From a virus, in the IMG/VR virus record IMGVR_UViG_3300050821_008060, positions 1-26,856 of that record: a stretch of 26,856 nt of DNA. One strand, written 5' to 3'. Within the stretch, counting starts at the first letter, position 1; every line of letters starts with the position of its first letter. Shown here piece after piece: positions 1 to 26,856 of this stretch. The position numbers and the translations under genes were made by a program. Below the pieces are notes generated by a model that did no database searches, was not told the DNA's origin, and saw nothing but the letters and a program-made list of their open reading frames with translations.

Positions 1-94
1 CGGTGAGCCAGTCCCATACGACGCACGCAGCGATCACCAGGGCGGCGATAATCAGCGCAAAGGGCATGAGCACGAGCACTAGGATGTGCTTCAC
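1..94 (-). CDS. Partial small membrane protein, leftward operon
   Basis: This leftward reading frame starts at a GTG (94-92) that overlaps the TGA of the upstream 35-codon frame, and it runs off the left edge of the window. The 31 visible codons encode K-H-I then a long run of L, V, I, A and F with one internal C, followed by W-D-W. That is one N-terminal transmembrane segment or an uncleaved signal anchor. The GTGA overlap with its neighbour argues for translational coupling. It lies downstream of the leftward promoter at 205-233, so it should be an early gene under repressor control. I do not recognise the family. With only a third or less of a usual protein visible, no function is proposed. 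Confidence 0.5.
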   Translation of the reverse strand, partial: MKHILVLVLMPFALIIAALVIAACVVWDWLT

Positions 95-198
95 AGAGCG
101 CACCAAAGGGCGATTACGCAGTACGCCAAGCTCAGCGCAATCGCGTGGTATTCGAGGGGGTGGTGGGCTTGCATCGCGGGCTCCATGACTGAGTTCAT
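91..198 (-). CDS. Small hydrophobic protein, first gene of leftward operon
   Basis: This 35-codon frame starts with ATG at 198-196 and ends TGA at 93-91. Its second half (A-I-A-L-S-L-A-Y-C-V-I-A-L-W) is hydrophobic enough for a short membrane helix. It sits immediately after the predicted leftward promoter. The -10 hexamer ends 6 bases before the ATG, so the predicted transcript starts at or beside the start codon and would be leaderless. An alternative start at codon 9 has GGAG six bases upstream and would give a 27-residue protein with a normal leader. Its stop overlaps the GTG of the next leftward gene. The family is unknown. The confidence reflects the small size and the ambiguous start. 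Confidence 0.45.
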   Translation of the reverse strand: MNSVMEPAMQAHHPLEYHAIALSLAYCVIALWCAL

Positions 199-204
199 GG
201 GGCG

Positions 205-233
205 ATAGTAAACCATGGTGGACTGTTAGTCAA
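205..233 (-). promoter_or_regulatory. Leftward early promoter (PL-like)
   Basis: Read on the minus strand, TTGACT (233-228) and TACTAT (210-205) are separated by 17 bases, a near-consensus sigma70 promoter. It drives the leftward small-protein genes. Both hexamers overlap 16-bp operators (208-223 and 229-244), as expected for a repressed phage early promoter. The predicted +1 is about position 198, the A of the downstream ATG. Confidence 0.72.
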
Positions 234-244
234 TCATGGTGGAC
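208..244. promoter_or_regulatory. Paired operators (OL-like)
   Basis: There are two 16-bp imperfect palindromes at 208-223 and 229-244. Read on the minus strand they are GTCCACCATGGTTTAC and GTCCACCATGATTGAC. Their centres are 21 bp apart, so they lie on the same face of the helix. The half-site GTCCACCA matches the pair at 616-653. One site covers the -35 and the other the -10 of the leftward promoter. The likely ligands are the repressor at 287-589 and the Cro at 663-875. Confidence 0.7.
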
Positions 245-286
245 TTTAATGGCGAATTAAGTCACCGGGCGGCCAGAATAGGTTAT

Positions 287-589
287 TTAGCCGTTGTCGT
301 CCGACTGGTGGCGAGCATTACGGCGGATGCGGAATTTCCCGGTATCCGAAATAGGGAAACCCTGAATTGGGGCGCAAAGACGGTCTCGATGCCCCAGAGC
401 GAGCCAGCGAGGATCAACGTTCAAGGCGTCTGCTAAAGCGAAAAGATGCCTTAATTCCATGTTTTTGACGGCATCGTTCTCCCATGATGAGACCGTTTGT
501 TTGCCCACTCCAATGGCCGCCCCGAGTTTCTCTTGGCTGAGGTCTTTGGAGTTCCTTAACCCTTTTACGCGCATCCCGATAGTGTCCAT
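287..589 (-). CDS. Short CI-type repressor, XRE helix-turn-helix
   Basis: This is a 100-residue protein. The start chosen is the ATG at 589-587, because the helix-turn-helix domain begins there and everything upstream overlaps cro and the operators. Residues about 6-65 form an XRE domain: MRVKGLRNSKDLSQEKLG, then A-A-I-G-V-G-K-Q-T-V-S-S-W-E, a typical recognition helix, then the L-F-A-L-A-D-A-L-N-V-D-P-R-W-L ending seen in CI/HTH_3 repressors. It is divergent from cro and flanked by operator pairs on both sides, so it should be the lysogeny repressor. It lacks the C-terminal S24/LexA-type autoproteolysis domain of lambda and P22 repressors and ends in a basic tail. No convincing Shine-Dalgarno precedes the ATG. 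Confidence 0.85.
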   Translation of the reverse strand: MDTIGMRVKGLRNSKDLSQEKLGAAIGVGKQTVSSWENDAVKNMELRHLFALADALNVDPRWLALGHRDRLCAPIQGFPISDTGKFRIRRNARHQSDDNG

Positions 590-612
590 ATCACAGAATG
601 CTAAATGGACAC
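582..612. repeat. Inverted repeat over the repressor start codon
   Basis: Perfect 8-bp arms, GTGTCCAT (582-589) and ATGGACAC (605-612), are separated by 15 bases. The left arm contains the repressor start codon. The arms differ from the GTCCACCA operators, so this may be a separate autoregulatory site or an mRNA structure at the repressor 5' end. A smaller inverted repeat, TGGAC-ACCCC-GTCCA, follows at 606-620 and merges into the first OR-like operator. Confidence 0.5.
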
Positions 613-615
613 CCC

Positions 616-653
616 GTCCACCATCATTGACTCTCTTGTCCACCATGGTAGAC
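616..653. promoter_or_regulatory. Paired operators (OR-like)
   Basis: There are two 16-bp imperfect palindromes: GTCCACCATCATTGAC (616-631) and GTCCACCATGGTAGAC (638-653). Their centres are 22 bp apart. The second is symmetric in all but one base pair of its half-sites. The arrangement copies the 208-244 pair in opposite orientation. The sites overlap the -35 and -10 of the rightward promoter. Confidence 0.72.
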
Positions 654-654
654 T
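627..654 (+). promoter_or_regulatory. Rightward early promoter (PR-like)
   Basis: TTGACT (627-632) and TAGACT (649-654) are separated by 16 bases and drive cro and the early genes. The layout GTCCACCAT-N-ATTGACT followed by GTCCACCATGGT is the same as in the leftward promoter. The predicted +1 is about 661 and the cro ATG is at 663, so the transcript would be leaderless or nearly so. Confidence 0.7.
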
Positions 655-662
655 CGGCCGAT

Positions 663-875
663 ATGTTGAAATCCCAGGTCATTGAGCACTTCGGTAGCGG
701 TGTCGCGGTCGCCAGGGCATTAGGAATCGGCAAGCAGGCCGTCTCCGCATGGGGCGAATTGGTGCCGCCACTGAGAGCCGCGCAGCTCGCACAAATCACC
801 AAAAACAAGCTGCGCTTCGATCTTGAGGATTATCAAGATTGGAACCAAACCAGCACAGAGACGACGGCCGCTTAA
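663..875 (+). CDS. cro: Cro-like repressor, P22 Cro type
   Basis: This is a 70-residue DNA-binding protein starting at the ATG at 663. The start was chosen because L-K-S-Q-V-I-E-H-F-G aligns with the N-terminus of P22 Cro, and because the promoter -10 ends at 654. The helix-turn-helix is A-V-A-R-A-L-G-I-G-K-Q-A-V-S-A-W (about residues 14-29). It is followed by the P-P-L-R-A-A-Q-L segment and K-L-R-F typical of P22-type Cro (Pfam Cro/YdaS family). By analogy it switches the phage to lytic growth by binding the operators at 616-653 and 208-244. It is the first gene of the rightward operon and is divergent from the repressor. There is no Shine-Dalgarno and essentially no room for a leader. The C-terminus (residues 58-70) is a polar tail. 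Confidence 0.9.
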   Translation: MLKSQVIEHFGSGVAVARALGIGKQAVSAWGELVPPLRAAQLAQITKNKLRFDLEDYQDWNQTSTETTAA

Positions 876-1139
876 GTGGCCAAACAGGTCAAAGAAAAGC
901 TGACTCGGGAGCTGGACCTGTCCTTGCCCGATTCGATCCACGCCGCGCTCGAAGCGGACTCCGTCGCGTTTGATAAAAGCATGCAGGACATCGCGCGGGA
1001 AGTCCTTCAAATTTGGGCTGATCGGAAACATCGTGCCTACACGGTATATGCGCGCCGATTGCTCGCCAACGGGATGCAGACGGAATTGCCCGGGTTCGAG
1101 ACGGGAGACGACGGGATGAGACGGGACGGCCGCAAATGA
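876..1139 (+). CDS. Probable ribbon-helix-helix regulator
   Basis: This 87-residue protein starts at a GTG (876) directly abutting the cro TAA. I favour this start because the probable beta strand L-D-L-S-L-P lies near the N-terminus. The strand is followed by helix D-S-I-H-A-A-L-E-A-D and helix M-Q-D-I-A-R-E-V-L-Q-I-W-A-D. This is the strand-helix-helix pattern of Arc/MetJ-type DNA-binding proteins. The tail after residue 60 is basic and polar. Its position right after cro is where lambdoid phages carry a second early regulator (cII/c1), so a regulatory role is plausible. That function is an inference. It overlaps the next gene by ATGA. Confidence 0.62.
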   Translation: MAKQVKEKLTRELDLSLPDSIHAALEADSVAFDKSMQDIAREVLQIWADRKHRAYTVYARRLLANGMQTELPGFETGDDGMRRDGRK

Positions 1140-1321
1140 GCGCTATACCGCGTGATGACCACGAGCTCGAGCGCCAGATCGACGCCGCTTATCGCCGCAT
1201 GGTCAATGCGGTCATGGCCGACGATTCACGGAAAGCATGGGACGAGATGGTCGGTCTCGTGCGCCAGCGCTCACCGGATCGCATCAAGCAGATGGAACGA
1301 GAGAGGCGCCTACGTCGGTGA
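1136..1321 (+). CDS. Small charged early protein of unknown function
   Basis: This is 61 residues, with the ATG at 1136 overlapping the previous stop (ATGA). It is rich in R, D and E (D-D-H-E-L-E-R-Q-I-D-A-A-Y-R-R-M), is predicted mostly helical, and ends in E-R-E-R-R-L-R-R. I recognise no family. The tight coupling on both sides (its TGA overlaps the GTG of the next gene) supports it as a real early gene. It lies between the probable regulator and the replication genes. Confidence 0.62.
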   Translation: MSAIPRDDHELERQIDAAYRRMVNAVMADDSRKAWDEMVGLVRQRSPDRIKQMERERRLRR

Positions 1322-2016
1322 ATTTCTACAAGCACCATATCGGCGACTACGCAAAAAAGACCGGGCATCTTTCGGTCGCAGAACATGGAGCCTATCTGTT
1401 GATGCTGCATGCCTATTACGGCACTGAGAAGCCGCTCCCCATGGGGGATGCTCTCTATCGACTGGTTCGGGCTCAGACGAAAGCCGAGCGTGCGGCCGTT
1501 GATTCAGTGGCTGCTCAATTTTGGAGTAGGACGGAAAACGGGTTGGTTAATGGACGGGCATTCGATGAGATCGGATTAGCAACCCAGCAGGCTGATGCAA
1601 GTAGGACAAACGGAAACCTAGGAGGCCGCCCAAAGAAAACCCAGCAGGTTTCCAAAACAGAACCTAAAGATAACCTTATCCAGACTCCAGACTCCATTAG
1701 CCAGACTCCATTAGCCAAAGAATCAGAAAAAGACACAGAGCCGCTTCGCGGCCTGCGCGTCAATGGCAAGCATCCCAAGCCGAGCCCTAAATCACCGCTT
1801 CCGCCAGATTTCGTCCTCACCGAACCTATGCGCCAGCAGGCCATCACGAAATTCTCGGACTGCGACGCACAGGCCATGTTTGAGCAATTCAAGGCTTACC
1901 ACGAACGCGAGGGAAGTGCCTATAAATCATGGCCCGCAGCGTGGACGACGTGGATCGGAAATGCTGAAAAATTTGGCTATCCAAAGCAACGAACGACGGA
2001 GCGCAAATGGGACTAG
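1318..2016 (+). CDS. DUF1376 phage replication protein (YdaU/DnaT-like)
   Basis: This is 232 residues from GTG 1318 (GTGA overlap with the previous stop). The longer frame from 1237 is rejected because the family begins with the N-F-Y-K-H-H-I-G-D-Y motif. The N-terminal 90 residues are the DUF1376 domain: H-H-I-G-D-Y, then H-L-S-V-A-E-H-G-A-Y-L-L-M-L-H-A-Y-Y, a winged-helix-like unit. Residues about 95-160 are a low-complexity Q/S/T/P/K linker with G-R-P-K-K. The last 65 residues (F-E-Q-F-K-A-Y-H-E, W-P-A-A-W-T-T-W-I-G-N-A) match the C-terminal domain of DnaT/phage replication-O-like proteins. It probably recruits the helicase to the origin. Origin iterons were not found within it. The linker carries a 14-bp tandem repeat. 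Confidence 0.85.
   Translation: MNFYKHHIGDYAKKTGHLSVAEHGAYLLMLHAYYGTEKPLPMGDALYRLVRAQTKAERAAVDSVAAQFWSRTENGLVNGRAFDEIGLATQQADASRTNGNLGGRPKKTQQVSKTEPKDNLIQTPDSISQTPLAKESEKDTEPLRGLRVNGKHPKPSPKSPLPPDFVLTEPMRQQAITKFSDCDAQAMFEQFKAYHEREGSAYKSWPAAWTTWIGNAEKFGYPKQRTTERKWD
1680..1714. repeat. 14-bp tandem repeat in replication-protein linker
   Basis: The unit CCAGACTCCATTAG occurs twice head to tail (1687-1700 and 1701-1714), preceded by a partial copy of its first eight bases (1680-1687). It lies in the linker of the DUF1376 protein. Because 14 is not a multiple of three, gain or loss of a unit would shift the frame and remove the C-terminal domain. Confidence 0.7.
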
Positions 2017-2429
2017 AAACCCTGCTCTCACGGCTCGATAAGGTCCGCGCTGGTAACGCGGTTGGGCGCTGGAATGCCTGCTGTCCCGCGCATCAGGACC
2101 GCTCGCCATCGCTCACGATTCGCCTGGAGGATGATGGCCGGATCCTCCTGCACTGCTTCGCCGGGTGTGAACCGGATGCTGTGTTGAGTGCTATCGGGTT
2201 GCAGTTCTCGGACCTGTTCCCGGAACCCTTGACGCGCGAATTCCTGCCGCGGATCCCGGCGCCATTTTCACCCCTGGATGCGCTCAAATGCCTCACGGCG
2301 GAGTCTTCGATCGTGGCGATTGCGGCGAGCGATATCGTCAACGGAAAACCATTGGATGCCCAAGATTTGGACCGCGTAGCGACTGCGGCCGGCCGAATTG
2401 CGACCGCCCTGGAGGTGATTCATGGATGA
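2007..2429 (+). CDS. CHC2-type primase zinc-finger protein
   Basis: This is 140 residues, with the ATG at 2007 inside the end of the previous gene. The first 65 residues are a primase zinc-binding domain: W-N-A-C-C-P-A-H-Q-D-R-S-P-S-L (C26, H29), then G-R-I-L-L-H-C-F-A-G-C (C50, C54), then A-I-G-L-Q-F-S-D-L-F. This matches the zinc ribbon that starts phage and plasmid primase or primase-helicase proteins. No TOPRIM or archaeo-eukaryotic-type primase catalytic core follows. The remaining 75 residues are helical and unassigned. The next gene is a helicase, so the pair looks like a primase-helicase whose zinc finger and motor are separate proteins. It may act as a template-recognition subunit with host DnaG. 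Confidence 0.78.
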   Translation: MGLETLLSRLDKVRAGNAVGRWNACCPAHQDRSPSLTIRLEDDGRILLHCFAGCEPDAVLSAIGLQFSDLFPEPLTREFLPRIPAPFSPLDALKCLTAESSIVAIAASDIVNGKPLDAQDLDRVATAAGRIATALEVIHG

Positions 2430-3387
2430 CTCGATTGCGCGGATTGACGCCTATCGGGCAAAAAGGGTAGGGGAAATGCTCGTCACGCGCGAGGCGGGCG
2501 AGGAATTCACTAAAGACCCTAACGATGTGCTGGTGAATCTTGAGCCCCTGAATGGCAACGAGCTCGTAACGCAGTTCGCGGCGCATGGTGCCCGCTATGC
2601 GACGGCGCCCTTCGACCCCGAAGGCAAGCTGCTGCGCTTCTATCCAGGCGGCGTGACGGTATGGTCAGGCTTCCCCGGTGCTGGCAAGACGACGCTTCTG
2701 CGGCAGTTCGTGTGTCACACGCTACACCGCGGATCCTCTGTGTTTCTGGCCTCGCTTGAGGAAGATCCAAGCCATGTACTGGTGCGGCTCGCTGCGACCG
2801 CGGCGGGTACGCCAGAGCCGAATGGTCACCAGATGCAATGGTTCATCGATGCCTATCAGAAACGCTTTCGGCTGTGGGGCATTATTGGGATTGCCTCACA
2901 CCTGCAGCTGCTCGCCGTGGTGCGCAAGCTCGCGACCGAAGGCATTCGCCATGTGGTGCTGGACTCGCTCATGTGCCTGGATGTACGGAACGATGACTTT
3001 GAGGCGCAGCGCAAATTCGCAAATCTCGTTGCCGCCACCGCGCGCGCGGCGAAAGTGCATATCCACCTCGTGGCCCATCCGCGCAAGCTGATCAAGTCCG
3101 ACCAGGAATTGGACCTAAACGATGTCGCCGGCGCCAGGGAGATTGGCGGGATGGCGGATAACGTGATTTTCATCCGCCGGGATCCAGACCGCAAAAGCTA
3201 CGCCCAAAATGCCGACGTGACCCCGATGTGTGTATCCATTCGCAAGCAGCGCCACTTCAACGGCGCGCTGGGGGATTGTGAGGGCTGGTTCCAGCGGCCC
3301 TTGCGGCAATTCAGTATCTCGCAATTCGTGGACGGACCGACGCGCTATCTGCCCGATGATGCCTTCGTATCCCTGGGGTCCGGGTGA
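2422..3387 (+). CDS. RecA-fold replicative helicase/ATPase (DnaB/gp4 type)
   Basis: This is 321 residues and overlaps the primase zinc-finger gene by 8 bases. Walker A is G-F-P-G-A-G-K-T (residues 83-90). The catalytic acidic pair is probably S-L-E-E-D (111-115). Walker B is H-V-V-L-D-S-L (177-183), and the motif-3 region H-L-V-A-H-P-R-K is at 215-222. The D-V-A-G-A-R-E-I-G-G-M-A-D-N-V-I-F-I-R-R-D stretch (234-254) resembles the H4/arginine-finger region of DnaB and T7 gp4. The N-terminal 70 residues are unlike the DnaB N-terminal domain, so primase interaction probably differs. RepA-type hexameric helicase is the closest alternative. Its role is presumed to be unwinding at the phage fork. 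Confidence 0.85.
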   Translation: MDDSIARIDAYRAKRVGEMLVTREAGEEFTKDPNDVLVNLEPLNGNELVTQFAAHGARYATAPFDPEGKLLRFYPGGVTVWSGFPGAGKTTLLRQFVCHTLHRGSSVFLASLEEDPSHVLVRLAATAAGTPEPNGHQMQWFIDAYQKRFRLWGIIGIASHLQLLAVVRKLATEGIRHVVLDSLMCLDVRNDDFEAQRKFANLVAATARAAKVHIHLVAHPRKLIKSDQELDLNDVAGAREIGGMADNVIFIRRDPDRKSYAQNADVTPMCVSIRKQRHFNGALGDCEGWFQRPLRQFSISQFVDGPTRYLPDDAFVSLGSG

Positions 3388-3546
3388 ATGCGCCGCCCCC
3401 TGCGCAAACGGACTGGGCGCAGCAAATATCGTCAGACATTGACGGCGCGGGAAATCGAACTGTGGTACGCCCTGATCGATCAGCTGCGACAGAAAAAGCA
3501 ACCCAAGCGCGTGTTTCTGCCGGTGCCTCGGCCGGAGCCCGCATGA
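3388..3546 (+). CDS. Small basic protein of unknown function
   Basis: This is a 52-codon frame with the ATG at 3388, one base after the helicase TGA. Its stop overlaps the VRR-NUC ATG (ATGA). The product is strongly basic (M-R-R-P-L-R-K-R-T-G-R-S-K) with a central helix T-A-R-E-I-E-L-W-Y-A-L-I-D-Q-L-R-Q. Third codon positions are mostly G or C, as in neighbouring genes. The competing frame that would extend the VRR-NUC gene back to 3384 has a weaker third-position bias and a low-complexity product. This frame is therefore the better call for this stretch. The family is unrecognised. Its basic character suggests nucleic-acid binding, which is inference. Confidence 0.6.
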   Translation: MRRPLRKRTGRSKYRQTLTAREIELWYALIDQLRQKKQPKRVFLPVPRPEPA

Positions 3547-3953
3547 CGCCGTACAAGCTCAAGCACCTGATCCCCACCGAGGATTGGGAATGCCAAAGCC
3601 TCATTCGGTGGGCGCAGTATACGCGCCATAATGGCCACCGGATCGCGGATTTCCTCGTGATGATCCCGAATCGCGTGAAGCTCGTCGGGGACTTGAGGCA
3701 GCGCGCGATCACCATGGCCACTTGGAAGCGTTGCGGCTTCAAAGCGGGGGCGAGCGATTATTTCCTTGCGATCCCGACCGATCTGTCCCCGGGCCTGTGG
3801 CTCGAGATGAAGCGCACGGAACTATCGGTGACGAGCGATGAGCAATTGGAATTCCAAGCCAAGATGCGCGCCATCGGCTACGCGACGGCGATTGCAAAAG
3901 GCTGGGAAGAGGCGAAAGAGGCCGTTACCGCGTATTTGAGCCACGGAGGCTAA
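3543..3953 (+). CDS. VRR-NUC domain nuclease
   Basis: This is 136 residues from ATG 3543, preceded by GGAG with a 5-base gap (3534-3537). A longer frame from GTG 3384 exists but is less likely. VRR-NUC features are visible in order: an early acidic residue in E-D-W-E-C-Q-S-L-I-R-W (about 13-23), I-P-N-R at 41-44, the G-F-K-A-G-A-S-D-Y-F-L catalytic loop (D72), L-W-L-E-M-K-R (E88, K90), and S-D-E-Q-L-E-F with G-Y near 98-113. The usual P-D of the catalytic loop is S-D here. Stand-alone phage VRR-NUC proteins are Holliday-junction or flap nucleases of the PD-(D/E)XK superfamily. A role in recombination or replication-fork processing is expected. Confidence 0.85.
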   Translation: MTPYKLKHLIPTEDWECQSLIRWAQYTRHNGHRIADFLVMIPNRVKLVGDLRQRAITMATWKRCGFKAGASDYFLAIPTDLSPGLWLEMKRTELSVTSDEQLEFQAKMRAIGYATAIAKGWEEAKEAVTAYLSHGG

Positions 3954-4490
3954 ATGGACACCGAGGACTTCATCCACATCTCCCCGACACCCAAACCTTG
4001 GAGGCGTGTGCTAATTACGCATTCCCGGTTGTTAGAGTTGCTTAGCTACGACCCTCTAACTGGTGATTTCAAATGGCGGAAATTGGGTAGGGAGCATTGG
4101 TTTAAAAGACCCACTCCTGGACATATTTCTTCGCGTGGTTATCGGCTCATCAAATTAGACGGTCGCGTCTATTATTGTCATCGACTTGCGTGGTTTTACG
4201 TCCATGGAGTTTGGCCGAATGTGGTGGATCACATTAATTCAGATGGGTTAGATAATCGGCTCCTGAATCTCCGCAATGGATCTTCGAGAATAAACACGGA
4301 AAACCAACGCCGCGCTCACCGTGACAGTAAAACCAAGTTGCAGGGAGTCATCTTTCGAGATGGCAAATTCCGAGCTGATATTCAGGCGACTGGCAAAAGG
4401 CATTTCTTGGGTAGATTCGATACGCCTGAAGAAGCGTATCAAGCCTACCTATCGGCCAAACGCCGTCTTCATGAAGGATGCACCATATGA
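3954..4490 (+). CDS. HNH endonuclease with AP2 domain
   Basis: This is 178 residues, with the ATG directly after the VRR-NUC stop. Residues 73-108 are the HNH fold: Y-Y-C-H-R-L-A-W, then V-V-D-H-I-N-S-D-G-L-D-N-R-L-L-N-L-R (H93 and N95, with N101 and N105). Residues about 129-170 are an AP2/ERF-type DNA-binding domain: G-V-I-F-R-D-G-K-F-R-A-D-I, H-F-L-G-R-F-D-T-P-E-E-A-Y-Q-A-Y. This is the common free-standing HNH-AP2 homing endonuclease of phages, such as those described near phage replication genes. Base composition is clearly more AT-rich than in the neighbouring genes, which fits acquisition as a mobile gene. It appears intact. Confidence 0.93.
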   Translation: MDTEDFIHISPTPKPWRRVLITHSRLLELLSYDPLTGDFKWRKLGREHWFKRPTPGHISSRGYRLIKLDGRVYYCHRLAWFYVHGVWPNVVDHINSDGLDNRLLNLRNGSSRINTENQRRAHRDSKTKLQGVIFRDGKFRADIQATGKRHFLGRFDTPEEAYQAYLSAKRRLHEGCTI

Positions 4491-4624
4491 TCAAGGATTC
4501 CCCAGATCGGAGTAATTTGTTTCGCCACAGTTTGCATCGACCGCGCATCAAATTGCCGGTGGTGTTTGTGGGGTGCCTGTTGGGCGTGGGGTTTTGGGTG
4601 GGGCTGTGGTGGTGGCTGCGATGA
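4487..4624 (+). CDS. Small single-pass membrane protein
   Basis: This 45-codon frame has its ATG overlapping the HNH stop (ATGA at 4487-4490) and its TGA overlapping the next ATG (4621). The N-terminal 22 residues are polar and basic. Residues 23-44 are one hydrophobic helix (P-V-V-F-V-G-C-L-L-G-V-G-F-W-V-G-L-W-W-W-L). The arrangement suggests an inner-membrane protein with its N-terminus in the cytoplasm. No family is recognised. The stop-start overlaps at both ends are the main evidence that it is translated. Confidence 0.55.
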   Translation: MIKDSPDRSNLFRHSLHRPRIKLPVVFVGCLLGVGFWVGLWWWLR

Positions 4625-4797
4625 GGACAAAACGTGACAAGCGAGAATTCACGGAGCGCAATCAACGTATGTGGGCCATGCATGAAATGCGTAAGACGCT
4701 CAAAGAGATCGCCGAGGAATTTCATATCAGCGCGGTTCGCGTCCATCAAATCTTGGTGCGAGAAAAGCAGCGCATTAACTTAAAACAAAGTGCTTGA
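4621..4797 (+). CDS. Small HTH protein resembling sigma70 region 4
   Basis: This is 58 residues from ATG 4621. A longer frame from 4573 exists but would overlap the membrane-protein gene. Residues about 24-50 read R-K-T-L-K-E-I-A-E-E-F-H-I-S-A-V-R-V-H-Q-I-L-V-R-E-K. This matches the helix-turn-helix of sigma70 region 4 (the L-x-E-I-A-x-x-F-x-I-S-x-x-R-V-x-Q-I pattern). No other sigma region is present. It is the last gene before the packaging and structural genes, the position of late-gene regulators in many phages. A role in late transcription is therefore an attractive inference. It could instead be a simple DNA-binding regulator. Confidence 0.65.
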   Translation: MRTKRDKREFTERNQRMWAMHEMRKTLKEIAEEFHISAVRVHQILVREKQRINLKQSA

Positions 4798-4824
4798 CGA
4801 GGTCTCACTTAATGCCCGTACGAT
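4794..4824 (+). promoter_or_regulatory. Possible late-operon promoter
   Basis: TTGACG (4794-4799) and TACGAT (4819-4824) are separated by 19 bases, longer than optimal. They sit in the only non-coding gap (4798-4856) between early and structural genes, and the predicted start is about 26 bases before the next gene. A weak or activator-dependent promoter is possible. No terminator hairpin was seen in the gap. Confidence 0.3.
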
Positions 4825-4856
4825 TCGCGCACGCAATTTAGCTGCGAGGATTGAAC

Positions 4857-5003
4857 GTGCCAGAGCGACACAAAGGCGAGCCACTCAACAAATTCGTGGG
4901 CCGCTTCGTCTCTTCGAAACGCGAGAAGAAAAAATTCCCTGAATTATCCCAGCGATTGGCTGTGGGATTCGCCGAAGCACGCGAAAAGTCGAAGAAGCGC
5001 TGA
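4857..5003 (+). CDS. Small basic protein, first of late operon
   Basis: This 48-codon frame starts at a GTG (4857) with GAGGA seven bases upstream (4846-4850). The product is basic (K-R-E-K-K-K-F), then has an amphipathic segment P-E-L-S-Q-R-L-A-V-G-F-A-E-A-R-E-K-S-K-K-R. This resembles the short K-rich phage proteins with a Q-R-x-A-x-G/A-x-A-x-x-x-A motif found beside portal and terminase genes, but I cannot name the family securely. Its TGA overlaps the next ATG (TGATG), implying coupling to the co-chaperonin gene. Confidence 0.62.
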   Translation: MPERHKGEPLNKFVGRFVSSKREKKKFPELSQRLAVGFAEAREKSKKR

Positions 5004-5482
5004 TGGCTCGCGAATACGTCAGCGCCCGCGAAGCCCTCCGCCGTCGCAATCGTCAGCGCCCGAAGGGCAAGCGCTACGAGCCATCCATGGCTGGCCGCGG
5101 CATGACGATGACGGATGAGAACCTCACCTTCATCCCGGCCGAGACCCAACTTCGACTCCTTCGTGATCAGATGATCATTGCCCCCATGGATGTGCTGCAC
5201 AGTCGAATATTGATCATCCCGCCCCACTCAAGCGTGCTGATCCGCGGCAAGGTGCTCGCCGCAGGGCCCGGCTACTACCCGAATCGCTACGATCATAGCG
5301 AGAAGCACAAGCGCACCAAAGTGATGGCCGGAACCGTGTTTGTGCCGATGAGTGTCAAGGTCGGCGATGTCGTGCATTTGGATGGCCGGCAGACCGGCAA
5401 GAGCGCTTTCGATGCGTTCTATTGGGGTGACAAGTATTGCATCCACTGCCGGCAAGAGGATGTGGCGGGGGTCGAAATATGA
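5003..5482 (+). CDS. GroES-like co-chaperonin
   Basis: This is 159 residues and overlaps the previous stop (TGATG). Residues about 46-157 show the Cpn10 layout: L-R-L-L-R-D-Q-M-I-I-A-P-M, a mobile-loop-like segment with S-R-I-L-I-I-P, R-G-K-V-L-A-A-G-P-G, V-P-M-S-V-K-V-G-D-V-V and E-D-V-A-G-V-E-I. The first 40 residues are an extra basic leader. A start at 5102 (M-T-M-T-D-E) would remove most of it, but lacks the coupling. Phage T4 gp31 is the known precedent: it replaces GroES so that GroEL can fold the major coat protein. P22-type coat proteins are GroEL/ES clients, and a P22-type coat gene lies downstream, so coat folding is the probable job. Confidence 0.8.
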   Translation: MAREYVSAREALRRRNRQRPKGKRYEPSMAGRGMTMTDENLTFIPAETQLRLLRDQMIIAPMDVLHSRILIIPPHSSVLIRGKVLAAGPGYYPNRYDHSEKHKRTKVMAGTVFVPMSVKVGDVVHLDGRQTGKSAFDAFYWGDKYCIHCRQEDVAGVEI

Positions 5483-5727
5483 AGTTGCGATTCACTCTTT
5501 TCCCGCACGGTAAAGTGGAATATTACTGCGAATTGGAAGTTCCCGAATCTGACCTGAACTTAGAAGCCGCCGCCTTTGCCGATCGCTATCTAGCGCCATG
5601 CGCCACGGCATTACTGGGGCCATTTGAAGAGCCTTTCCCTACCGATCCAGAAGAAGTTCTGGCGATGCTAAACCGAGGCGGCCCAGAACGGGCATTGAAG
5701 TTTTATCATGCCGTGCGCCCCCATTAA
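5479..5727 (+). CDS. Hypothetical phage protein
   Basis: This is 82 residues from ATG 5479, overlapping the co-chaperonin stop (ATGA). The frame runs back to 5437, but that part overlaps the previous gene. It begins M-K-L-R-F-T-L-F-P-H-G-K-V-E-Y-Y with alternating strand character, followed by an acidic helical part. There are no transmembrane segments or recognisable motifs. Several residues of the C-terminus overlap the next gene's start. It belongs to the small-protein block before the terminase and its function is unknown. Confidence 0.6.
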   Translation: MKLRFTLFPHGKVEYYCELEVPESDLNLEAAAFADRYLAPCATALLGPFEEPFPTDPEEVLAMLNRGGPERALKFYHAVRPH

Positions 5728-5941
5728 CTATCCCCCACATTGGCTCCCCGGCCAACTGTTGGACCTCAAGCGCTACATCGACGGCTCCTATCGCGCCACG
5801 CTCCTGGGCGATAACGACGATCCGAAGCAGGACTACATCGCTCCATCGGTGCATTTCGAGTCGAGTCGTGAGGCCCAAGCGTTCACGTCATGGTGGTACC
5901 AGCCAGCAGCAGCACGAGAGGCCCATGGGCAGGCCCAGTGA
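5708..5941 (+). CDS. Hypothetical phage protein
   Basis: This is 77 residues. The ATG at 5708 lies 20 bases inside the preceding gene, and the 3' end overlaps the small terminase start by 17 bases. The product is soluble and rich in aromatic residues (N-Y-P-P-H-W-L-P-G-Q-L, then Y-I-A-P-S-V-H-F-E-S-S-R-E-A-Q-A-F-T-S-W-W-Y). I recognise no family. Its place next to the small terminase is typical of short accessory packaging-region genes. Confidence 0.6.
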   Translation: MPCAPINYPPHWLPGQLLDLKRYIDGSYRATLLGDNDDPKQDYIAPSVHFESSREAQAFTSWWYQPAAAREAHGQAQ

Positions 5942-6350
5942 CTATACCCCAGAGATTGCCGCAGTGATCTGCGAACGCCTGGTAGAAGGGCAGTCATTGC
6001 GTTCAATCTGCAAGGCCGATGACATGCCCGCAATTCGCGCGGTGTTTCAGTGGCTTACGAAGCATGAGGCATTCGCGCAGCAGTACGCGCACGCGCGGGA
6101 ATTGCAGGCTGACACTTTCGCCGATGAAATCACCGATATTGCCGATGATGGCAGTCGTGATTACATCGCCACGGAAGCCGGTCGTGTTGTCGACCACGAT
6201 CATATTGCCCGCGCCCGCTTACGTGTCGACGCCCGCAAGTGGATTGCCGCCAAGCTCAAGCCCAAGAAGTATGGCGACAAGCTTGAGCTCGGCGGCAATT
6301 CGAATGCCCCGATCAAACTGGTGCTGACTGGCTCCGACATCCAGGGATGA
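5925..6350 (+). CDS. Terminase small subunit, Sf6 gp1 type
   Basis: This is 141 residues from ATG 5925. The frame extends upstream to 5868, but the family begins M-G-R-P-S-D-Y and a purine-rich GAGAGG precedes the ATG closely. G-R-P-S-D-Y-T-P-E-I, then the helix-turn-helix S-L-R-S-I-C-K-A-D-D-M-P and V-F-Q-W-L-T-K-H-E-A-F match Shigella phage Sf6 gp1. So do the oligomerisation helices E-L-Q-A-D-T-F-A-D-E-I and R-A-R-L-R-V-D-A-R-K-W-I-A-A-K-L-K-P-K-K-Y-G-D-K. The protein forms a ring that recognises the packaging site and stimulates the large terminase. A central acidic or insert segment is a little longer than in Sf6. Four small genes separate it from the large subunit. Confidence 0.92.
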   Translation: MGRPSDYTPEIAAVICERLVEGQSLRSICKADDMPAIRAVFQWLTKHEAFAQQYAHARELQADTFADEITDIADDGSRDYIATEAGRVVDHDHIARARLRVDARKWIAAKLKPKKYGDKLELGGNSNAPIKLVLTGSDIQG

Positions 6351-6356
6351 CCGCTC

Positions 6357-6575
6357 ATGAAGCCTGACATACCAATCATCGGACAGCGCTCTGCGACCAA
6401 TTCGCTGCTCACGACGAGCCTATTTCGCAACGAAATCCTGCGACGGGATGCTGCGGTGAAAGCATGGCATGACCGCATGAAGATCAGCGAACTGCGCAAA
6501 TCCTGCGGAGTCGAGGACAAGACGAGCTATACGGTCAACGTTCGCATACCACCGCGGTATACCAATGCACGCTAA
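6357..6575 (+). CDS. Hypothetical phage protein
   Basis: This is 72 residues, beginning 7 bases after the small-terminase stop. The N-terminal half is S/T-rich, followed by a charged helix (R-R-D-A-A-V-K-A-W-H-D-R-M-K-I-S-E-L-R-K-S-C) and a short strand-like C-terminus. No motif or family was recognised. Its stop lies 10 bases inside the next small gene. The genes on either side run in the same direction with short overlaps, which supports expression. Confidence 0.6.
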   Translation: MKPDIPIIGQRSATNSLLTTSLFRNEILRRDAAVKAWHDRMKISELRKSCGVEDKTSYTVNVRIPPRYTNAR

Positions 6576-6726
6576 TTCTGTTCTGCTCATGGGCTTTTGG
6601 TTTGCCTGCGGGAGCTTTCTATTCGTGGTTGTGCTGGCCGTCGTGGCAGTTGTTCTGGGGCTGATCTGGAAGGCAATAGAATTTATCGCGCAACTGCTTC
6701 GTGGCTACGAGCGGAGGGAGCTATGA
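6565..6726 (+). CDS. Small membrane protein
   Basis: This 53-codon frame starts at ATG 6565 and ends TGA 6724-6726, overlapping the ATG of the next gene (ATGA). After a short N-terminus the product has a long hydrophobic region (about residues 6-37, including F-V-V-V-L-A-V-V-A-V-V-L-G-L-I-W) and a polar tail ending in R-G-Y-E-R-R-E-L. It is a probable single-pass inner-membrane protein. Position inside the packaging block gives no clear role. A holin is not claimed, because no endolysin is adjacent. Confidence 0.58.
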   Translation: MHANSVLLMGFWFACGSFLFVVVLAVVAVVLGLIWKAIEFIAQLLRGYERREL

Positions 6727-6917
6727 ATAAGAAAGTCACCTATTCGGTGGCCATGTCCAAGGACACCGGCTGCATCGTTATGATCCGCACCCGCGGCAAG
6801 CAAGTTGAAGTCATGGGCTCAATGACCCGCGACGATACCTTGAACTTCGTCAAGGGCATCATGGAATGGTCGGAAGCGACGATCAAAGCCGAGTCGCGCA
6901 TTGCGTACAACCACTGA
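6723..6917 (+). CDS. Hypothetical phage protein
   Basis: This is 64 residues from ATG 6723, with a strong GGAGGGAG ribosome site just upstream. The frame extends back to 6597, but that would overlap the membrane-protein gene. The product is a small alpha/beta protein: strands around Y-S-V-A-M-S-K-D and C-I-V-M-I-R-T-R-G-K-Q-V-E-V, then a helix with T-L-N-F-V-K-G-I-M-E-W. No family was recognised. The TGA overlaps the next ATG (TGATG). Confidence 0.65.
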   Translation: MNKKVTYSVAMSKDTGCIVMIRTRGKQVEVMGSMTRDDTLNFVKGIMEWSEATIKAESRIAYNH

Positions 6918-7240
6918 TGGCTAACTGCGCGCTAACCTTAAGTCAGCTTTCCATGGTCGCCCTCAATGTCGGCCTGAAGATGGGATTCAACGCGGCCGAG
7001 GTCGAGTCTTGGTATGAATCGTCCACGGATAGTTTGCGCATTATCGTCAGATTCGCGGATAAGGAACTGTTGAATAAGCCCCGCATGCGCACTCCCTCTG
7101 GCTGGGCGCGAAGCTATGACAATGATGCTGTTTGCACCCGTGAGCCGACCATCGTTGAACTGCCAGAATCTATTGTTTATGAGGCAAGTTATGACATAGA
7201 GAAGCGCCTCATGGATTCTTTGCTTGAGTTGGTCCATTGA
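6917..7240 (+). CDS. Hypothetical phage protein
   Basis: This is 107 residues from ATG 6917 (TGATG overlap). The frame opens at 6866, but that portion overlaps the preceding gene. The sequence looks like a soluble alpha/beta protein with a basic middle (K-P-R-M-R-T-P-S-G-W-A-R-S-Y) and an acidic C-terminal helix (D-I-E-K-R-L-M-D-S-L-L-E-L-V-H). No motif was recognised. The stop abuts the GTG of the large terminase. Confidence 0.65.
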   Translation: MANCALTLSQLSMVALNVGLKMGFNAAEVESWYESSTDSLRIIVRFADKELLNKPRMRTPSGWARSYDNDAVCTREPTIVELPESIVYEASYDIEKRLMDSLLELVH

Positions 7241-8605
7241 GTGTTCACGCTCACGGCCAAGCAGCAAGAAGCCCAGGAGCTGCTGAATGGCCCCGCCCAG
7301 CACGTCATGCTGGCCGGAGGCAGCCGATCGGGCAAGACCGTGCTCATCGTGCGCAAGATCATTCAGCGCGCCTTAAAGGCCCCTGGGAGCCGCCATGCGA
7401 TCTTGCGCTTTCGCTTCGGTCACTGTGTCCAATCGATCGTGCACGGCACTTACCCATGGGTGCGCAAGAACTGCTTCCCGCAAATTCCCTACAGCCCGAG
7501 CGAGATCAACCACAGCGCCTGGTTTGCCACGCTCCCTGGGGGCTCGGAGATCTGGTTCGGTGGGCTCGATGACAAGGAACGGGTAGAGAAGATCTTGGGC
7601 AACGAATACGCCAGCATATTCCCGAATGAGTGCAGCCAGATTCCCTGGGCGTCGCGTAATGTGGCGGTCACCCGCTTGGCGCAAAAAGTCATGGACAGCG
7701 CCACGGGTAAGCCGCTGCGACTCAAGATGTACTACGACGAGAATCCGCCCGACAAAGGCCACTGGACCTATCGGCTCTTCAAGACCAAACAAGACCCCGA
7801 TACCAAGCAATATCTCGTCGACCCCGACAACTATGCCTTCATGCAGTTGAATCCGCGCGACAACCTCGAGAACCTGCCTCCGGAATACATCAAGACGCTC
7901 GAATCACTCCCGCTGCGTCTGCGCAAACGCTTCCTTGACGGCGAGTTCCGCGACCAAACTCCAAACGCGCTATTCATCGATGAGAATTTGGAGAAGTGGC
8001 GGCATGTGGACGGGGACTTACCCGACATGCTGCGCCTGGTGGTGGCTGTTGACCCCTCCGGTGCTGAGGACGATGAGAACATTGACAACGACGAGATCGG
8101 CATCAGCGTGTGTGGGTTGGGCGTCGATGGCAATGGCTATGTGCTGCAGGACCTGACCGTCAAGGCGGGGCCGGCGACGTGGGGGCGCGTCGCAGTACAG
8201 GCGTATCTGCGCGAGAAAGCCGACCGTATCGTCGGTGAAGTGAACTTCGGCGGCGCGATGGTGGGTCACGTCATCCGCACGGCGGCCCTAGAGCAAAAGA
8301 CGCGCGTGCCGTTCCGTAGCTTGACCGCAAGCCGGGGCAAGGTCGTGCGCGCAGAACCGATTGCCGCGCTCTTTGAGACGGGCAAATGCCGCCTGGTGGG
8401 ATTCCATCAGAACTTGGAGGACGAGCTCTCAGGATTTACCACCTACGGTTATACGGGCGATCACAGCCCGAACCGGGCGGACGCGATGATCTGGGCGCTG
8501 AGCGATCTATTCCCCGAGTTGATGCGCCCCGAGGAGCCGAAGAAGGAAGTGGCTCCAGTGCAGATTGCTAGACGGCGCACGGGTACCGAATGGATGCACC
8601 GATGA
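7241..8605 (+). CDS. Terminase large subunit
   Basis: This is 454 residues starting at a GTG that abuts the previous stop. The N-terminal ATPase has Walker A G-G-S-R-S-G-K-T (26-33), an E-I-W-F-G-G-L-D segment (103-110), and a Walker B-like S-I-F-P-N-E-C (125-131) in which N-E replaces the usual D-E. The C-terminal RNase H-like nuclease supplies V-V-A-V-D-P-S-G (D271), I-V-G-E-V-N-F-G-G (E333) and R-A-D-A-M-I-W-A-L (D414). This is the Terminase_6/Terminase_3 architecture. The enzyme pumps DNA into the prohead through the portal and cuts concatemers. The length is normal for the family. The small gene that follows overlaps its stop. Confidence 0.95.
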   Translation: MFTLTAKQQEAQELLNGPAQHVMLAGGSRSGKTVLIVRKIIQRALKAPGSRHAILRFRFGHCVQSIVHGTYPWVRKNCFPQIPYSPSEINHSAWFATLPGGSEIWFGGLDDKERVEKILGNEYASIFPNECSQIPWASRNVAVTRLAQKVMDSATGKPLRLKMYYDENPPDKGHWTYRLFKTKQDPDTKQYLVDPDNYAFMQLNPRDNLENLPPEYIKTLESLPLRLRKRFLDGEFRDQTPNALFIDENLEKWRHVDGDLPDMLRLVVAVDPSGAEDDENIDNDEIGISVCGLGVDGNGYVLQDLTVKAGPATWGRVAVQAYLREKADRIVGEVNFGGAMVGHVIRTAALEQKTRVPFRSLTASRGKVVRAEPIAALFETGKCRLVGFHQNLEDELSGFTTYGYTGDHSPNRADAMIWALSDLFPELMRPEEPKKEVAPVQIARRRTGTEWMHR

Positions 8606-8733
8606 GTATGAACCTCAAAAACTTGCCACCATTGCCTTCGAATCCTTACGACTTACGCCCCGTTGACCGGCTCGATGAAGTGCTGGCGCTGCTGCGCGAG
8701 ATTCGCGACTTGCTGAAAAAGGCCAAGAAATGA
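8602..8733 (+). CDS. Small protein between terminase and portal
   Basis: This 43-codon frame has its ATG overlapping the terminase stop (ATGA) and its TGA overlapping the portal ATG. The first half is N/L/P-rich (L-K-N-L-P-P-L-P-S-N-P-Y). The second half is a strongly amphipathic, coiled-coil-like helix, D-R-L-D-E-V-L-A-L-L-R-E-I-R-D-L-L-K-K. It is probably a real small gene, since it fills the otherwise untranslated gap exactly. The function is unknown. Confidence 0.62.
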   Translation: MSMNLKNLPPLPSNPYDLRPVDRLDEVLALLREIRDLLKKAKK

Positions 8734-10847
8734 GCGAGACCCGCGATCCCGACTTTGATGCGATTAGCGAAGCCGACATCTTCGAGGAAGCACGCGATCG
8801 GCTAAAGATTGCCATCGATGCGGATTCGGATAATCGCAAGCTCGCCAAAGAGGATCTGCTCTTCCGTGAGGGCGAGAACCATTGGGACAACAACTTTGTG
8901 ACTACCGAGTCACAGGAAAGTCCCGAGCTCGTCATCAACTTCACCGATACCCTGGTCGGCCGGGTGGTGAACAGCATTGCCGAGCGCGAGCCGCGTGGGA
9001 AGTGTCACCCCATTGGGGACGGCGCCGATGTCGAGCGGGCGGACATCATCAATGGCCTGGGGCGGCATATCGAGTATCGGTCCGATGCCTCTGTCGCCTA
9101 CGACATCGCCGTCGACAATGCAGTGACCTATGGGTGGGGTTGGGCGCGTCTCCTGGCTGAATTCGCCTCTCCCAAGAGCTTCGATAAAGAAATCCGCATC
9201 GTACCGATCATGAATTCCTTCGAGGTCTACCCGGACCCCGGCGCGATCATGCCGACCGCCTGTGATATGAAATGGTGCTTGATCTCACTCAAGATGAAGC
9301 GCATCGAATTCAAGCGACAAAACCCCGGAGTCGAACTCATTGCGTGGAATGATGTGGGCCGGGATGAATTTAGGGCCGATTGGGAGGACAAGGAAGAGAT
9401 TCGTTTAGCGGAGTATTTTCGCATTCGCGAGAAGACCGACACGCTGTATCAGCTTCAGGACGCTCAGGGGCAGACTTACACCTGCTTCAAGAATGAGATG
9501 CCCTCTGACGCACAGATGGCACAGATGGGCGCTAAAGTCGTCCAGCAGCGCGAATCCTCACGTCAGCAAGTCGAGTGGTTTCGTTTGAACGGGACCCAAG
9601 TCGTCAAACGCGCAGTGATGCCGGGCCAATGGATTCCGCTCGTGCGTTGCCAGGGCAGTGCGCGGAACATCGACGGCAAGATCTACCGCCGCGGTATGGT
9701 CAGATTCCTCCAAGACCCGCAGCGCATGGTCGACTATGGCGAGGTGGCCAAGATCAAGCGGTTGGGATTGACCCCGCAATCGCCGTGGGTGGCGTGGGAA
9801 GGGCAGCTGGATGGGCACCCGGAGTGGGAAAGCTCCAACATTGCGAACTATCCCGTTCTTGTGGTCAAGCCGATCACGATCACGACGAGCCAGGGTGAGC
9901 AACTGTTGCCGCCGCCGCAGCGCCAGCCGCCAGCACAGGTGGAAGCGGGATTCGCCGAATTCATCCAGGGCATGCGCTCGAACCTGTTGGCGATCGCCGG
10001 TATGCCGAACGAGCCGGGGCAGGATGCGCAGGATGGACCCGCGGTCTCCGGCCGTGCTTTGCAACGCCGCGACAAGCTCTCGGATCAGTCGCATAGCCAC
10101 TTCTACAAAAATCAGAAGCTCTTCATTGCGCAGATCTGGCGGATCATCTTGGAGTGGGCTCCCCATTATTACAGCGGGGCGCGCCTACAGCGCATCATCG
10201 GGGAAGATGGCAAACCGCAGATGGTCCAATTGAACCAAGCGGATGGCACCAACGATATGACGACGGGCCGCTTTGATGTGGTGATGGACGCAGGCCCCAG
10301 TTACGAGACCAAGCGCGAGGAGGGGGCCGAGGCGTTGATTGAACTGATGGGCGCGGGACCGATGGGCGAGATCGTCGCCAAAACCGCCCCTGATTTGGTG
10401 TTTCGCGCGCAAGACTTCCCCTATGCCGAGGAGATCGCGGATCGCTTGGCGGCCCAGACGCCCGAAGGCCTTAAGAAGATCATGGAGAATCTGCCGAAGG
10501 AAGCGCGCGCGGTGGTGCAATCCTTGGCGACTCAGAATGCGCAGTTGAAGCAGGCGCTGCAGGCTGCTGAACTCGAGGTCAAGTACGGCATTCAGAAAGC
10601 CCATCTGCAGGCAACCGTCAAAGCGCACGACGTGGAGGAGTCGAACAAGACCAAGCGCGAGGATACGCAGACGCGCGCCGACACCGCCATCAAAGTCGAG
10701 GCCATGCGCGGCCATGTAACGCTCGCCAAGGAGGAGATCGCCGCCGGCGCCGAGCTGCTCAATACCCACGTCGAGGCCAAGTATCACGAGAAAGAGGCCG
10801 AGCGGATGATGGAAAGCGCGGAGAAGGCCGAAAATGGCGCGGCTTAG
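8730..10847 (+). CDS. Portal protein, P22 gp1 type
   Basis: This is 705 residues, close to P22 gp1. The N-terminal part has A-K-E-D-L-L-F-R-E-G-E-N-H-W and P-E-L-V-I-N-F-T-D-T-L-V-G-R-V-V-N, then the wing/stem block Y-D-I-A-V-D-N-A-V-T-Y-G-W-G-W-A-R with I-M-N-S-F-E-V-Y-P-D-P. The core has R-N-I-D-G-K-I-Y-R-R-G-M-V-R-F-L-Q-D-P-Q-R and S-G-R-A-L-Q-R-R-D-K. From about residue 590 to the end is a long A/E/K/Q-rich helix, matching the P22 barrel, which acts as a DNA-pressure sensor and tail anchor. Twelve copies form the DNA-packaging vertex. The 3' end overlaps the glycosyltransferase gene by 14 bases. Confidence 0.93.
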   Translation: MSETRDPDFDAISEADIFEEARDRLKIAIDADSDNRKLAKEDLLFREGENHWDNNFVTTESQESPELVINFTDTLVGRVVNSIAEREPRGKCHPIGDGADVERADIINGLGRHIEYRSDASVAYDIAVDNAVTYGWGWARLLAEFASPKSFDKEIRIVPIMNSFEVYPDPGAIMPTACDMKWCLISLKMKRIEFKRQNPGVELIAWNDVGRDEFRADWEDKEEIRLAEYFRIREKTDTLYQLQDAQGQTYTCFKNEMPSDAQMAQMGAKVVQQRESSRQQVEWFRLNGTQVVKRAVMPGQWIPLVRCQGSARNIDGKIYRRGMVRFLQDPQRMVDYGEVAKIKRLGLTPQSPWVAWEGQLDGHPEWESSNIANYPVLVVKPITITTSQGEQLLPPPQRQPPAQVEAGFAEFIQGMRSNLLAIAGMPNEPGQDAQDGPAVSGRALQRRDKLSDQSHSHFYKNQKLFIAQIWRIILEWAPHYYSGARLQRIIGEDGKPQMVQLNQADGTNDMTTGRFDVVMDAGPSYETKREEGAEALIELMGAGPMGEIVAKTAPDLVFRAQDFPYAEEIADRLAAQTPEGLKKIMENLPKEARAVVQSLATQNAQLKQALQAAELEVKYGIQKAHLQATVKAHDVEESNKTKREDTQTRADTAIKVEAMRGHVTLAKEEIAAGAELLNTHVEAKYHEKEAERMMESAEKAENGAA

Positions 10848-11709
10848 TCTCTGCATTCCGACCTTCAATCGATGCGCATTCTTGGAGTGGACCTTGAATC
10901 GCCTGATCGAAGACTTTCCTGCCGCTCAGATCGTCATTTCCGACAATGATTCGAGCGATGGGACGAATGCTCTCGCGCACGGCTATCGAGGGTATCGGCG
11001 CCAATCCATCAATATCGGCGCCTTTCCAAACATGCTCGCGGCACTCAAGGGGGCAACCGGCACTTACGCCGTCTACTGCGCCGATGACGACTATCTGCTG
11101 CCCAATCAAGTGGCCGCCGGCATCGCCTATCTCGACGCACACCCGGAAGTTGCTGCGTACTGCGCCCCCTGCGAGATTTGGAATGAAGTCGCGCAAACCC
11201 CCTTCTGGAACGCCTTCAAGGTCGGTCCACCGCGGGTATTTACCAAGACTGACGGCCTCGAACTGTTCAACTTCCTCATTTCCCATCATGTTTGGCCCGA
11301 GCATCTGATCTACCGCACGCCTGTTCCCCTTCACGCCAGGACGCGCGCGTATTGGGCCTTCGCCGACCTGGTTGATCTATTGCAGGCCGGCGATCTTTAT
11401 TTTGATCCCACGCCCTTCTACCGCAACGTCCTGGTGCATCCGGTGGGCGAGCGCGAACAGTTGGGCAACACGCAGTGCCTGACCTATTTCGATGAGTATC
11501 GCGCGGGCTTGGAAGTGCTGGCCCACGGCCTCTTTGGCGATCAATTGCCGTACCGCGCGCGCCATCAGATTCAAGAGATGATCAGTTCCTTCATTTGCAC
11601 GCGCATGGATGTGGCGCGCCGATTGTATGAGCGAGCCGGGGATACGGACAACGCCCGCATGCTCGCTGCCCGACTAGCCATTGCCAACCCCGTGAGAGAT
11701 GCCGCATGA
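10834..11709 (+). CDS. Family 2-type glycosyltransferase in capsid operon
   Basis: This is 291 residues starting inside the portal 3' end. The N-terminal 110 residues are a GT-A fold: L-S-L-C-I-P-T-F-N-R (4-13), I-V-I-S-D-N-D-S-S-D-G-T (33-44) and the metal/nucleotide-binding Y-C-A-D-D-D-Y-L-L-P (81-90, D84-D86). The C-terminal half is a variable, mostly helical acceptor part. There are no transmembrane segments, so it is cytoplasmic and does not look like a membrane O-antigen-modifying GtrC. It lies between portal and scaffold and overlaps both (14 bases, then ATGA), so it is expressed with the head genes. I infer glycosylation of a virion protein. Modification of a host glycan or of phage DNA cannot be excluded. 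Confidence 0.85.
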   Translation: MARLSLCIPTFNRCAFLEWTLNRLIEDFPAAQIVISDNDSSDGTNALAHGYRGYRRQSINIGAFPNMLAALKGATGTYAVYCADDDYLLPNQVAAGIAYLDAHPEVAAYCAPCEIWNEVAQTPFWNAFKVGPPRVFTKTDGLELFNFLISHHVWPEHLIYRTPVPLHARTRAYWAFADLVDLLQAGDLYFDPTPFYRNVLVHPVGEREQLGNTQCLTYFDEYRAGLEVLAHGLFGDQLPYRARHQIQEMISSFICTRMDVARRLYERAGDTDNARMLAARLAIANPVRDAA

Positions 11710-12791
11710 CGACCGTAGTGCTCGATTCCAAGGATTTGGTTGAGTCCGTGACCACAGGGACCGTCCCAGTCCCCGCAGGCATTGCCGAGGACAACGCACG
11801 CCAGGCCGAGAAGCGCGGCGAGAAGCCGGCCGAGGCGAAACCCGCCGCCAAGGCAGACGAGGCCGATCCGGTCAAGGAAGCCGAAGCCGCTCTCGCCAAT
11901 GCCGATGATGTCGAAGGCGAAGATGGCCTAACCCCCCGTCAGCGGCGCGAATACACCGCCGCCATGCTCAAGACCATCGGCAAGAAGCATCGGGCGCAGA
12001 AGGAAGCCGAGGAGCTTGCAACCCGTCAGTACAACGATCGGGTGTTGGCGGAGCAGCGCGCCCAAGAAGCGGAGCGCCAGTTGGCTGAGATCAAGGCGAA
12101 GACCGCGCCGGCGCCCAAGGTGGAAGAGGCGAAAGTCCCGGCTCGTGAAGACTTCAAAGACGATCAGTCCTACTGGGATGCGATGGTCGACTATCGCGTG
12201 GATCAGAGACTGCGCGTCGCTCAAGCCGAGGCCGCGCAGCGCCGCGATGAAGAGCATCAAGCCGCCATCGTCGCCAAAGCCACGGAGCGCGTCGAGAAGG
12301 CGCGCGAACTCGTGCCGGATTTCAATGAGGTCGTGGGCGCCATCGATGCGCCGATCCCGCCGTATGTCGCGAACTACATGCAAGAATCCGAGATGCTGGG
12401 TGAATTAAGTTATTATTTCGGCCAGCACCCCGAAGCGTTAACTAAACTCGCGAAGATCACCGAAGGCGTTCGTGAAGGAACGCGCGCATACACCGAGGCG
12501 GTGACGAAACAATTAGTTGCATTGGGAAAAATCGAGAGTACACTCCAACCATTCGCATCCAAAGCGAAAGTCGATACCGGTGAGCCTCTCACCAAGAACG
12601 GCAAAGAGCCGAGTCCAGAAACGGGAACCGCCCCGAGTAAGCCCCGCGTCCAAGCGCCGATTATCGCGCCCTTGAATGGCGGCAGTGCCTCCCAAGTCTT
12701 GAAAGATGAAGCGGACATGACTGGTTCGCAAGTCATCACGGCCTGGCAGAAGAAGCACGGCGTCACTCTCACGGCTCGCAAGCGTCACTAA
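11706..12791 (+). CDS. Capsid scaffolding protein
   Basis: This is 361 residues and overlaps the glycosyltransferase stop by ATGA. The composition is typical of scaffolds: long runs of A, E, K, Q and R with predicted extended coiled coil (residues about 30-70 and 95-205) and an acidic, P/A-rich N-terminus. The C-terminus is basic (W-Q-K-K-H-G-V-T-L-T-A-R-K-R-H), comparable with the basic coat-binding helix-turn-helix at the end of P22 gp8. Its location immediately before the coat gene is the conserved scaffold position. Scaffold directs prohead assembly and exits before packaging. The call rests on composition and gene order rather than a specific motif. Confidence 0.78.
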   Translation: MTTVVLDSKDLVESVTTGTVPVPAGIAEDNARQAEKRGEKPAEAKPAAKADEADPVKEAEAALANADDVEGEDGLTPRQRREYTAAMLKTIGKKHRAQKEAEELATRQYNDRVLAEQRAQEAERQLAEIKAKTAPAPKVEEAKVPAREDFKDDQSYWDAMVDYRVDQRLRVAQAEAAQRRDEEHQAAIVAKATERVEKARELVPDFNEVVGAIDAPIPPYVANYMQESEMLGELSYYFGQHPEALTKLAKITEGVREGTRAYTEAVTKQLVALGKIESTLQPFASKAKVDTGEPLTKNGKEPSPETGTAPSKPRVQAPIIAPLNGGSASQVLKDEADMTGSQVITAWQKKHGVTLTARKRH

Positions 12792-12793
12792 GG

Positions 12794-12815
12794 AAAGCGG
12801 GAAAACCCAAGCTTT
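12794..12815 (+). other. Hairpin in scaffold-coat intergenic gap
   Basis: AAAGCGGG (12794-12801), loop AAAA and CCC-AA-GCTTT (12806-12815) form an 8-bp stem with a 2-base bulge. No U-run follows, so it is not a convincing terminator. It lies in the 40-base gap between scaffold and coat. A second perfect 5-bp hairpin, GCGCC-TTGAAT-GGCGC (12822-12837), covers the ATG at 12831. Confidence 0.45.
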
Positions 12816-12830
12816 CTCGATGCGCCTTGA

Positions 12831-14213
12831 ATGGCGCGGTGGACGACTTTGGCGAACCAACTCCTGACGATCAGCATGATCACGAATCGTGCTCTGCCCG
12901 TTCTTGCGAATCTCTGCACCCTCACTGACAAGTTCAACCGTCAGTACGACAAAGAATTCGGCGTCAAGGGCCGCAAAATCGGCGCGACCTGCAACGTGCG
13001 CATGCCGCCCCGCTACTTGGGCACTTTCGGTCCCGCGCTCAATGTCGAGCCCTCGACCGAGAACTACGTTCCGGTGTCGATCCTGTACCAGTTCCACATC
13101 GATATTCAGTTCAACACCATCAACATGCTGTTGGACATCGACGAATTCGAAGAGCGCTTCATCCATCCGGCGTGTATTGCGGTCGGCAACCGCATCGATT
13201 CGGACGGCGCCTATTTCGGCTTCCAAAACACGGGGAGCATGGGTGGCACCCTAGGCACCCCGCCGACCTCGTATCTGCAGTTCGCCCTCGCACGCGCAGT
13301 GCTGGTCTCCGAAGGCATGCCGAAGGGTGAAATCCCCTCGGCGGTCCTCCATCCCATCGCCCAGGCCTACATGGGCGACAGCTTGAAGGGGCTCTTCAAC
13401 CCCCAAGCACGGGTCGCGGACATCTACGAAACCGGCATGATCGCGAAGAAAACCGCCGGGTTTGATTGGTTCGAAGACCCGAATATCGCGAACTACACCA
13501 CGGGCGTCCTCTCGGGGACTCCGGTACTCGCGGGTTCGACGGCGCCAACTGGCGGCACGGCACTCCTCACCTCCGGATGGGCGCAGTCGGGAACTTTCGA
13601 AATCTCGGGGCTCTCGAACACGACCGCGTCTTGCATCGTGGGCGATACGCTGCAGATCAAGGGCGTCTTCCCCGTCAATCCGCAGAACCGCGGCCAGTAC
13701 GGCACGACCTTGAAGCAGTTCGTCGTGCTACCCCCTGGTGGATACGCTCAGATGACTGGCGTCGCCGCCCCCGGCGGTCCGCAGTTCGCCGCGGCCACGC
13801 TCTCGCACGGCACCTTCAATGCGGCCACGGGTGTCTATACCTCGAACGGTTCCGGACTGCTCACGGTCACCGTTGCCGAATGCTTGATCTCGGGCGGACA
13901 GTTCCAGAATTCAAGCTCTGCGCCGGTTTCCCCCTTCACCGTGACCATCAACGGTCAGGCGGGTGTGGGTTCTGCGGTCGCGAACACGCAGCACTTGGCG
14001 TTCCATCGCGACGCCTTTGCGCTGGCCTTCGTCGACTTGCCGCTGCCGCGTACGGCGGTGGAAGCATCGCGGGCCTATGACGAGGATCTAGGTCTCTCGA
14101 TCCGCATCGCGACGCAGTACACCATCAACAACGACGCGGAACCGACGCGTCTTGATGTCGCGTATGGCTTCGCCAGTCTGTATCGCCAGCTCGCCTATCG
14201 AGTGGCAGGGTAA
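12831..14213 (+). CDS. Major coat protein, P22 gp5 type
   Basis: This is 460 residues from ATG 12831. A TTG at 12849 is a serious alternative. It would begin M-A-N-Q-L-L-T-I-S-M-I-T, the N-terminus I know for this coat family, and it has GGTGGA (12838-12843) five bases upstream, whereas the ATG has no ribosome site. P22-coat-family signatures are N-R-Q-Y-D-K-E-F-G-V-K-G-R-K-I-G, N-V-R-M-P-P-R-Y, the I-D-E-F-E-E-R-F-I-H-P-A block, H-R-D-A-F-A-L-A-F-V-D-L-P, and the C-terminal L-S-I-R-I-A-T-Q-Y-T-I-N-N-D-A-E-P-T-R-L-D-V-A-Y-G-F. It forms the HK97-fold icosahedral shell. Residues about 225-385 are G/S/T-rich, as expected for the inserted domain. It is preceded by two small hairpins. Confidence 0.93.
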   Translation: MARWTTLANQLLTISMITNRALPVLANLCTLTDKFNRQYDKEFGVKGRKIGATCNVRMPPRYLGTFGPALNVEPSTENYVPVSILYQFHIDIQFNTINMLLDIDEFEERFIHPACIAVGNRIDSDGAYFGFQNTGSMGGTLGTPPTSYLQFALARAVLVSEGMPKGEIPSAVLHPIAQAYMGDSLKGLFNPQARVADIYETGMIAKKTAGFDWFEDPNIANYTTGVLSGTPVLAGSTAPTGGTALLTSGWAQSGTFEISGLSNTTASCIVGDTLQIKGVFPVNPQNRGQYGTTLKQFVVLPPGGYAQMTGVAAPGGPQFAAATLSHGTFNAATGVYTSNGSGLLTVTVAECLISGGQFQNSSSAPVSPFTVTINGQAGVGSAVANTQHLAFHRDAFALAFVDLPLPRTAVEASRAYDEDLGLSIRIATQYTINNDAEPTRLDVAYGFASLYRQLAYRVAG

Positions 14214-14223
14214 GGAGTAATCA

Positions 14224-14634
14224 ATGGCATTTCCCGCTTCCACCAACGTCGACGGCTCCAACCCGGGCCCGAACAGCGTCTCACTGCCCGACACAATCCA
14301 GTTGCCGACGGGCAATATCTGGAAGAACGGCGTTTTCAACATCACGCTCTCGCCCATTTCGGTGGCTCCGAACACGGTGGCCGAACAGACCTTTGCCGCC
14401 ACCGGCATCGGGCTACTCACCTCGGATCAAGTGAGCATCTCCAAACCCACCACTCAGGCGGGATTGGGAATCGTCAATGTGCGGGTGAGCTCGGCCGATA
14501 CCCTCGCCGTGGCCTTCATCAACGCGACCGCCGCCACCATCACGCCGACGGCCTCCGAGGTCTACACGGTGGAGGTCAATCGGGTGCAGCCGAACTGGTC
14601 GAAGCCGGCGACGGGCAACCAGCTCGACTGGTAG
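14224..14634 (+). CDS. Small head protein, probable decoration (paralogue A)
   Basis: This is 136 residues with a good AAGGAG site six bases before the ATG, right after the coat gene. It is S/T/N/P-rich and all-beta in appearance. Residues about 43-122 align with the protein at 15310-15654: S-P-x-S-V-A-P-N-T-x-A-E-Q-x-F, K-P-T-x-Q-A-G-L-x-I-x-N-x-R-V-S and T-A-A-T-I-T-P-T-A-x-E-x-Y-x-x-x-V-x-R. The two are clearly paralogues by duplication. Copy A carries a 40-residue N-terminal extension and a W-ending tail. Position after coat, small size and strand-rich sequence suggest a capsid decoration or head-stabilising protein. That role is inferred, not shown. Confidence 0.72.
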   Translation: MAFPASTNVDGSNPGPNSVSLPDTIQLPTGNIWKNGVFNITLSPISVAPNTVAEQTFAATGIGLLTSDQVSISKPTTQAGLGIVNVRVSSADTLAVAFINATAATITPTASEVYTVEVNRVQPNWSKPATGNQLDW

Positions 14635-14638
14635 CGCC

Positions 14639-15310
14639 ATGCATACCGTCTTATTCGCGACGCCCACCGTCGATAAGACGCTGTCGGTGGACTATCACAC
14701 CTCCATGCTCGGGACGGTGGCGATGTGCCATCGTCACAAGATCGCCTGTGATTCTCGCATCATCGCCGGCAATCAGTTCATCGACGATGCCCGCAATGCC
14801 TTGGTTGACCATTTCCTGAAGGGCGATTTCACGGACCTGTTCTTCATCGATGCCGATGAGGGGTGGGACCCGAAAGTCATCCCGCGCTTTCTCGATTACC
14901 CCCAAGGCGTCGTCTGTGGCTTGCCGCCGAAGAAGTGCGATCCGCCGACCTTCCATTCCAATGCCCTCACCGGCCATATCGAGAACGGATTATTCCAAGC
15001 GCTCGAGGCGGGAACGGGCTTCATGCGGATCCAGCGTTCGGTGTTTGAGCGCATGGACAAAGCCTTTCCGGAACTGAAGGAAGCGACGAAGGGGGAATTC
15101 CCCTGGACGCATACGCCTTACTTTCAAGGCGGCAACACCCGCTATGGCGTGATTCGCGAGGACATTTTCTTCTGCCGCCAGATGGTCGCGATGGGCGAGC
15201 ATTTATGGATCGATTCGGATGTGGATTTCACGCATCGCGGATCGAAGGCCTGGAAGGGCAATTTCTACGATCACTGTGTGAGCACCGGACTTTTGAAGAG
15301 GACAGCGTAA
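14639..15310 (+). CDS. Glycosyltransferase-like protein (DxD) in head operon
   Basis: This is 223 residues, four bases after paralogue A and overlapping paralogue B by one base (TAATG). The core is D-D-A-R-N-A-L-V-D-H-F-L-K-G-D-F-T-D-L-F-F-I-D-A-D-E-G-W-D-P (49-78). It is followed by V-V-C-G-L-P-P-K-K (91-99), then A-L-E-A-G-T-G-F-M-R-I and E-D-I-F-F-C-R-Q-M near the C-terminus. This is the R-N-x-L/A with D-x-D layout of GT-A-fold phage and viral glycosyltransferase-like proteins. D71-A-D73 would bind the metal and sugar nucleotide. No membrane segment is present. It is unrelated in sequence detail to the family 2-type enzyme at 10834-11709. Being sandwiched between the two putative decoration genes suggests they are its acceptors. 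Confidence 0.72.
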   Translation: MHTVLFATPTVDKTLSVDYHTSMLGTVAMCHRHKIACDSRIIAGNQFIDDARNALVDHFLKGDFTDLFFIDADEGWDPKVIPRFLDYPQGVVCGLPPKKCDPPTFHSNALTGHIENGLFQALEAGTGFMRIQRSVFERMDKAFPELKEATKGEFPWTHTPYFQGGNTRYGVIREDIFFCRQMVAMGEHLWIDSDVDFTHRGSKAWKGNFYDHCVSTGLLKRTA

Positions 15311-15654
15311 TGCCGAATCCCAACACCATCGCACGTGGCAACATCATTGGCGAGTGGGTGCTCTCCCCGACGCTCTCTCCGGCCTCGGTGGCGCCCAATA
15401 CCACCGCCGAGCAAGCGTTCACCGTGCAGGGCCTGAACGTCGGGGACTTTATCGAGGTCAACAAGCCTACGGTGCAAGCGGGCTTGGCGATCATCAATAC
15501 CCGCGTGAGTGCGGCCAACACCTTGCAGATTGGCTTCGGGAATCTGACAGCCGCCACGATCACCCCGACGGCGAATGAAATCTACAACATCACGGTCACT
15601 CGGCCGGAGAACCTGACCGCCGCCGGCAATTCGATCCTCGCAGCGATCACCTAA
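15310..15654 (+). CDS. Small head protein, probable decoration (paralogue B)
   Basis: This is 114 residues, with the ATG overlapping the preceding stop. It is the paralogue of the 14224-14634 product over about 80 residues and shares S-V-A-P-N-T-x-A-E-Q, Q-A-G-L-x-I-x-N-x-R-V-S and T-A-A-T-I-T-P-T-A-x-E. It lacks the long N-terminal extension of copy A. The codons have diverged considerably, so the duplication is old. It is all-beta in appearance with no cysteines. A function as a decoration or head-completion protein is inferred from context. The sequence downstream is another S/A-rich small protein. Confidence 0.72.
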   Translation: MPNPNTIARGNIIGEWVLSPTLSPASVAPNTTAEQAFTVQGLNVGDFIEVNKPTVQAGLAIINTRVSAANTLQIGFGNLTAATITPTANEIYNITVTRPENLTAAGNSILAAIT

Positions 15655-15957
15655 ATGGCCTCCGCCAACGCCTTCACGCCGAATGGCCCCACGGTACTCG
15701 TGGCGGCCTCGGCCGTGCAAATCAGCGCGATCGGAAGTAACAGTTATCGGGTGCGAAACTTGAGCGCCAGCGCACAGTATTTCACCCATGGCGCTGCCTC
15801 GAGCGTGACGAGTGTGGGAGCGCCGACGGCCGGCGTTCCTTCGCAGAACACCATCGGCATGTTGGGCAGCAGCGTGGAGACGTTCAGCAATCTGCTTCCC
15901 TGGATGATTGCCAGTTCCGCGACCGGATTTGAAGTCACCGCGGGCGACGGGGTTTAA
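15655..15957 (+). CDS. Small virion-region protein of unknown function
   Basis: This is 100 residues, with the ATG immediately after the previous TAA. It is rich in S, A, G, T and V with alternating strand character (V-L-V-A-A-S-A-V-Q-I-S-A-I-G-S-N-S-Y-R-V-R-N). There are no cysteines or charged clusters. The composition resembles beta-rich phage surface proteins. I recognise no specific family. It ends three bases before the hydrolase gene. By context it is a structural or decoration-type protein. Confidence 0.65.
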   Translation: MASANAFTPNGPTVLVAASAVQISAIGSNSYRVRNLSASAQYFTHGAASSVTSVGAPTAGVPSQNTIGMLGSSVETFSNLLPWMIASSATGFEVTAGDGV

Positions 15958-15960
15958 GCC

Positions 15961-17127
15961 ATGTTGCGCGCGGCCACGTTAAGCTCAGGATCCACGAGCA
16001 GCGGTGGGGCGGCCAATGGCTTGTCCGGCTACACGGCCCAGAACACGCTCAACCTGCGGGCCGCCCTCGCTCGAGTGAGAGCGGGGACGGGCATTTGCAA
16101 GGTCGCCTGCATCGGCGATTCAACCACGATGGGCGCGTTTTCGAACGGCGTCGTCTTTGCAGGCAACAAGCCTCTCGCTTTTCCCTTTCAGCTGGCCAAG
16201 CTGCTCACTGCCAAGGGCACGCCCGCGACCAATGACAGTTGGTTCGGCAGCGGCAATGTGGCTCCTGCGACCGCAGCGGGATACACCGCCTATAACGCTC
16301 AAGTCACCTATCCGGTAGCGGGCTTCGCTCCTGGCGCGATCCCAGGCTTAGGTGCTTTTGCGCAAGCCTCGACCACCTCAGGCGCCACCTTGGCTTTCAC
16401 GCCGACGATGGCCTTCGACACCATCGACATCTATTTCCTCGGCGGTATTCCCGCGGGCACCTTCAACGTCAATGTCGACGGGGGTGCCTCGCTGCAATTG
16501 GTCACGCCGAGCGGTACGCACACGGTCCAGGTAGTGACGATTACCGGGGTGGCTCTTGCGACCCACACGATCAACATCGTCACGACCTCGACGAACGGGG
16601 TGTTCATTGCCGGAATGGCGGTCAGGGCCTCGGCGACTCCGCGGGTCGAAGTCTACAACATGGGCTGGTCTGCGGCCTTGGTGTCGACCTATGCGCAGCC
16701 GACCGACGGCACGCATCAGTACAACTATTTCATCGCACTCCCGGTGGTGGCGCCCAATCTGACGCTGATTCACCTCACCATCAATGACATTGACCAGGCG
16801 CCGACCACGGTCGCGGTCTATCAAGCGGCGCTGCAGACCATGATCACTCAGGCCCTGGTCTCCGGGGATTGCGTGATCATGGTGGGGAATCCCGGCAACA
16901 AGGCGAGCTGGGTCACGACCCCCTCGATTGCCGCGGCTTACCAACAGGCCATTTATGCCCTGGGAGCGGCGAACAATATCCCGGTGCTTGATATCACGCA
17001 GCGCTGGACTTCCTACGCGGTGACAAACCCCTCGATGCCCTACGGCGATGCGGGGGCGACCGCATTGCATCCGAGCACGACGGGCAATATGGATGTCGCC
17101 ACCGCGATCGCTCAGTTGTTCCCGTAA
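15961..17127 (+). CDS. SGNH/GDSL hydrolase, virion-associated
   Basis: This is 388 residues. The N-terminal 45 are S/G/A-rich. Block I is C-I-G-D-S-T-T-M-G (50-58, catalytic S54). Block III is H-L-T-I-N-D-I-D (271-278, N275). The C-terminal acid-histidine block is Y-G-D-A-G-A-T-A-L-H-P-S-T-T-G, with D363 and H370. The D-to-H spacing is longer than the usual D-x-x-H. Residues about 140-225 are an inserted beta-rich, carbohydrate-module-like domain (T-F-N-V-N-V-D-G-G-A). Such enzymes deacetylate or de-esterify polysaccharides. Phage versions are commonly tail-associated and act on capsule or O-antigen. Here it lies between head and connector genes, which is less usual, so a virion location is inferred. 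Confidence 0.82.
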   Translation: MLRAATLSSGSTSSGGAANGLSGYTAQNTLNLRAALARVRAGTGICKVACIGDSTTMGAFSNGVVFAGNKPLAFPFQLAKLLTAKGTPATNDSWFGSGNVAPATAAGYTAYNAQVTYPVAGFAPGAIPGLGAFAQASTTSGATLAFTPTMAFDTIDIYFLGGIPAGTFNVNVDGGASLQLVTPSGTHTVQVVTITGVALATHTINIVTTSTNGVFIAGMAVRASATPRVEVYNMGWSAALVSTYAQPTDGTHQYNYFIALPVVAPNLTLIHLTINDIDQAPTTVAVYQAALQTMITQALVSGDCVIMVGNPGNKASWVTTPSIAAAYQQAIYALGAANNIPVLDITQRWTSYAVTNPSMPYGDAGATALHPSTTGNMDVATAIAQLFP

Positions 17128-17132
17128 CTGTC

Positions 17133-17384
17133 ATGCCTACGATGCCCAATGTAGTGGGGCTAGAACTCGGCACGGCACAAGCGGCCTTGCAAGCGGCGGG
17201 TGTATTGGTGTTGGGCGCCATCGGCTACTTCGGCACCTATCCGGTCAGCGTGAGCTGGCGAAAATCCGCTTCACCCCCCTTGACCGTGCTCTCTCAATCG
17301 ATCAACTCGGGTAACTCGGTGGCCGCCAATGCCGCGCTCACTTTGGGCGTGGCGCAACCGCCGATGGCCGTGGTGTTTCCCTAA
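17133..17384 (+). CDS. Single PASTA-domain protein
   Basis: This is 83 residues. M-P-N-V-V-G-L-E-L-G-T-A-Q-A-A-L-Q-A-A-G-V (residues 4-24) and V-L-S-Q-S-I-N-S-G-N-S-V-A-A-N-A-A-L-T-L-G-V (50-71) are the two halves of a PASTA domain. The loop between them is longer than usual. PASTA domains bind peptidoglycan fragments in bacterial PknB kinases and PBPs. In phages they occur as short structural proteins of unclear role. There is no signal peptide. It overlaps the next gene by one base (TAATG). It could contact peptidoglycan during entry, which is inference. Confidence 0.78.
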   Translation: MPTMPNVVGLELGTAQAALQAAGVLVLGAIGYFGTYPVSVSWRKSASPPLTVLSQSINSGNSVAANAALTLGVAQPPMAVVFP

Positions 17385-18355
17385 TGGCCAGCGCACTCGA
17401 CTACATCAAGGGCTCTTTGCGAAAGATCAATTCCTATCAGTCCGGCGAACCGGTGGCGGCTCCCGATGCTCAAGACTGCTTGGATACCTTGAGCGATCTT
17501 TTTGACTCTTGGAACCTCGACAAGAATCTGATCTTCGGCAGTGTGGAGAACATCCTTACACTGAACGCCGGCCAAGCGCAGTACAAGATCGGCAATCCCT
17601 CGTGCACCGATTTAGGCGAACCGCCGTTGATCGGTACCGTGACGGGAGGGTCCCCTACGATCACCGGGGTCACCACGATGCCGGCGGATATCACCATCGG
17701 CGGCACGCTTTCTGACACCGCGGCGGCGATTGCCGCAGGCACCACGGTTGTGGGCTTCAATGCCGGCGCGCAGACCGTGACCATGAGCAAAAACGCTCTC
17801 ACGACGCCTGCGAATAATCCCGATTCGATCACCTACACGATCCCCGGGGACTTTGCGATTCCCCGTCCCAATCGGATCACGCACGGCTTTACGCGCTATG
17901 CGCAATTGGACTTCACCATCGAAGTGACGATGTCGCAGAGCCGGTTCCTCGAGATCCTATACAAAGCGCAGCCGGGACCGTGGCCCGTGGTCGCTTGGTA
18001 CAACCCGCTCATGCCCTATGGGCTCATCAACTTCTACCAGACGCCCGGAAATTCAGGTGAATTGCATCTCTTCACCGACACGATCATTCAGAAGCTCACG
18101 CTGAATCAGACGGTGCTCTTGCCGGCCGGTTACGCCCGCGCGGTCAAATGGGCGCTCGCCGCCGAACTATGGAATGAGTATTGGGGCACCACGCCCATGC
18201 CCGCCCAACTGGCCAAAAAAGAGGCCGAATCGCTCGCGATGATCAAGGCCTTGAATGCCACCCCTGCGGTGAAGGCACGCTTTGATCGGATGCTCACGCG
18301 ACGGGGGCGAGTGTCCGCCGGGTGGATACTTGATGGCGGTTTTGGCAATTCCTGA
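17384..18355 (+). CDS. Tail accessory/head-completion protein, P22 gp4-like
   Basis: This is 323 residues, about twice P22 gp4. The N-terminal helices A-L-D-Y-I-K-G-S-L-R-K-I-N, C-L-D-T-L-S-D-L-F-D-S-W-N-L-D and L-N-A-G-Q-A-Q-Y-K-I-G match the gp4-like head-to-tail connector family. After the insert come G-D-F-A-I-P-R-P-N-R-I, Y-K-A-Q-P-G-P-W-P-V-V-A-W-Y and L-P-A-G-Y-A-R-A-V-K-W-A-L-A-A-E-L. Residues about 84-155 are an inserted beta-type domain that interrupts the normally continuous Y-x-I-G to G-D-F region. A similar domain occurs in the next gene. By analogy with P22 gp4, it closes the portal and binds the next tail factor. Lytic activity, known for P22 gp4, is not evident here. Confidence 0.82.
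   Translation: MASALDYIKGSLRKINSYQSGEPVAAPDAQDCLDTLSDLFDSWNLDKNLIFGSVENILTLNAGQAQYKIGNPSCTDLGEPPLIGTVTGGSPTITGVTTMPADITIGGTLSDTAAAIAAGTTVVGFNAGAQTVTMSKNALTTPANNPDSITYTIPGDFAIPRPNRITHGFTRYAQLDFTIEVTMSQSRFLEILYKAQPGPWPVVAWYNPLMPYGLINFYQTPGNSGELHLFTDTIIQKLTLNQTVLLPAGYARAVKWALAAELWNEYWGTTPMPAQLAKKEAESLAMIKALNATPAVKARFDRMLTRRGRVSAGWILDGGFGNS
17633..17848 (+). repeat. Inserted beta-type domain, copy 1 (in gp4-like gene)
   Basis: This encodes residues about 84-155 of the gp4-like protein. It shares an ordered set of motifs with copy 2 (18817-19029): T-L-S-D-T, I-x-A-G-T, T-V-T-M-S and T-I-P. The pattern resembles the small Ig-like 'G-T-x-I-P-A-G-T' units found in phage structural proteins. The DNA is diverged, so the copies are old. 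Confidence 0.6.
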
Positions 18356-20109
18356 TGCCGCTGCAAGGGACTGACTTCGGATTCGTCGGCGGCTCCTACG
18401 AAGCCGCCATGGTGCTGCAGGATGCGCAGCGCCTCATCAACTGGTTTATCGAAGCCGATCCCAACCCGCGCGCCAAAGAGATGCTCGCGCTTTTAGGCTG
18501 CCCGGGATTGAACCCCGTGGCATCGAGCCAGGCCGGTCAAGTGCGCGGCGCCTGGGTGCTCCCAGGCTCTACCCAAGCATTGTTTGTCACCGGCAACACG
18601 CTGTACTTGATGACCATCACGGTCCCCGCCACTCAAACGAGCATCCCGCAATACAACGTGGTCTCGGTTGGTACCTTGCTGACCAATTCAGGCCCGGTGG
18701 TGATGCGGGATAACGGCGTGTTGACATTAGGCAAAGGCGGCTATTGCCTCATCGTCGATGGAACTTATGCCTATTACTACCTGCTCTCAGGGGTTCCGTA
18801 TCTCAACAGCTTCCCCGGCAGTTTGAGCATCACGAGCAATCTGATCACGCTCCCTGGAACGCTGCCGAATGGCTTGATCGTTGCAAGCACTCCGACGCTC
18901 TCCGATACCGGAGGGGTAATCCCGGCAGGCACCAAGATCACCTCCGTCGATACGAATGGGCTCACCGTGACGATGTCCGCCGCGGCCACCGGCAATTCGT
19001 TCACCGACATGGTGACGCTGACCATTCCCGTTTTTGGCCGGATCACCGATCCCGGATTTTTAGGCGGCGACCGGCTGTGGTTCATCGAAGGGTGGATTGG
19101 GGTCAATCAGCCGGGAACCAGAACCTTCTATACGACCGGACCCTCTCCGTATCAGATGCTCTTTCCGGGCGCCTTCAATGCGCTCAAAGACTCCAGTACC
19201 GACAATCTCGTCACCCACATGGAAAACAATCGCGAGGCGTGGGAGATCGGCGAGCGAACAGCAGAAGTTTGGTACAACGCGGGCGGGCAGAATTTCGCCT
19301 TCTCTCGCTTACCCGGCGTAGGCCCTCAGATCGGCTGCGCGGCGAAGCACTCCATCACCCGCTGTGGATCTCAACTCGCCTGGTTGGGGAGAAACGAGCA
19401 AGGCCAGAATGTCGTCGTCGCGACCGTTCAATATTCCTGGGAACGCATCTCCAATCACGCGATCGAGGCGATCATCGCGACCTATCCGGTCGTGAGCGAT
19501 GCCATCGGGTACGGGTATGAGGAAGGGGGGCATTTGTTCTATGTCCTCACCTTCCCGACCGCCGATGTGACGTGGGTCTATGACTTCACGACCGCCGCTG
19601 TCAAACCCGAACACGCCTGGCACCAGCGCGCCTCCTATGACCCGAATACCGGGCTCTTCCATCGCCATCGCTCGAACTGCTTCATGGACTTTGGCGATGT
19701 TCGCTTGGTCGGGGATTATCAGACCGGCCAGATTCACCAGATGTCGCGTCAGTTCTACACGGATGCGGGCAACCCGTTGCGCTGTATCCGTCGCACTCCC
19801 CATGCATGGAGTCGGGAGAATCGGCAGCGGCTCTTTTTCTCATCCCTGCAAGTCGAATTCACCCCCGGAGTGGGATTGCAAAGCGGGCAGGGGGTGAATC
19901 CCCAAGTGATGATGCGCTATTCGAATGACGGAGGGTTTACCTGGAGCAATGAGTACTGGACCACCATCGGCGCGGCGGGAATGACCAAGAACCGCGCGAT
20001 CTGGCGCAAATTAGGCTGGGCGCGCGATCGCATTTGGGAAATCAATTTCACTGATCCCGTCGCCCGCGACATCATTGGGGCAACCCTCTATTGGGATGCC
20101 GCTGCGTGA
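18355..20109 (+). CDS. DNA-stabilisation/tail protein, P22 gp10-like
   Basis: This is 584 residues and overlaps the previous stop (TGATG). P22 gp10 (phage-stabilise family) features are R-L-I-N-W-F-I-E-A-D-P near the start, and L-A-L-L-G-C-P-G-L-N. They continue with the propeller-like R-L-W-F-I-E-G-W and P-S-P-Y-Q-M-L-F-P-G-A-F, W-E-I-G-E-R-T-A-E-V-W-Y-N-A-G-G and W-V-Y-D-F-T-T-A. At the C-terminus are R-Y-S-N-D-G-G-F-T-W-S-N-E, I-W-R-K-L-G-W-A-R-D-R-I-W-E-I-N-F-T-D-P-V. The hub made by gp10 sits below gp4 and holds DNA in the head. Residues about 155-225 are an inserted domain like that in the gp4-like protein, which accounts for part of the extra length over P22 gp10. Confidence 0.9.
   Translation: MPLQGTDFGFVGGSYEAAMVLQDAQRLINWFIEADPNPRAKEMLALLGCPGLNPVASSQAGQVRGAWVLPGSTQALFVTGNTLYLMTITVPATQTSIPQYNVVSVGTLLTNSGPVVMRDNGVLTLGKGGYCLIVDGTYAYYYLLSGVPYLNSFPGSLSITSNLITLPGTLPNGLIVASTPTLSDTGGVIPAGTKITSVDTNGLTVTMSAAATGNSFTDMVTLTIPVFGRITDPGFLGGDRLWFIEGWIGVNQPGTRTFYTTGPSPYQMLFPGAFNALKDSSTDNLVTHMENNREAWEIGERTAEVWYNAGGQNFAFSRLPGVGPQIGCAAKHSITRCGSQLAWLGRNEQGQNVVVATVQYSWERISNHAIEAIIATYPVVSDAIGYGYEEGGHLFYVLTFPTADVTWVYDFTTAAVKPEHAWHQRASYDPNTGLFHRHRSNCFMDFGDVRLVGDYQTGQIHQMSRQFYTDAGNPLRCIRRTPHAWSRENRQRLFFSSLQVEFTPGVGLQSGQGVNPQVMMRYSNDGGFTWSNEYWTTIGAAGMTKNRAIWRKLGWARDRIWEINFTDPVARDIIGATLYWDAAA
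18817..19029 (+). repeat. Inserted beta-type domain, copy 2 (in gp10-like gene)
   Basis: This encodes residues about 155-225 of the gp10-like protein, between Y-Y-L-L-S-G-V and V-F-G-R-I-T-D-P. It carries T-L-S-D-T, V-I-P-A-G-T, T-V-T-M-S and T-I-P in the same order as copy 1 at 17633-17848. Confidence 0.6.
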
Positions 20110-20441
20110 GCGTCTATCGCACGGTCCCGACCTACACCCAGCCGCTGCAGGAGAAGGGGAACACGACTTCGGACTGGTATCGGTACTTCCAGCACACCGA
20201 CTCTGGATTACCCCCCGCCAATGAAACGGCAGTGGTCCCCACGGCCTCACCCTTCGTCTACGGAGCTCCCCGCAAGGGCTTTGTGATCATCCAGGGCGGG
20301 ACGGTCTCCGCCATCGCGTTCAGCCGCTCGGGGCCGTTCTACGTGACCGGACAGACGGCGGGGGTTTTCCCCGTCAATCAAAACGACCAACTGCAGATCA
20401 CCTATTCGGGGGTGCCGAATGTCGTCTTTGTCCCCCAGTAA
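20106..20441 (+). CDS. Small conserved virion protein
   Basis: This is 111 residues from GTG 20106, overlapping the gp10-like stop (GTGA). The open frame extends to 20091, but the GTG gives the coupled start. The sequence S-V-Y-R-T-V-P-T-Y, W-Y-R-Y-F-Q-H-T-D-S-G-L-P-P-A-N-E and the strand-rich F-V-I-I-Q-G-G-T-V-S-A-I-A-F-S-R-S-G-P-F-Y resemble a short conserved protein found between tail and ejection genes of podoviruses. I know no experimental function for it. The last 23 bases overlap the next gene. It is probably structural. Confidence 0.68.
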   Translation: MSVYRTVPTYTQPLQEKGNTTSDWYRYFQHTDSGLPPANETAVVPTASPFVYGAPRKGFVIIQGGTVSAIAFSRSGPFYVTGQTAGVFPVNQNDQLQITYSGVPNVVFVPQ

Positions 20442-20865
20442 CCTGCCGACCCGTTCAGCCATCGAAGCGCTGCAAGAGGTCATTTCGACGGTTCAGCAGC
20501 TGGACTTGAAGACCGAGCATTACTTCGCGGGTGGGGTCTACATGCGCACGCTTTGGCGCCCGAAAGGCGCTTTGATAGTGGGCAAAGTACATCGGCGCGA
20601 ACACATCTACATGGTCGTTTTCGGCGATGTCACCGTAACCTCGGATGGTTTTCGAGAGCGCATTCAGGGACCGCGCGTTCTCGTTTGCAAGCCGGGCACA
20701 AAACGCGCAGTATTTGCGCACGAGGATTCTCTGTGTCTCACCGTCCATCGGACGGAAGAGACCCAGCTCGAGCGCGTCGAAGCCGACCTGGTCGAAGAGG
20801 ATCCTACGTCAATGTATCTCCCCGGCAATGTACCCAAAGACCGTCTCACGGAGGACTCACTTTGA
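20419..20865 (+). CDS. Cupin-like protein
   Basis: This is 148 residues, with the ATG 23 bases inside the preceding gene. Residues about 40-115 look like a cupin beta-barrel: Y-M-R-T-L-W-R-P-K-G-A-L-I-V-G-K-V-H-R-R-E-H-I-Y-M-V-V-F-G-D-V-T-V, then P-G-T-K-R-A-V-F-A-H-E-D-S-L-C-L-T-V-H. The H-x-x-x-x-H spacing only partly fits the canonical cupin metal motif, so metal binding is uncertain. The N-terminus is a helix (A-I-E-A-L-Q-E-V-I-S-T-V-Q-Q). It sits with tail and ejection genes. Such cupins in podoviruses have no known role. It could be structural or could bind a sugar or small ligand. Confidence 0.62.
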   Translation: MSSLSPSNLPTRSAIEALQEVISTVQQLDLKTEHYFAGGVYMRTLWRPKGALIVGKVHRREHIYMVVFGDVTVTSDGFRERIQGPRVLVCKPGTKRAVFAHEDSLCLTVHRTEETQLERVEADLVEEDPTSMYLPGNVPKDRLTEDSL

Positions 20866-21665
20866 GCTTCGTGGCGGCCGCCATTGGGGTCGTGGGCGCG
20901 GTCGCGGGAGGCGCGATTGCCGCGAGCGGGGCCGAAGGGGCGGCGCAGACGCAAGCTGCCGCAGCCCAGCGCGGTCAGGATATCTCACAAGGTATATTCG
21001 ACAAGACGAGCGCGAACGAAGCGCCATTCTTGAATGCCGGCATCGGGGCACAATCGAACCTCAATTATCTCCTGGGAATCGGTAAGCCGGGTGATCCGGC
21101 TTTGGCCGGCGCTTCCGCGGGAACCGCAGCGAGCTCACCCGCCGGCGGCTTTGGCTCATTCTTGACGCCCTTCAACGCGGACAACTTCAAATCCTTGACC
21201 CCGCAGTATCAGTTCAATTTGCAGCAAGGCGGGCAGGGGGTATTGAATCAAGACGCCTCGGCTCAAGGGGCAGAGTCGGGGGCCGCACTGAAAGACTTGA
21301 TCGGCTTCAATCAGGGCTACGCGAACAACAGCTTCAATTCAGCGTTTGCCAACTACAACACGCAGCAGAACAACATCTTTGGCCGACTGAACGCGATTGC
21401 GCAAATGGGCCAAGGTGCGGGGACCAATACCGCCACGGGGGCGTCGAGTTTCGCGAATAGCATCAGCAATTCCGCGCAGAACGTCGGGACTGCGTTAGCC
21501 GGCGGAACGGTGGGCGCGTCGAATGCCATTTCGGGCGGACTGCAGAGCGCCGTTCCGTGGCTGCAGGCTGGCTTGAACAACCCCAGTAGCGGCGGATGGG
21601 TGCCGACCGTGGGTAATTCCGCGCCCACCGCGGATTTGACCAATTCCATCGTGCCGCAGTTCTGA
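20862..21665 (+). CDS. DNA ejection/transfer protein (small)
   Basis: This is 267 residues from TTG 20862. GGAGGA lies six bases before it (20850-20855) and the TTGA overlaps the previous stop. The longer open frame from 20553 is rejected because it lies inside the cupin gene. The N-terminus is a hydrophobic A/G-rich helix (F-V-A-A-A-I-G-V-V-G-A-V-A-G-G-A-I-A-A-S). The rest is Q/N/A/G-rich with S-G-A-A-L-K-D-L and F-A-N-Y-N-T-Q-Q-N-N-I-F-G-R-L. This fits the podoviral 'DNA transfer protein' class that corresponds to the P22 gp7/gp20/gp16 ejection proteins. It would travel with DNA across the envelope. The assignment is by composition and position. Confidence 0.75.
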   Translation: MSFVAAAIGVVGAVAGGAIAASGAEGAAQTQAAAAQRGQDISQGIFDKTSANEAPFLNAGIGAQSNLNYLLGIGKPGDPALAGASAGTAASSPAGGFGSFLTPFNADNFKSLTPQYQFNLQQGGQGVLNQDASAQGAESGAALKDLIGFNQGYANNSFNSAFANYNTQQNNIFGRLNAIAQMGQGAGTNTATGASSFANSISNSAQNVGTALAGGTVGASNAISGGLQSAVPWLQAGLNNPSSGGWVPTVGNSAPTADLTNSIVPQF

Positions 21666-23080
21666 TGGCCGACCTACTCCAAACACCGGCTGCCGCGGGG
21701 ATTCTGCCTCCAGACCCAGGACGGGGTATTGCGACGCTCTCGGGCATTCTAGGGATCAAGCAGCAGCAGCAGGCGCTTGAAACCGGGCAGGCGACCCAAC
21801 GCAGCGCGCAAGCGAAAGCCACGGTCGACACGCAGGGCGCGAATGAGAACCAGAATCTAGCTCGGCTTCTCGCTGACCCTGTCGGCAATGGAATTGTCGA
21901 TGGCGACGGGAACCCGACCAAAAACGCGCAGAGCATCGTCATGCGCGCAGCACCGACCACAGGCGCCGATGCGTACGAGAAGGTCGTCAATGCCGCGAAG
22001 TCGAAGGTCGAGTTCAACGGCGCGGTGAACAATCTGCGCGGCTCCGAGCGCGACCAAGTCGTGAACGCTTTGAGCGGTCCCGCGGCCGATCCGGATGCCA
22101 CCTACGACACGCTGAAATCAACCCTTGGCAATCTGGTCGAGTCAAAGAAAGGGACCCCGGTCTACGACGACTACAAGACCATTGCGGATACCACCCTGCA
22201 GGGCCTCGATCACGTCACCAATAAGCAAAAGCAGACCGGCCAAGTCATTCCCGTAGGCCAGGAAGCGTGGCGCACGGGCGCGCTCAATCTCGCGCGCGGC
22301 AGTTTGGGCGTTTCAGGCGTGGTGGGGGCGGGCGGCATTGCGACGCCTCAACAAGCAACGACGGGTGCCGGAACGGTCAATCGTGTGCCGGTGACCGGAG
22401 CTCTCACGGCTCCGCCTGGAGCGGCCCCTGGAAGCCCGATCAATCCCACCCCGGTACAAGTCGCGGGCCAGACGAAACACGAAGTGGGCGCCGCCGATAT
22501 CGATGTGCAGCGCGCCTCCGAAGTCAGCAATCTGCAGAAGCAGTCCTCGGCGATGCTGCCGTTGACCAATGAAATCGACCGCCTCGCTCACGAAATCAGT
22601 TCGAGCAAAATCGCGGGCGCTGTGACGGCGGGGCTGAAGAATCTTGGGTTTGCCGACCTGGCATCGGCCAGAACGCAACTCGAAAAAGACTTGGGACTTG
22701 TCAAAGGGCCGCTCGCGGCGAGTGCAGGGTCTGACTCTCGCGCCGCCGCGATCTTGGAAGGCTATCCGACCGCGGAGACACCAGAGAAAACGACGCACGC
22801 CGCCATGGACTATATCCGCGGGAGCTTCCGGCAGAACGTCGCCCGCGGTCAACTCTTAAGCCGGCATGGGGTCAATGGCTTTGCGGCGGCGGATGATGAA
22901 ATGACCCGCAGCGCCGACCCCTTGGTGCATGAGGCCGCCGCATTGCCGCCAGGGAAACCCGGCGGCTTTTATAGCCGTAACTTTGGGAGCCCGGAAGAGG
23001 CGCAGAAATTCAAGGATCGGGTCGATGCGCTGAAGAAGCACACGGCCTATATCGGGGGGTCGAATGGCCCAACCCAGTAG
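21665..23080 (+). CDS. Ejection protein, middle
   Basis: This is 471 residues, with the ATG overlapping the preceding TGA (TGATG). The sequence is Q/A/G-rich and mostly helical: G-I-L-G-I-K-Q-Q-Q-Q-A-L-E-T-G-Q-A, a P/G/T-rich linker near 235-280, and a C-terminal helical domain with I-D-R-L-A-H-E-I-S-S-S-K. There is no enzymatic motif. It is the second of three consecutive large Ala-rich proteins between the gp10-like hub and the tail fibre, which is the place of P22 gp7-gp20-gp16. It is therefore called an internal head/ejection protein. Its 3' end overlaps the third by 17 bases. Confidence 0.72.
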   Translation: MADLLQTPAAAGILPPDPGRGIATLSGILGIKQQQQALETGQATQRSAQAKATVDTQGANENQNLARLLADPVGNGIVDGDGNPTKNAQSIVMRAAPTTGADAYEKVVNAAKSKVEFNGAVNNLRGSERDQVVNALSGPAADPDATYDTLKSTLGNLVESKKGTPVYDDYKTIADTTLQGLDHVTNKQKQTGQVIPVGQEAWRTGALNLARGSLGVSGVVGAGGIATPQQATTGAGTVNRVPVTGALTAPPGAAPGSPINPTPVQVAGQTKHEVGAADIDVQRASEVSNLQKQSSAMLPLTNEIDRLAHEISSSKIAGAVTAGLKNLGFADLASARTQLEKDLGLVKGPLAASAGSDSRAAAILEGYPTAETPEKTTHAAMDYIRGSFRQNVARGQLLSRHGVNGFAAADDEMTRSADPLVHEAAALPPGKPGGFYSRNFGSPEEAQKFKDRVDALKKHTAYIGGSNGPTQ

Positions 23081-24926
23081 AATCGATCCGGATATTGCCG
23101 CGGACTTTTCTGGTGGCCCCGCTCCGTCCATCAGTTCCGGTGTGCGCATCGATCCGGATGTGGCAGCGGATTTTCAAGGAGCGAATGACTCCACCGTAGC
23201 GAAGTCCACTAATCCTTACGATCCAAATCGCCACGCGATTGGGGACGAATTAGTCAACAATCTGCATGCGGCGGGAAGTGGCCTCTATCACTCCGTCGTC
23301 GGCGGATATAAGGGATTGGGCACGCTCGCGCTGACTCGTGATCCGGCCGCCGCCGCCGCTACGGTCAACGCGGAGCAGGCAAAAACCTATCAAGCACCTC
23401 CTGATACGGGACCTGTAGCGCGACATGCCCGAGAGCCGGTGTCGCCGAATATCTTAGGGGACATTGCCGCCGCGCATGGAGCATCGCCGGGCTTAAGCAC
23501 GGCATTGGCCGTGTTGCCGACGGCCGCCGCCGCGTTAGTGGTGCCTCGCGGAGCGGGAGAAACACCGATCCCGCCGACGGCTCAAGAGATCATTGATCGC
23601 TCCTCCTCGGGTCAATCCATGGGCGCGGCCGCCGCTTCTCCCAACATCACCGCGATCTCGCCGCAATTGCAAAAAGCGGTCGTGGACGCCTCCCGCAAAA
23701 CCGGGGGCGCGGTCAATCCAGATGTGCTTCGGGCTCATATCGAGGCCGAAGAGCATGGCGTGCAGCTGATGAAGGGACAGGCGACGCGCGACCCGGATCA
23801 GTTCACCGCAGAGCAGAATTCTACGCATCCCGATGTGGTCAAGCGGATCAATGCGCAGAACGGACAGATGGTCGATGCACTCGATACGGTGCGTCGAGAC
23901 GCGTCCCCATCCACCGTGGGCAATGACTACATCGAGAATGGCCGCTCCGCGGTCGATGCGTTGAAGCAATACGATGAGCCAATCCAAGCGGACATTCGGG
24001 CGAAGTACAAAGCACTGACCGATGCCAATGGCGGCAGTGTGCCGATCGATACCGGGCAGTTCTTGCAGAACGTCAACTCCGCGCTCAAGAAAGGCTTTCT
24101 CACCAAAACCGCCGCCTCATCTCCGGAAGTGTCGGAAATCCTCGATAGCGTCCGGTCGGGTGAACCGATGGATTTTGAAGCCTATGAGAACGCGCGCACC
24201 CGGTTAGCTGCCGCACAGCGCGCAGGGGGATCAGCCGGTGAAGCGGCGCGCATTGTGCGCGGGGAATTGGAGCAGATGCCGCTCTCGCCCGCGGCCTCGC
24301 AATTGAAGGGACTGGCCGATACCGCACGGTCGGCAGCCAAGGCGCGGTTTGATGCGCTGGAAGCCGATCCCGCCTACCAAGCAGCCGTCGATGATGTGAG
24401 CGCGGGAAACAAGAAAGGATCACCCACGCCGCTCGCCGATACGTTTCTTGACAAATATGCCTTGAGCAAATCGGCGCCGAAGTCGCAAGTCGATCTGATG
24501 ATGCAGAAGATCCAGGCGACTGATCCGGATGCCGCGGGCGCAGTGGCCTCTCATACCTTGAATGCCATACGGAAGGCTGCGGTCAACCCGAATGGAAACG
24601 TCTTGCCGAACGGCTATAACGGCGCGCTGCAAAAGTTAGGGCCGAAACTCGATTCACTGATTGCGCCAGAAACGAAAGACAGTTTGGAGTCGTTGGGCCG
24701 CACCATTACAAACGCCAAGGTCGAGCCGGCCGGAGGGAAGGTCAACTACTCACGATCCGGCGTGGTGGCGAGAGATGCACTGCAGTCCGCAGCCGAAGGC
24801 ATCGCGAATGTCAAAACGCACGGACTCTATGGCGTCGTCAAGAAAATGCTGCCGAAGGATACCGCCTTCGCGAAAGAAGCATTAGCGCCAGGGGCAGGGC
24901 TCGATCAATTAAAGACGAAGCCCTAG
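23064..24926 (+). CDS. Ejection/internal virion protein, large
   Basis: This is 620 residues, overlapping the previous gene by 17 bases. The N-terminus carries R-I-D-P-D-I-A-A-D-F (residues 6-15) and again R-I-D-P-D-V-A-A-D-F (28-37). A hydrophobic A/P/G stretch occurs near 145-165. The rest is a long helical region (Q-A-T-R-D-P-D-Q-F-T-A-E-Q-N onward, L-E-Q-M-P-L-S-P-A-A-S-Q-L-K). There is no lytic transglycosylase or peptidase motif. Size and position match P22 gp16-like ejection proteins. Its TAG stop shares the tetranucleotide CTAG with the stop of the opposite-strand gene (24923-24926). Confidence 0.75.
   Translation: MAQPSRIDPDIAADFSGGPAPSISSGVRIDPDVAADFQGANDSTVAKSTNPYDPNRHAIGDELVNNLHAAGSGLYHSVVGGYKGLGTLALTRDPAAAAATVNAEQAKTYQAPPDTGPVARHAREPVSPNILGDIAAAHGASPGLSTALAVLPTAAAALVVPRGAGETPIPPTAQEIIDRSSSGQSMGAAAASPNITAISPQLQKAVVDASRKTGGAVNPDVLRAHIEAEEHGVQLMKGQATRDPDQFTAEQNSTHPDVVKRINAQNGQMVDALDTVRRDASPSTVGNDYIENGRSAVDALKQYDEPIQADIRAKYKALTDANGGSVPIDTGQFLQNVNSALKKGFLTKTAASSPEVSEILDSVRSGEPMDFEAYENARTRLAAAQRAGGSAGEAARIVRGELEQMPLSPAASQLKGLADTARSAAKARFDALEADPAYQAAVDDVSAGNKKGSPTPLADTFLDKYALSKSAPKSQVDLMMQKIQATDPDAAGAVASHTLNAIRKAAVNPNGNVLPNGYNGALQKLGPKLDSLIAPETKDSLESLGRTITNAKVEPAGGKVNYSRSGVVARDALQSAAEGIANVKTHGLYGVVKKMLPKDTAFAKEALAPGAGLDQLKTKP
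23079..23174 (+). repeat. Duplicated 10-residue motif in ejection protein
   Basis: The motif R-I-D-P-D-(I/V)-A-A-D-F is encoded at 23079-23108 and again at 23145-23174. The DNA copies share ATCGATCCGGAT. The spacing is 66 bases (22 residues). Confidence 0.75.
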
Positions 24927-25066
24927 TGAATGATGCCTATGGCCGCACTCGCCACAATGCCAATCACCGCGACCGCTGCGATTCCGAGGATCCAGAAGAC
25001 GACTTTGCGAAATCCCTCATGGACCAAGGCAAGCCAAATGATGCCTAACGCAAAGATCCACACCAT
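24923..25066 (-). CDS. Small membrane protein, second gene of leftward cassette
   Basis: This 47-codon frame starts at ATG 25066-25064, two bases after the lipoprotein stop, and ends at a TAG shared in CTAG with the rightward ejection gene. Two hydrophobic segments, V-W-I-F-A-L-G-I-I-W-L-A-L (2-14) and V-F-W-I-L-G-I-A-A-V-A-V-I-G-I-V-A-S (23-40), flank a short polar loop H-E-G-F-R-K. It is a two-helix inner-membrane hairpin. No Shine-Dalgarno is visible, so translational coupling to the lipoprotein is likely. A long alternative frame from 25321 covers the same codons but runs through the lipoprotein gene. The family is unrecognised. Confidence 0.62.
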   Translation of the reverse strand: MVWIFALGIIWLALVHEGFRKVVFWILGIAAVAVIGIVASAAIGIIH

Positions 25067-25068
25067 GA

Positions 25069-25275
25069 CTATTGCGCCGAGCAATACCAATTGTTCTGCG
25101 CCGTCGGCGTGCACAGATAATTGGGCGGGGAATGATTCGGGATCATCTGCGGCGGCGAGGGTACGACATACGCGGGCCGTTGTGCGGCTTGGTATGCCTG
25201 CACTCGTTGCAGATAGCCAGGATCGGTGGTTGCGCATGCGGTCAAGAAAAGAGCCGCGCCCATGATTATTTTCAT
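25069..25275 (-). CDS. Small lipoprotein, first gene of leftward cassette
   Basis: This is 68 residues from ATG 25275-25273 with GGAGGA four bases upstream on the minus strand, the strongest ribosome site in this area. The N-terminus K-I-I-M-G-A-A-L-F-L-T-A-C is a lipoprotein signal with lipobox L11-T-A-C14. Residue +2 is Ala, so outer-membrane sorting is expected. The mature 55 residues contain Y-L-Q-R-V-Q-A-Y-Q-A-A-Q, a P-rich stretch and C55/C65, which could form a disulfide. It lies divergently from the tail fibre (18-base gap) and against the late operon. Phage lipoproteins in such places (Cor, Llp) block host receptors. That role is inferred. Rz1-type spanin is less likely, since no Rz partner is present. 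Confidence 0.72.
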   Translation of the reverse strand: MKIIMGAALFLTACATTDPGYLQRVQAYQAAQRPAYVVPSPPQMIPNHSPPNYLCTPTAQNNWYCSAQ

Positions 25276-25293
25276 CACTTCCTCCGTGTTTCA

Positions 25294-26856
25294 ATGACAA
25301 CCGCCTCCCTCGCCCCGTCACTGCGGTTCAAGAGTTGGCTCGCGAATGGTACACCCAACGCGAACGGCACGCTCACGACCTATCAGGCCGGAAGCACGAC
25401 GCCAGTCGCAACCTACACCGATAACACGGCCGGGACTCCGAATACCAACCCGATTACGTTAAATGCGCGAGGGGAGTGCAATCTGTGGTTGCTGCCCAAT
25501 ATCGCGTATAAGTTCGTCGAAGCGGACGCGAACGGCAATCCCATTGGCACGACCGATCAGGTCGTCAATAGCCAGTTGATCACCTATTACGGCGTGGATG
25601 CCGGAGCGGCCAATGCCTACATCCTGACTGCGGCAACCCCCTACACGGCCTACCAGAACGGCGAGCTCGTTTTCTTCGTCCCCGGCAATTCGAACAACGG
25701 TCCCTCGACAATCAACATCAATGGCTTGGGGCCCATCCCTATCGTTACCTTGACCGGTGCCGCGTTGGGACCGAATCAGATCACCGCCGGGATCATGACG
25801 GAGTTGATCTATTTCAACGGCAATTTCCAGCTCCTGTCTATCGGCAATACGTTTGGCAGCACTGTGGGGACGTTTGGGGCGGAGATTCCCTTGGCCTCGG
25901 CCTCGACGACCGACTTAGGCTCGACCCCTAACCACAACGTGCTCATCACGGGGTCCACAACGATCACGAGTTTCGGCAGCGCCGCGAGCACGCAAGCCCC
26001 GCTCTATATCGTGCGCTTTGCCGGGTCTCTGACGCTGACCTTTAACAGCCTCTCGATGATGCTCCCCGGGAATGCGTCGATTCAAACGACGGCCGGCGAT
26101 AGCTTGCTCGCGGAGTATTTGGGCAGCGGATTATGGAAGGTGCTCGACTACTTCAACCAAACGGGATCGAGTGCGAACGCCAAGATCAAGCCCGCGGACA
26201 CGGTACTCGTGAGTAATGCCGTGCTCACCAACGATCCTGACTTGCAAAGCAATGCGCTCGCGGTGGGCCGCTACAGCTGGGAGTGCTTGCTCATATTCGA
26301 TTCTGTCGCTGCCGGAGCGGGCTTCCAGTGGACGAATGGGGGTACCGCGGTTGATTCCCGCGGGGTGGCTCCTGCGGTCGCCTTAGGCTTTGTGAATGGC
26401 GCGGCCTTTGGACCTAAGAGCGATACGCCCTACGGCGCCACGATCACCTATGCCACCGTCGGCACGGGCGCGAACAGCAATGAGGTGCTCTACAAGGGCT
26501 CGCTCCTCATCTCCACCCCCGGCACCTTCGGAGTGAAGTGGGCGCAAGCCTCTTCCACCGCGAGCGCAACCACGTTACGTGCCGGCAGTTACCTCACGCT
26601 CAATTTGCTCAATACCGGCACCGCCTCGAACATCGTCACCCGAGTCAACCAGACCCCAGGATCGTTCACGGAAACGGTTCCCGTGGGCTATACGACGCTC
26701 ACCGCGGAAGTGTGGGGCGCTTCTGCGGGAGGAGGTGGAGGGACCAATACGCCGCCCAATGGCGTTGGTGGCGGTGGTGGTGGTTCGGGCGGCTATTCGC
26801 GTAGTTCCATTTCAGTCGCGGGCTTAGGCGGAAGCACGCTTAATTTCACCGTCGGC
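25294..26856 (+). CDS. Tail fibre/spike protein, 3' end outside window
   Basis: This is an open frame of 521 codons without a stop, running off the right edge. The N-terminal 90 residues match a common phage tail-fibre module: L-R-F-K-S-W-L-A-N-G-T-P-N-A-N-G-T-L-T-T-Y, Q-A-G-S-T-T-P-V-A-T-Y, N-P-I-T-L-N-A-R-G-E-C-N-L-W-L and D-A-N-G-N-P-I-G-T-T-D. The next part (about 105-185) has N-G-E-L-V-F-F-V-P-G-N-S-N-N-G-P-S-T-I-N-I-N-G-L-G, seen in tail appendages. It ends in a Gly-rich domain (V-G-Y-T-T-L-T-A-E-V-W-G-A-S, then G-G-G-G-G runs from about codon 480). It should be a receptor-binding or adaptor fibre. The ATG has no clear ribosome site, and the leftward lipoprotein starts 18 bases upstream. 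Confidence 0.85.
   Translation, partial: MTTASLAPSLRFKSWLANGTPNANGTLTTYQAGSTTPVATYTDNTAGTPNTNPITLNARGECNLWLLPNIAYKFVEADANGNPIGTTDQVVNSQLITYYGVDAGAANAYILTAATPYTAYQNGELVFFVPGNSNNGPSTININGLGPIPIVTLTGAALGPNQITAGIMTELIYFNGNFQLLSIGNTFGSTVGTFGAEIPLASASTTDLGSTPNHNVLITGSTTITSFGSAASTQAPLYIVRFAGSLTLTFNSLSMMLPGNASIQTTAGDSLLAEYLGSGLWKVLDYFNQTGSSANAKIKPADTVLVSNAVLTNDPDLQSNALAVGRYSWECLLIFDSVAAGAGFQWTNGGTAVDSRGVAPAVALGFVNGAAFGPKSDTPYGATITYATVGTGANSNEVLYKGSLLISTPGTFGVKWAQASSTASATTLRAGSYLTLNLLNTGTASNIVTRVNQTPGSFTETVPVGYTTLTAEVWGASAGGGGGTNTPPNGVGGGGGGSGGYSRSSISVAGLGGSTLNFTVG

Follow-up and report, generated by a model that had tools for sequence, protein, structure and literature searches.

A candidate virion glycosyltransferase encoded between two paralogous small proteins behind the coat gene of a P22-like podovirus

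Background

Glycosylation of phage virions is known from few cases, mainly from mycobacteriophages. For these, modification of the capsid and the tail tube by phage-coded glycosyltransferases has been reported, and the Che8 capsid is among the structures described as glycosylated (Freeman et al. 2023, as cited in PMC12619734, PMC11256854, PMC11600133). In cluster O phages, three glycosyltransferases encoded behind an O-methyltransferase are described as serving capsid and tail tube modification (PMC11600133). In the archaeal virus STIV, the coat protein B345 is reported to be glycosylated and the protein A197 to be essential. A197 was proposed to carry out the cytoplasmic glycosylation of this coat, the link between the two being described as unproven (PMC10551542; PMC4187194).

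Here we present the computational analysis of a podoviral head module that encodes two soluble glycosyltransferases, one of which lies between two small proteins that may be its acceptors.

Results

The window, i.e. the whole stretch of DNA analysed here, is 26,856 bases long and corresponds to a linear virus record of IMG/VR. Judged by its gene matches it is a partial genome of a P22-like podovirus, since it encodes a P22-type Cro, an Sf6-type small terminase and a large terminase as well as a P22 portal, a scaffold, a P22 coat and gp4/gp10-like tail genes. The features of the head module are listed in Table 1.

Table 1. Features of the head module, in positions of the window
Feature	Position	Strand	Assignment or evidence
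terL	7241..8605		large terminase
portal, P22-type, upstream of GT1	8730..10847	+	PF16510, E 5.8e-124
GT1, soluble family 2-type glycosyltransferase, 291 aa	10834..11709	+	PF00535, E 3e-14
scaffold, head scaffolding protein	11706..12791	+	phrog_8865, E 8.7e-18
coat, P22-type	12831..14213	+	PF11651, E 4.4e-17; phrog_283, E 3e-50
par1, small beta-sandwich protein, candidate acceptor	14224..14634	+	predicted fold and relatives
par1 candidate acceptor loop, residues 100-113, NATAATITPTASEV	14521..14562	+	N-x-S/T at N100
GT2, GT-A-fold glycosyltransferase, 223 aa	14639..15310	+	AF2 model, Foldseek, family profile
par2, par1 paralogue without leader, candidate acceptor	15310..15654	+	start from relatives

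The first-pass annotation had described a family 2-type glycosyltransferase gene wedged between portal and scaffold with overlaps on both sides, and a second DxD glycosyltransferase-like gene between two paralogous, strand-rich small proteins behind the coat; both enzymes were said to lack membrane segments. Our analysis agrees with each of these points. GT1 overlaps the portal gene by 14 nt and the scaffold gene by 4 nt (ATGA), and its match to PF00535 reaches 53.7 bits (curated cut-off 23.3). GT2 starts 4 nt after the stop codon of par1, and its TAA shares one nucleotide with the ATG of par2 (TAATG, 15308-15312). The start of the par2 reading frame at 15205 is a mechanical one and was replaced by the ATG at 15310 upon comparison with relatives. 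In a Kyte-Doolittle scan the highest 19-residue mean was 0.89 for GT1 and 0.67 for GT2, i.e. neither protein has a membrane segment. Between 10600 and 16000 the coding strand shows neither promoter-like nor terminator-like sites, which would fit a single late transcript. This arrangement is more than chance, because homologues keep their places in dozens of contigs and the glycosyltransferase genes are under purifying selection (dN/dS about 0.1-0.18).

No model of Pfam or NCBIfam matched GT2. It does match phrog_1574 (E 7e-19), as do its distant relatives; this family is annotated as of unknown function, and its related genes in large phages are found among replication genes. The AF2 model of GT2, computed from an alignment of 54 relatives (A3), is a confident GT-A fold with a pLDDT of 96.5. 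When the model was compared with the PDB by Foldseek, the best match was STIV A197 (2c0n, E 1e-9). It was followed by the collagen glycosyltransferases LH3 and COLGALT1, by R699 of mimivirus and by the PBCV-1 enzyme (2p6w, 2p72), and the TM-scores were moderate (about 0.35-0.54). A hmmsearch of the A3 family profile against all PDB sequences gave a single significant match, which again was A197 (E 1.3e-5); the alignment covers positions 36-143 and brings the DxD segments together. The fold is thus supported in two ways, by structure prediction and by the match of the family profile to a GT-A enzyme of solved structure, and GT2 is very probably a GT-A enzyme of an A197-related family. The residues R52, D66, D71, D73, D175, H199 and G201 are invariant in the 54-sequence alignment. 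Candidate catalytic positions, with roles assigned by analogy, are D71-x-D73, E174/D175 and the C-terminal, putatively metal-binding H199, and GT2 is predicted to be active in sugar transfer.

Relatives of GT2 down to about 30-37% identity are encoded directly behind a P22-type coat and before a gp4-like gene, with par1 and par2 on either side among the closer relatives. Since these loci had been chosen by GT2 itself, loci were resampled by their coat, and 62 of those obtained extend for 1.5 kb or more past the coat gene. GT2 is present in 32 of them and absent from 30. The par1 gene is kept in nearly all, also where GT2 is absent, and several loci free of GT2 have par1 and a par2-type protein directly adjacent. 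GT2 is therefore optional, while the small proteins on its two sides are conserved, and the supported branches of the coat tree show six or more gains or losses of GT2. Distant homologues in T4-like phages and in pelagiphage HTVC027P sit among replication genes, those of large phages next to sliding clamp or primase genes. Members of the family thus need not act on virions or share one acceptor.

METHYLTRANSFERASES. Many relatives of GT2 are fused to a class I methyltransferase (L064-L066, L070, L087-L093, MW202691). Methyltransf_24 scores above its cut-off in L064 and L088, related domains are found in L070, L087-L093 and MW202691, and the fusion in L092 carries an additional family 2-like segment. 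A separate methyltransferase adjoins the GT2 relative in four further loci (L063, L073, L227, L232). In the window no methyltransferase lies beside the GT2 cassette. By analogy, these recurrent partners lend partial support to a role of GT2 on the virion.

The small proteins par1 and par2 are paralogues with 47% identity, and a beta-sandwich is predicted for both. In the AF2 model (pLDDT 81), par1 is a beta-sandwich with residues 1-18 disordered. This unfolded N-terminal leader is conserved in par1 and absent from par2; L192 and L206 encode a similar leader ahead of a C-terminal domain that is unrelated. A search for solved relatives of the fold gave no significant match, and the viral predicted models that resemble it are limited to small proteins of uncharacterised function and to domains from tail proteins or fibre-like proteins. 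In MW202697 the par domain is encoded shortly behind an annotated major capsid gene. The position after the coat, the modular leader and the beta-sandwich fold suggest that par1 and par2 are head decoration proteins; in par1 the leader would act as an anchor and the outer domain would be exchangeable. A hint of an intein in par2 (16.5 bits, E 0.007) was taken as chance.

In par1 we noticed by eye an N-[not P]-[S/T] sequon at column 100, and its link to GT2 was tested post hoc. The sequon is found in 36 of 38 loci with GT2 and in 3 of 29 loci without it (67 loci; naive Fisher p = 4e-13, calculated over related loci that are not independent). On the coat tree an average of 5.6 of six independent supported pairs agreed with the link and 0.1 opposed it (median p 0.03). 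A control tail motif showed no co-segregation with GT2 on the same tree. New loci from other coats were in line with the link: one of seven readable par1 sequences without GT2 has the sequon. Several par1 columns of the 74-81 loop (T76, K74, Q78, L81) and of the 105-112 loop co-segregate with GT2 nearly as well. It is thus the whole par1 type that travels with GT2, and the sequon may mark an exchange in one block. With 81-90 paired to 93-100 in the strand order, both loops are probably located at one end of the domain. A recognition patch would be expected to look like this; block exchange would explain the pattern too. In par2, N-x-S/T is found in 33 of 33 proteins from GT2 loci. Among par2-type proteins without GT2 the count is 4 of 10, to which new loci add 2 of 3 (6/13 altogether). 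To our knowledge, no GT-A enzyme uses an N-x-S/T sequon. Two other candidate markers were rejected. The C-terminal tail of par1 (QPNW...DW), considered as an acceptor specific to GT2, also occurs without GT2 and was negative in the pair test, and S/T richness hardly differs (22% vs 21%).

GT1 carries a DDD motif at residues 84-86, and the YxCADDDY core around it is invariant across nine relatives (dN/dS about 0.18). About a dozen relatives with 59-67% identity are all part of the same kind of head module, where they occupy three places: before terL, between terL and portal, or between portal and scaffold. The gene was found in only 4 of 80 loci sampled by coat, and in L002 it is reduced to a C-terminal remnant. 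Within the head module, GT1 is both optional and mobile. The co-occurrence of GT1 and GT2 at some loci suggests a partnership, though not a required one, as L018/L125 has GT1 and no GT2.

Discussion

The GT-A fold, the relation to A197, the conserved place and catalytic positions and the co-segregation with the par1 type, all of them computed for GT2, can be brought together in one mechanism. GT2 would be a soluble GT-A glycosyltransferase that is made with the late head proteins and probably acts on the virion. We lean towards par1 and par2, the adjacent and probable shell decoration, as its acceptors; we infer that they are present in the virion and that GT2 would add a sugar to them from a host nucleotide-sugar. 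The likeliest site would be the S/T/N-rich loop near residues 100-110 of par1 and its counterpart in par2. GT1 may lengthen the same glycan as a second, optional enzyme, a suggestion that we make with little confidence. The original proposal that both enzymes are made with the head proteins and have the paralogues as acceptors thus fares well for GT2, with its place, the par1 type, the relation to A197 and the methyltransferases in favour. For GT1 the case is weaker: the gene is rare, has three different positions and survives in L002 as a remnant only.

Genes for serotype conversion are a classical feature of P22-like phages. One or both enzymes might modify the surface of the host, at its O-antigen or capsule, so as to exclude other phages late in infection or alter a receptor, their place in the head module being a tolerated insertion. 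Both genes are accessory, and it is mostly for GT1, optional and found at three sites, that such a role can be envisaged. GT1 has weak matches in NCBIfam and to phrog_841, a family of GtrB-like O-antigen conversion enzymes with which it has the family 2 domain in common (E 0.018). However, the C-terminal membrane segments of GtrB are absent from GT1 and GT2 alike, and no gtrA or gtrC neighbour is seen, GT1 being flanked by portal and scaffold. Lysogenic conversion is hard to reconcile with expression from a late operon, and just 2 of 17 relatives of 40-44 kb encode a recognisable tyrosine integrase. GT2, moreover, keeps its site between par1 and par2 across great divergence and follows the par1 type. 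We therefore regard action on the host surface as unlikely, though it is the strongest of the alternatives.

It is marginally less probable still that the enzymes glycosylate the virion on another protein, either the coat, e.g. in its insertion domain, or one of the tail, with par1 and par2 as bystanders. The coat is adjacent and abundant, and the major capsid protein is the glycoprotein named in reports on STIV, PBCV-1 and Che8. GT2, however, is nested between par1 and par2, and on the coat tree it follows the par1 type. T-even glucosyltransferases glycosylate modified bases of phage DNA, and the clamp and primase neighbours of distant homologues would suit such an activity, but we consider it very improbable for GT2, which is encoded in the head module and whose nearest solved relatives are mostly protein-linked enzymes, the more so as a search whose controls worked detected no thymidylate synthase/dCMP hydroxymethylase homologue (PF00303) in the same 17 relatives.

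Returning to par1 and par2 as acceptors, a more far-reaching version can be formulated as a speculation that we think unlikely as a whole. GT2 would glycosylate protein in the cytosol and recognise its partner, a head decoration protein, by an N-x-S/T loop. The A197-type family would glycosylate the capsids of bacterial and archaeal viruses alike, and in some lineages the glycan would be capped by methyltransferases.

As to the host, the first-pass annotation had drawn a comparison with phages of actinobacteria and had suggested that a glycan coat could change immune recognition. None of the host clues in our analysis points to actinobacteria, and the idea about immune recognition finds no support here: the nearest cultured coat is that of Xanthomonas phage PBR31 (48%). 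The small genes after the coat of PBR31 include no annotated glycosyltransferase. A genome search for relatives returned only short metagenome-assembled contigs, assigned to Pseudomonadota and Armatimonadota, at 38-40% identity.

With these results the unnamed phrog_1574-type family gains a probable function and is linked by sequence to an enzyme of an archaeal virus. In par1 and par2 there are two defined candidate acceptors, and the relatives with and without GT2 provide a natural comparison. The question is reduced to three small proteins, and its answer would help to settle the role of A197-type enzymes.

Comparison with known systems

Among mycobacteriophage enzymes, Che8 gp108 combines a family 2 domain with Methyltransf_24/TylF, the same plan as in the fused relatives of GT2. 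However, the genes for gp108-gp110 lie at the right genome end of a phage with actinobacterial hosts, whereas GT1 and GT2 belong to the head block. With hhalign and BLASTP, neither GT1 nor GT2 showed detectable similarity to gp109 or gp110, and GT2 had no significant match to gp108. A homology of the Che8 enzymes to GT1 and GT2 was rejected, a weak partial match of the DxD region to gp108 being the only trace. The likeness to mycobacteriophages, and with it the earlier comparison, is therefore one of analogy only.

The A064R-type enzyme of PBCV-1, described as involved in capsid glycosylation, has a GT-A fold as well, with likeness to GT2 at the level of the fold only (TM about 0.36). STIV A197 is closer: it gave the best fold match and is the one protein of solved structure with a significant sequence relation to the GT2 family. 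Both proteins are small, soluble and single-domain, at about 18% identity. STIV itself is an unrelated virus with a double jelly-roll coat, and the acceptor of A197 is a proposed one, like that of GT2. The kind of system is thus a known one, while the GT2 family, its place in the head module and the paired candidate acceptors are new as far as our analysis shows.

Interrupted coat genes and small head proteins

In the related locus L014, a Group I intron interrupts the P22-type coat gene after approximately coat residue 36; it matches Rfam RF00028 at 65 bits. In L011 the coat gene is split at about the same point, and those of L040 and L044–L048 are likewise broken, upstream of coat residues 34–40, near the L014 position. 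Since an Rfam search of the interruptions in L011, L046 and L048 returned nothing above threshold, their inserts are different or divergent from that of L014. In L157, MW202691 and L232, an HNH-like or annotated endonuclease gene separates coat from the small proteins (Table).

Directly 3' of coat, L192, L206 and L227 encode a modular head protein that retains a leader like that of par1 (clear in L192 and L206), followed by a C-terminal domain unlike par1's, with the motif FYGxTPIxQRxxAxxAT. The par1 paralogue par2 marginally matches an intein C-terminal model (16.5 bits against a cut-off of 15.6, E 0.007), probably by chance. Further downstream, the PASTA protein is retained in many relatives.

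Fused, decayed and distant glycosyltransferase genes

A 725-aa protein of L092 combines a GT2-type domain, a methyltransferase domain and an additional family 2-like segment. Between terL and portal, L002 carries a C-terminal remnant of GT1, a sign of gene loss. T4-like phages and one pelagiphage carry distant GT2-like glycosyltransferase genes among their genes for replication.

Table. Coordinates of the features discussed
Feature	Location	Remark
GDSL/SGNH-type hydrolase	window 15961-17127	matches tail-protein PHROG; between par1-GT2-par2 cassette and gp4-like tail gene
PASTA-domain protein	window 17133-17384	between cassette and gp4-like gene
par2	window 15310-15654	
Group I intron	L014:8335-8847	
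Split coat gene	L011:15104-15792	
HNH-like or annotated endonuclease gene	L157:6379-6864	between coat and small proteins
HNH-like or annotated endonuclease gene	MW202691 26226-26807	between coat and small proteins
HNH-like or annotated endonuclease gene	L232:2447-2965	between coat and small proteins
Post-coat gene	L192:5877-6152	
Post-coat gene	L206:5877-6167	
Post-coat gene	L227:5869-6132	
Fused glycosyltransferase	L092:7007-9181	
GT1 remnant	L002:2312-2425	
Distant GT2-like glycosyltransferase	KU682439 29740-30597	
Distant GT2-like glycosyltransferase	MT028491 10322-11128	
Distant GT2-like glycosyltransferase	MN698241 3493-4200
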